A DNA stretch of 45,756 bases from contig JAUPVS010000007.1 of NCBI GenBank assembly GCA_030916945.1, positions 1-45,756 on the forward strand. The letters run 5' to 3'. Under the pieces are notes generated by a model. The model did not search any database, was not told where the DNA came from, and saw only the letters and a list, made by a program, of their open reading frames with translations. Position 1 is the stretch's first letter; each line of letters opens with the position of its first letter. Shown one piece after another: positions 1 through 45,756 of the stretch. This DNA is from Patescibacteria group bacterium. GTDB taxonomy: Bacteria; Patescibacteriota; Saccharimonadia; Saccharimonadales; JAUPVS01. The translations under genes were made by a program, and so were the position numbers.

Positions 1-36
1 TCAACGTATTTTCAACGAAAGGTGGAATAATAGAAG

Positions 37-2517
37 ATGATGCCAGGAAACGCCGAATTCAACGACTTCGTTAATCACTTAACCGATAACGCTGTTCATA
101 GCCTTAAGCACGCCGATGCTATCGCGCGCAGTTTTGGCAGTGCCTACGTTGGCACCGAGCACCTTTTGCTTGGCGTACTGGCCCAAGACACTTCTATGGG
201 GGCCAAGTTGCTAGAAGGCGCCGGCGTGACTTTGGATCGGGCCCGCTTAGCCTTGAACCTAACTCCTAAAACGTTGGTCATCAACATGGGTGCTAAGGGT
301 TTGAGTGAGACAGCTAAGCTGACACTTAAAATGGCCTTTGATGTCGCCCAGGACTACAGCCAAGAATTCACTGGTACCGAACATATTTTGTATAGTATTT
401 TGAGTCAAAAGAACGCTCGGGCGACGGTACTGTTGCGTGACATGAATGTTAACGTCGACAGCCTACTAGCCGAACTGGAGCAATTCCTTAACCGTCAGCA
501 ATACGAAGATAATGGCGGTCAGGCCGACACGCGCCGCCGTAGTACTAAAAAGGCTCGCAAGACGGCCTTAGACTTTTATGGCACCGACTTAACGGCCAGC
601 GCCCGCGATAAAAAGCTCGATCCGGTGGTTGGTCGTGAACCGCAAATCCGCCGGGTTATTACCATCTTGAACCGCCGCACCAAGAACAACCCAGTTCTAA
701 TTGGTGAACCAGGCGTTGGTAAAACGGCGATTGTCGAAGGCTTGGCCCAGCGTATTGTTAGCGAAGATGTGCCGGACAGCTTGCTCGACAAGCGCATCAT
801 TATGCTCGACTTGGCTGGCATGATCGCTGGCACTAAGTACCGTGGTGAGTTCGAAGAGCGCCTCAAAAAGGTCATGGCCGAGCTCGAAAGTGACAAGAAT
901 AGCATTGTGTTTATTGATGAGTTGCACCTAATTGTGGGGGCTGGTGCTGCCGAAGGCGCCATGGATGCCGGCAATATTCTTAAGCCCGCTCTGGCCCGCG
1001 GCAAGATTCAGCTAATCGGTGCCACCACTACCGACGAATACACCAAACACATCGAAAAGGATGCTGCTCTGGAACGTCGTTTCCAGCCAATTCAGGTACC
1101 CGAAACCACCGTACCAGAAACGCTGGCTATACTAAAAGGTCTACGCAAACACTACGAAGCCTTCCATAACGTTAAAGTCAGCGACGAAGTCCTAGATGAC
1201 ACCGTTACTTTGGCCAAACGTTACATTGCCGACCGCTTTATGCCCGACAAGGCGATCGATCTATTAGATGAAACAGCTGCTCACCTACGGGTTGATAAGG
1301 GTAAAACGCCACCCGAAGTACGCAAGCTTCAAAAAGACCTAAAACTATTGAATGTACGCATGGAAGAAGCCGCCGACAGCGGTAACTACGAAAAAGCGGC
1401 CGAATATAAAACCCAGGCCAGCCAGGTTACTAAGCAGCTCGAAGAACTTAAGACCACTACCAAGTCTGGTAAAGAAATTACCATGACCAGCGAAGATGTG
1501 GCTGACGTTGTATCGCGCATGACTGGCGTGCCGGTTAGTAAGGTCATTCGATCGGAAGCGCGCTACCTACTAAACCTCGAAAAACAATTGCAAAAGCACA
1601 TTATTGGTCAGAACGAGGCCGTTACGGCTGTTGCCAAGGCAGTACGACGCAATCGTTCGGGAATAAGCAGTGAGCAACGCCCCATCGGTTCGTTTGTCTT
1701 CTTAGGCCCGACTGGTGTTGGTAAAACCGAACTGGCCCGTGTTTTGGCGCGTGAGTTCTTTGGTAACAGCGATGCCATGATAAAAATCGATATGAGTGAA
1801 TTCAGTGAAAAGCACACCACTTCTCGTCTAGTCGGTGCGCCAGCCGGTTACGTCGGTTATGATGACGGCGGTCAGCTAACCGACAAGATTCGCCGCCAAC
1901 CCTACAGCCTGGTGGTCTTTGACGAGATCGAAAAAGCTCACCCCGAAGTCTTTAACATGCTGCTGCAAATTCTAGAAGATGGCGTATTAACCGATGCCAA
2001 AGGTCGCAAGATTGACTTTAGTAACACCATTATTATCATGACCAGCAACATCGGCGCCGATAAACTTCAAAAAGAAGCCAGCCTTGGCTTCCATGCCAAC
2101 GATAAAGACGACTTTAAAGATCTTGATGCCCTACATGCCCGTAACAAAGAAAAGGTCTTTGATGAGCTAAAGAAGATGATGCGACCCGAACTTCTTAACC
2201 GTATCGACAAAACCATCGTGTTCCGAGCTCTGACCAAACCAGACGTTCTTAAGATTCTTGACCTCCAACTTGACGAGCTAAGACAGCGACTACTTAAGAA
2301 AGGCTTAGGCTTACAGGTTACGCCAGCGGCCAAGCAGCATTTGCTAGAAAATGGCTATGATGCGCACAACGGCGTGCGACCATTGCGCCGCCTGATTCAA
2401 GACACTATCGAAGATCACATTGCTCTTAAGATGCTCGACGAGGTTTATCAGAAGGGTAACATCGTCCAGGTGGCGGCTAAGGGTAAGGAACTGGCTTACT
2501 CGTCGGCCAACGAGTAG
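37..2517 (+). CDS. clpC: ATP-dependent Clp protease ATP-binding subunit ClpC
   Basis: This is an 826-residue AAA+ unfoldase that would feed substrates to ClpP (encoded near 18 kb). Domains in order are a double Clp N-domain (about residues 8-150), AAA-1 with Walker A GEPGVGKT near 223 and Walker B VFIDELH near 290, a UVR-like middle segment (about 440-475), and AAA-2 with Walker A GPTGVGKT near 558 and Walker [12 protein letters not shown] near 627. The UVR segment and the lack of a long ClpB-type M-domain favour ClpC over ClpB. A Shine-Dalgarno (GAAAGGTGG, 17-25) precedes the tandem ATGs at 37 and 40, so the exact start may be either. The following genes (radA, PIN-TRAM) match the gene order after clpC in Firmicutes. 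The promoter lies upstream of the window. Confidence 0.96.
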
Positions 2518-2538
2518 CTGCTACTTGCCATAAGCACG

Positions 2539-2544
2539 TATAAT
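2539..2544 (+). promoter_or_regulatory. -10 hexamer placed for leaderless transcript
   Basis: A perfect TATAAT ends 8 nt before the ATG at 2553 and no Shine-Dalgarno lies between. Initiation 6-8 nt downstream would begin at or next to the start codon. No good -35 is visible at 17 nt spacing. Confidence 0.65.
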
Positions 2545-2552
2545 AGGTGCTA

Positions 2553-3587
2553 ATGCCTCCTCAGTCTTATCAGCCAACCACGCCAGTAACGCCGCCAACG
2601 CCAAGTCCAGCTAAGCGCCGGTCGTGGTTTGGTTTGGTTGGTTTGCTGTTAGTGGTTCTTGTTGGTTTGTTTGTCTACAGCCAAAAACAGGCCATTTATG
2701 ACTACATTCGCTTGTACAACTACGAGCCTAGTAGTGAGGTTACGGCTCTGGCTAGCACTACGTCGATGACAAAAAAATCAGAGCACATCTTTTACGTTAA
2801 TCGACCCCAAGTGCAGGGTAAGGATGATTTTAATGCTAGTTGTCCGATCGGCAGCGAAGAAACCAATGTGCTGGGCTGTTACCTGCCGCAGGGGCGGGGG
2901 ATCTTCATTTATAACGTAACTGATCCTCAGCTCAAGGGCGTCAAAGAGGTGACGGCGGCCCACGAAATGCTCCATGGTGCCTACGACCGCCTGAGCGCCA
3001 AGGAACGGCAGCGTATCGACGGTTTGCTCCAAGATTATTATGCCAACTCACTCAAGGACGAGCGTTTACTGGGCATCATCGAAAGCTATAAAAAAACTGA
3101 GCCAAATGACATACCTAACGAAATGCACTCCATTTTTGGCACCGAAATTGCTGTTCTGCCACCGGCCTTAGAAGACTATTACAAACAGTATTTTAACGAT
3201 CGTCAGGTGGTTGTTAGGTTGGCAGCCAACTATCAAGCAGCTTTTACCAGTCGCAAGGCCCAGATAGCTACCTATGATGCCCAGCTGGCCACCCTAAAAG
3301 ATACGATTAACGCCGCCGAAACTTCACTTGAAGGCCAAGCCGCGGCGCTTGCTACCAAGCGAACCGAGCTCAACGCTTTTCTGGCCAGTAACGACACGGC
3401 TACCTACAACGCCCAGGTAGCTGCTTTTAATGCCCAAGTGCAGGCCTACAATAATTTGCTGGCAAAAACCAAGCAGCAGATTAATCAATATAACAGCATT
3501 GTTGAGGCCAGAAACGCCATTGCCTTAGAGACGCAAAACTTAGCTCAGGAACTTAACAGCCGGGTGCCTGATCAAGCTGCTCAGTAA
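2553..3587 (+). CDS. membrane-anchored HExxH putative metallopeptidase
   Basis: This 344-residue protein has a proline-rich cytoplasmic N-terminus, one membrane segment (about 24-45) and a large outer domain. That domain contains HEMLH (H137, E138, H141), followed 57 residues later by NEMHSIFGTE with E190 and E198 as possible third metal ligands. Two cysteines, in NASCPIG and VLGCYL, could form a disulfide. The C-terminal 110 residues are Ala/Gln-rich and predicted coiled coil. I chose the ATG at 2553 over the GTG at 2547 because a TATAAT lies only 8 nt upstream, suggesting a leaderless message. It sits between clpC and radA, where Firmicutes carry no such gene. I do not recognise the family; extracytoplasmic zinc peptidase is an inference from the motif. 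Confidence 0.72.
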   Translation: MPPQSYQPTTPVTPPTPSPAKRRSWFGLVGLLLVVLVGLFVYSQKQAIYDYIRLYNYEPSSEVTALASTTSMTKKSEHIFYVNRPQVQGKDDFNASCPIGSEETNVLGCYLPQGRGIFIYNVTDPQLKGVKEVTAAHEMLHGAYDRLSAKERQRIDGLLQDYYANSLKDERLLGIIESYKKTEPNDIPNEMHSIFGTEIAVLPPALEDYYKQYFNDRQVVVRLAANYQAAFTSRKAQIATYDAQLATLKDTINAAETSLEGQAAALATKRTELNAFLASNDTATYNAQVAAFNAQVQAYNNLLAKTKQQINQYNSIVEARNAIALETQNLAQELNSRVPDQAAQ

Positions 3588-3609
3588 CAAAGTTTGCTAG
3601 ACTAGTAAC

Positions 3610-4956
3610 ATGAAGAAACCGGCTAGTCGATTTGTCTGTAGTAGTTGTGGGGCGCAGACGGCCACCTGGTCGGGAAAGTGCTACAGTTGTGGCGAATGGA
3701 ATACTTTACAGGAAGAACTTAACGTTGCGGCCAGTGAAGTCATCAAGAATGGTCGCGAGCTTAAGGCAGCCACCGTGCGAACAGTTGCTACCAAAGACGG
3801 GGCGCGGCGGGTGGCGACCGGCCTAACCGACGTTGATACCGTATTGGGTGGCGGTCTGGTGGCTGGTAGCGTTAACTTAATCGCTGGCGAGCCCGGTATT
3901 GGTAAGAGTACTTTGCTACTGCAGATTGCTCACGCCGTGGGGCTTAAACACTCGGTTCTGTATATTAGTGGCGAAGAGTCGGCCCACCAGCTGGGATTAA
4001 GAGCCGAACGTCTTAAAGCCGATGCCAAACAGCTAATGGTGGCCACCAGCAACAGTGCCGATGACACGGCCGCCACGATTGCAACCGGTCAATACGACCT
4101 GGTGATTGTCGATTCGATTCAGACCATGAGCTGCCAAGCGATTAGTTCGGCACCAGGCAGCGTCAGTCAGATCACTAACAGTACCCACTTATTAACAGCA
4201 GCCGCCAAACAGGGAAACACCGCCTTAATTATTGTTGGTCATGTTACCAAAGAAGGCTCAATCGCAGGGCCCAAAATTCTGGAGCACTTGGTTGATGTTG
4301 TATTGCAGCTAGAAGGTGATCGCTACGGCGGTTTTAAGGTGTTGCGTGGTGTTAAGAATCGCTATGGTTCTACCAACGAAGTTGCCATCTTCGAGATGCA
4401 AGACAAGGGACTGGTGGCCGTCAAAAACCCATCGGCCGCCCTATTAGCCGAACGTCAAGTAAGCGATGGCTCGGTGGTTCTAGCGACTATGGAAGGATCG
4501 CGACCAATACTGGTTGAAGTTCAGGCCTTAGTTAACAAAACGTCTTACGGCTACCCAAAGCGAACCGCCAGCGGCATTGATCTAAACCGTGTTAACTTGC
4601 TGGTGGCGATGTTAGAACGCCGGACCAGCTTGAGTTTAAGTGACCAAGACATTTTCATAAATATCGTTGGCGGCCTGCGTCTAACCGAACCAGCCGCCGA
4701 CCTGGCGATTTGTATGGCAATCGGTTCGGCGGCGCGCGGCCTGCAGCTTAAACAAAATGCCGTGGTGTTCGGCGAAGTTGGTCTGTCTGGTGAAGTACGC
4801 CACGTCCCGCATATCGAAAAACGTATTGAAGAAGCTAAGAAGCTGGGGTTTGATGCCGTGATTGGGCCGGTGATTCGAACCGGCAAAAAACCGGCTCTAC
4901 TTTATAGTGTCAGCGATGTCAGAACCGCCCTAAATCAATTTTTGGAGAAAGAATAA
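3610..4956 (+). CDS. radA: DNA repair protein RadA (Sms)
   Basis: This is a 448-residue RecA-like ATPase that drives branch migration in recombination repair. It has an N-terminal C4 zinc finger (C10, C13, C24, C27), Walker A GEPGIGKST at 93-101, the RadA-specific KNRYG motif at 249-253, and a C-terminal Lon-like domain (about 285-448, with GEVGLSGEVRHV). The length is typical of the family. Its zinc finger is intact, unlike that of RpoC in this window. The start ATG follows a TGC-TAGACT extended -10-like sequence (3598-3603) by 6 nt and has no Shine-Dalgarno, so it may be leaderless. The stop codon abuts the ATG of the next gene, implying co-transcription. Confidence 0.97.
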   Translation: MKKPASRFVCSSCGAQTATWSGKCYSCGEWNTLQEELNVAASEVIKNGRELKAATVRTVATKDGARRVATGLTDVDTVLGGGLVAGSVNLIAGEPGIGKSTLLLQIAHAVGLKHSVLYISGEESAHQLGLRAERLKADAKQLMVATSNSADDTAATIATGQYDLVIVDSIQTMSCQAISSAPGSVSQITNSTHLLTAAAKQGNTALIIVGHVTKEGSIAGPKILEHLVDVVLQLEGDRYGGFKVLRGVKNRYGSTNEVAIFEMQDKGLVAVKNPSAALLAERQVSDGSVVLATMEGSRPILVEVQALVNKTSYGYPKRTASGIDLNRVNLLVAMLERRTSLSLSDQDIFINIVGGLRLTEPAADLAICMAIGSAARGLQLKQNAVVFGEVGLSGEVRHVPHIEKRIEEAKKLGFDAVIGPVIRTGKKPALLYSVSDVRTALNQFLEKE

Positions 4957-5652
4957 ATGGAATACCTACAAATCGTTTTGTTAATCGCAATCCTAGGCGC
5001 GCTGGTCATAAAAGGAAAACCTAAATCCAAAATCCTAAATTCTAAGGACGGGGAAGTCACCATTCTGGATACCTGCGCTTTGATTGACGGTCGCATTTTA
5101 GAGCTCACCCAGAACGGTTTTGTGACTGGACTATTAGTTATCCCACATTTTGTCTTAAGTGAGCTCCAGCACCTTGCAGATGGCTCTGATGCCCACAAGC
5201 GGGAGCGCGCTCGTTTTGGTTTAGAGGTTGTTCAGCAGCTGCAGGCCAACGACAAGCCGGCCGTGGCTGTCGATAATTCTGACTTCCCCGACATTGCTGA
5301 AGTTGACGACAAGCTGGTGGCCTTGGCCCAGAAGCTTAAAGGACGCCTGTATACAACCGACTACAATCTTAATAAAGTCGCTGACATCAAGGGTGTCACA
5401 GTTCTTAACGTCAATGAGTTAGCTCAACAGCTGCGACCAGTTGCCTTACCGGGCGAAGTTAAGACAATTAAGATTGTCCAAAAAGGGAGTAATAAGAACC
5501 AAGGTGTTGGCTACTTAGACGACGGCACTATGGTTGTTGTTGATGGCGCTGCTCGGGCGATTGGTAAAACCGTTAAAGCCGAAGTCACCCGCATTCATCA
5601 AACCGTGGCCGGTAAGATGATATTTGCAACAGTTAAGCCACGATCACGCTAG
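4957..5652 (+). CDS. PIN-TRAM domain protein (YacL-like)
   Basis: This 231-residue protein combines one N-terminal hydrophobic segment (about 5-19), a PIN nuclease-fold domain (about 34-150) and a C-terminal TRAM RNA-binding domain (about 165-228). The acidic PIN residues are visible: D38 and D44 in ILDTCALIDGR, E69, D117 or D118, and D135 in YTTDYN. Firmicutes YacL has several membrane segments, so this is a shortened version. It starts directly after the radA stop with GGAG at 4944-4947 as ribosome site. The clpC-radA-yacL order is known from Firmicutes, where disA lies between radA and yacL; disA is absent here. The role is probably RNA cleavage or sensing at the membrane. Confidence 0.85.
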   Translation: MEYLQIVLLIAILGALVIKGKPKSKILNSKDGEVTILDTCALIDGRILELTQNGFVTGLLVIPHFVLSELQHLADGSDAHKRERARFGLEVVQQLQANDKPAVAVDNSDFPDIAEVDDKLVALAQKLKGRLYTTDYNLNKVADIKGVTVLNVNELAQQLRPVALPGEVKTIKIVQKGSNKNQGVGYLDDGTMVVVDGAARAIGKTVKAEVTRIHQTVAGKMIFATVKPRSR

Positions 5653-5656
5653 CTAA

Positions 5657-8518
5657 TTACGGATCTTCTACGACTGGTGGTGGTGCGGCCGCCGCACAAG
5701 TTACGGCCACCTCGCTACTGGCATCATAGAGTACACTGTCGGTGACTTTGGCGGTAATGCTGGTAGTACCAATCGGTGCTGTAAAGCTAACCGACGACGG
5801 ACTATTACTGACTTCGGCCGAACTGACTGATTGACCACCAATTAAGAAGTTAACCGTACCCTTGAAGCGATCGCTTGACAGCGGGTGTGTTCCTTGGCTA
5901 ACTGTAGCCACGATATTACAGCCGGTGGCCGTAACCGTTATGCTGGGGCGTATGTCGCTACAATTGTGGACGTCATCGTTGCCGCTAGCTGACCCCGGTT
6001 GATTAGAGCCAGTTACGAATATGTCAACCGAGAAGCTGTTGGCGTTAGCATTACTTTGGTTATCTTTGGCGGCTTCTGGCGTACAGCTGGTAGCAGTCTT
6101 ATTAGAAACCTTATCGATAGTCTGATTGGTGTTGCCAGCCGCCTTGGCTTGATACCAAGAAGGATACAGATCGGTAGCTCGACTTGGCTCAACGCTACCA
6201 ATACCAATGTGGGTTCTAATCACAAAAGCTGGAGCCGTTTTGATACCGGCTGGGGCAACCCAGTTTTTGGCCGGCAAGTTGGCATGAGCGGCTTCCATCC
6301 AACCGCGGGCTAGTGGCTGCGTCAGGTACTCCATGGCCGTTTTTAACTCTTTGTTACGGGTATGGTTACCAACCCAGGTGACCACAGCGTATTTGGCTGA
6401 CCAGCTGGCCATCAGACCATCGTAGCCGTTGTTGGTGGTACCGGTTTTAACAGCAAATTTCCAGCCATTGCGTTGGTTTTGGAACTTGTAGCTGGCTGGC
6501 AGGTAGCTGGCGTTAGGATCGGCGGCCATGTCGTTGACGATATAGGCTGAGTCGGGCTTAATCACTTGTTTGCCCTTGGGTTGAGCCCATTCGCTAACCG
6601 TCTTACCAGCGGAGTCGGTAATTTTTAGAATATAGGTTCGCGGGATGGCGTTACCAAGACGCGACATGGTGGCTAGACCATTGACGTGGTCGTCTAGGTG
6701 CAAGAAAGCACCGTCACCGATGGCCGAGGCGCCGTAACATTGGGTTACATCGGCAGGTGTTGCCACGTTAATGTCGACTCCGGTTTGGTAACACTGGTAT
6801 GGCTTGGAGTTGTAAGGGTTGGCCATCATGGCCGAAGCCGTGCTAATTACTTTATTAATTGAATCAACCTTACCATCGCTGGTGTCGTTTGGAACAGCTG
6901 ACAGCATGGCCTTAACGGCTGGAACGTTACGTGAACCACCCAAGGCATAACGTAAGGTTACTGGGCCAGGGTATTTAAAGTCGTAGTCTTGCAGACAGTT
7001 ACCGTTGGCACGGATACCGAGGGCTTTATTGGTACATGGGTAGCCGGGCAGAGGAGCCTGAGTGTCGTACAAAACTGATCCAGCGCCAACGTTGGTGTTG
7101 TTGTCTATGAACACGGCGTAATCATAAGGCTTAAAGCTTGAACCCGGTGGAATCAAGGCCGAGGCCGCGTAGTTGATCTTCCCGTACTCGGGGTTATTAA
7201 AGTCGGTGCCACCTACCAACGACACAATCTGGCCGGTTTCGACATCTTCGGCTACTAAAGCGGCAGCGTCGGCCACCCCACCGGTTAAGCGCTTGGCGTT
7301 TGGTGCATTCTTGGCAACGACTTCTTCGGCCTTATTCTGTAAGGTCATGTCGAGCGTGGTCACAACCTTCCAGCCACCACGTTTAGTGGTTGCTTCGCCA
7401 TACTTTTGGTTCAGTTCTTGTTTGGCGGCTAACACAAAGTAAGGTGACTTAATGCCGTTATAGAGCGGCTGTAATTGTTTAACTTGGGCGACGACATCAA
7501 CCTTCTTGGCTTCTTCGGCCTGGGCTTTGGTGATCTTACCCTGGTTCTCCATCTGGTCGATAATGTAGTGGGCGCGTCCCATCAGGGCTTCTTCATCAAA
7601 TAAGTTGGCCGTAGCCCCAGGGTTAAAGCGCGGATCACTAAACGGTGAATAAGTGGTAGGAGCTTTTGGTATTGATGACAAAACAGCTGCTTGGGCCAGG
7701 GTTAGATCTTTGGCACTGACACCAAAGTAATCACGGGCGGCCGACTCAACGCCATATTCAACACCTCCGTACGGTGCCATATTAAGGTAACCAGTTAAGA
7801 TTTCGTTCTTCGAGTACTCGCGTTCCAGCTCGACGGCCAGGATTAATTCTTTAACCTTACGAGTAATGGTGCGGTCCTTGGTCCAGTTCTGGTTTAGCTT
7901 AACAACCTGTTGGGTAATGGTTGAACCACCTTGGCGACCGCCACTACCAACAACATCATTAACGGCGGCCCGGGCAATACCGCGAACGTCAAAACCACCA
8001 TGCTTAAAGAAGTCTTTATCTTCTATAGCGATAGTGGCATCTTTCATGTACTGCGAAATCTGCTCTTCTTTTACTGGTGTGCGCTTAACCGCCGCATAAT
8101 CTTCCCATAATAAGGTTTCGCCGGTGCGGTCGTAGTAACGGATGCTGCCGCCTAGGTTGTTGCCGGATAGGTCTTTTAGGTTTGGTAGGTCTTTGCGGAA
8201 GTAAGCGAACAGGCCGACCAATATAAGAAAACCAGCCACCATACCGATGCCCAGTATCTTGAGAGCCATAACGGCGCCATCGCGGCTAAACCAGTAGTGG
8301 TAGAGGCGTTTTGGCTGCAGGCGGGCTAAATTGCGTTTAATGCGTCCCTTAGGCAAGGTACTTAAAGAAGCCGCTTTGCGGCGTGATTTGCCGTCTTTCT
8401 TGGCTTTTAGACGGTCGGTTAAGCTGCGGTGCAACTTAATAGTGTTTCCACTCTTGGTTACAAAGTAATTCTTACCGACACTCCCAGGTTTGCGAGACTT
8501 ACGACCGTTGTTTTTCAT
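5657..8518 (-). CDS. class A penicillin-binding protein (transglycosylase/transpeptidase)
   Basis: This 953-residue bifunctional enzyme polymerises and cross-links peptidoglycan outside the membrane. It has a long basic cytoplasmic N-terminus (1-80), one membrane anchor (about 83-106), a GT51 transglycosylase domain with IEDKDFF near 164 and GGSTITQQ, and a transpeptidase domain with SxxK in PPGSSFKP near 459, SxN in GGSRNVP near 528 and KTGT near 690. A C-terminal Thr/Ser-rich tail with an Ig-like repeat (about 850-945) follows. All catalytic motifs are present. Its 3' end converges with the PIN-TRAM gene with only 4 bases between, and I see no terminator there. It diverges from tyrS. Confidence 0.95.
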   Translation of the reverse strand: MKNNGRKSRKPGSVGKNYFVTKSGNTIKLHRSLTDRLKAKKDGKSRRKAASLSTLPKGRIKRNLARLQPKRLYHYWFSRDGAVMALKILGIGMVAGFLILVGLFAYFRKDLPNLKDLSGNNLGGSIRYYDRTGETLLWEDYAAVKRTPVKEEQISQYMKDATIAIEDKDFFKHGGFDVRGIARAAVNDVVGSGGRQGGSTITQQVVKLNQNWTKDRTITRKVKELILAVELEREYSKNEILTGYLNMAPYGGVEYGVESAARDYFGVSAKDLTLAQAAVLSSIPKAPTTYSPFSDPRFNPGATANLFDEEALMGRAHYIIDQMENQGKITKAQAEEAKKVDVVAQVKQLQPLYNGIKSPYFVLAAKQELNQKYGEATTKRGGWKVVTTLDMTLQNKAEEVVAKNAPNAKRLTGGVADAAALVAEDVETGQIVSLVGGTDFNNPEYGKINYAASALIPPGSSFKPYDYAVFIDNNTNVGAGSVLYDTQAPLPGYPCTNKALGIRANGNCLQDYDFKYPGPVTLRYALGGSRNVPAVKAMLSAVPNDTSDGKVDSINKVISTASAMMANPYNSKPYQCYQTGVDINVATPADVTQCYGASAIGDGAFLHLDDHVNGLATMSRLGNAIPRTYILKITDSAGKTVSEWAQPKGKQVIKPDSAYIVNDMAADPNASYLPASYKFQNQRNGWKFAVKTGTTNNGYDGLMASWSAKYAVVTWVGNHTRNKELKTAMEYLTQPLARGWMEAAHANLPAKNWVAPAGIKTAPAFVIRTHIGIGSVEPSRATDLYPSWYQAKAAGNTNQTIDKVSNKTATSCTPEAAKDNQSNANANSFSVDIFVTGSNQPGSASGNDDVHNCSDIRPSITVTATGCNIVATVSQGTHPLSSDRFKGTVNFLIGGQSVSSAEVSNSPSSVSFTAPIGTTSITAKVTDSVLYDASSEVAVTCAAAAPPPVVEDP

Positions 8519-8532
8519 GAATACTCAATTTG

Positions 8533-8556
8533 CTCCTTGATGCACGTATTATAGCA
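8533..8556 (-). promoter_or_regulatory. extended -10 promoter and Shine-Dalgarno of the PBP gene
   Basis: On the minus strand TGC-TATAAT (8548-8556) is a perfect extended -10. AAGGAG (8533-8538) follows it, 14 nt before the ATG, which is farther than usual. The -35 position is not consensus. Confidence 0.6.
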
Positions 8557-8560
8557 AATT

Positions 8561-8584
8561 ATGCTTAAAATATAATGCTTAAGC
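8561..8584. repeat. paired ATGCTTAA direct repeats in the divergent promoter region
   Basis: ATGCTTAA occurs at 8561-8568 and 8575-8582, a 14-bp period, and the second copy is part of the palindrome GCTTAAGC (8577-8584). The pair sits just upstream of the PBP promoter and between it and tyrS. It could be an operator, but AT-rich chance repetition is possible. Confidence 0.35.
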
Positions 8585-8619
8585 TAACATAGGTTCCTGT
8601 GAATCGACTGGGAATACGA

Positions 8620-8625
8620 TATACT
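8620..8625 (+). promoter_or_regulatory. -10 hexamer placed for leaderless tyrS transcript
   Basis: TATACT ends 7 nt before the tyrS ATG, with no Shine-Dalgarno between them. The -35 is weak. Confidence 0.6.
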
Positions 8626-8632
8626 GGGGTCT

Positions 8633-9889
8633 ATGAGTAAAAAGATGACCTTAAGCGAAGAACTAACCTGGCGTGGTTTTGTTAACCAGACTACCCTAAA
8701 AGACATCTCTAGCTTAGATGCCAAGAAACGTAGCTTCTATATGGGCTTTGATGCTTCGGCTGACTCACAGCAAGCTGGCAATCTGGCTGGCATGATGTTT
8801 GCCAAGACATTTTTGCGTCATGGCTACACTGGCTACCTGTTAGCGGGCGGCTCGACTAGTTTAATTGGTGACCCGGGCGGCAAAGACAAAGAACGACCAT
8901 TGCAGGACGAGGCTACCATTGCCCACAACGTTAAACGGGCCGGCGAACAGCTAAAGGCCATTCTAAAGGGACATGACTTCACCCTAGTTAATAATCTTGA
9001 TTGGACTAAAGATATGAGGGTGTTGCCGTTCTTACGCGATATCGGTAAGTATTTTTCGATGACACCTTTAATACAACGTGACTATATTGCCAACCGTCTG
9101 GGTGAAGGTGGGGCGGGGATTAGTTATGCCGAATTCAGCTACACCATTCTGCAGGGGTTTGATTACCTGCATCTTTATGACAATTATGGCGTCACCCTTC
9201 AGCTGGGCGGTTCGGACCAATGGGGTAACTGTTTGTCGGGTGTTGATTTAATTCGTAAAGCCCGCGGGGCCGAAGTTGACGTGCTGACACTTAACTTGGT
9301 CATTAATAAGGCGACCGGCAAAAAGTTCGGTAAAAGTGAAGCTGGCGCCGTTTGGCTTGACCCTAAGAAGACGTCGCCGACCCAATTCTACCAATTCTGG
9401 ATTAACTCCGACGACGATGGTGTCGAAGGCTACTTAAAGACCTTCACCGAGCTTGATAAAGAAGCCATCGATCGGATTATGCATCATCACAAAGAAGCGC
9501 CGCAGCTGCGCACTGCCCAAACTCAGCTAGCCAAAGAGGTGACAACGATTGTTCATGGTTCTAAAGAAACCGAACAGGCCCAAGCCGTCACCGAGTACTT
9601 GGTAGGGAAGGCGTCGATTGGTGAAGCTGGCGCCCAGGCCCTGGCCGTTATGAGACAGGAACAACCCAGCGCTCACAGCAACCCTACTGGCAGCATTGTC
9701 GATACCCTGGTTAGCACAGGTTTAGCCAGTTCCAACACCGAAGCTCGCCGTTTAATTGCTGGCAACGCCATAGCTATTAATGGGCAGAAAGTGAACCGCG
9801 AAGATTTTACGGCCGACGACTTTAAAAACGGACGTCTTTTGCTGCGCAAAGGCAAAAAATTCAAAGATACCGCTCTGGTTGAACTATAG
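8633..9889 (+). CDS. tyrS: tyrosyl-tRNA synthetase
   Basis: This 418-residue class I synthetase charges tRNA-Tyr. The Rossmann catalytic domain contains GGSDQWGN, the KFGKS form of the KMSKS loop and a C-terminal S4 RNA-binding domain (about 350-415, SNTEARRLIAGNAI). The ATP-binding segment is unusual: the family pattern FDPTADSLHIGH reads FDASADSQQAGN, so the positions of Bacillus T40, H45 and H48 are S42, Q47 and N50. Tyrosine-pocket residues such as Y36 remain. The start ATG lies 7 nt after a TATACT, suggesting a leaderless mRNA. It is the first gene of a run leading to recG and rsmD, each with its own promoter-like sequence. Confidence 0.95.
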   Translation: MSKKMTLSEELTWRGFVNQTTLKDISSLDAKKRSFYMGFDASADSQQAGNLAGMMFAKTFLRHGYTGYLLAGGSTSLIGDPGGKDKERPLQDEATIAHNVKRAGEQLKAILKGHDFTLVNNLDWTKDMRVLPFLRDIGKYFSMTPLIQRDYIANRLGEGGAGISYAEFSYTILQGFDYLHLYDNYGVTLQLGGSDQWGNCLSGVDLIRKARGAEVDVLTLNLVINKATGKKFGKSEAGAVWLDPKKTSPTQFYQFWINSDDDGVEGYLKTFTELDKEAIDRIMHHHKEAPQLRTAQTQLAKEVTTIVHGSKETEQAQAVTEYLVGKASIGEAGAQALAVMRQEQPSAHSNPTGSIVDTLVSTGLASSNTEARRLIAGNAIAINGQKVNREDFTADDFKNGRLLLRKGKKFKDTALVEL

Positions 9890-9894
9890 TCTGC

Positions 9895-9900
9895 TATACT
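9895..9900 (+). promoter_or_regulatory. extended -10 (TGC-TATACT) upstream of methyltransferase
   Basis: TGC-TATACT ends 10 nt before the ATG at 9911. No Shine-Dalgarno is visible in the gap. Confidence 0.55.
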
Positions 9901-9910
9901 GAACCACGAT

Positions 9911-10672
9911 ATGAATAAAACCAAAAAAGCCGATCAGTATAACGACCCCAGCCACAACTACCTTCATTATTGGGAAGGACGTGACTACGAAAACGCCGCC
10001 GAGGTGTTAGCTATTCAAAAATTCTTAAAAGGGAAGCATTTTAAGCATGCTATCGATATTGGCGGCGGCTATGGCCGACTAAGCGTATTACTAAGTGAAT
10101 ACGCCGACAAAGTTACTTTGGCCGAACCGTCACAACAACAACTTGATATTGCCAAAGACTTCTTAAAAGACTACCCGCAGATTGATCGTCAGCTGATGCA
10201 GGCTGATCGACTCAAATTCAAAGACAAGTCAGTTGACCTGATTATGATGATCCGGGTCATGCATCACTTGCCCGACCCATCGGCCGAGTTTGCCGAAGTT
10301 GCCCGCGCCCTAACGGACGACGGCTACTACTTGCTTGAAATCGCCAACTATACCCATGCTCAGAACCGCCTCAAGCACGCTGCCCGTCTTAAGAAGATGC
10401 CGACCCAGCCGGTTGACATCCGTTCGCCCGAACATCAGAAGGAAGAAGAAATCGCCTTTGTGAACCACAACCCCAAAACCGTTATTAAACAGTTAGCTCA
10501 TGCTGGCCTAAAAGTTGAAAAGACACTGTCGGTGTCTAACCTGCGGTCGCCAGCTCTTAAGAAGATCGTTCCCCAGAGCTTGATGCTCAAGATAGAAAAA
10601 GCCATGCAGCAACCTTTGGCGAAGTCGTATTTTGGCCCCAGTACCTTTTTGCTGGTTCGTAAAGCCCGCTAG
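9911..10672 (+). CDS. class I SAM-dependent methyltransferase, substrate unknown
   Basis: This 253-residue protein has the SAM-binding loop IDIGGGYGRL (about 48-57), an acidic post-II residue in LAEPS, and the motif IV-like MMIRVMHHLPDP followed by LTDDGYYLLEIAN, which is typical of methyltransferase family 11. The central position of a His-His-Leu stretch is common in small-molecule and lipid methyltransferases, but the substrate cannot be read from sequence. The C-terminal third (about 170-253) has no recognised motif. It lies between tyrS and recG and probably starts on its own short message. Confidence 0.85.
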   Translation: MNKTKKADQYNDPSHNYLHYWEGRDYENAAEVLAIQKFLKGKHFKHAIDIGGGYGRLSVLLSEYADKVTLAEPSQQQLDIAKDFLKDYPQIDRQLMQADRLKFKDKSVDLIMMIRVMHHLPDPSAEFAEVARALTDDGYYLLEIANYTHAQNRLKHAARLKKMPTQPVDIRSPEHQKEEEIAFVNHNPKTVIKQLAHAGLKVEKTLSVSNLRSPALKKIVPQSLMLKIEKAMQQPLAKSYFGPSTFLLVRKAR

Positions 10673-10674
10673 CC

Positions 10675-10680
10675 TATAAT
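10675..10680 (+). promoter_or_regulatory. -10 hexamer placed for leaderless recG transcript
   Basis: A perfect TATAAT ends 7 nt before the recG ATG. It overlaps the tail of the upstream gene and no Shine-Dalgarno is present. Confidence 0.6.
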
Positions 10681-10687
10681 AGGCAGT

Positions 10688-12724
10688 ATGCAACTCCACG
10701 ATAAGCTCGAGATTGTGTCGGGGGTTGGGCCGGCGCTGGCCGCCAAGTTCGCTCAACTTAACCTGTACACCATTCAGGATCTGCTGTTTTACTTTCCTCG
10801 GCGTTACGACGACTATTCAAATATCCAGCCAATCAAGGCCTTGCAGCCCGGTGTGGTGACAATTCGCGCCCAGATTAAAGATATTAAAGGGCGTTATGTC
10901 CGGCGTGGCATGCATATCACCGAAGCAGTCGCCAGCGACAGCAGTGGCAGTGTTAGGCTAACCTGGTTTAATCAACCCTATCGCGAAGATCAGACTAAAC
11001 GTGGCCAAGACTATTTTATAACCGGTACCTTTGCTATGAGCTACCAGCGGTTGGCAATCACCAACCCGTCGATTGAACTGGTCAGTGACTTTCCGGTTAG
11101 CACCGCCCGAATCGTGCCGGTCTACCGCGAAACTAAAGGACTCAAGTCCGCCCAGATTCGACGCGTTATCCGTAATGTCATACCAATGGTCGACAAACTC
11201 AACGAGAGTCTACCCGCCTGGGTGTTGAAAGAACAGGGCTTAATTGGCCGGGCTCAGGCTTTGCACCAAGTGCATTTTCCGGATGACATTAAAGATTTAG
11301 AAGAAGCCCGGGCCCGCTTAGGTTTTGAGGAGGTTTTTGAATTAACACTGGCGGCGTTGCTGAATAAATACGAAATTCTAAACACTAAAACTCTCAAGAT
11401 TCCATTTAAGGAAGCATTAGCCAAGGAGTTTGTGGGCCATTTGCCCTTTACTTTAACCGACGCCCAGCGTAAGGCTGTCTGGCAGATGTATTTAGACATG
11501 CAGAAAGCTCATCCGATGAATCGCTTGTTAGAGGGCGATGTTGGTTCTGGCAAAACTGTAGTGGCCACCATGGTAGCTCTGATGGCTATGGAGCAAGGCT
11601 TTCAGGTCGCCTTTATGGCGCCAACCGAACTATTGGCTCGCCAACACGCCGAAACCATCCACGCTCTACTTGAGCCATTAGGTTACGCTGATCAGGTTGG
11701 TTTACTGGTGGGCGGCCTAAAGCCCAATCAAAAAAAGCTGGCCCAGGAGCATATCGCCGATGGTTCGGTGCGGCTGATTGTTGGCACCCACGCCCTTATT
11801 CAAGAAAAAGTTGATATGCACAAACTTGGGTTAGTTGTTATCGACGAACAGCATCGCTTTGGTGTTGATCAGCGTAAGGCCCTCCAGAAAAAGGCTGGTC
11901 ACATGCCGCACGTTCTAAATATGACGGCTACGCCCATTCCGCGCAGCTTGGCTCTAACGCTGTACGGTGAAATGGATGTCACGGTACTAGACGCCAAGCC
12001 CAGTAACCGCCTGCCAATTAAAACTGAACTGTGTTCGCCCCACTCACGCAAGCAGCTTTACAGCAAACTAGAGGCTGAACTGAAGTCGGGCCGGCAAATG
12101 TTTGTGGTCTGTCCGCTAATCACCGACTCGGCCATGTTACAGGCTCGCTCGGCCGAGCAGGTCTATAAAGAATTTACCGAGCGTGATTTTAAACAGTTTA
12201 AGGTTGGACTACTGCACGGCAAGCAAAAAGCCGAAGACAAGAACCGGGTGATGGAACAGTTTGTGAAGCACGAGCTCGACATATTAGTGTCGACGACGGT
12301 GATTGAAGTAGGTGTTGACGTTCCCAACGCCACCGTCATGTTAATAGAAAACGCCGAACGCTTTGGTCTGGCTCAGATTCATCAGTTACGCGGTCGGGTA
12401 GGGCGCAGTCACCACCAGGGGTACTGTTACTTGATGTTAAGCGATGCCAAGGCGCCCAGCCAGCGTTTACGGGCCTTGGCTGGCAACCAAGATGGCTTCG
12501 CTTTGGCCGAACTCGACCTGGAGCTACGCGGTCCGGGCGCGATTTATGGCACCTTTCAGCACGGTCAACTAGACTTAAGAATCGCCACCCTAACAGATGT
12601 CAAGCTGATCACACGGGCGCGCCAGGCGGCCCAGGATGTTATTGATAAGGGTGAAAATTTGTTAGACTATAAGGAACTCTATGAACATGTTAATGCGCTT
12701 CGCGCCGTCACGAATTTAAACTAA
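10688..12724 (+). CDS. recG: ATP-dependent DNA helicase RecG
   Basis: This 678-residue superfamily 2 helicase regresses stalled forks and migrates Holliday junctions. It has an N-terminal helical part and OB-fold wedge (about 1-230, beginning with a helix-hairpin-helix-like GVGPALAAKF), Walker A GDVGSGKT at 283-290, the DEQH box at 386-389, motif III TATPIPR, and motif VI in the RecG-typical QIHQLRGRVGRS. The length is near the family norm. Its TAA shares one base with the ATG of the following gene, which suggests translational coupling. Confidence 0.97.
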   Translation: MQLHDKLEIVSGVGPALAAKFAQLNLYTIQDLLFYFPRRYDDYSNIQPIKALQPGVVTIRAQIKDIKGRYVRRGMHITEAVASDSSGSVRLTWFNQPYREDQTKRGQDYFITGTFAMSYQRLAITNPSIELVSDFPVSTARIVPVYRETKGLKSAQIRRVIRNVIPMVDKLNESLPAWVLKEQGLIGRAQALHQVHFPDDIKDLEEARARLGFEEVFELTLAALLNKYEILNTKTLKIPFKEALAKEFVGHLPFTLTDAQRKAVWQMYLDMQKAHPMNRLLEGDVGSGKTVVATMVALMAMEQGFQVAFMAPTELLARQHAETIHALLEPLGYADQVGLLVGGLKPNQKKLAQEHIADGSVRLIVGTHALIQEKVDMHKLGLVVIDEQHRFGVDQRKALQKKAGHMPHVLNMTATPIPRSLALTLYGEMDVTVLDAKPSNRLPIKTELCSPHSRKQLYSKLEAELKSGRQMFVVCPLITDSAMLQARSAEQVYKEFTERDFKQFKVGLLHGKQKAEDKNRVMEQFVKHELDILVSTTVIEVGVDVPNATVMLIENAERFGLAQIHQLRGRVGRSHHQGYCYLMLSDAKAPSQRLRALAGNQDGFALAELDLELRGPGAIYGTFQHGQLDLRIATLTDVKLITRARQAAQDVIDKGENLLDYKELYEHVNALRAVTNLN

Positions 12725-13545
12725 TGTATTCTGGAACAACTTTTACAAAGTATTCTGGTGCCGTGCTTGGTGCCCATCAAAAGTTTGATCGAGTGGCGCG
12801 CCGTCATCTCGAAAAAGTCGTGCCCGATAACAGTGTTTTCCCGCGTATTCGTACAATTCTGCAGTTTGAAGGGCGTAATGGTCCAGATGGCGTTAAGCTA
12901 AAAAGTCCGGCCAAGGACGAGCCCTGGCATTACTACAGCCCGTTTGATAACGACGATTCACAGTTGATTGAGCTGATTAACGACCACTACAAGAGCCTGG
13001 TAAAAGAGCTTAAGGCTGGCAACAAGGAACGCTCGGCCTTTGAGGCAGCCTGGCTAGCTCACGCCATTGTCGATGGCTTGACGCCAGCCCACCATTATCC
13101 ATACGAAGAAAAGCTGGTTGAGCTACGTGGTGGTGAGGGCATCGAAACCCGGACTACAACTAAGCAAAAGCTGGTTATGCCGGGCGACACCCGCCGCGAA
13201 AAGGTTAAGAATAACTGGAAGATGTGGGGTCCTAAAGGGCTTTTCACGGCTCATGGCATGTTCGAGATGGGCATTGCGGCAATTATCAAACCGCTCAGTT
13301 TTGGCGAAGCCGTTCCCAAGAAAGAAGATCTGGAGCGCGTTCAAGAACTGGGCGTGGCCGAGATCTTTAAACGCACCGCCCGCGAAATTGCCGTCCTGGA
13401 TATGTTCGAAAACTATCACAAGAAGGGCTGGACACCAAAGCTGGCCCGTCAGGTTCGTCAAAAGCTAGGACCACTTATTATCCAGACAATTACTTTGGCT
13501 TGGTATGCTGCTTTGGTAGATGCCAAATTGGTGAAGGTAGACTAG
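12724..13545 (+). CDS. putative zinc-dependent phospholipase C/P1 nuclease-fold protein
   Basis: I do not know a name for this 273-residue protein, but it carries a metal-ligand pattern like the trinuclear zinc site of Bacillus cereus phospholipase C (H14, D55, H69, H118, D122, H128, H142, E146). Here the matching residues are H18, D55, H69 (in PWHYY), H113-x3-D117-x5-H123 (in AHAIVDGLTPAHH) and H178-x3-E182 (in HGMFEMG). The spacing inside the two helical motifs is identical. Secreted members need a cleaved N-terminal Trp; this one has no signal peptide and no such Trp, so a cytoplasmic location or an altered third site is likely. It overlaps recG by one base (TAATG) and is followed by rsmD after 4 bases. 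Confidence 0.65.
   Translation: MYSGTTFTKYSGAVLGAHQKFDRVARRHLEKVVPDNSVFPRIRTILQFEGRNGPDGVKLKSPAKDEPWHYYSPFDNDDSQLIELINDHYKSLVKELKAGNKERSAFEAAWLAHAIVDGLTPAHHYPYEEKLVELRGGEGIETRTTTKQKLVMPGDTRREKVKNNWKMWGPKGLFTAHGMFEMGIAAIIKPLSFGEAVPKKEDLERVQELGVAEIFKRTAREIAVLDMFENYHKKGWTPKLARQVRQKLGPLIIQTITLAWYAALVDAKLVKVD
13538..13543 (+). promoter_or_regulatory. -10-like TAGACT upstream of rsmD
   Basis: TAGACT ends 6 nt before the rsmD ATG. The stretch TAGACTAG followed by a dinucleotide and ACATG is shared with the radA start, where TAGACT is also 6 nt from ATG. Confidence 0.4.
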
Positions 13546-13549
13546 ATAC

Positions 13550-14083
13550 ATGCGGGTTATTGCCGGCAGTTTAAAGGGGCGGCAGTTTAATTCTCCTGGT
13601 GGCCATCGCACCCACCCGATGAGCGAAAAAATGCGTGGCGCCATGTTTGGTGTTTTAGGTGACATTGTTGGCCTAACGGTACTTGATGCCTTTGCTGGCA
13701 GTGGTGCCCTTAGTTTTGAAGCCCTCAGTCGCGGCGCCAAAAAAGCTCTTTTACTTGATAACGACAAGACTGCCCAAGACACCATAGAAGAAAATATCAC
13801 TAAACTTGGGTTGACTGACCAATCTCGTTTTATCAAGGCCAATGCCCTCAGCTGGTCAGCTAAAAACAACGGCCAAACCTTTGATTTACTGCTTATCGAT
13901 CCACCCTACGACCGCCTGCCATTCCCTGTAATTGAACGCTTGGCACGCCATTTAGCACCGACCGGAGTGTACGTTTTATCGTGGCCGAGCCAGTATGAGC
14001 ACCCGCGCCTGCCTGGACTCGAAGTTGTCAGCAATAAACTGTATGGCGACGCCCAACTGGTTTTTTATCGGCATATCCAGTAA
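13550..14083 (+). CDS. rsmD: 16S rRNA (guanine966-N2)-methyltransferase RsmD
   Basis: This 177-residue SAM methyltransferase modifies G966 of 16S rRNA during 30S assembly. It shows the RsmD N-terminal signature MRVIAGSLKGR, the HPMSEKMRGAMFGVLG segment, the SAM loop LDAFAGSGALS (about 45-55) and the catalytic DPPY at 117-120. The length is typical. It has no clear Shine-Dalgarno and may be read from a leaderless message or by coupling to the gene 4 bases upstream. Confidence 0.95.
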   Translation: MRVIAGSLKGRQFNSPGGHRTHPMSEKMRGAMFGVLGDIVGLTVLDAFAGSGALSFEALSRGAKKALLLDNDKTAQDTIEENITKLGLTDQSRFIKANALSWSAKNNGQTFDLLLIDPPYDRLPFPVIERLARHLAPTGVYVLSWPSQYEHPRLPGLEVVSNKLYGDAQLVFYRHIQ

Positions 14084-14105
14084 AATAACGCTGTTAGCAA
14101 TCTGT

Positions 14106-14190
14106 GCGGATGTGGTGGAATTGGTAGACACGCATGCCTTAGGAGCATGTGCCGCAAGGCGTGAAGGTTCAAGTCCTTTCATCCGCACCA
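14106..14190 (+). tRNA. tRNA-Leu (anticodon UAG)
   Basis: The acceptor stem GCGGATG (14106-14112) pairs with CATCCGC, followed by discriminator A and a genome-encoded CCA (14188-14190). The anticodon arm is CATGC, loop CTTAGGA, GCATG, giving anticodon TAG, which reads CUA/CUN leucine codons. A long variable arm (TGCCGCAAGGCGT region) makes it class II, as expected for tRNA-Leu. The T arm is GGTTCAAGTCC. It is 85 nt long and immediately followed by a terminator. Confidence 0.96.
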
Positions 14191-14231
14191 AAGCAAGAAC
14201 CCCAGTCGTAGACTGTGGTTTTTTGCTTTTT
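14191..14231 (+). terminator. rho-independent terminator of tRNA-Leu
   Basis: AAGCAA (14191-14196) pairs with TTGCTT (14223-14228), and inside it ACCCCAGTC (14199-14207) pairs with GACTGTGGT (14211-14219) with one C/T mismatch and loop GTA. T runs lie on the 3' side. It begins directly after CCA, so the tRNA 3' end is set by processing. Confidence 0.85.
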
Positions 14232-14272
14232 GAGGTGTAAGACGCGAAGTGATTAAAACATTCTTAACTTTA

Positions 14273-14301
14273 TTGGTATCTCGAAATTGAGTGGTTATGA
14301 T
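14273..14301 (+). promoter_or_regulatory. promoter of the small coiled-coil gene
   Basis: TTGGTA (14273-14278), a 17-nt spacer and TATGAT (14296-14301) form a well spaced promoter. The -10 ends 7 nt before the ATG at 14309, consistent with a leaderless transcript. Confidence 0.6.
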
Positions 14302-14308
14302 AACAATT

Positions 14309-14602
14309 ATGAAGACCGCAAAATCTATAACCCACGAAGATCTGTATCAAATGATCCAGAAAAACTCAAAGGAAATCCAAGATATTGCAAGTCTTCTTAA
14401 AGATTTTATTGACATGGTGAGTGAACGTTTCGACGCCCTTGAGAAGCGTGTAGCAGTCCGGGATATTCAGTTTGAGAAACATATTGAACGTTTCGACCAT
14501 ATGCAGTTAAGACAGCAGAACGCCGACTCTAAAGTTACCCACGTCGAAAAATTTCTATCTCGTAAACGCTACCTACCACAGCTCAAACCGGTGACCGAAT
14601 AG
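14309..14602 (+). CDS. small coiled-coil protein of unknown function
   Basis: This protein of about 97 residues is highly charged. Residues 10-80 are predicted to be almost entirely helical with heptad-like Ile/Leu spacing (EDLYQMIQKNSKEIQDI and later FDALEKRV), followed by a basic C-terminus (SRKRYLPQLKP). I chose the ATG at 14309 rather than the GTG at 14291 or ATG at 14297, because those lie inside or before the predicted -10. There is no signal peptide or membrane segment. It is a single-gene unit between the tRNA-Leu terminator and hisS. The function is unknown; oligomerisation through the coiled coil is likely. Confidence 0.7.
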   Translation: MKTAKSITHEDLYQMIQKNSKEIQDIASLLKDFIDMVSERFDALEKRVAVRDIQFEKHIERFDHMQLRQQNADSKVTHVEKFLSRKRYLPQLKPVTE

Positions 14603-14630
14603 TCTACTTTCTGCTACAATTACCATAATC

Positions 14631-15917
14631 ATGTCACTATCAACCCAACCCTATAAAGGTGCACGCGATTTCTACCCAGAGGATAAGCGGATTCAGAAGT
14701 ATATGTTTAATACTATGCGTCGCGTCGTCGAACGCTTTGGCTACGAAGAGTACGATGCGCCAATCTTAGAATCTTTAGACCTTTATGCTGCCAAAAGTGG
14801 CGAGGAAATTGTCAACGAACAAACCTATACTTTTACGGATCGCGGTGATCGTAAAGTGGCTATTCGACCAGAAATGACCCCTTCTGTCAGCCGTATGGTG
14901 GCGGCTAAACGCCAGGAACTGGCCTACCCATTAAGGTGGTATTCGATTCCTAATTTATGGCGCTACGAACGACCGCAACGCGGCCGTTTGCGCGAACACT
15001 GGCAACTCAATGTCGATGTCTTTGGGTTGAGCGGTCTAGAAGCCGAGCACGAACTAATTTTGGTGGCCGACGGAATTCTGCAGGAATTTGGCGCCAAGCG
15101 CTCTAGTTATGTTATTAAGCTGAATAGTCGAAAACTGATGGATCACATTTTTGATGCCTACTTGGGACTTAATAAGTCACGGGCGCACGATGCCGCTAAG
15201 TTGATTGATCGTATGCACAAAACCGAGCCGGCTAAGTTTAAGGCCGACCTAGAAGATATAATCCAGAACCAAGAAACCGCCCAAAAATTAATGGAATTAC
15301 TAAAGGCTAAGGCGATTACCGACCTACCATTAATTCTGCAAAAACATCCTTCGGTTAGTGAGCTGGCCAGTTTACAGGAGCTACTAAAGTCATCCGGCTT
15401 ATCAAACACGGTTTTTGACATAACGCTGATGCGCGGTTTTGACTACTATACCGACATTGTTTTTGAAGTCTTTGACACCCACCCTGACAACAACCGTTCG
15501 ATGTTTGGTGGCGGTCGTTATGACGGTTTGGTAGCATTATTTGGTGTTGAACCAGTGCCAACAGTCGGCTTTGGGATGGGTGATGTAACCTTGCAGAACT
15601 TCTTAGAAACACACAAGCTGCTACCGGTTAACGCGCCAGAAACCGATATTTACGTTGTTCTAATGGGAGATGTTTACGTCCCGGCCCAGCCGCTAATCAA
15701 TGAATTGCGTCAATTTGGTCTTAATGTGGCCGTTGATACGACTGGTCGTAAGACCGACAAACAGATCAAAGCAGCTGATAAAAAGGGTGTTGCTTACGTG
15801 GTCTTTATTGGCGAGGCCGAACTAGAAAACGGTGAGTTGACCATTAAAGAGCTGGATACTGGCAAGAGTCAAACCGTAAAACCTAAAGCCGCCGCCAAAC
15901 TAGTAAAAAGTAAATAG
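14631..15917 (+). CDS. hisS: histidyl-tRNA synthetase
   Basis: This 428-residue class II synthetase charges tRNA-His. Motif 1 is GARDFYPEDKRI onward. Motif 2 is WRYERPQRGRLREHWQLN. The histidine-binding loop is GFDYYTDIVFEVF and motif 3 is the GGGRYDGL region. The C-terminal anticodon-binding domain (about 335-428) follows. The length fits bacterial HisRS. TGC-TACAAT (14615-14620) ends 10 nt before the ATG, and a second hexamer CATAAT is closer; there is no Shine-Dalgarno. The next gene begins one base after the stop. Confidence 0.96.
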   Translation: MSLSTQPYKGARDFYPEDKRIQKYMFNTMRRVVERFGYEEYDAPILESLDLYAAKSGEEIVNEQTYTFTDRGDRKVAIRPEMTPSVSRMVAAKRQELAYPLRWYSIPNLWRYERPQRGRLREHWQLNVDVFGLSGLEAEHELILVADGILQEFGAKRSSYVIKLNSRKLMDHIFDAYLGLNKSRAHDAAKLIDRMHKTEPAKFKADLEDIIQNQETAQKLMELLKAKAITDLPLILQKHPSVSELASLQELLKSSGLSNTVFDITLMRGFDYYTDIVFEVFDTHPDNNRSMFGGGRYDGLVALFGVEPVPTVGFGMGDVTLQNFLETHKLLPVNAPETDIYVVLMGDVYVPAQPLINELRQFGLNVAVDTTGRKTDKQIKAADKKGVAYVVFIGEAELENGELTIKELDTGKSQTVKPKAAAKLVKSK

Positions 15918-16364
15918 ATGACAGCGACTAATCATGTTGTTTTTGGTGCCTTAGTGGCCACGGTTGTCCAAAATCCAGTAATTGCCATACCAGTGGCGCT
16001 GGCCTCACATTATGCACTCGATGCACTGCCACATTTTGACTACCCAGTAAAAGGTCATCATAGTTTGCGCTTTTTTATTTGGCTGGCGATTGACTGTGGT
16101 ATTGCCGCCAGTATTTTGGCCAGTATTTTGTTGTTGCAACCAGCCAATGCCGGCTTAATGATTGCTTGTGGTATAGCCGCCGCCAGCCCGGATTTAATGT
16201 GGTTGTATTACACGATTTACAAGCATGGGGAAGATAAGGACAACTGGCCTTTATTTGTAAAATGGCACGCCGCCGTGCAGCGCCATACCGGACCCAAGTT
16301 GTGGCCACTCGAATTAAGCTGGTTGGCTGCTATGGGTGGGCTGCTACTAGTGCGAGCCGCCTAG
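15918..16364 (+). CDS. small integral membrane protein, YdjM/DUF457-like
   Basis: This 148-residue protein is mostly hydrophobic with about four membrane segments. It begins with TNHVVFGALVA and has SHYALDALPHFDYP, so H6, H35, D39 and H44 could bind a metal. This arrangement resembles the YdjM/DUF457 family annotated as membrane-bound putative metal-dependent hydrolases; the match is by eye only. It directly follows the hisS stop, so it is probably co-transcribed, but a functional link with hisS is not implied. Confidence 0.6.
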   Translation: MTATNHVVFGALVATVVQNPVIAIPVALASHYALDALPHFDYPVKGHHSLRFFIWLAIDCGIAASILASILLLQPANAGLMIACGIAAASPDLMWLYYTIYKHGEDKDNWPLFVKWHAAVQRHTGPKLWPLELSWLAAMGGLLLVRAA

Positions 16365-16391
16365 GCGCTGGAAACACCTTTAGAATTCTGG

Positions 16392-16397
16392 TATAGT
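16392..16397 (+). promoter_or_regulatory. extended -10 (TGG-TATAGT) of tig
   Basis: TGG-TATAGT ends 8 nt before the ATG at 16406. No Shine-Dalgarno is visible. Confidence 0.6.
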
Positions 16398-16405
16398 TGA
16401 AAGTC

Positions 16406-17689
16406 ATGCAAGTAAAAACCACCCAACTCAAACCCACTATTGTTCAAATAATCTTTAATGCCAACGAGGCTGACTTAATACCGTTCCGCAAGGCTGCCAC
16501 CGAAAAGCTTGGTCGTAATGTTAAGCTGCAGGGCTTTCGACCGGGCAAGGCGCCGATTGCAATGTTAGAAAAGGCCATTGACCCCAGCGCGTTGCAGACA
16601 GAAGTTATGGAAGAAGCCGTTAACCACTTCTATGCCGAACTAGTTAAAAAGCAGAACCTGCGGCCAGTGGCCCACCCTAAAGTAAATATCAAAAAGTTTG
16701 TACCATTCACAACTTTAGAAGTATCACTTGATGTTGAGGTGATTGGTAAGATCGTTTTGCCAGACTATAAAAAGATCAAGCTGGCTAAAACTAAGCCAAC
16801 CGTCACCGCCGCCGACATTAACGAAGTCATCGAGACTCTAAAAGACCGCGCCGCTGATAAAGAAGATGTTGACCGTCCGGCCAAAAAGGGCGACCAAACC
16901 ATCATCGACTTTAAAGGCACCGATGCCAAGGGCGTCCCAATTAACGGCGGTGAAGGCAAGGATTACCCGCTAACATTAGGAAGTGATGCCTTTATCCCTG
17001 GTTTTGAAGAAAACCTGATCGGTCTAAAAGCCGGTCAAGACAAAAGCTTTAAGTTGAACTTTCCTAAGGACTACGGCGTTAAGGCTTTGGCCGGTAAGGC
17101 TGTAACCTTTGCCGTGACAGTCAAAAAGGTCCAAGCCGTTAAGCCAATTAAGGTAGACGATGCTTTTGCCGCCCAAGTTGGCCCATTCAAGACTTTGCAA
17201 GAACTAAAAGATGATATCAAGACCCAGCTCCTAGCTGAACGTCAGCAAACGGCCGATCGTGACTACCAGAACCAACTACTCGAGAAAATTACCGAAAAGA
17301 GTAAGGTAGAAATACCGCAAGCCTTGGTTGATGAACAACTCGAAATTGCCGAACGCGAAGAACGTCAAAATTTGATGTACCGCGGTCAAACCTGGGAAGA
17401 GCATCTTAAAGAAGAAGGCTTAAGCGAAGAAGAACATCGCAAGAAGAACCGCCCGCAAGCCGAAACCCGTGTTAAGGCCGGTTTAGTGCTAAGTGAAATT
17501 TCGGAACAAGAAAAGCTTGATGTTACACCGGAAGAGCTTGATCTGCGGATTCAACTCCTAAAGGGCCAATACCAAGATGCCGCTATGCAGTCCGAACTAG
17601 ACAAGCCCGAAAATCGCCGTGACATCGCCATGCGCATCCTAAGCGAAAAAACCATCGACAAACTAGTCGGTTACGCCACCAAGAAATAG
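16406..17689 (+). CDS. tig: trigger factor
   Basis: This 427-residue ribosome-associated chaperone and peptidyl-prolyl isomerase binds nascent chains near the exit tunnel. The N-terminal ribosome-docking signature GFRPGK is at 43-48. The FKBP-type domain (about 157-240) contains GDQTIIDFKG and FIPGFEENLIG. The C-terminal helical arms fill the rest. I prefer the ATG at 16406 to the upstream TTG at 16397, which overlaps the predicted -10. It lies two genes before clpP, as in the common tig-clpP-clpX arrangement, but clpX is absent. Confidence 0.95.
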   Translation: MQVKTTQLKPTIVQIIFNANEADLIPFRKAATEKLGRNVKLQGFRPGKAPIAMLEKAIDPSALQTEVMEEAVNHFYAELVKKQNLRPVAHPKVNIKKFVPFTTLEVSLDVEVIGKIVLPDYKKIKLAKTKPTVTAADINEVIETLKDRAADKEDVDRPAKKGDQTIIDFKGTDAKGVPINGGEGKDYPLTLGSDAFIPGFEENLIGLKAGQDKSFKLNFPKDYGVKALAGKAVTFAVTVKKVQAVKPIKVDDAFAAQVGPFKTLQELKDDIKTQLLAERQQTADRDYQNQLLEKITEKSKVEIPQALVDEQLEIAEREERQNLMYRGQTWEEHLKEEGLSEEEHRKKNRPQAETRVKAGLVLSEISEQEKLDVTPEELDLRIQLLKGQYQDAAMQSELDKPENRRDIAMRILSEKTIDKLVGYATKK

Positions 17690-17690
17690 T

Positions 17691-17990
17691 ATGGCCGAAC
17701 CAAATCCATCTGAAGAAAGGGTGGTGGAAGAAGTGCGGCGAATTATTAATGGCGCGCACCAAGACTATGAACTAGAAGGGATATATAGAGACGACCAAAA
17801 GGCCGCTTTGGCAATTACAGCCATGGGGGCGGCTTGCTTGAAGGGTAGTCTGTATTTGACGGAAGCAAGCGGGGTGGTGATGGATGTCGTCTTAGTTGGT
17901 GGTAGCGCCACATTGACGACAGCTGGTTTACTATACTGGGGTCGCAACTTCATTGAGTTTGCTCAGTATAAAGCACGTCGACAGAATTGA
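17691..17990 (+). CDS. small membrane protein of unknown function
   Basis: This 99-residue protein has an acidic N-terminal helix (about 1-35) and two hydrophobic stretches (about 40-60 and 63-85) rich in Gly, Ala and Val, followed by a basic tail. It starts one base after the trigger factor stop and ends, with a TGA stop, just before the CIRCE operator of clpP. No family is recognised. Translational coupling to tig is likely, since no separate Shine-Dalgarno stands out. Confidence 0.6.
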   Translation: MAEPNPSEERVVEEVRRIINGAHQDYELEGIYRDDQKAALAITAMGAACLKGSLYLTEASGVVMDVVLVGGSATLTTAGLLYWGRNFIEFAQYKARRQN

Positions 17991-17991
17991 G

Positions 17992-18018
17992 TTAGCACTC
18001 TTGACTCACGAGTGCCAG
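17992..18018 (+). promoter_or_regulatory. CIRCE operator (HrcA site) upstream of clpP
   Basis: TTAGCACTC, exactly 9 bases, then GAGTGCCAG. The CIRCE consensus is TTAGCACTC-N9-GAGTGCTAA; 9 of 9 bases match on the left arm and 7 of 9 on the right. The repressor HrcA binds such sites and releases under heat stress. The clpP -35 lies inside the 9-base spacer, so binding would block the promoter. Confidence 0.9.
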
Positions 18019-18029
18019 TTTATTATTAT
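18001..18029 (+). promoter_or_regulatory. clpP promoter overlapping CIRCE
   Basis: TTGACT (18001-18006), a 17-nt spacer, then TATTAT (18024-18029). The predicted transcript starts near 18036 and has a leader of about 23 nt with Shine-Dalgarno AAAGGTGA (18043-18050). Confidence 0.75.
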
Positions 18030-18058
18030 GGGAGTACTAACGAAAGGTGAAGATAACA

Positions 18059-18688
18059 ATGAACTCCTATGACGACTACCAAGCACCCCGAGCCGCACTC
18101 ATCCCAACGGTGATTGAATCCGATGGCCGCATGGAGCGAGCTTATGATATTTATTCGCGCCTTCTTAAAGATCGCATCATTTTTTTGGGTGAAGATGTTA
18201 ATCCTCATACCGCCAACCTAGTTACTGCCCAGTTGCTATTCCTCGATAACGAAAGTTCCACCAAAGACATCTTCCTGTATATCAATAGTCCTGGTGGATC
18301 GGTTTATGACGCTCTAGCGATCTACGATACTATGCAGTTTGTTAAGGCTGACGTTCAAACTGTTGGCATTGGTATTCAAGCTAGCGCTGCAGCCTTCTTA
18401 CTGAGCTCTGGAACCAAGGGTAAGCGCTTTATTCTACCCAATGCCAGTGTGATGATTCACCAGCCCAGCAGCGGCACCCGTGGTAAGGTGACAGACCAAG
18501 AAATTGATTTACGTGAAAGCCTGCGTGTTAAGAAGTTGCTCGAAGAGATTATGGCCAAGAACACCGGCCAGAAGCCAAGCATCATCCACCAGGACATGGA
18601 ACGTGACAAGTGGATGACAGCCGAAGAAGCCAAGAAATACGGCATCGTCGACAAAGTTATCCAAACGCCGCCCAAAGCCAAGAAATAG
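18059..18688 (+). CDS. clpP: ATP-dependent Clp protease proteolytic subunit
   Basis: This 209-residue serine peptidase forms the 14-mer chamber that degrades proteins delivered by ClpC. The catalytic triad is visible: S109 in GIQASAAAF (family form GQAASMGAF), H134 in VMIHQP, and D183 in [11 protein letters not shown]. The N-terminal region [32 protein letters not shown] is canonical in pattern. I chose the ATG at 18059, 8 nt after the Shine-Dalgarno, over the GTG at 18047, which lies inside it. It is preceded by a CIRCE operator, implying heat-inducible control by HrcA. No clpX follows. Confidence 0.97.
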
Positions 18689-18726
18689 CTCATGGTTAGT
18701 TGCTGTATTGCTGTTAATATGCTGAT

Positions 18727-19377
18727 ATGAGTAACTATCCCGAAGCTCGTGTACCAGGCATTGAACTAGTGCCAGTGAAGAAACTTGACCTCACTCAGGT
18801 TGTTCAGACTGCTGAGCAGCTACATCGACTTACCAATAGTCCAAATACGATTGCTGAGTTACGTCGGCGTGGTCGGCAAGGCACCATTCGGCGTTACAGT
18901 GGGTCAGTTATAGATGCGGTAGAGAATCTTGAAGTGTTGCAGGAGCAAAGCAAGCTTAAGGCATTTGTTGTTCGATCAGAGATTGGTTCAGTTATTGGTA
19001 TGGCTACAATTCAGAAGGATCTACCTTTGTACGAACCGAATCTGCCATTTTTACCAGCCGCCTTAGAGCGTAAACTAGGCCTATCGGAACCAGTTAGGAC
19101 GCCCGATTACAATGTATCTGGTTGGGTCGATGCCCAAAGTCGAGTCGAACTTGGTAGCGAAGTCGTTCTGCGCGAAGTCTACAAAGAATTACGTAGAATG
19201 GCGCCTGACTCTTGGACGATTGAACCTATGGCTGCCGGTCACGACACCCACCACGCCATTATGAACGCCGATTTCATGCCGGTCGATGGGTCGGTGCGTT
19301 TTGATGAACTAGAGACGGCTTGGTATCCACCAGTTAGCCAGCTCTACCTTGGTCGCACGGCTGTAATTAGTTCTTGA
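18727..19377 (+). CDS. unknown protein, possibly GNAT-fold
   Basis: This 216-residue soluble protein has no recognised family. The central KLKAFVVRSEIGSVIGMATIQKDLP resembles the beta-strand pair of GNAT acetyltransferases, and a later GSEVVLREVYKELRRMAPDSWTIEPMAAGHD could be the following helix and strand, but the acetyl-CoA loop is not clear. It is preceded by TAATAT (18715-18720) 6 nt before the ATG, so it may be leaderless. It sits between clpP and rpoB and ends with TGA, which is an uncommon stop in this window. Confidence 0.55.
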   Translation: MSNYPEARVPGIELVPVKKLDLTQVVQTAEQLHRLTNSPNTIAELRRRGRQGTIRRYSGSVIDAVENLEVLQEQSKLKAFVVRSEIGSVIGMATIQKDLPLYEPNLPFLPAALERKLGLSEPVRTPDYNVSGWVDAQSRVELGSEVVLREVYKELRRMAPDSWTIEPMAAGHDTHHAIMNADFMPVDGSVRFDELETAWYPPVSQLYLGRTAVISS

Positions 19378-19395
19378 CATTTAGTTGCATATACT
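19374..19395 (+). promoter_or_regulatory. candidate rpoBC promoter region
   Basis: A perfect TTGACA lies at 19374-19379 and a TATACT at 19390-19395, but they are only 10 nt apart, so they cannot be one standard promoter. Either TTGACA pairs with a weak -10 near 19397, or TATACT uses TTAGTT (19367-19372) as -35. A leader of roughly 130 nt would follow. Confidence 0.45.
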
Positions 19396-19428
19396 TCAAA
19401 CTGGGGTTAGAAGTAGGGTAAGTGGGTA

Positions 19429-19453
19429 GTGCTGTATTTGCAAATAATAGCAC
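19429..19453 (+). other. 25-base hairpin/palindrome in the rpoB leader
   Basis: GTGCT (19429-19433) pairs with AGCAC (19449-19453) and, inside, ATTTG (19436-19440) pairs with CAAAT (19441-19445). It may be an RNA hairpin or an operator. It has no T run, so it is not a simple terminator. Confidence 0.4.
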
Positions 19454-19533
19454 CAAAAACCTCATCTTAGGATCTTCGCGCGCAAAAAGAACCAAAAAAT
19501 CATCAATTTATACAAGTAGGAGTGTTGCTCTCT

Positions 19534-22500
19534 ATGGCAAAGAGTCTCTCACCGTCTGTTAAAGACGCAAAACGAGTTTATTTTACCGATGACGACGACG
19601 CCTTACAGCTCCCTAACCTGGTGGACCATCAAAACAAATCATTTCAATGGTTTGTTGAAGAAGGCCTGGGCGAGTTGTTGGCAGAAATTAGTCCCATCGA
19701 TGACTATACCGGTACTAAGTTAAGTTTACGATTCAAGGACTACCGGTTCGAAAAACCAAAAATGTCCGAAAGCGAAGCCCGCGAAAATAACGTCAGCTAC
19801 GATGCGCCGCTTAAGGCTACCGTAGAACTCACCAACAAGGTGACTGGCGAAGTTAAAGAACAAGAAATTTACCTCGGTGATTATCCATGGATGACGACCC
19901 GTGGTACGTTTGTTATTAATGGTGCCGAGCGCGTAGTTGTAAGCCAGTTGATTCGTTCAGCTGGTGTTTTCTTTACGGCCGACACCCATGGTACTCGTAA
20001 CCAGTATGGCGCCAAGGTTATCCCTGGTCGTGGTGCTTGGTTAGAATTCGAGACCGCCGCCAATGGTGCGATCTATGTAAAGATCGACCGCAAGCGCAAA
20101 ATTCCGGTAACTACCTTGCTGCGCGCGCTGGGTCTTACCGAAACCCAAATGAAGGATGCCTTCAAGCACGTCGATCAAGGTGAATTGAATCACCTCGACG
20201 CCACCCTCGAAAAAGACTCGAGCCGTGGTGCCAACGACGCCCTGATCGAAGTTTACCGCCGTCTACGACCAGGTGACCTAGCTACTGTTGATAACGCTCG
20301 TAGCTTGCTCGAGAACATGTTCTACAACTTTAAGCGCTTCGACTTTAGTCGGGTTGGTCGTTATAAGATCAACAAGCGTCTTAATTTGGATGTTCCAAAC
20401 ACCGCCGAAAACCGCATCATGCGCCTCGAAGATCTGATTGCCATCATTGCCGAGATCATCCGCATGAACAACACCCAAGAACCAGCTGATGATATTGACT
20501 CTTTGGCTAACCGCCGTGTCAAATTAGTTGGCGAACTAGTCCAACGTCAGTTCCGCATTGGTCTGCTGCGCATGGAGCGCAACACTAAGGACCGCATGAG
20601 TATGAGCGAAATCGAAACGGTTACACCAGCCCAGTTGATTAACGCTCGCCCGGTCGTGGCCGCTGTTCGTGAATTCTTTGCCAGCTCACAGCTGTCACAG
20701 TTCATGGACCAGATTAACCCACTATCAGAATTGGCGCACAAACGTCGTTTGAGTTCGATGGGTCCCGGTGGTCTAAGTCGTGAACGCGCTGGCTTTGAAG
20801 TCCGTGATGCCCACGCTACTCACTACGGTCGTATCTGCGCCGTCGAAACCCCAGAAGGTGCCAACATTGGCTTGGTACTAAACCTAGCTGGCTACGCCCG
20901 CATTAACGACTATGGCTTTGTCGAGACACCTTATCGCAAGGTAAGCAACGCCGTAACTGCTGCCGACGCTGTTGGCCGTGTTACTTACGTTGATCTAGAA
21001 GACGAAAAGGGCAAAGTTCTAGTTAAGGCTGGTGTTAAAATCACTGCTGCCGATGCTAAGAAGCTAGCTGCTGTAAAGTCTAAGGTGACTTGGCCGGTTA
21101 AGGCTCAGATTACTGATGAAATTGTTTACTTGGATGCTGCCGATGAGGAAATCTCGGTTATCGCTAACGCCAGCGAACCAATTGATGCCAACGGTAACTT
21201 TGTGGCCGAGCGCGTTAGTGCTCGTTCACGCTTACAGTCAAGTGAAGTCGATGCTAACGACGTTAACTACATGGACGCCAGCCGCAAGCAAATCATTGGT
21301 TCTAGCGCCGGTCTGATTCCGTTTATCGAAAAGAACTATGTGTATCGCTCGTTGATGGGTAGTAACCAGCAGCGTCAGGCTGTACCGCTAATCCGACCAG
21401 AAAGCCCAATTGTTGGTACTGGCCTAGAAGGCGTGGTTGCCCGTAACAGTGGTCAGGTCGTTTTGGCCGAAGCCAACGGTGAAGTCGTTAAATCAAGTGC
21501 TAAAGAAGTTACTGTTAAGTATAAAGACGGCACCGTTAAGTACGCGCCGATGCACTATATTCGCAGTAACGAAGGCACCAGCATTAACCAACGTGTCGTC
21601 GTTAACACTGGCGACAAGGTTAAGAAGGGTGATGTTCTGATCGAAGGTATGTCTGTTGCCGCCGGCGAACTAGCCCTTGGTAAAGACCTAGTGGTGGCCT
21701 TTATGCCTTGGAGTGGTTACAACTTTGAAGATGCCATGATCATCTCGCGTAAATTGGTTGAAGATGACACCCTAACTAGCGTTCACATTGTCGACTACAT
21801 GACCGAAGTTCGTGAAACCAAGTTAGGTCCAGAAATTGTTACCCGCGATATTCCAAACGTTTCCGAAGAAGCCCTAAGACACCTTGATGAAGACGGTATT
21901 GTCCGCATCGGTGCCGAAGTTCATCCTGGCGACATCCTGGTCGGTAAAATTACACCTAAGGGTGAACAGGAACTAAGTTCTGAAGAACGATTACTGCGCG
22001 CCATCTTTGGCGAAAAGGCTAAAGAAGTTCGCGATACTTCACAGCGCATGAGTAACGGTAAGCACGGTAAAGTCGTTGGCGTTAAGGTCTTTAGCCGCGC
22101 TAATGGCCATGAACTTAAAGCCGGCGTGATTATGCAAATCCAGGTCTTTGTGGCCCAGATGCGCAAGATTAGCGTTGGTGATAAGCTCGGTGGTCGTCAC
22201 GGTAACAAGGGTGTTATCGCCCGGGTTATGCCGGTCGAAGACATGCCATTCATGGAAGATGGTACTCCAGTCGATATCATCCTCAACCCACTGGGTGTGC
22301 CAAGTCGTATGAACGTCGGACAGCTGTTCGAAACTCACCTTGGTATGGCCGCTCGTGCCCTTGGCATCAAAGTTGCCAGCCCATCATTTAATGGTGTGCC
22401 AATCGCTAAGATCCAGGATCTACTTAATGAAGCTGGCCTACCGCGCGATGGTAAGCAGCAGCTTTACGATGGTCGCACTGGCGAAGCCTACAGCGAACGA

Positions 22501-23151
22501 ACCACAGTTGGTTCGATGTATATGATTAAGCTCAACCACATGGTGACCGACAAGATCCACGCACGATCAACCGGTCCATACACCATGGTTACCCAGCAGC
22601 CGCTGGGTGGTAAGGCCCAAAACGGTGGTCAGCGCTTTGGAGAAATGGAAGTTTGGGCACTTGAAGCTTATGGCGCCGCTCATACCCTTCAAGAAATGCT
22701 GACGATTAAGTCGGACGACGTTTACGGACGTTCTAAGGCTTACGAGTCGATCATTAAGAAGACCGAAATTGTTGGTCCAAAGGTACCAGAAAGCTTTAAC
22801 GTGCTTGTTAAAGAACTGCAAGGCCTTGGCCTTAAGGTTGACTTGGTTCACTCCGACGCCGTTATTGATGCCGAAACTGTTTTGGCCGAGAACGTTAAGG
22901 ACGAAGCCAAGCATATGCCCGAAGTCGAAGTGCCAGCCCCAAGTATCTCTGACGTTGACGTCAGCCAAGATATGGTCAGCGAGGTCGCCGACGACTTTGT
23001 ATTAATGGATACTAACGAAGACGGCACTACCTCGGTAGTCGCTGTCGATGATGATCAAGCCGCTCCGGCAGAGGACGATGATGACGACCGCACGGCCGTT
23101 GTAACGACACCCGCCGACGCAGACATTGCAGAAGAGGAGGGAGAAGCCTAA
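19534..23151 (+). CDS. rpoB: DNA-directed RNA polymerase subunit beta
   Basis: This 1205-residue beta subunit forms the catalytic core of RNA polymerase with RpoC. The rifampicin region (about 384-410) reads SQLSQFMDQINPLSELAHKRR, keeping the Gln, Asp, His and Ser positions most often changed in resistant mutants. Other signatures are GPGGLSRERAGFEVRD, ETPEGANIGL and, near the C-terminus, GGKAQNGGQRFGEMEVWALEAYG. About 80 C-terminal residues are an Asp/Glu-rich extension. ATG 19534 was chosen because TAGGAG (19517-19522) lies 11 nt upstream and MAKSL is a typical start; the upstream GTG and TTG overlap or crowd the ribosome site. It shares one base with rpoC (TAATG). Confidence 0.98.
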   Translation: MAKSLSPSVKDAKRVYFTDDDDALQLPNLVDHQNKSFQWFVEEGLGELLAEISPIDDYTGTKLSLRFKDYRFEKPKMSESEARENNVSYDAPLKATVELTNKVTGEVKEQEIYLGDYPWMTTRGTFVINGAERVVVSQLIRSAGVFFTADTHGTRNQYGAKVIPGRGAWLEFETAANGAIYVKIDRKRKIPVTTLLRALGLTETQMKDAFKHVDQGELNHLDATLEKDSSRGANDALIEVYRRLRPGDLATVDNARSLLENMFYNFKRFDFSRVGRYKINKRLNLDVPNTAENRIMRLEDLIAIIAEIIRMNNTQEPADDIDSLANRRVKLVGELVQRQFRIGLLRMERNTKDRMSMSEIETVTPAQLINARPVVAAVREFFASSQLSQFMDQINPLSELAHKRRLSSMGPGGLSRERAGFEVRDAHATHYGRICAVETPEGANIGLVLNLAGYARINDYGFVETPYRKVSNAVTAADAVGRVTYVDLEDEKGKVLVKAGVKITAADAKKLAAVKSKVTWPVKAQITDEIVYLDAADEEISVIANASEPIDANGNFVAERVSARSRLQSSEVDANDVNYMDASRKQIIGSSAGLIPFIEKNYVYRSLMGSNQQRQAVPLIRPESPIVGTGLEGVVARNSGQVVLAEANGEVVKSSAKEVTVKYKDGTVKYAPMHYIRSNEGTSINQRVVVNTGDKVKKGDVLIEGMSVAAGELALGKDLVVAFMPWSGYNFEDAMIISRKLVEDDTLTSVHIVDYMTEVRETKLGPEIVTRDIPNVSEEALRHLDEDGIVRIGAEVHPGDILVGKITPKGEQELSSEERLLRAIFGEKAKEVRDTSQRMSNGKHGKVVGVKVFSRANGHELKAGVIMQIQVFVAQMRKISVGDKLGGRHGNKGVIARVMPVEDMPFMEDGTPVDIILNPLGVPSRMNVGQLFETHLGMAARALGIKVASPSFNGVPIAKIQDLLNEAGLPRDGKQQLYDGRTGEAYSERTTVGSMYMIKLNHMVTDKIHARSTGPYTMVTQQPLGGKAQNGGQRFGEMEVWALEAYGAAHTLQEMLTIKSDDVYGRSKAYESIIKKTEIVGPKVPESFNVLVKELQGLGLKVDLVHSDAVIDAETVLAENVKDEAKHMPEVEVPAPSISDVDVSQDMVSEVADDFVLMDTNEDGTTSVVAVDDDQAAPAEDDDDDRTAVVTTPADADIAEEEGEA

Positions 23152-26100
23152 TGCGACGTTATAACTCTGGAACCGATATCGCCGATTTTGACGCCGTTCG
23201 ATTGGCCGTTGCCAACCCGAAAGACATTCTTGATTGGTCATACGGTGAAGTCACCAAGCCCGAAACTATTAACTATCGTACCCAAAAACCGGAACGTGAT
23301 GGTTTGTTCTGCGAACGAATCTTTGGACCAGTCAAAGATATCAACCCGCACGACGCTAAATACAAGGGCGTACGCTCACGCGAAGCCGCTGTCGACAAGA
23401 ACGGTGAGATTGTCACCAAGTCGATCGTTCGTCGTGAACGCATGGGTCACATTCAATTGGCCAGCCCAGTTGCCCACATCTGGTTCTTGCGCGGTACTCC
23501 TTCGGCCATCGGCCTTGTTTTAGGCATGACCGTCAAGAACTTGGAGCGCATTGCTTACTTTGCCAGCTACGTTATTAAGACAGTTGACACCGACAAGCGC
23601 GACAAGATGCTGGCCGACAAAGAAGCCGAACACGAAGCCGGTAAGGAAGCCATTAAACTGCGCTTTGAAAACCAGGCTAAGGACGAAGGCGCTGATATTA
23701 AGGCCCTCGCCGAAGCTCAGACCAAAGAACTCGAAGAGCTCGAAAAAGATTACGACGAGCTTAAGACTCAGCTGCTCGGCCTTGAAAAGCTTAACCTGAT
23801 CAACGAAACCGACTACCGTAGCCTACCAGATGATCTGCAAGACATGATTACCGTTGGTATGGGTGGCAACGCCTTGAAGGATCTGCTTGACGATGTTAAC
23901 TTGACGGTTCTAATTGAAGAACTGACCGCCGAAGCCGAAGAAGCTAAGGGTCAGCGCAAGAAGAAACTACTCAAGCGTCTACGCCTGCTTGAAAGCATGC
24001 AACGCGCCGGTATTGAGCCAGCTAGCCTGTGTGTAACTGTTTTGCCAGTGATCCCTCCGGATCTTCGCCCGATGGTTCAGCTAACTGGTGGCCGCTTTGC
24101 AACCAGTGACCTAAACGACTTGTATCGCCGGGTTATTAACCGCAACAACCGTCTAAAGAAGTTGATGGACCTGAATGCACCAGAAGTTATTCGTCGTAAC
24201 GAACAACGTATGTTGCAAGAAGCTGTTGACGCCCTGATCGACAACAGCAACGCTCGCAGTGGTCGCGCTGTCGCCGCTACTGGCCAACGCCGCCGTCTTA
24301 AGTCTTTGAGCGACATGCTCAAGGGTAAGCAAGGCCGTTTCCGCCAGAACTTGCTTGGTAAGCGTGTCGACTACTCTGGTCGCTCGGTTATCGTCGCCGG
24401 TCCGGAACTTAAGATTTACCAGTGTGGTCTGCCAAAGATGATGGCTCTAGAGCTATTCAAGCCATTCGTGATTGGTGAACTGATCGAAAATGAGCACGCT
24501 CACAACATTCGCTCGGCGACTCGTATGATCGAAGCTGGTGAAACTCCAGTCTGGGACGCCCTCGACAAGGTAACCAGCGGTAAGTACGTTCTATTGAACC
24601 GCGCGCCATCACTGCACCGTTTGTCGATTCAGGCCTTCCAGCCCGTTCTAATCGAAGGTAAGGCGATTCAGCTACACCCATTAGTATGTAAGGGCTTTAA
24701 CGCCGACTTCGACGGTGACCAGATGGCTGTTCACTTGCCATTGAGCGACGAAGCTCAGGCCGAAGCCAAGAACATCATGGCCAGCAACGTTAACTTACTC
24801 AAGCCAGCCGATGGTTCACCAATTCTACACATCGAACAAGATATCGTGCTGGGTTGTTACTACCTAACCTACGAACGACCTGGCCAAGACAAGACACCAA
24901 AAGCCTTCTCTGGCTTGGACGAAGCCTTGATGGCCCTGGATGCCGGTACGACTACGCTGCAAAGTTTTGTAACCATGCCATTCCGTGGTGAGCTCCGTAC
25001 TACTACCCTTGGTCGCATCTTGTTTAGCGAAGTCTTCCCCGAAGATTTCCCATTCCAAGACGAAGCTATGACCAAGAAGAAGCTACAGCAGTGCATGGCG
25101 CTGGCCTACCAAAAGTATGGTCAAGCCAAGGCTGCCGAAATTGCCGATGAACTAAAAGACATTGGTTTTGAATATGCTACTAAGTCTGGCCTCAGCATGG
25201 GTATGGACGACTTTACCGAAGTTAAGGGTCTAGAAAAGATCTTGTCTGACGGTGAAGTCCGCGTTGCTGAAGTTAGTGCCCAGTACGATCAAGGATTCAT
25301 TACCGAAGACGAGCGTTACCGCTTAACGGTCGAAAGCTGGACCAACGTTGGTAACACCGTGCAATCAACCTTGGTTGAACAGTTTGCTACCGAAGATAAC
25401 GCCATGTCGACCGCTGTGGTATCTGGTGCTCGTGGTAACATCGGTCAGGTTAACACCGCCGTTGGTATGTTCGGTCTGGTTGCTGATGCAACTGGTCGCA
25501 CCATTGAGCTGCCAATTAAGTCGAACTATAAGAGTGGTTTTAGCCCACTAGAATACTTTACGGCCACCCGTGGTGCTCGTAAGGGTATGATTGACACGGC
25601 CCTTAAGACTGCCGACTCCGGTTACCTAACTCGCCGTTTGGTTGACGTTGCTCAGGATGTCTTTACCACCGAAGAAGAGTGTGTCGATGATCCCGGCTTC
25701 CCAATCTACCGAGCTGACGCCGAAGAAATTGGCGTTACCCTGGCTAGCCGCCTAGTCGGCCGCTTTGCCGCCGTTAACATTGGCAAGCACGTTAAGAAGG
25801 GTAAGTTAATTACTCCAGAAATCGCTGCCGCCATTGATGCCGACACTAGCCTAGACGGCGTGCGCATCATGAGTGTGCTTAGTTGCACTACCGTACGTGG
25901 TGTGGCTCGCAAGTCTTACGGACTTGACCCAGCCACCGGTGATGTCGTTACCGAACGTCACCCAGTTGGTGTTATCGCCGCTCAGTCCATTGGTGAACCT
26001 GGTACTCAGCTAACCCTACGTACCTTCCACTCCGGTGGTGTAGCCGGTGAAGACATTACCACCGGTCTGCCTCGTGTCGAAGAACTCTTCGAAGTGCGTC

Positions 26101-26987
26101 AGCCAAAGGGTCAAGCCTTCTTGGCAGACATCTCTGGTAAGGTGACGGCTTGGGAAGACGGTGATCGCTACATTGTCGAAATCACCGCCGAAGGCCAAGA
26201 AAAAGTTACCTTTACGCTGGGCGAAAAAGTCACCAAGCTTAAGAATGGTACCGAAGTTGTGCCAGGTGACGTCATTGCCGCTCTAGAAGATGGTTCCGAG
26301 CCAATTGTAGCCACCGTACCTGGTAAGCTCGAAGTTAAGAAGAAGACAATCGCCATCGCGCCGACTGCCAAAACCAGCATGCGCTACGAAATCCCTGGCT
26401 TTAAGCAACTAGTGGTTAAGGATGGTGACGAAGTTACCGCCGGTCAACGCCTGACCAACGGTTCAATTAACCTGCACGAGCTGATGCGCTTGCAGGGTAT
26501 CGAAGCCACTCAACGCTACGTCATGAACGAAATCTTGCGCATCTTTGCCTCACAAGGTCAGAACATTGCCGACAAGCACCTCGAAATCATCGTGCGTCAG
26601 ATGTTCAGCCGCGTACAGATCGAAGACGCTGGCGACAGTGAATTAGTCACCGGCGACATTGCCAGCAAGATTGCTGTTCACGAAATCAACGAACAGCTTA
26701 AAAAAGATGGCAAAAAACTGGTTGAATTTACACAGCTATTACTGGGTATCACCAAGTCATCGCTATCAACCGAATCCTTCCTAAGTGCCGCTTCGTTCCA
26801 AGACACCACCCGTGTCCTGATTAGCGCCGCTACCAGTGGTAAGGTTGACCACCTGTATGGTCTTAAAGAGAACGTTATCTTGGGTCGTCCGATCCCTGTT
26901 GGTACTGGCTATCGTCCCGACGAAGATGACGAAGAAGCTGATGTACTGTTAGAAGACGGCGTTGCCGTAGTTGCACCAGAGCTGTAA
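23151..26987 (+). CDS. rpoC: DNA-directed RNA polymerase subunit beta' with degenerate zinc sites
   Basis: This 1278-residue beta' subunit has the catalytic NADFDGD with Asp 519, 521 and 523, the bridge-helix and trigger-loop region ([16 protein letters not shown]) and an acidic C-terminal tail. N-terminal zinc site: the usual four Cys of the CxCG...CxxC element are replaced by P66, D68, V81 and N84, while the flanks ([28 protein letters not shown]) are conserved. Second zinc site: C844 and C912 remain, but the two later Cys are A919 and S922. A coiled-coil insertion around 150-215 is Glu/Lys-rich. The start overlaps the rpoB stop. Confidence 0.98.
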
Positions 26988-27071
26988 ATCTGTTAAAGTT
27001 AAGTTATAAACCATAAGTGGTCCGAGCCAGGGCGTCAGGCATAGCCCCCGCTGCAGCAGATCACAACCATC

Positions 27072-27077
27072 AAGGAG
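27072..27077 (+). promoter_or_regulatory. strong Shine-Dalgarno of rpsL
   Basis: AAGGAG lies 4 nt before the rpsL ATG. The 94-base gap after rpoC holds a possible short GGGC/GCCC hairpin but no convincing promoter, so read-through from rpoBC is possible. Confidence 0.6.
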
Positions 27078-27081
27078 ATAT

Positions 27082-27495
27082 ATGCCAACAATCAATCAAT
27101 TAGTGCGCAAAGGTCGAACCGACAAGTCTGACAAGTCTAAGTCGCCGGCCCTGCACAAGGTCACTAATACCCTAAAAAACAAGAACTACGAAAAGTCAGC
27201 CCCGTTTAAGCGCGGTGTCTGCGTTAAGGTAACTACCAAGACTCCAAAGAAGCCAAACTCGGCTTTGCGTAAGGTCGCTCGTGTCCGTTTGCAAAACGGC
27301 CAAGAAGTTTGGGCTTACATTGGCGGCGAAGGCCACAACCTGCAAGAACACGCCGTTGTTCTAGTACGGGGTGGACGCGTTAAGGACCTTCCGGGTGTGC
27401 GTTATCACATTGTCCGTGGTGCATTGGACCTTCAAGGTGTCCAGGGCCGTAAGCAGGGCCGTTCTAAGTACGGTGCCAAGAAGGAAGGTAAATAG
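27082..27495 (+). CDS. rpsL: 30S ribosomal protein S12
   Basis: S12 (137 residues) lies at the decoding centre. [17 protein letters not shown], with the lysine that streptomycin resistance mutations change, and [14 protein letters not shown] are both intact, so the protein looks like the streptomycin-sensitive type. It is slightly longer than the E. coli form at the N-terminus. It is the first gene of the str operon and is followed after 2 bases by rpsG. Confidence 0.98.
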
Positions 27496-27497
27496 TC

Positions 27498-27974
27498 ATG
27501 CCTCGTAAAGTAACCAAATCCCTCGTTCGTGATATCCCAGCTGACCGCGTTTATAACAGCGTTCAGGTTCAGCGTCTTATCAACCGCGTTATGCTAAACG
27601 GTAAGAAGCAATTGGCCGAACGCCTGGTTTACGGTGGTATGCAGCAGGCCGCCGATAAGCTCAAGGTTAAGAATCCTTTGGATGTTTTTGAGCAGGCTAT
27701 GAAGAATGTTCAGCCTCAGGTCGAGACTCGTTCTCGCCGCGTTGGTGGTGCTAACTACCAGATTCCGTTTGAAGTTAAGGGTCAACGCCAGAACCACCTG
27801 ACAATGATGTGGTTCGTCGCGGCCGCTCGCGCTCGTAAGGGTATGAGTATGGAAACCCGCATTGCCCTAGAACTAGTCGATGCCTACAACAACACCGGTA
27901 CAGCCGTTAAGAAGCGTGAAGACACGCACAAGATGGCCGAAGCTAACCGCGCCTTTGCGCACTTTGCGAGATAG
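27498..27974 (+). CDS. rpsG: 30S ribosomal protein S7
   Basis: S7 (158 residues) nucleates assembly of the 30S head. It begins with MPRK, has the RLINRVMLNGKK segment, the conserved VEVRSRRVGGANYQ-like stretch (here VETRSRRVGGANYQIP) and the C-terminal EANRAFAHFAR. It is in the normal str operon position, but two unknown genes separate it from fusA. Confidence 0.97.
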   Translation: MPRKVTKSLVRDIPADRVYNSVQVQRLINRVMLNGKKQLAERLVYGGMQQAADKLKVKNPLDVFEQAMKNVQPQVETRSRRVGGANYQIPFEVKGQRQNHLTMMWFVAAARARKGMSMETRIALELVDAYNNTGTAVKKREDTHKMAEANRAFAHFAR

Positions 27975-27978
27975 AACA

Positions 27979-28338
27979 ATGGGTACTGGTAATTCATTCC
28001 GATACGAAGGCCCAGCTTCTCAGGCGGCCGAGGCAGTAGCCGTTGTCGTAAACCAAGATGTTATTGATGAATATAATCAACGCATCATGGAGCATTTGGC
28101 AGCACATCCTATTAGCTCTGGAAACCACCGATACAGCCGTTTCGATTACCGATATGACGAGTCGGAAGACGTAGCTGCTCCTAAGGAGGGTCCAGAAGGC
28201 CACTACCCTAAGTTACTTGGTGATCGAGTTATGATGTTGCCATTTGACGGTGGTCCGGCACTGACACCAGCCCAGGTAGCACCTGTTCGTCGTCAATTAA
28301 GTCAGAATCGTTGGATGCAGCATGGCATTTACAGATAG
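27979..28338 (+). CDS. unknown protein in the str operon (first insert)
   Basis: This 119-residue soluble protein starts 4 bases after rpsG. It has Tyr, Arg and Asp-rich stretches (HRYSRFDYRYDESED), a proline/glycine-rich middle and a C-terminal VRRQLSQNRWMQHGIYR. There is no membrane segment or known motif. Its 3' end overlaps the next gene by 17 bases in another frame. The start is weak in Shine-Dalgarno terms, so translation may be coupled to rpsG. Confidence 0.6.
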   Translation: MGTGNSFRYEGPASQAAEAVAVVVNQDVIDEYNQRIMEHLAAHPISSGNHRYSRFDYRYDESEDVAAPKEGPEGHYPKLLGDRVMMLPFDGGPALTPAQVAPVRRQLSQNRWMQHGIYR

Positions 28339-28648
28339 ACTGGCCGCCACTGAGGGTACGCTCCGAGCTCGGGCCCTTCTTCATGGTACTCAAGCATATG
28401 TTTCGCAACGTGAAGGCATAGAGGCACCTTTGGCGACCGTAGAAGCGGCTGGTTTTAAACTGGCTGCTAGCGCCGTGCGCGTACTACGCAAGGTAGTCGA
28501 ACGACCAAGTGTGGCTGAACCGGCAATATTTACCGGAGAGTCTTTTCCTGGCATGCAGTATGTTGACCTACCACCAGCTAGCGTCGAGCCAATAGAGGCA
28601 ATTCAAGAGCACTTGGCCTTTCAGTACGATAACGGCACCGAAATTTAA
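28322..28648 (+). CDS. unknown protein in the str operon (second insert)
   Basis: This 108-residue protein overlaps the previous gene by 17 bases. It is Ala-rich with a predicted helical first half (LAATEGTLRARALLHG, then FKLAASAVRVLRKVVER), and a Pro/Glu-rich second half. No family is recognised. It ends 25 bases before fusA. The overlap with its neighbour and the operon setting suggest both are translated with the ribosomal genes. Confidence 0.55.
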   Translation: MAFTDRLAATEGTLRARALLHGTQAYVSQREGIEAPLATVEAAGFKLAASAVRVLRKVVERPSVAEPAIFTGESFPGMQYVDLPPASVEPIEAIQEHLAFQYDNGTEI

Positions 28649-28673
28649 GAACCATTAAGGGGTATAGATAGAT

Positions 28674-30761
28674 ATGGCAACTAAGAAAACAGCAATGGAT
28701 AAGATTCGTAACCTTGGTATTATCGCGCATATTGATGCCGGTAAGACCACTACGACCGAAGGTATTTTGTACCGCACTGGACTTAATCACAAGATTGGTG
28801 CCGTGCACGAAGGCGAAACCACTACCGACTGGATGGAACAAGAGCGCGAACGTGGTATTACCATCGTAGCCGCTTCGGTTACCTGTTTTTGGAAGGGTCA
28901 CCAGATCAACATTATCGATACCCCGGGTCACATCGACTTTACCGTAGAAGTTGAGCGTTCTTTGCGCGTTCTCGACGGTGCTTGTGTGGTCTTTGACGGT
29001 AAGATGGGTGTTGAATCACAGTCCGAAACCGTTTGGCGCCAAGCCGACAAGTATGGTGTACCGCGCATCTGCTTTATTAACAAGATCAACCAAACCGGTG
29101 GTGACTTCTACAAGTCGCTTGAATCAATCCACAACCGTCTTAACAAGCGAGCCTTCCCAATTCACCTGCCAATCGGCTTTGAACAGGCTATTAACGGTGT
29201 TGTCGACCTGGTCGAGATGAAAGCCTACACCTACAAAGACTTTACCGACAAGGAATTGATCGAAGGCGACATTCCAGAGGACATGATGGATCAGGTTAAG
29301 CGCGCTCGTAGCCTGCTGATCGAAAATGCCGTGGCCGAAGACGAAACCATCCTCGAGAAGTACTTCGAAGTTGGTGAAGAAGGCCTGACTACCGAAGAAA
29401 TCAAAAAAGCTATCCGTACTGCCGTATTAACTGGTAAGTTCTTTATTGTCACCGGTGGTGATGGTCGTGGTGTTATCGTGGAACGGGTTCTTGACCTAGT
29501 TAACGAATACCTGCCAAGCCCATTAGATGTTGGCTCAACTTGGGGTACTCACCCTAAAACTGGCGACGAAATCGAACGCAAGCCGGACGAAGCTGAACCA
29601 TTTGCCTCGCTAGCTTTTAAGATTACCGCCGACCCATTTGTTGGTAAGCTGGCCTACTTCCGCGTTTACTCAGGTAAGATTACCGCCGGTTCATATGTTT
29701 TGAACAGCTCAACTGGCGAAAAAGAGCGTATCGGTCGTATTGTCCGTCTGCAAGCCGATAAGCGCGAAGACGTTACCGAAGTTGGTGCTGGTGACATCGC
29801 CGCTATTGTGGGCCTCAAGGGCACCACAACCGGTCACACCCTGTGTGATCTAGATAAGCCAATCGTGCTGGAAAGCATTACCTTCCCAGAACCACCTGTA
29901 GCTATTGCGATTGAGCCAAAGACCAAGAGCGACCAAGACAAGATGTCAATCGCCTTGCAACGTTTGGCCGAAGAAGATCCAACCTTCCGCGTTAAAGTCG
30001 ACGAAGAAACCGGCCAGACGATTATCGCTGGTATGGGTGAGTTACACCTCGAGATCCTAGTCGACCGTATGAAGCGCGAATTTAAGGTCGAAGCTAACAT
30101 TGGTCAGCCGCAAGTTGCCTACCGTGAAACTATCCGCAAAGACGGTGTCGAAGCCGAAGGTAAGTTTGTTCGCCAATCAGGTGGTCGTGGTCAGTATGGT
30201 CACGTTTGGCTACGTCTTAGCCAGAATGAACCTGGTAAGGGTTACGAATTCATCAACTCAATCAAGGGTGGTGTTGTTCCAAGCGAATACATTAAACCGG
30301 TTGACGAAGGTATTAAAGAAGCCATGGCCAACGGTGTTTTGGCTGGCTATCCAGTCGTTGATATTAAGGCCGAACTATATGATGGTTCATACCACGATGT
30401 TGACTCTAACGAAATGGCCTTTAAGATTGCTGGTTCATTAGGTTTGCAAGCTGGTGTTAAAGCCGCTAACCCAGTCCTGATGGAGCCAGTCATGAAAGTC
30501 GTCGTGGTTACTCCAGAGCAGTTCATGGGTGATGTAATCGGTGACCTCAACGCCAAGCGTGGTCGCATCGAAAGCATGGAAGATCTACCCGGTGGCGTCA
30601 AGGAGATTACCGCCTTTGTACCGTTGGGCGAAATGTTTGGCTACACCACTAACTTGCGTAGTTCAACCCAAGGTCGCGCCAGTTCAAGCATGGAGCTTGA
30701 TCACTACGCTGACGTGCCAAATCACGTGGCCGAAGCCATTATCGCCAAGAACGCCAAATAA
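28674..30761 (+). CDS. fusA: elongation factor G
   Basis: This 695-residue translational GTPase moves tRNAs and mRNA after peptide bond formation. The G1 loop is AHIDAGKT at about 18-25, switch II is DTPGHIDF, and the NKIN element is the G4 motif (usually NKxD, here NKINQ). Domain IV has GGRGQYGHVWL and domain V follows. A Shine-Dalgarno-like AAGGGG lies at about 28656-28661, ahead of ATG at 28674. The length is normal. Confidence 0.97.
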   Translation: MATKKTAMDKIRNLGIIAHIDAGKTTTTEGILYRTGLNHKIGAVHEGETTTDWMEQERERGITIVAASVTCFWKGHQINIIDTPGHIDFTVEVERSLRVLDGACVVFDGKMGVESQSETVWRQADKYGVPRICFINKINQTGGDFYKSLESIHNRLNKRAFPIHLPIGFEQAINGVVDLVEMKAYTYKDFTDKELIEGDIPEDMMDQVKRARSLLIENAVAEDETILEKYFEVGEEGLTTEEIKKAIRTAVLTGKFFIVTGGDGRGVIVERVLDLVNEYLPSPLDVGSTWGTHPKTGDEIERKPDEAEPFASLAFKITADPFVGKLAYFRVYSGKITAGSYVLNSSTGEKERIGRIVRLQADKREDVTEVGAGDIAAIVGLKGTTTGHTLCDLDKPIVLESITFPEPPVAIAIEPKTKSDQDKMSIALQRLAEEDPTFRVKVDEETGQTIIAGMGELHLEILVDRMKREFKVEANIGQPQVAYRETIRKDGVEAEGKFVRQSGGRGQYGHVWLRLSQNEPGKGYEFINSIKGGVVPSEYIKPVDEGIKEAMANGVLAGYPVVDIKAELYDGSYHDVDSNEMAFKIAGSLGLQAGVKAANPVLMEPVMKVVVVTPEQFMGDVIGDLNAKRGRIESMEDLPGGVKEITAFVPLGEMFGYTTNLRSSTQGRASSSMELDHYADVPNHVAEAIIAKNAK

Positions 30762-30774
30762 GCACCTTAGACTC

Positions 30775-30803
30775 TTTACAAACGGCCTTGTAACAGGTAA
30801 GAT
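30775..30803 (+). promoter_or_regulatory. tuf promoter
   Basis: TTTACA (30775-30780), a 17-nt spacer, then TAAGAT (30798-30803), just after the fusA stop. The leader of about 80 nt can fold: TCGCG (30815-30819) pairs with CGCGA (30850-30854) and, inside, ATTGC (30827-30831) pairs with GCAAT (30839-30843). Shine-Dalgarno AGGAG is at 30876-30880. Confidence 0.75.
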
Positions 30804-30890
30804 ATGTTGGTAACTCGCGAGAGGGCATTGCTATTTGTGCAATATGGACCGCGAAAAACAATAAATTAAGTTAATAGGAGATAAATCTAC

Positions 30891-32072
30891 ATGGCAGATT
30901 TTGACCGAAGTAAGCCTCACGTTAACGTTGGTACCATGGGTCACGTTGACCACGGTAAAACTACGCTAACCGCAGCTATTACTGCTGTACTCGCAAAGAA
31001 ACTTCCGAGCGATGTAAACAAACCAATTGCGTACGACCAGATCGACAACGCACCAGAAGAGAAGGCTCGTGGTATTACCATTGCAACTTCTCACCAAGAG
31101 TATGAAAGCGAAAAGCGTCACTACGCTCACGTCGACATGCCAGGTCACGCCGACTACGTTAAGAACATGATTACCGGTGCCGCTCAAATTGACGGTGCTA
31201 TCTTGGTAGTTGGTGCTAACGACGGTCCGTTGCCACAAACCCGTGAGCACGTTCTGTTGGCTCGCCAGGTTGGTGTACCTAAGATTATCGTATTCATGAA
31301 CAAGATGGACTTGGCCGACGCCGACCTAGTTGAATTGGTAGAAGAAGAAATCCGCGAACTATTGGAAAAGAACGGTTTTGACCGCGACTGCCCAATTGTT
31401 AAGGGTTCAGCTACCAAGGCTCTAGAAGGTGATGCTGCTAACGAAGACGCTGTCATGGAACTGGTTAAGGCCATGGATGACTTTATCCCAGAACCAAAGC
31501 GCGAACTCGACAAGCCATTCCTAATGCCTATCGAAGACGTCTTCTCAATTAAGGGTCGTGGTACTGTTGCCACCGGTCGTGTTGAGCAAGGTATCGTTAA
31601 GGTTGGTGAAGAAATCGAAATCGTCGGTATCCGCGACACTAAGAAATCAACTGTAACTGGTGTTGAAATGTTCAAGAAGAATCTTGATCAAGGTCAAGCC
31701 GGTGACAACGTTGGTATCCTGCTCCGCGGTATTGAACGTGATGACATTGAGCGTGGTCAGGTGCTTTGTAAGCCTGGTACGATTACTCCTCACACCGAAT
31801 TTGACGCCGAAGTTTATATCCTTAACAAAGACGAAGGTGGTCGACACACACCTTTCTTCAAGGGTTACAAGCCTCAGTTCTACTTCCGTACAACTGACGT
31901 AACCGGCGAAGTTGAACTTCCTGCCGACAAAGAAATGGTCATGCCGGGTGACACTGTAACCTTTAAGGTTAAGTTGCTGGCCCCAATCGCCATGGAACAA
32001 GGTCTGCGCTTCGCTATCCGCGAAGGTGGCCGAACTGTTGGTGCTGGTGTAGTCACCAAGATCAACAAGTAG
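30891..32072 (+). CDS. tuf: elongation factor Tu
   Basis: This 393-residue GTPase delivers aminoacyl-tRNA to the ribosome. It has G1 GHVDHGKT at 17-24, switch [14 protein letters not shown] (G4) and GSA-like (G5, here KGSATK) motifs, and normal domains 2 and 3. It is the usual length. Although placed after fusA as in the str operon, it has its own promoter and a strong terminator, so it can be expressed separately at high level. Confidence 0.98.
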
Positions 32073-32116
32073 TTCCTGCTTCTTTATCAGGGACAACGCA
32101 GGCAATAGCCTCCGTC

Positions 32117-32154
32117 AAAAAAGAGAGACGTACGTCAAGTACGCCTCTCTTTTT
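32117..32154 (+). terminator. rho-independent terminator after tuf
   Basis: AAAAAGAGAG and CGTAC (with one mismatch between them) on the left pair with GTACG and CTCTCTTTTT on the right around loop GTCAA. The hairpin has A/T runs on both sides, so it could also act on the minus strand. Confidence 0.92.
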
Positions 32155-32254
32155 GTGCTCGGCCATTACTCCGCGCTGCACTCCTGAAAAGAACCATTAG
32201 AAAAAAATTGTCAGATTTGACGTAAGTTGTGTGATGTGTCACTATATGTATAGT

Positions 32255-32875
32255 ATGAGTGAACTAGACAAAAGAATTGGTGAATTTCGTGAGCAGCGAG
32301 AAGAGCACGCCAGGGCAACTAGAGAGGCTCGAGCGAGCTATTTGTCCGCACCAGTACCACCCAAAAAACTTGAACCTATCGACAGAATCAACAGACAAGA
32401 ACAGGTCCCTATAGGTAGCGCCGACTTTCTGTCATTAGAAACTAGGGTTAATCTTTTCCAGTTTGCGATCAGCTGCGCAGCCAAAGGTCTAGATTATGAT
32501 AGAGTAGCTCCACTAACTTATAAAAGTGGTGGTCGTGATAAAATAGTCAACCCGCCTATTTTAATGAGGCTAAGACATCAACGGGTTGGATGGATGGTGA
32601 ACAGAGGCACTACTACAATCTCAACCGGCAGCTATAACAGCGGTTATGGGGAAATTGGTACTATTGAGTATACGGCAGACGCGACCACACATCTATATGT
32701 GCAAAAGGACGATCCAGAAACGAGCAGACCAACTATATGGGTGCCACCACATGAGACAAAGGCTAGTTTAAGCTTTGATGAAGGGGCGATTAATGCTTCT
32801 TTGTTCAGAATTACATTGTTTCAACATGTAGAGCTCGTGCCGCTTACGCCAGATCAGGAAAACGGTGTTTTCTAG
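32255..32875 (+). CDS. unknown protein
   Basis: This protein of about 206 residues begins with a charged helical segment (MSELDKRIGEFREQREEHARATREARA) and continues with a soluble mixed domain rich in Thr, Arg and Pro. No motif or membrane segment is recognised. I chose the ATG at 32255 instead of the GTG at 32231, because TATATG (32243-32248) lies 6 nt upstream and TTGACG (32217-32222) precedes it, although the spacing (20 nt) is long. It is a stand-alone gene behind the tuf terminator. Confidence 0.55.
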   Translation: MSELDKRIGEFREQREEHARATREARASYLSAPVPPKKLEPIDRINRQEQVPIGSADFLSLETRVNLFQFAISCAAKGLDYDRVAPLTYKSGGRDKIVNPPILMRLRHQRVGWMVNRGTTTISTGSYNSGYGEIGTIEYTADATTHLYVQKDDPETSRPTIWVPPHETKASLSFDEGAINASLFRITLFQHVELVPLTPDQENGVF

Positions 32876-32901
32876 ATAATTATTTGCCAGGACGTCGTTG
32901 C

Positions 32902-32947
32902 TTGAAGCTGATAACTGTTTGCGTATACTGCTAACTTGTTGTACAAT
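32902..32947 (+). promoter_or_regulatory. two overlapping candidate promoters for the rpsJ unit
   Basis: TTGAAG (32902-32907), 16 nt, TATACT (32924-32929); and TTGCGT (32919-32924), 17 nt, TACAAT (32942-32947). Either would give a leader of roughly 85-105 nt before the ATG at 33038. Confidence 0.6.
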
Positions 32948-33037
32948 CAATCTGTTAATTAATCGTGAAGACTAAAAGTCGTTACTGTCGTTCTTTTATA
33001 ACGCAGTGAAGATGTTACTTCATACAAAGGATAATCA

Positions 33038-33295
33038 ATGTCAGCAGAAACATCGTCAAGATTGTTTGCGTTTGCAGTAGAGGCAGCCCGTGAAGGAACT
33101 GCTTCGGTTGTGGCTTGGGCACCGGCCTGTAACCCAGATCAAATTATCGACTGGTTTCAAGTAGATCCAGGAGAGGAAGCCCGTGATGACTGTCACGCAG
33201 CAAACTTGAGCGGGTTATATGGCGCCGATGTCGTATTCTTAGGTTCTCTAAGTTTAGAAAAGTTAGAAACAGTATCACTAATAGGAGATAAGTAA
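33038..33295 (+). CDS. small unknown protein upstream of rpsJ
   Basis: This 85-residue acidic protein ([20 protein letters not shown] at the start, many Asp/Glu, two Cys) has an alpha/beta look: a helix followed by the strand-like SVVAWAP and VVFLGSL. No family is recognised. An AAAGGA ribosome site lies before the ATG. Its last codons contain the ribosome site of rpsJ (TAATAGGAGATAA, 33279-33291), so the two genes are physically interlocked and probably co-transcribed. Confidence 0.55.
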
Positions 33296-33297
33296 TT

Positions 33298-33645
33298 ATG
33301 GCTGAAGCCAAAAAGACCCCAACACCAAAAGCCGAAGGCGGCAAACAGCGTATTCGCATTCGCCTTAAGGCCTACGATCACAAAGTAATTGACCAGTCGG
33401 CCAAGCAGATTGTCGATACCGCCTTGCGTACCGGCGCTACTATTGCTGGTCCAATCCCACTACCGACCCGTAAAACCGTCTACACCGTAGTCAAAAGCCC
33501 CCACGTCTACAAAAAAGGTCGTGAGCAGTTCGAAATGCGCATTCACAAGCGCATCATCGACGTACTGGAACCAACTCCAAAGACTATCGATTCTTTGATG
33601 AATCTATCTTTGCCAGCTGGTTGCGACGCCGAAATCAAGATGTAG
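33298..33645 (+). CDS. rpsJ: 30S ribosomal protein S10
   Basis: S10 (115 residues) sits in the 30S head and also serves as NusE in antitermination. After a basic N-terminal extension of about 18 residues, the S10 core starts with [16 protein letters not shown] and includes [20 protein letters not shown] and the [11 protein letters not shown] segment. Normally it is the first gene of the S10 operon; here rplC is about 1.7 kb away. Its last 11 bases overlap the convergent HAD-like gene. Confidence 0.97.
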
Positions 33646-34234
33646 CATAGTCGGTAACACGCCCATTAGCGTGGTACTTAAAGAGCTCACGAACAACTCC
33701 AACTTCAAACGGACGGGCTCTTTCGACGCCCGGATGTTGGTGCTCGCCCCACGGAAGGGTAGAAATATGCATGCCATAATGGGCGCGCCAGGCGCCAAGG
33801 TGAGCTTTGAGTTGGTCGTCAATGTGTCCCATGCGCCGTACCGGAACAGACAAGGCGCCACTGGCAATACGGAACATCTTAGGGTTAATCTTGCCGTGAC
33901 CGGCTAAGGTTTTTGTGAGTGCCCTTATGGGATCTTCGGCTGGTCGGTTGACATTAATCTGGTCGGTGACGTCTTGGACGAATTCTGTATCAACACAGTT
34001 AGTGGCCAGGATGAACCTTTTGCCGATATTGTGCATGGTGCTAAGGGTAGCCATGGCCTCGGGACGAACGGTTGGGTCGCCACTGGCGATGCCATCGGTC
34101 AGGACGTTTTCTATGTCAATTGTAAAGCCATCAATGCCCCTAAAGGCTGGCCCGTTGTAGTTAAGCTGGGTAAAGTCATCACAAAACACCCAGTTTAGGT
34201 CGGTTGGCCAATCGGCCTGCTTTTCTGTAATCAT
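33635..34234 (-). CDS. HAD-superfamily protein, YqeG-like, with altered motif I
   Basis: This protein of about 199 residues resembles YqeG/phosphatidylglycerophosphatase-type HAD phosphatases. Motif I reads [11 protein letters not shown] with nucleophile D40, but the +2 general acid is E42 instead of Asp. Motif II is FILATN with T78, and the motif IV region is [15 protein letters not shown] with D139 and D140. Activity is therefore uncertain. I chose the ATG at 34234 because TATACT (34243-34248) lies 8 nt upstream on the minus strand; the longer frame to 34306 would run through that promoter. It stops with TGA inside the end of rpsJ. Confidence 0.65.
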
Positions 34235-34242
34235 AACGATAG

Positions 34243-34248
34243 AGTATA
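34243..34248 (-). promoter_or_regulatory. -10 hexamer placed for leaderless HAD-like transcript
   Basis: TATACT on the minus strand ends 8 nt before the ATG at 34234. It is within 50 bases of the divergent promoter of the next gene. Confidence 0.55.
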
Positions 34249-34254
34249 GCTTAC

Positions 34255-34283
34255 TTGTGGTGTCTAAGCACAAGTGGTTTAAT
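34255..34283 (+). promoter_or_regulatory. promoter of small membrane protein gene
   Basis: TTGTGG (34255-34260), 17 nt, then extended -10 TGG-TTTAAT (34278-34283), 6 nt before the ATG at 34290. Confidence 0.55.
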
Positions 34284-34289
34284 GGGGTC

Positions 34290-34553
34290 ATGCCTAAAAA
34301 AACCAAAACCGCTAAACAAGTTGCCGACAGCGCTTACTTCTTGAAACTAGTCATGTATGTCATTATTGGTTCCTTCTGGGTGAGGATCGACAACGGCGAC
34401 ATGATTATTCCACTACCAGTCGGCTTGGTGATTGGTCTTATTTTTGCCATGCACGAACACTTTCAGGTTGATCGCAAGATCGAATACGCCATCTTATTGA
34501 TGGCTATGTTCGTCGGTCTGTGGTTGCCGATTGGCCTGACAATAGCCGTTTAG
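34290..34553 (+). CDS. small three-helix membrane protein
   Basis: This protein of about 87 residues has a basic N-terminus (MPKKTKTAKQ) and about three hydrophobic segments (around 17-29, 37-50 and 64-85), with MHEHFQVDRKIEYA between the second and third. No family is recognised. The ATG at 34290 was chosen by the well spaced promoter just upstream. Its end overlaps the convergent following gene by 4 bases. Confidence 0.6.
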   Translation: MPKKTKTAKQVADSAYFLKLVMYVIIGSFWVRIDNGDMIIPLPVGLVIGLIFAMHEHFQVDRKIEYAILLMAMFVGLWLPIGLTIAV

Positions 34554-35065
34554 TAGTTACCGATCACGAATAGAGCATGATTGCGCGGCACGGGTTCGGT
34601 TCCTTCATTTGGTGGTCGGCGGTGAACCAAATCTGGATGCACTCTTACGACTGCTAGGCGGCCGGCGCTAACGACAGTCAAGTCCCGTTCTAAAAGCGAG
34701 ACAATTGTTTCATGAGGATCAACTAGATCTGGGCTACTCCCCTCAACCCACTGCAACGGCCTAGCATCGGCAATCGTATAAACTTGTTCGCCTGGATATA
34801 GCTCTTGGTCGGTATGCCACTGCTGCAAATTGCTATTTACCCCTGGAAACAAAGGAAAACTTTCTAATACAGAATGAATGCGATTGAGCGGGGTGGTCGG
34901 TATGCAACCACTTTGTTGCAATGATAGAAGCAAATCCTTGAGAGCGGGTATATGCGGCGTGCGTACGTGCGGGTAAGAAGTTCTATTGGGATGATTCTGG
35001 GTTGCTGCTACAAACAGCTCTTCATCGGCAAAGCCAGTTATTTCGGCAGATGGGAAGATATGCAT
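34550..35065 (-). CDS. unknown protein with 2OG-oxygenase-like HxD...H pattern
   Basis: This protein of about 171 residues has WHTDQEL (H84, D86), a downstream HPDLVHRRPPNEG with H143 or H148, and R149, R150 or R161 after it. HxD...H...R is the metal and 2-oxoglutarate binding pattern of double-stranded beta-helix Fe(II) oxygenases, and the strand-rich surroundings fit, but the evidence is only motif-like. I chose the ATG at 35065; a TTG at 35083 would add six residues. It runs against the downstream ribosomal operon. Confidence 0.5.
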   Translation of the reverse strand: MHIFPSAEITGFADEELFVAATQNHPNRTSYPHVRTPHIPALKDLLLSLQQSGCIPTTPLNRIHSVLESFPLFPGVNSNLQQWHTDQELYPGEQVYTIADARPLQWVEGSSPDLVDPHETIVSLLERDLTVVSAGRLAVVRVHPDLVHRRPPNEGTEPVPRNHALFVIGNY

Positions 35066-35140
35066 ACATATACCAAACCACAAAATTTAGTAGTTGCAAA
35101 GAAAACGATATTGAACGGTCTTTGTAGAATAAACAACGGA

Positions 35141-35170
35141 TTGACAGGTGTAGTGTTGATGTGGTAATCT
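35141..35170 (+). promoter_or_regulatory. promoter of the rplC-rplO operon
   Basis: A perfect TTGACA (35141-35146), 18 nt, then TGG-TAATCT (extended -10, 35165-35170). Transcription would start near 35177, leaving a leader of about 140 nt before rplC. Confidence 0.8.
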
Positions 35171-35179
35171 GTTATGGTA

Positions 35180-35279
35180 TCTCAATTTTTGAGAGTCTAA
35201 TAAGTTCCATAGAACTTGGTGAATCGGCAGGTCCGCCTCTGTTATAAGAGAAAGAAACCACCGGCCACCAAGCGTTTTT
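35180..35279 (+). promoter_or_regulatory. structured rplC leader, candidate attenuator
   Basis: The leader contains hairpin TCTCAA/TTGAGA (35180-35194), hairpin AAGTTC-CATA-GAACTT (35202-35217), and a longer-range stem CTTGGTG (35215-35221) with CACCAAG (35266-35272), which uses bases of the second hairpin and so excludes it. CGG (35225-35227) and CCG (35261-35263) can extend the long stem; CTCT/AGAG (35237-35250) lies inside. The long stem is followed after two bases by TTTTT (35275-35279). This fits transcription attenuation, possibly by a ribosomal protein as L4 does in E. coli, but no known leader family is matched. Confidence 0.5.
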
Positions 35280-35318
35280 ATGAAGAACTAATAGACAAAA
35301 ACGTAAAGCAAGGAAGCA

Positions 35319-35930
35319 ATGAAAGCACTTATCACCCGAAAAGTTGGCATGACCAGTACCATCGCAGAAGACGGTACCTTGCAAGCTGTAACTATTCTGT
35401 CAGCTTCTCCTTGTACTATTACGCAACTTAAGACCCAAGACAGCGATGGCTATATGGCCGTTCAGCTTGGTTTCGAAGAAGACAAAAAGATGGGCAAAGC
35501 CCAAGCCGGCCACTTTAAGCCCGCCAAGACCCAGCCAAAAGTTGTCCGCGAAATCCGCGTTAACGAAATTACCGAAGACCTCCAGGTAGGAACCCAACTT
35601 ACACCAGAGGTCTTTTCAGTTGGTGACGTGGTTGATGCCACTGGTACTAGCAAGGGTAAGGGTTGGGCCGGTACAATTAAGCGCCACAACTTCCATCGTC
35701 AGCGCAAAACTCATGGTGGTAAGGGTAACACCCGTAAACCTGGTTCAATTGGTTCAATGTATCCGCAGCACATTTTTAAAGGTAAGAAGATGGCTGGCCA
35801 AATGGGTCACGATCAAGTCACCGTTAAGAACCTTAAAGTTGCCTTGATCGATACCGAAAAGCAGATTATCGGCGTGGTTGGTGCTGTCCCTGGCCCACGT
35901 AAAAGCATTGTAATTGTGAGGGGTGTATAA
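35319..35930 (+). CDS. rplC: 50S ribosomal protein L3
   Basis: L3 (203 residues) helps build the peptidyl transferase region. It begins MKALITRKVGMTS and has the GKGWAGTIKRHNFHRQRKTHGGKG loop region and the C-terminal GAVPGPRKSIVIVRG. Because rpsJ is displaced, it is the first gene after the S10-type leader. An AAGGA ribosome site lies 5 nt upstream of the start. Confidence 0.98.
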   Translation: MKALITRKVGMTSTIAEDGTLQAVTILSASPCTITQLKTQDSDGYMAVQLGFEEDKKMGKAQAGHFKPAKTQPKVVREIRVNEITEDLQVGTQLTPEVFSVGDVVDATGTSKGKGWAGTIKRHNFHRQRKTHGGKGNTRKPGSIGSMYPQHIFKGKKMAGQMGHDQVTVKNLKVALIDTEKQIIGVVGAVPGPRKSIVIVRGV

Positions 35931-35931
35931 A

Positions 35932-36570
35932 ATGGCAACCGCTACCTATACCAAAACTGGCAACAAAGCTACAACCGCCGCTAAACTCGACAAAGCTGTT
36001 TTTGGCGTAGAAGTAACCAGCCACGAGCTACTTAAGCAGGCCTATACGACCTACCTATCTAACGGTCGTTCAGCTGGTGCCAAGGTAAAAACCCGCGGCC
36101 TAGTCCGTGGTGGTGGTAAAAAGCCTTGGAAGCAAAAGGGAACGGGCCGAGCTCGTTTTGGCTCTAGCCGTAACCCAATCTGGCGTGGTGGTGGTATCGT
36201 GTTCGGTCCAACCGGTCATGAAAACTACGTTAAAGACCTTAGCACCAAAGCTAAGCGCCAAGCCATTCGCCAGGCCCTCAGCCTATCTTCGCAAGAAGGT
36301 AAAGTATCCGTCATCGAAGCGCTAGACTTTAAGACTGGTAAAACTGCTGATGCCGTTAAGCTGCTAACCAAACTTGGTGCTGATCGCAACGTGTTATTGG
36401 TTGTTGACAACAAGACACCAGAAACCGTCAGAGCGGTTAGCAACCTCGGCTATGTAAAGCTAGTCCAATCTCGCTACATTAACGTCTACGACGCTATGAA
36501 TGCTGATCACATCATTATCACCAGTGAAGGCCTAAAAGGCGTAACTGAGTGGCTCGGAGGTGCAAAATAA
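35932..36570 (+). CDS. rplD: 50S ribosomal protein L4
   Basis: L4 (212 residues) lines the exit tunnel with its extended loop (KTRGLVRGGGKKPWKQKG, then GRARFGSSRNPIWRGGG). The start is the ATG at 35932, preceded by GAGGGGTG; an upstream GTG (35923) overlaps that ribosome site. In E. coli L4 also represses the S10 operon at its leader. One base overlaps rplW. Confidence 0.97.
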   Translation: MATATYTKTGNKATTAAKLDKAVFGVEVTSHELLKQAYTTYLSNGRSAGAKVKTRGLVRGGGKKPWKQKGTGRARFGSSRNPIWRGGGIVFGPTGHENYVKDLSTKAKRQAIRQALSLSSQEGKVSVIEALDFKTGKTADAVKLLTKLGADRNVLLVVDNKTPETVRAVSNLGYVKLVQSRYINVYDAMNADHIIITSEGLKGVTEWLGGAK

Positions 36571-36950
36571 TGGCAGACCTTATGGCATTAAAGCCCCGCA
36601 TGAGCGAAAAGGCCTATGGACTGAGCCAGGATCGTAATATCTACGTGTTCATGGTTCCTCTGACTGCTAACAAGGTTACTGTCGCCAGCGCTGTTCAAGA
36701 GCAGTTTAAGGTCACAGTAGAAGAAGTTAACATCTCGATCCTAAAAGGTAAGGCCAAGCGAAGTTACCGTCGTGGTGGTCGCCCATTAATCGGTCGCGAC
36801 AACGACGTCAAGAAAGCTTACGTTCGTCTTAAGGCTGGTGATCAGATTCCAATTTTTGCAGCTGTCGAAGAAGAAGAGGCCAAGGCCGAAAAAACTGCTG
36901 CCGCTGTTAAGAAAGCCGTCGACAAGAAGGCCAAGAAGGAGAGCAAATAA
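36570..36950 (+). CDS. rplW: 50S ribosomal protein L23
   Basis: L23 (126 residues) is at the tunnel exit where trigger factor and SecY dock. The core contains PRMSEKAYGLSQDRNIYVFMVP and RRGGRPLIGRDNDVKKAYVRL. A Lys/Ala/Glu-rich C-terminal tail of about 30 residues goes beyond the E. coli end. GGAGG at 36556-36560 supports the ATG at 36570. One-base overlaps on both sides suggest coupling. Confidence 0.96.
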   Translation: MADLMALKPRMSEKAYGLSQDRNIYVFMVPLTANKVTVASAVQEQFKVTVEEVNISILKGKAKRSYRRGGRPLIGRDNDVKKAYVRLKAGDQIPIFAAVEEEEAKAEKTAAAVKKAVDKKAKKESK

Positions 36951-37786
36951 TGGCTATTAAAGCATTAAAGCCAAATACTCCCGGCCAACGTGGTATGACC
37001 ACTCAGGATATGAGTGAGATCACTACCAAAAAGCCAGTTCGCTCACTACTTGCTGTTAAGCGCCGTGGCAATGGTCGTAACAACCAAGGTCGCATTACTG
37101 TTCGTCACCGCGGTGGTGGCGCCAAGAAATTCTACCGATTGGTGAATTTCAAGTTAGCCACTGGTACAACGGCTGTTATTGAGCACATCGAATACGATCC
37201 AAACCGTTCAGCCCGCATTGCTCGTCTTAAAGAAGCCAATGGTACCTACCACTATGTTCTAGCCGCTAACGGCATGAAGGTTGGTCAAACCGTCGTTTCG
37301 GACGAAGAGGCTCCAATCGAAGCCGGTAACCGCCTGCCACTTAAGAACATTCCAGTTGGTAGCACCATTCACGCCATCGAATTAAAGGTTGGCAAAGGTG
37401 CTCAAATGGTTCGTTCGGCTGGCGCCAACGCTCAGCTGACCGCTAAAGAAGGCGAATACGCTCAAGTAAAACTGCCATCCGGCGAAGTTCGTTTGGTTCA
37501 CCTAGAATGTACTGCCAGTCTTGGTAGTGTTGGTAATGAACAACACCAGAACATTAAAATCGGTAAAGCCGGTCGTAACCGCCACAAAGGTAAGCGCCCA
37601 ACTGTCCGTGGTGTCGTTATGAACGCTGTTGATCACCCGCACGGTGGTGGTGATGGTGGTCGTCACCGTATGGCCCGCGCACCAGTTACACCTTGGGGTC
37701 AGAAGACCTTGGGTTACAAGACTCGTCGTCGCAAGAGCACCAGTAATATGATTGTTAAAACTCGTCATCAGGCGAAGCGAAGGTAA
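36950..37786 (+). CDS. rplB: 50S ribosomal protein L2
   Basis: L2 (278 residues) is needed for subunit joining and peptidyl transfer. It has the N-terminal RNA-binding region (GRNNQGRITVRHRGGGAKK), and the family signature AVDHPHGGGDGGRH. The length matches other bacteria. Confidence 0.98.
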   Translation: MAIKALKPNTPGQRGMTTQDMSEITTKKPVRSLLAVKRRGNGRNNQGRITVRHRGGGAKKFYRLVNFKLATGTTAVIEHIEYDPNRSARIARLKEANGTYHYVLAANGMKVGQTVVSDEEAPIEAGNRLPLKNIPVGSTIHAIELKVGKGAQMVRSAGANAQLTAKEGEYAQVKLPSGEVRLVHLECTASLGSVGNEQHQNIKIGKAGRNRHKGKRPTVRGVVMNAVDHPHGGGDGGRHRMARAPVTPWGQKTLGYKTRRRKSTSNMIVKTRHQAKRR

Positions 37787-37798
37787 TAGGAAGATATT

Positions 37799-38074
37799 AT
37801 GAGCCGATCACTAAAAAAAGGACCATTTGTCGATCCAAAGCTAGCTAAAAAGCTAAATGCTTTGGGTGCCGAAGACCGTACCATTATCAAAACATGGGCA
37901 CGGGCCTCTACCATTGCGCCTGAATTTGTTGGCAAGACTGTAGCCGTTCACAACGGTAAGGTTCATGTACCGGTTTTCATTACCGAAAACATGGTTGGCC
38001 ACAAGCTTGGTGAGTTTTCGCCAACCCGTAAGTTCCGCTCACATGGCGGTAAGATGGCTAAGGGAGGCCGCTAA
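37799..38074 (+). CDS. rpsS: 30S ribosomal protein S19
   Basis: S19 (91 residues), a head protein pairing with S13. It starts [15 protein letters not shown] and has the family pattern [26 protein letters not shown] lies just before the ATG. Confidence 0.97.
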
Positions 38075-38075
38075 A

Positions 38076-38453
38076 ATGAGTGTCCAAGCCGTCGCTAAAG
38101 GTGTTCGCATGAGCCCACGTAAGGTTGGTGTAGTTGCCAGCCTAGTCCGAGGCCGTACCGTTGCCGAAGCGATTACTATTCTAGAACACACCCCACGTCG
38201 CTCCGCCCTTCCTGTTAAGAAAGTTATCGAAAGCGCCCGCGCTAACGCCGACCACAATCACAAGTACAAGCCCGACAGTTTGCGCATCACAACTATTACC
38301 GTTACACCTGGTCCACGCATTAAACGCTATCGCCCAGCCGCCCACGGCCGAGCCCTACCGTTCCAACGCATGAGCAGCCACATCACCGTAGTAGTTGATG
38401 GCGAAAAGCGTGTACCCAAAAAGCCAGCTACAGCTAAGAAGGAGACAAAGTAA
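38076..38453 (+). CDS. rplV: 50S ribosomal protein L22
   Basis: L22 (125 residues) lines the tunnel. The core is VRMSPRKVGVVASLVRG and the C-terminal loop GPRIKRYRPAAHGRALPFQRMSSHITVVV. A Lys-rich tail follows. The ATG at 38076 comes after AGGGAGG and is one base past the rpsS stop; the longer upstream reading is inside rpsS and was not used. Confidence 0.97.
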   Translation: MSVQAVAKGVRMSPRKVGVVASLVRGRTVAEAITILEHTPRRSALPVKKVIESARANADHNHKYKPDSLRITTITVTPGPRIKRYRPAAHGRALPFQRMSSHITVVVDGEKRVPKKPATAKKETK

Positions 38454-39082
38454 TGGGACAAAAAGTAAACCCAATTAGCATGCGTCTTCAGGTTAATAAA
38501 GACTGGCGCAGCAAATGGTTTGTTGCTAAGCAAGATTACGCTAAGTATCTTGAACAAGACTTGTCGGTGCGTAAGCTTATCCAAGACAAAGTTGGTTCAC
38601 GCGGCGCTGTTAACAAGGTTGACATTGAGCGTTCACCAAACCTAGTTACCATTACGATTGCTACCGCTAAGGCTGGCGTTGTAATTGGTCGTGGTGGCGC
38701 CGGTGCCCAGGAACTCAAGACTGCCACCGAAAAGATTTACGGTGTGCCAGTACGCGTCAACATCGAAGAAGTTAAGAAGCCCGAAATGTACGCTAAGCTA
38801 GTGGCCGAGAACATCGCTCACCAGCTAGAGCGCCGCATTTCATTCCGTCGAGCTATCAAGCAGTCAGCCGCTGCCACTATGCGTGGTGGTGCCCAGGGTA
38901 TTCGTATCCAGGTATCTGGTCGTCTAAACGGTGCCGAAATGTCGCGCCGCGAAAAAGAAGTCCAAGGTAGCGTTCCACTGCACACCCTGCGCGCTAATAT
39001 CGATTACGCTCACGTTGGTGCCCACACCCCAGCCGGTATCATCGGTGTTAAGGTTTGGATCTACAAGGGAGAGGTGAATTAG
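38453..39082 (+). CDS. rpsC: 30S ribosomal protein S3
   Basis: S3 (209 residues) forms part of the mRNA entry helicase. It starts [12 protein letters not shown], has the KH domain [15 protein letters not shown] and the C-terminal domain with [32 protein letters not shown]. The start shares one base with the rplV stop. Confidence 0.98.
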
Positions 39083-39084
39083 CC

Positions 39085-39498
39085 ATGTTGATGCCTAAAC
39101 GACAAAAGCACCGCAAGGTGCGGAAGGGAAAGATCCGCGGCGTGGCTACGGTTGGTAATACTATCGCTTTTGGTCAGTACGCCCTTCAGGCGCAAGGCCA
39201 CGAACGTATTACGGCCCGCCAGATCGAAGCCGCCCGTCAAGCTATGACCCGCTACATCAAGCGTGGTGGTAAAATTTGGATCCGTATCTTCCCCCACACT
39301 CCAGTTACCCGCAAGCCGCAAGACGTTAAAATGGGTAGCGGTAAGGGTAACCCCGAGTTTTGGGTTGCTAAAGTAAAGCCCGGCACTATCATGTTTGAGA
39401 TGCAAGGTGTTCCCGAAGATATCGCCCGCGAAGCAATGCGCTTAGCCGCTCATAAACTACCCGTTAAGACTAAGTTCTTAACCCGGGAGGAGGCATAA
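39085..39498 (+). CDS. rplP: 50S ribosomal protein L16
   Basis: L16 (137 residues) helps place tRNA in the A site. It shows [17 protein letters not shown] and the [18 protein letters not shown] region. The ATG at 39085 follows GAGAGGTGA by 7 nt; ATG 39091 (MPKRQK) is the more usual N-terminus and is a possible alternative. Confidence 0.96.
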
Positions 39499-39500
39499 CT

Positions 39501-39701
39501 ATGAAAGTTATCGACATTCGTAAGCTTTCTACTGCCGACCTGGCTAAAGAGAGCACCAAGCTACGTGAAGAAATTGTAGAACTAAAGCGCCGTATGCACA
39601 TGGGCGAGGTCCAGAACACCAAAGTCCTGCGCAACAAGCGTAAAGATTTGGCTCGAATCCTCACTGTGTTGAGCGAGCAACTGACTAAGGAGACCGCATA
39701 A
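39501..39701 (+). CDS. rpmC: 50S ribosomal protein L29
   Basis: L29 (66 residues), an antiparallel two-helix protein near the tunnel exit. The body is ELRxxL-like (TADLAKESTKLREEIVELKRR) with LRNKRKDLARILTVLSE near the end. GGAGGAGG precedes the start. Confidence 0.94.
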   Translation: MKVIDIRKLSTADLAKESTKLREEIVELKRRMHMGEVQNTKVLRNKRKDLARILTVLSEQLTKETA

Positions 39702-39967
39702 TGGCTAAAACACTCATCGGTACTGTTTCATCGAACAAGCCAGACAAGACGATTATCGTTACTGTGGTTACTCGTAAAACACACCCAATTTATAAGAAAC
39801 AATATAGCGTCAGCACTAAGTTCATGGCTCATGATGAAAAGAATGAATGCCTAGTTGGTGACCGCGTATCAATTGTCGAAACCCGACCGCTGAGCGCCCG
39901 CAAGCGTTACACATTCAAGAAACTCATCAACCGACCGGCTATTGTTGAACAAGGAGAGAACGTATGA
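39701..39967 (+). CDS. rpsQ: 30S ribosomal protein S17
   Basis: S17 (88 residues), an OB-fold 16S rRNA binder. It contains [18 protein letters not shown] and [18 protein letters not shown]. It is the only ribosomal protein here that ends with TGA, in an ATGA overlap with rplN. Confidence 0.96.
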
Positions 39968-40332
39968 TTCAACAAGAATCTCGTTTAACTGTTTGCGACA
40001 ACAGCGGTGCCAAAGAAGTTTTGTGCATCCGTGTCCTTGGTGGCACTCGTCGCCGTTACGCTCACGTTGGTGACACCATTGTGGTAACTGTTAAAGAAGC
40101 CAACCCAAGTGGTAACGTCAAACGCAAAAGCGTTGTTCGTGCCGTTGTGGTGCGTACCAAGAAGACCATTAACCGTAAAGACGGCTCCAGCATTCGCTTT
40201 GACGATAACGCCTGTGTCATCATCGGTGACGATAAATTACCTAAAGCAACTCGTATTTTTGGCCCGGTCCCACGTGAATTACGTGACCTGGGTTATGCCA
40301 AAATCGTTAGCCTTGCACCGGAGGTCCTATAA
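39964..40332 (+). CDS. rplN: 50S ribosomal protein L14
   Basis: L14 (122 residues), an interface protein. It starts [27 protein letters not shown] and ends with [24 protein letters not shown]. The start overlaps the rpsQ stop by 4 bases and the stop overlaps rplX by one. Confidence 0.98.
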
Positions 40333-40670
40333 TGACTAACCAAACTACTATCTACAAGATCCGTCTACAAAAGGGCGACATGGTGGTGGTTCGAGCCGGT
40401 AAGTATAAGGGCAAAACTGGTAAGGTTACGGCCGTTCACCCAAGCCTTAACAAAGTTACTGTAGAAGGTATCAACATTGTTAAGAAGCACGTTAAGCCGA
40501 CCCGTCAACATCCTCAAGGTAATATCGTTGAGCTGACTAAGCCAATTGATGTATCTAAAGTTGGTTTGTATGACGCCACTGCCAAGAAGGCTACCCGAAT
40601 TGGCTTTAAGGTTGACGCTAAGGGCAAAAAAGTCCGCATCGCTAAGACTAGCGGCAAGGAGATCAAGTAA
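40332..40670 (+). CDS. rplX: 50S ribosomal protein L24
   Basis: L24 (112 residues), an assembly initiator with a KOW motif (KGDMVVVRAGKYKGKTGKVTAV). NIVKKHVKPTRQHPQG is also typical. Overlaps neighbours by one base on both sides. Confidence 0.96.
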   Translation: MTNQTTIYKIRLQKGDMVVVRAGKYKGKTGKVTAVHPSLNKVTVEGINIVKKHVKPTRQHPQGNIVELTKPIDVSKVGLYDATAKKATRIGFKVDAKGKKVRIAKTSGKEIK

Positions 40671-41266
40671 TGGCTACTACTAAACCAGCTACTAAAGCCG
40701 TAAAAGAGGCTAACGTGCAAGCTCGCTTGAAGCTTCTATATAAAGACACCATTGCCAAGGAATTGCAGAAGGAACTGTCGCTAGTTAACGCTAACCAGGT
40801 ACCTAAGCTCGAAAAGGTAATTGTTAACGTTGGCTTGGGCCGCGCTAAAGATGACAAGAAGCTGATGGAAGTGGCTACTAATACGGTTCGTAAGATTACT
40901 GGTCAACAGCCAGTCGAAACCGTTGCTCGGATGTCAATCGCCTCATTCAAACTGCGCGAAGGCAACAAGGTCGGCCTAAAGGTTACTCTAAGAAGTGACC
41001 AGATGTACGAATTCATCGACCGTCTGATTAACATTGTTCTACCGCGTTTGCGTGACTTCCACGGCGTTAGCGCCAAGGCTTTTGACAAGCAAGGTAACTA
41101 TAGCTTAGGCCTGGTTGACCAATCGGCTTTCCCGGAACTGACTTTTGAAGAAACAACTACCCCACATGGTCTGCAAATTGTCTTTGTGATTAACGCGCAA
41201 GAGCCTGCGCACAGCCGAGCTTTGTTAGAGAAGTTTGGAATGCCATTCGAAAAGGAGGCCAAATAA
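40670..41266 (+). CDS. rplE: 50S ribosomal protein L5
   Basis: L5 (198 residues), part of the central protuberance and 5S rRNA contacts. It has [36 protein letters not shown] and [22 protein letters not shown]. The N-terminus is about 15 residues longer than in E. coli. Confidence 0.97.
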
Positions 41267-41535
41267 TGGCTAAGAAATCTATAGTCGTACGCGACTTAAA
41301 GCGCCAAAAAATGATTAAGAAGTACGCTGCCAAGCGTGCCGAACTTAAGAAGATGGGTGACTACGAAGGTCTACACAAGCTACCGCGCAACTCGTCTCCA
41401 ACTCGTTGGAAGAACCGTTGCATCGAAACCGGCCGTCCGCATGCCTACATGCGTCAGTTTGGCTTGAGTCGTTTGAGTTTCCGTGAACATGCCGTTAAGG
41501 GTGAAATCCCTGGCGTAACAAAGGCGAGTTGGTAA
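41266..41535 (+). CDS. rpsN: 30S ribosomal protein S14, zinc-free type
   Basis: S14 (89 residues), long form without the two CxxC pairs; only one Cys remains. The C-terminal core [34 protein letters not shown] is standard. The absence of zinc ligands is common in long S14 and not unusual in itself. Confidence 0.97.
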
Positions 41536-41540
41536 TTATT

Positions 41541-41942
41541 ATGAGTATGGTTTCTACCGATCCAATCGCCGACATGCTAACTCGCGTTCGTAACGCTATT
41601 AACGTTCGTAAGAACGAAGTTACTTTGCCGCACTCTAAGGTTAAAGAGTCGGTGGCTCGCTTGTTAAAGGACAACAACTTCATCGACAATGTTGCTGTAA
41701 CCGACGCTCCGGTTGGCAAAACACTGGTTCTAACTATCAATACGGCCCATAGCAACGCTCGCATCACCGAAATTGTTCGCTTGAGCAAGCCTGGTCGCCG
41801 TTACTACACTGGTGCCGATAACATCCCGGTCGTTAAGCGCGGACGTGGTTTGGTAATTGTTTCTACCTCTAAGGGTATGATGACCGGTGACCAAGCCCGC
41901 AAGCAACGCATCGGCGGTGAACTAATTTGTAAGGTTTATTAA
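41541..41942 (+). CDS. rpsH: 30S ribosomal protein S8
   Basis: S8 (133 residues), a primary 16S binder that represses the spc operon in E. coli. It starts MSMVSTDPIADMLTRVRNA and ends with IVSTSKGMMTGDQARKQRIGGELICKVY. The ATG at 41541 was preferred over the upstream GTG at 41529. Confidence 0.97.
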   Translation: MSMVSTDPIADMLTRVRNAINVRKNEVTLPHSKVKESVARLLKDNNFIDNVAVTDAPVGKTLVLTINTAHSNARITEIVRLSKPGRRYYTGADNIPVVKRGRGLVIVSTSKGMMTGDQARKQRIGGELICKVY

Positions 41943-41954
41943 AGAAAGGTAATT

Positions 41955-42494
41955 ATGAGTCGTATAGGAAAACAGCCCATCGCTATTCCAGCCGGCGTGA
42001 CAATCACTGTCGACCCTGATACCGTTACCGTTACTGGCAGCAAGGGAACCTTGAGTCAGTTTACGATGCCGGGCATCACCGTTACAGTCGAGGGCGATCA
42101 AGCCCTTGTTACTCGTGTTAATGACGAGCCTCAGAACCGAGCTAAGCACGGTCTAATGCGCAGTCTAGTTAATAACATGGTAGTCGGCGTTAGCCAGGGC
42201 TTCGAAAAGAAGCTTGAAATGAACGGTGTCGGTTTTCGTGTTGCCCTAGCTGGCAATGATCTTAAGTTTAATCTTGGCTTCTCGCACGAAGTGGTTTACC
42301 ATCTTCCAGAAGGTGTCCAGGCTAAGATCGAACAGAATATCATTACTGTTAGCGGTATTAGCAAGCAGCAAGTTGGTCAAACTGCTGCCGAAATCCGAGC
42401 CCTAAAGAAACCTGAGCCATATAAGGGCAAGGGTATAAAATATGTTGGCGAACGCATCATTCGTAAGAGTGGTAAGTCAGGTAAGGAAAAATAG
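41955..42494 (+). CDS. rplF: 50S ribosomal protein L6
   Basis: L6 (179 residues), near the factor-binding site. It starts MSRIGKQPIAIPAGV and ends with the family pattern EPYKGKGIKYVGERIIRKSGKSGK. AGAAAGGTAATT precedes the ATG. Confidence 0.98.
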   Translation: MSRIGKQPIAIPAGVTITVDPDTVTVTGSKGTLSQFTMPGITVTVEGDQALVTRVNDEPQNRAKHGLMRSLVNNMVVGVSQGFEKKLEMNGVGFRVALAGNDLKFNLGFSHEVVYHLPEGVQAKIEQNIITVSGISKQQVGQTAAEIRALKKPEPYKGKGIKYVGERIIRKSGKSGKEK

Positions 42495-42496
42495 TT

Positions 42497-42859
42497 ATGA
42501 GTATGCAAAATTTAAAGCTTAAACTAAAGAACCGCCAGCTGCGCAAAGATCGTATTCGATCAGTTGTGAGCGGGACGGCCGAACGACCTCGCCTGAGTGT
42601 TTATATTAGTAACACCCACGTTTCTGCCCAAATTATCGATGATACCGCTCATGCCACTTTGGTAGCGGTCAGTACAGTTGGCAATAAGAAGGCCACTGGT
42701 ACTATGACCGAAAAAGCTACCTGGGTTGGTGCCGAAGTTGCTAAAAAGGCTGTCGCAAAGAAAATCACCAAAGTCTCATTTGACCGCGGTGGACGTAAGT
42801 ATCATGGACGTGTAAAGGCTCTAGCCGAAGCGGCTCGCCAGAATGGATTGGAGTTCTAA
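42497..42859 (+). CDS. rplR: 50S ribosomal protein L18
   Basis: L18 (120 residues), a 5S rRNA binder. It shows RIRSVVSGTAERPRLSVYISNTHVSAQIID and the C-terminal FDRGGRKYHGRVKALAEAARQNGLEF. Confidence 0.97.
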   Translation: MSMQNLKLKLKNRQLRKDRIRSVVSGTAERPRLSVYISNTHVSAQIIDDTAHATLVAVSTVGNKKATGTMTEKATWVGAEVAKKAVAKKITKVSFDRGGRKYHGRVKALAEAARQNGLEF

Positions 42860-42860
42860 G

Positions 42861-43415
42861 ATGCCACCAAAGAATAATCAGAACAATCAAAATCGTCGTC
42901 CTCGTAACGAAATGCCTAAAGAAGAAAAAGAGTTCGACGAACGAGTCGTTCATATCGACCGTGTTGCCCGTGTGGTTAAGGGTGGACGTCGCTTCCGTTT
43001 CCGTGCTTTGGTAGTCATTGGCGACCATAAGTCACGCGTTGGTATTGGTACCGCTAAAGGCGCCGATGTTACTGCTGCCGTCCAAAAGGCCGTTGACGTT
43101 GCCAAGAAGAACCTAGTAACCGTACCTATTTACAAAGACACTATCCCACACGAAGCCGAGGCTAAGGTATCGGGTGCTCGTATTCTGATTAAGCCAGCCA
43201 GTCCTGGTACTGGTTTGATCGCTGGTGGTGTTGTCCGGGTTGTTCTAGAAGTTGCCGGTATTCACAACGCCCTGTCTAAGTCACTCGGTTCAGCTAATAA
43301 GATTAACACCGCCTATGCCACCTTGGCTGCTTTGCAAAGCATTGAGCCAGCTGATAAGTGGGTAACCAAGAGCGGCAAGACTGCTAAAAAGGTTGCCGAA
43401 AAGGTAGAGAAGTAA
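42861..43415 (+). CDS. rpsE: 30S ribosomal protein S5
   Basis: S5 (184 residues) affects decoding fidelity. It has an Asn/Gln-rich N-terminal extension (PPKNNQNNQNRRPRN), then RVARVVKGGRRFRFRALVVIGD and KPASPGTGLIAGGVVRVVLEVAGI. GGAG at 42850-42853 supports the ATG at 42861. Its stop shares one base with rplO, leaving no room for rpmD (L30), which normally stands here. Confidence 0.97.
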   Translation: MPPKNNQNNQNRRPRNEMPKEEKEFDERVVHIDRVARVVKGGRRFRFRALVVIGDHKSRVGIGTAKGADVTAAVQKAVDVAKKNLVTVPIYKDTIPHEAEAKVSGARILIKPASPGTGLIAGGVVRVVLEVAGIHNALSKSLGSANKINTAYATLAALQSIEPADKWVTKSGKTAKKVAEKVEK

Positions 43416-43900
43416 TGAAGTACAACGAATTAAATATTTCTAAGCACAAAAGCCCTAAGCGCGTTGGACGCGGTATTGCTGCTGGTGGTGGTAAAACAGC
43501 CGGCCGTGGTACTAAAGGCCAGAACGCCCGTACCGGTGGCGGTGTTCGACCGGGTTTTGAAGGTGGTCAGACTCCTCTTACACAGCGCCTGCCTAAGCTA
43601 CGTGGCTTTACGTCGCACCGCGCTAAGGTCGAGAACGTCTACACTGGTCAACTAGAACAGTTCGCTGGCAAGACTGCCGACAACGCTGCTTTAGCAGCGG
43701 CTGGTCTGGTATCGACTCCATACAGCCGCGTTAAGTTAGTCAGCAATGGTGAACTAACCAAGAAGGTTACCGTTAAGCTACAGGCTGCTAGCGCATCGGC
43801 TATCGATGCTGTTAAAAAAGCCGGTGGATCTTTTGAAGCTGTCGCCCAAGTTGGCCGCCCGCAAACAGCCAAGCCAAAATCCGAAAAACGCAAGAAATAG
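43415..43900 (+). CDS. rplO: 50S ribosomal protein L15
   Basis: L15 (161 residues), an assembly protein. The N-terminal glycine-rich KRVGRGIAAGGGKTAGRGTKGQNAR and GFEGGQTPLTQRLPKLRGF are standard. It ends with a basic tail. It directly follows rpsE and is followed by secY after 28 bases. Confidence 0.97.
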   Translation: MKYNELNISKHKSPKRVGRGIAAGGGKTAGRGTKGQNARTGGGVRPGFEGGQTPLTQRLPKLRGFTSHRAKVENVYTGQLEQFAGKTADNAALAAAGLVSTPYSRVKLVSNGELTKKVTVKLQAASASAIDAVKKAGGSFEAVAQVGRPQTAKPKSEKRKK

Positions 43901-43914
43901 TTTCGGCTTTCTTG

Positions 43915-43920
43915 TATACT
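43915..43920 (+). promoter_or_regulatory. -10 hexamer placed for leaderless secY transcript
   Basis: TATACT ends 8 nt before the secY ATG and no Shine-Dalgarno lies between rplO and secY. Within the spc operon this would give secY an internal promoter. Confidence 0.6.
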
Positions 43921-43928
43921 AGTACTCA

Positions 43929-45440
43929 ATGAACTGGAAGGTTATATTTAAGTCGCTCAAAGACGGCGACATGCGAAAACGCCTATTGGCTGTACTGGGC
44001 ATGTTACTGATCTTTCGTATCCTGGCGCACATTCCAATTCCATTAAGTGATTCCGAAACTCTCAAGCAAGTTCTTGAATCTATCTATACTTCGGCCAAAA
44101 GCTCATCCTTCTTGAGCTTTATTGACGTTTTGTCGGGTGGGGCGTTGGCTAACTTCAGTATTATGCTGATTGGTCTTGGTCCGTACATTAACGCCTCGAT
44201 CATTATGCAGCTACTGACCAAGGCGATTCCGCAGCTTGAAGCTCTTAATAACGAGGGTGAGTTTGGCCGCAAGAAGATTAACCAGTATACCCGTTTGCTA
44301 ACTCTGCCGCTGGCCATTATTCAGTCGATAGGGGCGATCTACCTGGTTCGGCAGTCGGCCGCTAGTATAGGTGGTCTGGGCGATATTACCGCCAACAGCT
44401 CACTGGCTCAGTGGGTGCTGATGGTTTCGGCCCTAACCGGGGCGTCGATGCTGTTGATGTGGCTGGGTGAACTTATTACCGAAGAAGGTGTTGGTAACGG
44501 TATCTCGCTAATTATTACCGTCGGTATTGTCAGCCAGCTGCCAGCGACGATCATTGAGCTTATTAACAGCGCCGGGGTTAACGGTGGACCAACTCTGCGT
44601 CTGTTTGGTGATCGTTTGGTGATTGCTCGTGGTCAGGCGGTCTTTGCCGGGCTGACCCTGCTAGCTGTCACGCTGGTAACAGTGGCGGTGGTTAAACTTA
44701 ACGAAGCAGCTCGCAATATCACCATCCACTATGCCAAGCGTATTCAAGGTAGTCGGACTTACGGTGGGGTTACTACTAAGCTGCCAATTAAGCTAATTAC
44801 AGCCGGCGTGGTGCCGATCATCTTTGCCGTTGCCTTCCTAAGCGTCCCGAGCTTTGCCGGTCAATTAATGCAAGGTATGGAAAGTGCTCGCCTGCAAGAG
44901 CTGGGCGCCAACCTGATTGCCTGGTTCCAGACGCCATCGCCCACAACCTTTGCCCAAGGCGGCTGGCAGCCGTACATTTACCCAGTTACTTACTTCTTGC
45001 TGGTATTCATCTTTACTTTCTTCTACACCAGCATCACCTTTAACTCTAAAGAGATTGCCGAGAACCTGCAAAAGCAGGGAGGTTTTATCGAAAACGTGCG
45101 TTCCGGCGTTCAGACCGAGAAATACTTGGGTAAGATTGTTAACCGTTTAACCTTCTTTGGAGCCTTGTCGCTGGGCGTACTAGCCATTTTGCCAATTGTG
45201 GCCCAGGCCTTCTTGAGTACTAATGTGGCGCTAAGTGGTACCAGTATCTTGATCTTGGTAGCTGTTTCACTCGAAACGCTCCGACAGATTGAATCGCGCG
45301 CCATGATGGTGACCTACGACCAGTACGAACAGCCTGATTTCTTCTATGATACTAACGAAAACCCGCTAATTGCCGCCAGTGGTGCCCGCAAATTGCGCTT
45401 CCGCGGGCGCAATAAAGGCAAGAAAGCAAAGAAATCTTAA
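43929..45440 (+). CDS. secY: protein translocase subunit SecY
   Basis: This 503-residue channel protein is the core of the Sec translocon. About ten membrane segments are visible. Signature stretches include the TM2 plug region SFIDVLSGGALANFSIMLIGLGPYINASIIMQLL, FGRKKINQYTR, and GEL/TEEGVGNGISLIITVGIV. The C-terminal cytoplasmic tail is very basic (RFRGRNKGKKAKKS). It is longer than E. coli SecY, with the additional length mainly in the loops and tail. adk and map, which often follow secY, are absent; infA follows directly. Confidence 0.98.
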   Translation: MNWKVIFKSLKDGDMRKRLLAVLGMLLIFRILAHIPIPLSDSETLKQVLESIYTSAKSSSFLSFIDVLSGGALANFSIMLIGLGPYINASIIMQLLTKAIPQLEALNNEGEFGRKKINQYTRLLTLPLAIIQSIGAIYLVRQSAASIGGLGDITANSSLAQWVLMVSALTGASMLLMWLGELITEEGVGNGISLIITVGIVSQLPATIIELINSAGVNGGPTLRLFGDRLVIARGQAVFAGLTLLAVTLVTVAVVKLNEAARNITIHYAKRIQGSRTYGGVTTKLPIKLITAGVVPIIFAVAFLSVPSFAGQLMQGMESARLQELGANLIAWFQTPSPTTFAQGGWQPYIYPVTYFLLVFIFTFFYTSITFNSKEIAENLQKQGGFIENVRSGVQTEKYLGKIVNRLTFFGALSLGVLAILPIVAQAFLSTNVALSGTSILILVAVSLETLRQIESRAMMVTYDQYEQPDFFYDTNENPLIAASGARKLRFRGRNKGKKAKKS

Positions 45441-45447
45441 TTTACTC

Positions 45448-45476
45448 TTTACAAAACGTTGTAGAATCGATATAAT
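45448..45476 (+). promoter_or_regulatory. infA promoter
   Basis: TTTACA (45448-45453), 17 nt, then perfect TATAAT (45471-45476). The ATG is 18 nt further on, giving a leader of about 11 nt without a clear Shine-Dalgarno. Confidence 0.8.
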
Positions 45477-45494
45477 TAACCCTTAGTTATATTT

Positions 45495-45716
45495 ATGGCC
45501 AGCAATAAGGAAGTGATCGAACTTACAGGGACTATTATAGAGACCCTACCGGGGACCCAGTTCCGCGTTGAGTTAGAGAATGGCCATCAAATCATAGCTC
45601 ACGTCGCCGGTAAGATGAGGAAACATTACATCCGCATCGTGCCAGGGGATAGCGTTACGGTCGAGTTGACCCCTTACGATCTTACTAAGGGCAGAATCAC
45701 CTATCGCAAGTCATAA
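45495..45716 (+). CDS. infA: translation initiation factor IF-1
   Basis: IF-1 (73 residues), an OB-fold protein that binds the A site during initiation. It has [41 protein letters not shown] and ends with [12 protein letters not shown]. The length is canonical. It has its own consensus promoter downstream of secY. The 40 bases after it hold a GAAAGGA ribosome-site-like sequence (about 45745-45751), so another gene, possibly rpmJ, may start just outside the window. Confidence 0.97.
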
Positions 45717-45756
45717 ATCAATTAAGCAGTGAGTCACCTCATAAGAAAGGATGATC

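Follow-up and report, generated by a model that had tools for sequence, protein, structure and literature searches.

The open reading frame at positions 12724-13545 (forward strand) of the window, the 45,756-nucleotide stretch of contig JAUPVS010000007.1 analyzed here, very probably encodes an active zinc enzyme that forms an unsecreted Saccharibacteria branch of the known phospholipase C/P1 nuclease superfamily. Membership of this superfamily, with the zinc site, is in our view close to certain and catalytic activity highly likely, and on balance we read the protein, with somewhat better than even confidence in the reading as a whole, as a cytosolic zinc-dependent phosphodiesterase of the superfamily with phospholipid as its likeliest substrate. 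The gene and its immediate neighbors are arranged as follows.

10688-12724, forward strand: recG, the upstream neighbor, whose stop codon TAA (12722-12724) shares one base with the ATG of the next gene.
12724-13545, forward strand: gene for the putative zinc-dependent phospholipase C/P1-superfamily protein, 273 amino acids, unsecreted, recognized from its open reading frame, homologues, profile and fold model.
13550-14083, forward strand: rsmD-like 16S rRNA methyltransferase gene, the downstream neighbor, named by sequence recognition.

The reading frame is real and begins with ATG; a start further upstream is impossible because the ten open codons preceding this ATG contain no ATG, GTG or TTG. 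Homologues of the protein were present in 35 of the 41 genomes searched, its own genome counted. The residues on which the assignment turns are listed below.

12724-12735, forward strand: codons M1-Y2-S3-G4, the fixed N-terminus M-[YWNF]-[SA]-G, with the Met1 amine proposed in the place of Trp1.
12775-12777, forward strand: H18, predicted equivalent of the zinc-3 ligand His14 of PC-PLC, invariant.
12886-12888, forward strand: D55, predicted to bind zinc 1 and proposed to serve as general base (Asp55 of PC-PLC, Asp65 of S1 nuclease), invariant and matched from the literature.
12895-12903, forward strand: K58-x-K60, with K58 at the place of Lys68 of S1 nuclease relative to the catalytic Asp.
12928-12930, forward strand: H69, predicted zinc-1 ligand, invariant.
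13060-13092, forward strand: H113-x3-D117-x5-H123, predicted ligands of zinc 1 (H113), zincs 1 and 3 (D117) and zinc 2 (H123).
13252-13266, forward strand: H177-x3-E181, predicted zinc-2 ligands, invariant, with Glu as in PC-PLC and Asp in P1/S1 nucleases.

A preliminary description of this DNA had proposed the complete ligand pattern of the superfamily, and H18, D55, H69, H113, D117 and H123 all lie where it placed them; the last pair is present as well, but as H177 and E181 and not under the numbers H178 and E182 that had been assigned. The order and inner spacing of the ligands (D-x13-H, H-x3-D-x5-H, H-x3-E) are, as it had stated, those of B. cereus PC-PLC, the positions for comparison being literature values (D55/H69, H118/D122/H128 and H142/E146; PMC10420013). 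All eight ligands (H18, D55, H69, H113, D117, H123, H177 and E181) do not vary among 61 close relatives, nor among 30 more divergent ones, a set that includes divergent families of the class and one genome from outside it (L169). The residues M1, G4, K60 and P73 are likewise unchanged across the 30 divergent sequences; K60 is also invariant in the close set, and K58 is found in 61/61 sequences of that set (A2) and in 28/30 of the divergent one, being lost in L169 and L171. Furthermore, a F-E-G-x-x-G-P-D loop (residues 48-55) is conserved in the family, and an insertion of 30-40 residues separates H123 from H177 in the order. H18 is the putative counterpart of His14, a zinc ligand in PC-PLC, and the binding of metal by the protein is itself a prediction.

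That the pattern is a product of chance, or a relic that no longer binds metal, is very improbable. The weak scores to known families would fit such an origin, but the eight residues stay invariant in divergent relatives, the models of the fold described below both retrieve one superfamily, and the strict ligand pattern arises in 4 of 200,000 shuffled versions of the sequence, a figure that flatters the case because the pattern was drawn after the protein had been seen. Conservation is the stronger test of the pattern. Among 1,180 open reading frames of at least 150 amino acids from related loci, the strict pattern matches 108, and 106 of these carry a family-like PAH motif.

Structure prediction and comparison with PDB entries, which had been put forward as a check, agree with the superfamily fold. 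Two AlphaFold2 models were obtained (pLDDT 88.9 and 88.4), built from different lead sequences with largely shared alignments, and for both Foldseek ranked PC-PLC first, together with the alpha-toxins and Listeria PLC, and placed S1 nuclease after them; plant nucleases were among the matches of the first search only. Probabilities reached 1.00 and fell to 0.15 or less at talin, where unrelated proteins begin, with modest E-values (best 1.9e-3), TM-scores of 0.35-0.56 and, for some matches, a large rmsd. At the profile level, PF00882 (Zn_dep_PLPC) scored the window protein at 22.6 bits, under its cut-off of 26.8; two relatives passed this cut-off (30.8 bits, and 30.3 bits in G202), and the profile was detected in 10/13 and 58/69 family members. 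The nuclease profile PF02265 had no match to the window protein in the Pfam scan and appeared weakly in 4/69 relatives (best E 0.0056). PDB sequence searches with the protein or with the family profile returned chance matches alone, and NCBIfam, PADLOC and a viral fold library gave no match for the protein. By prediction, then, the fold class is that of the phospholipase C/P1 nuclease superfamily, and by profile and modeled fold the protein is closer to phospholipase C than to S1/P1 nuclease. Ligand set (minus Trp1), profile and predicted fold thus uphold the superfamily membership first proposed.

The same comparisons leave an appreciable minority share of probability with a cytosolic S1/P1-type nuclease or 3'-nucleotidase that would recycle RNA, taken-up DNA or small nucleotides. 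S1 structures occur in both Foldseek match lists, PF02265 touches some members, the D55-x2-K58 pair, invariant in the close set, has the spacing of D65/K68 in S1 nuclease, and H69 is followed by an aromatic residue (Y/F70) that may correspond in position to Phe81 of S1 nuclease, which stacks a base. The protein is also basic (pI 9.4; family median 9.2), and D55-x2-K58 and the pI fit a nuclease no less well than a phospholipase. However, phospholipases outrank nucleases in both fold and profile searches; the putative last ligand, E181, is Glu, the phospholipase form of this residue, and not Asp; and a non-specific cytosolic nuclease would be harmful unless restricted. The neighboring recG, which had been held to make a nuclease attractive, reflects gene order alone.

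The expected conservation next to recG was indeed found: of 80 loci, 79 have recG upstream and 75 have rsmD downstream; tyrS, a methyltransferase gene, hisS and the trigger factor gene are often nearby. The proposed translational coupling to recG was borne out in part: the one-base TAATG overlap is real, but it is not conserved, the gap ranging from -1 to 292 nt among 77 relatives. Moreover, among 24 genomes in which no copy was detected, 19 have recG within about 200 nt of rsmD, so that the gene can go while recG stays. The linkage therefore looks like an old inherited order of housekeeping genes with little bearing on function, and the argument from it to a recG-coupled repair nuclease was rejected on the shared gene order, the gene-less genomes and the variable gap. 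No lipid gene was recognized beside the gene.

Further downstream, after hisS, positions 15918-16364 (forward strand) encode a predicted membrane protein of 148 amino acids with an N-terminal His and a SHYALDALPHFDYP stretch, which recurs at about this place in roughly one third of related loci. It had no Pfam or NCBIfam match; these features are reminiscent of the YdjM/DUF457 group of putative membrane hydrolases.

In secreted members of the superfamily, the mature N-terminal Trp is a zinc ligand (PMC10420013). The window protein, as had been described, lacks such a Trp: residue 1 is Met, followed by Tyr (Trp in a few relatives). Inspection by eye showed neither a signal peptide nor a hydrophobic stretch at its N-terminus, and no signal peptide was seen by eye in any relative examined. 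Since Trp1 is defined on exported members, its absence limits the claim to classical membership and leaves superfamily kinship intact. Other PF00882 members elsewhere may also be unsecreted. In all 77 extracted loci residue 18 is His and the protein begins [MLV]-[YW]-[SA]-G, the extraction having demanded a start of this general shape, outside which three more loci fell; divergent families start with M-[NYF]-[SA]-G and vary in linker length, and one relative (L031) begins MYSR. An initiator Met is not normally removed when Tyr, Asn, Trp or Phe follows it, which makes the Met1 amine a natural candidate ligand, and we give it an even chance of replacing Trp1 at the zinc site. The models lend it no support because their N-terminal segment has pLDDT values below 50 (residues 1-14 in the first, 1-5 in the second). 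If the Met1 amine is the ligand, it would show how a superfamily known for its exported enzymes can mature with no export step.

In the parasitic Saccharibacteria the gene is a core one, and it is nearly absent from the rest of the phylum. With the family profile, 111 of the 147 genomes from this class gave a match, and a profile search of 287 genomes of the phylum gave two matches outside the class (1.3e-12 and 4.0e-4); many of the relatives carry the label Candidatus Saccharibacteria. Other Patescibacteria (L054, L057) encode large proteins, of about 700 amino acids or more, that combine a region resembling PF00882 with what looks like a signal sequence; the phylum thus seems to have exported members of the superfamily as well. 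Literature searches on Saccharibacteria with phospholipase C, and on Patescibacteria with zinc-dependent phospholipase, returned nothing relevant.

The genome of the window (G000, 94.6% complete) had no Pfam match to a PlsC-type acyltransferase, a CDP-alcohol phosphatidyltransferase or DgkA, and membrane-lipid synthesis has been described as lacking in Saccharibacteria (PMC10939385); together these make the handling of foreign phospholipid plausible. Presence of the gene showed no overall association with CDP-alcohol transferase matches. Strong matches (at least 90 bits) were commoner where the gene is absent (14/20 without the gene), a trend confounded by ancestry because 12 of these 14 belong to one genus, and given no weight here. 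Many genomes of genus g42 (e.g. L185-L197) lack the gene and have recG and rsmD adjacent; many of them also have a strong match to CDP-alcohol phosphatidyltransferase, which is likewise confounded by ancestry.

In the mechanism we propose, zinc 1 would be held by D55, H69, H113 and D117, and zinc 2 by H123, H177 and E181. The third zinc would have H18 and D117 as ligands and, probably, the Met1 amine freed by deformylation. With D55 as general base, a water bound to zinc would make the in-line attack on phosphorus, and K58 and K60 would help to hold the phosphate. Cutting of the head-group phosphodiester of membrane phospholipids would yield diacylglycerol and a phospho-head-group, and host-derived lipids could be remodeled by such cleavage. 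Both this activity and the substrate are matters we infer: phospholipid is slightly favored, at a little short of an even chance, because the nearest family is phospholipase C, the last ligand is Glu and the lifestyle depends on host lipids, while a nucleic acid or nucleotide is a tentative second candidate. Another phosphoester, such as a glycerophosphodiester, a cyclic dinucleotide or a phospho-sugar, is improbable as the substrate of the same zinc site; the family-specific F-E-G-x-x-G-P-D loop and the insertion may mean a substrate of the family's own, but the profile and fold matches name phospholipases and nucleases alone. The most far-reaching form of the phospholipid reading, a group-wide unsecreted branch in which the initiator Met amine replaces Trp1, maturation needs no export and phospholipids from the host are degraded or remodeled within the cell, is as a whole rather unlikely. 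For the study of host-lipid handling in Saccharibacteria, a core unsecreted phospholipase-like enzyme in about three quarters of the class would provide a concrete gene to test; a nuclease would instead be of interest as a possible agent of nucleotide salvage in bacteria that depend on a host.

Among known systems, the Het-C domain is related to the superfamily and has been described as a helical hydrolase with comparable His and acidic residues (PMC3482391); it had no match in our Pfam scans. The S1/P1 nucleases (PF02265), which share one superfamily with phospholipase C (Pfam clan CL0368; PMC4144908) and include S1, P1, TBN1 and AtBFN2, resemble the Saccharibacteria protein in superfamily and predicted zinc site. 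D55-x2-K58 is like D65/K68 of S1 nuclease, in which K68 binds phosphate and sugar (PMC5201275), and phospholipases may share such a Lys. In contrast to these nucleases, the Saccharibacteria protein is unsecreted, lacks the N-terminal Trp and has Glu instead of Asp as the last ligand, and its fold and profile match to them is weaker. The closest likeness is to PF00882, the family of B. cereus PC-PLC, the clostridial alpha-toxins and the Listeria broad-range PLC, with which the protein shares the order and inner spacings of the ligands, Glu as the last zinc-2 ligand (invariant E181), an all-helical fold (here predicted) and its best profile and fold match. It differs from members of this family in lacking a signal peptide and a mature Trp1, in its M-[YWNF]-[SA]-G start and invariant K60, and in about 40 additional residues between H123 and H177.
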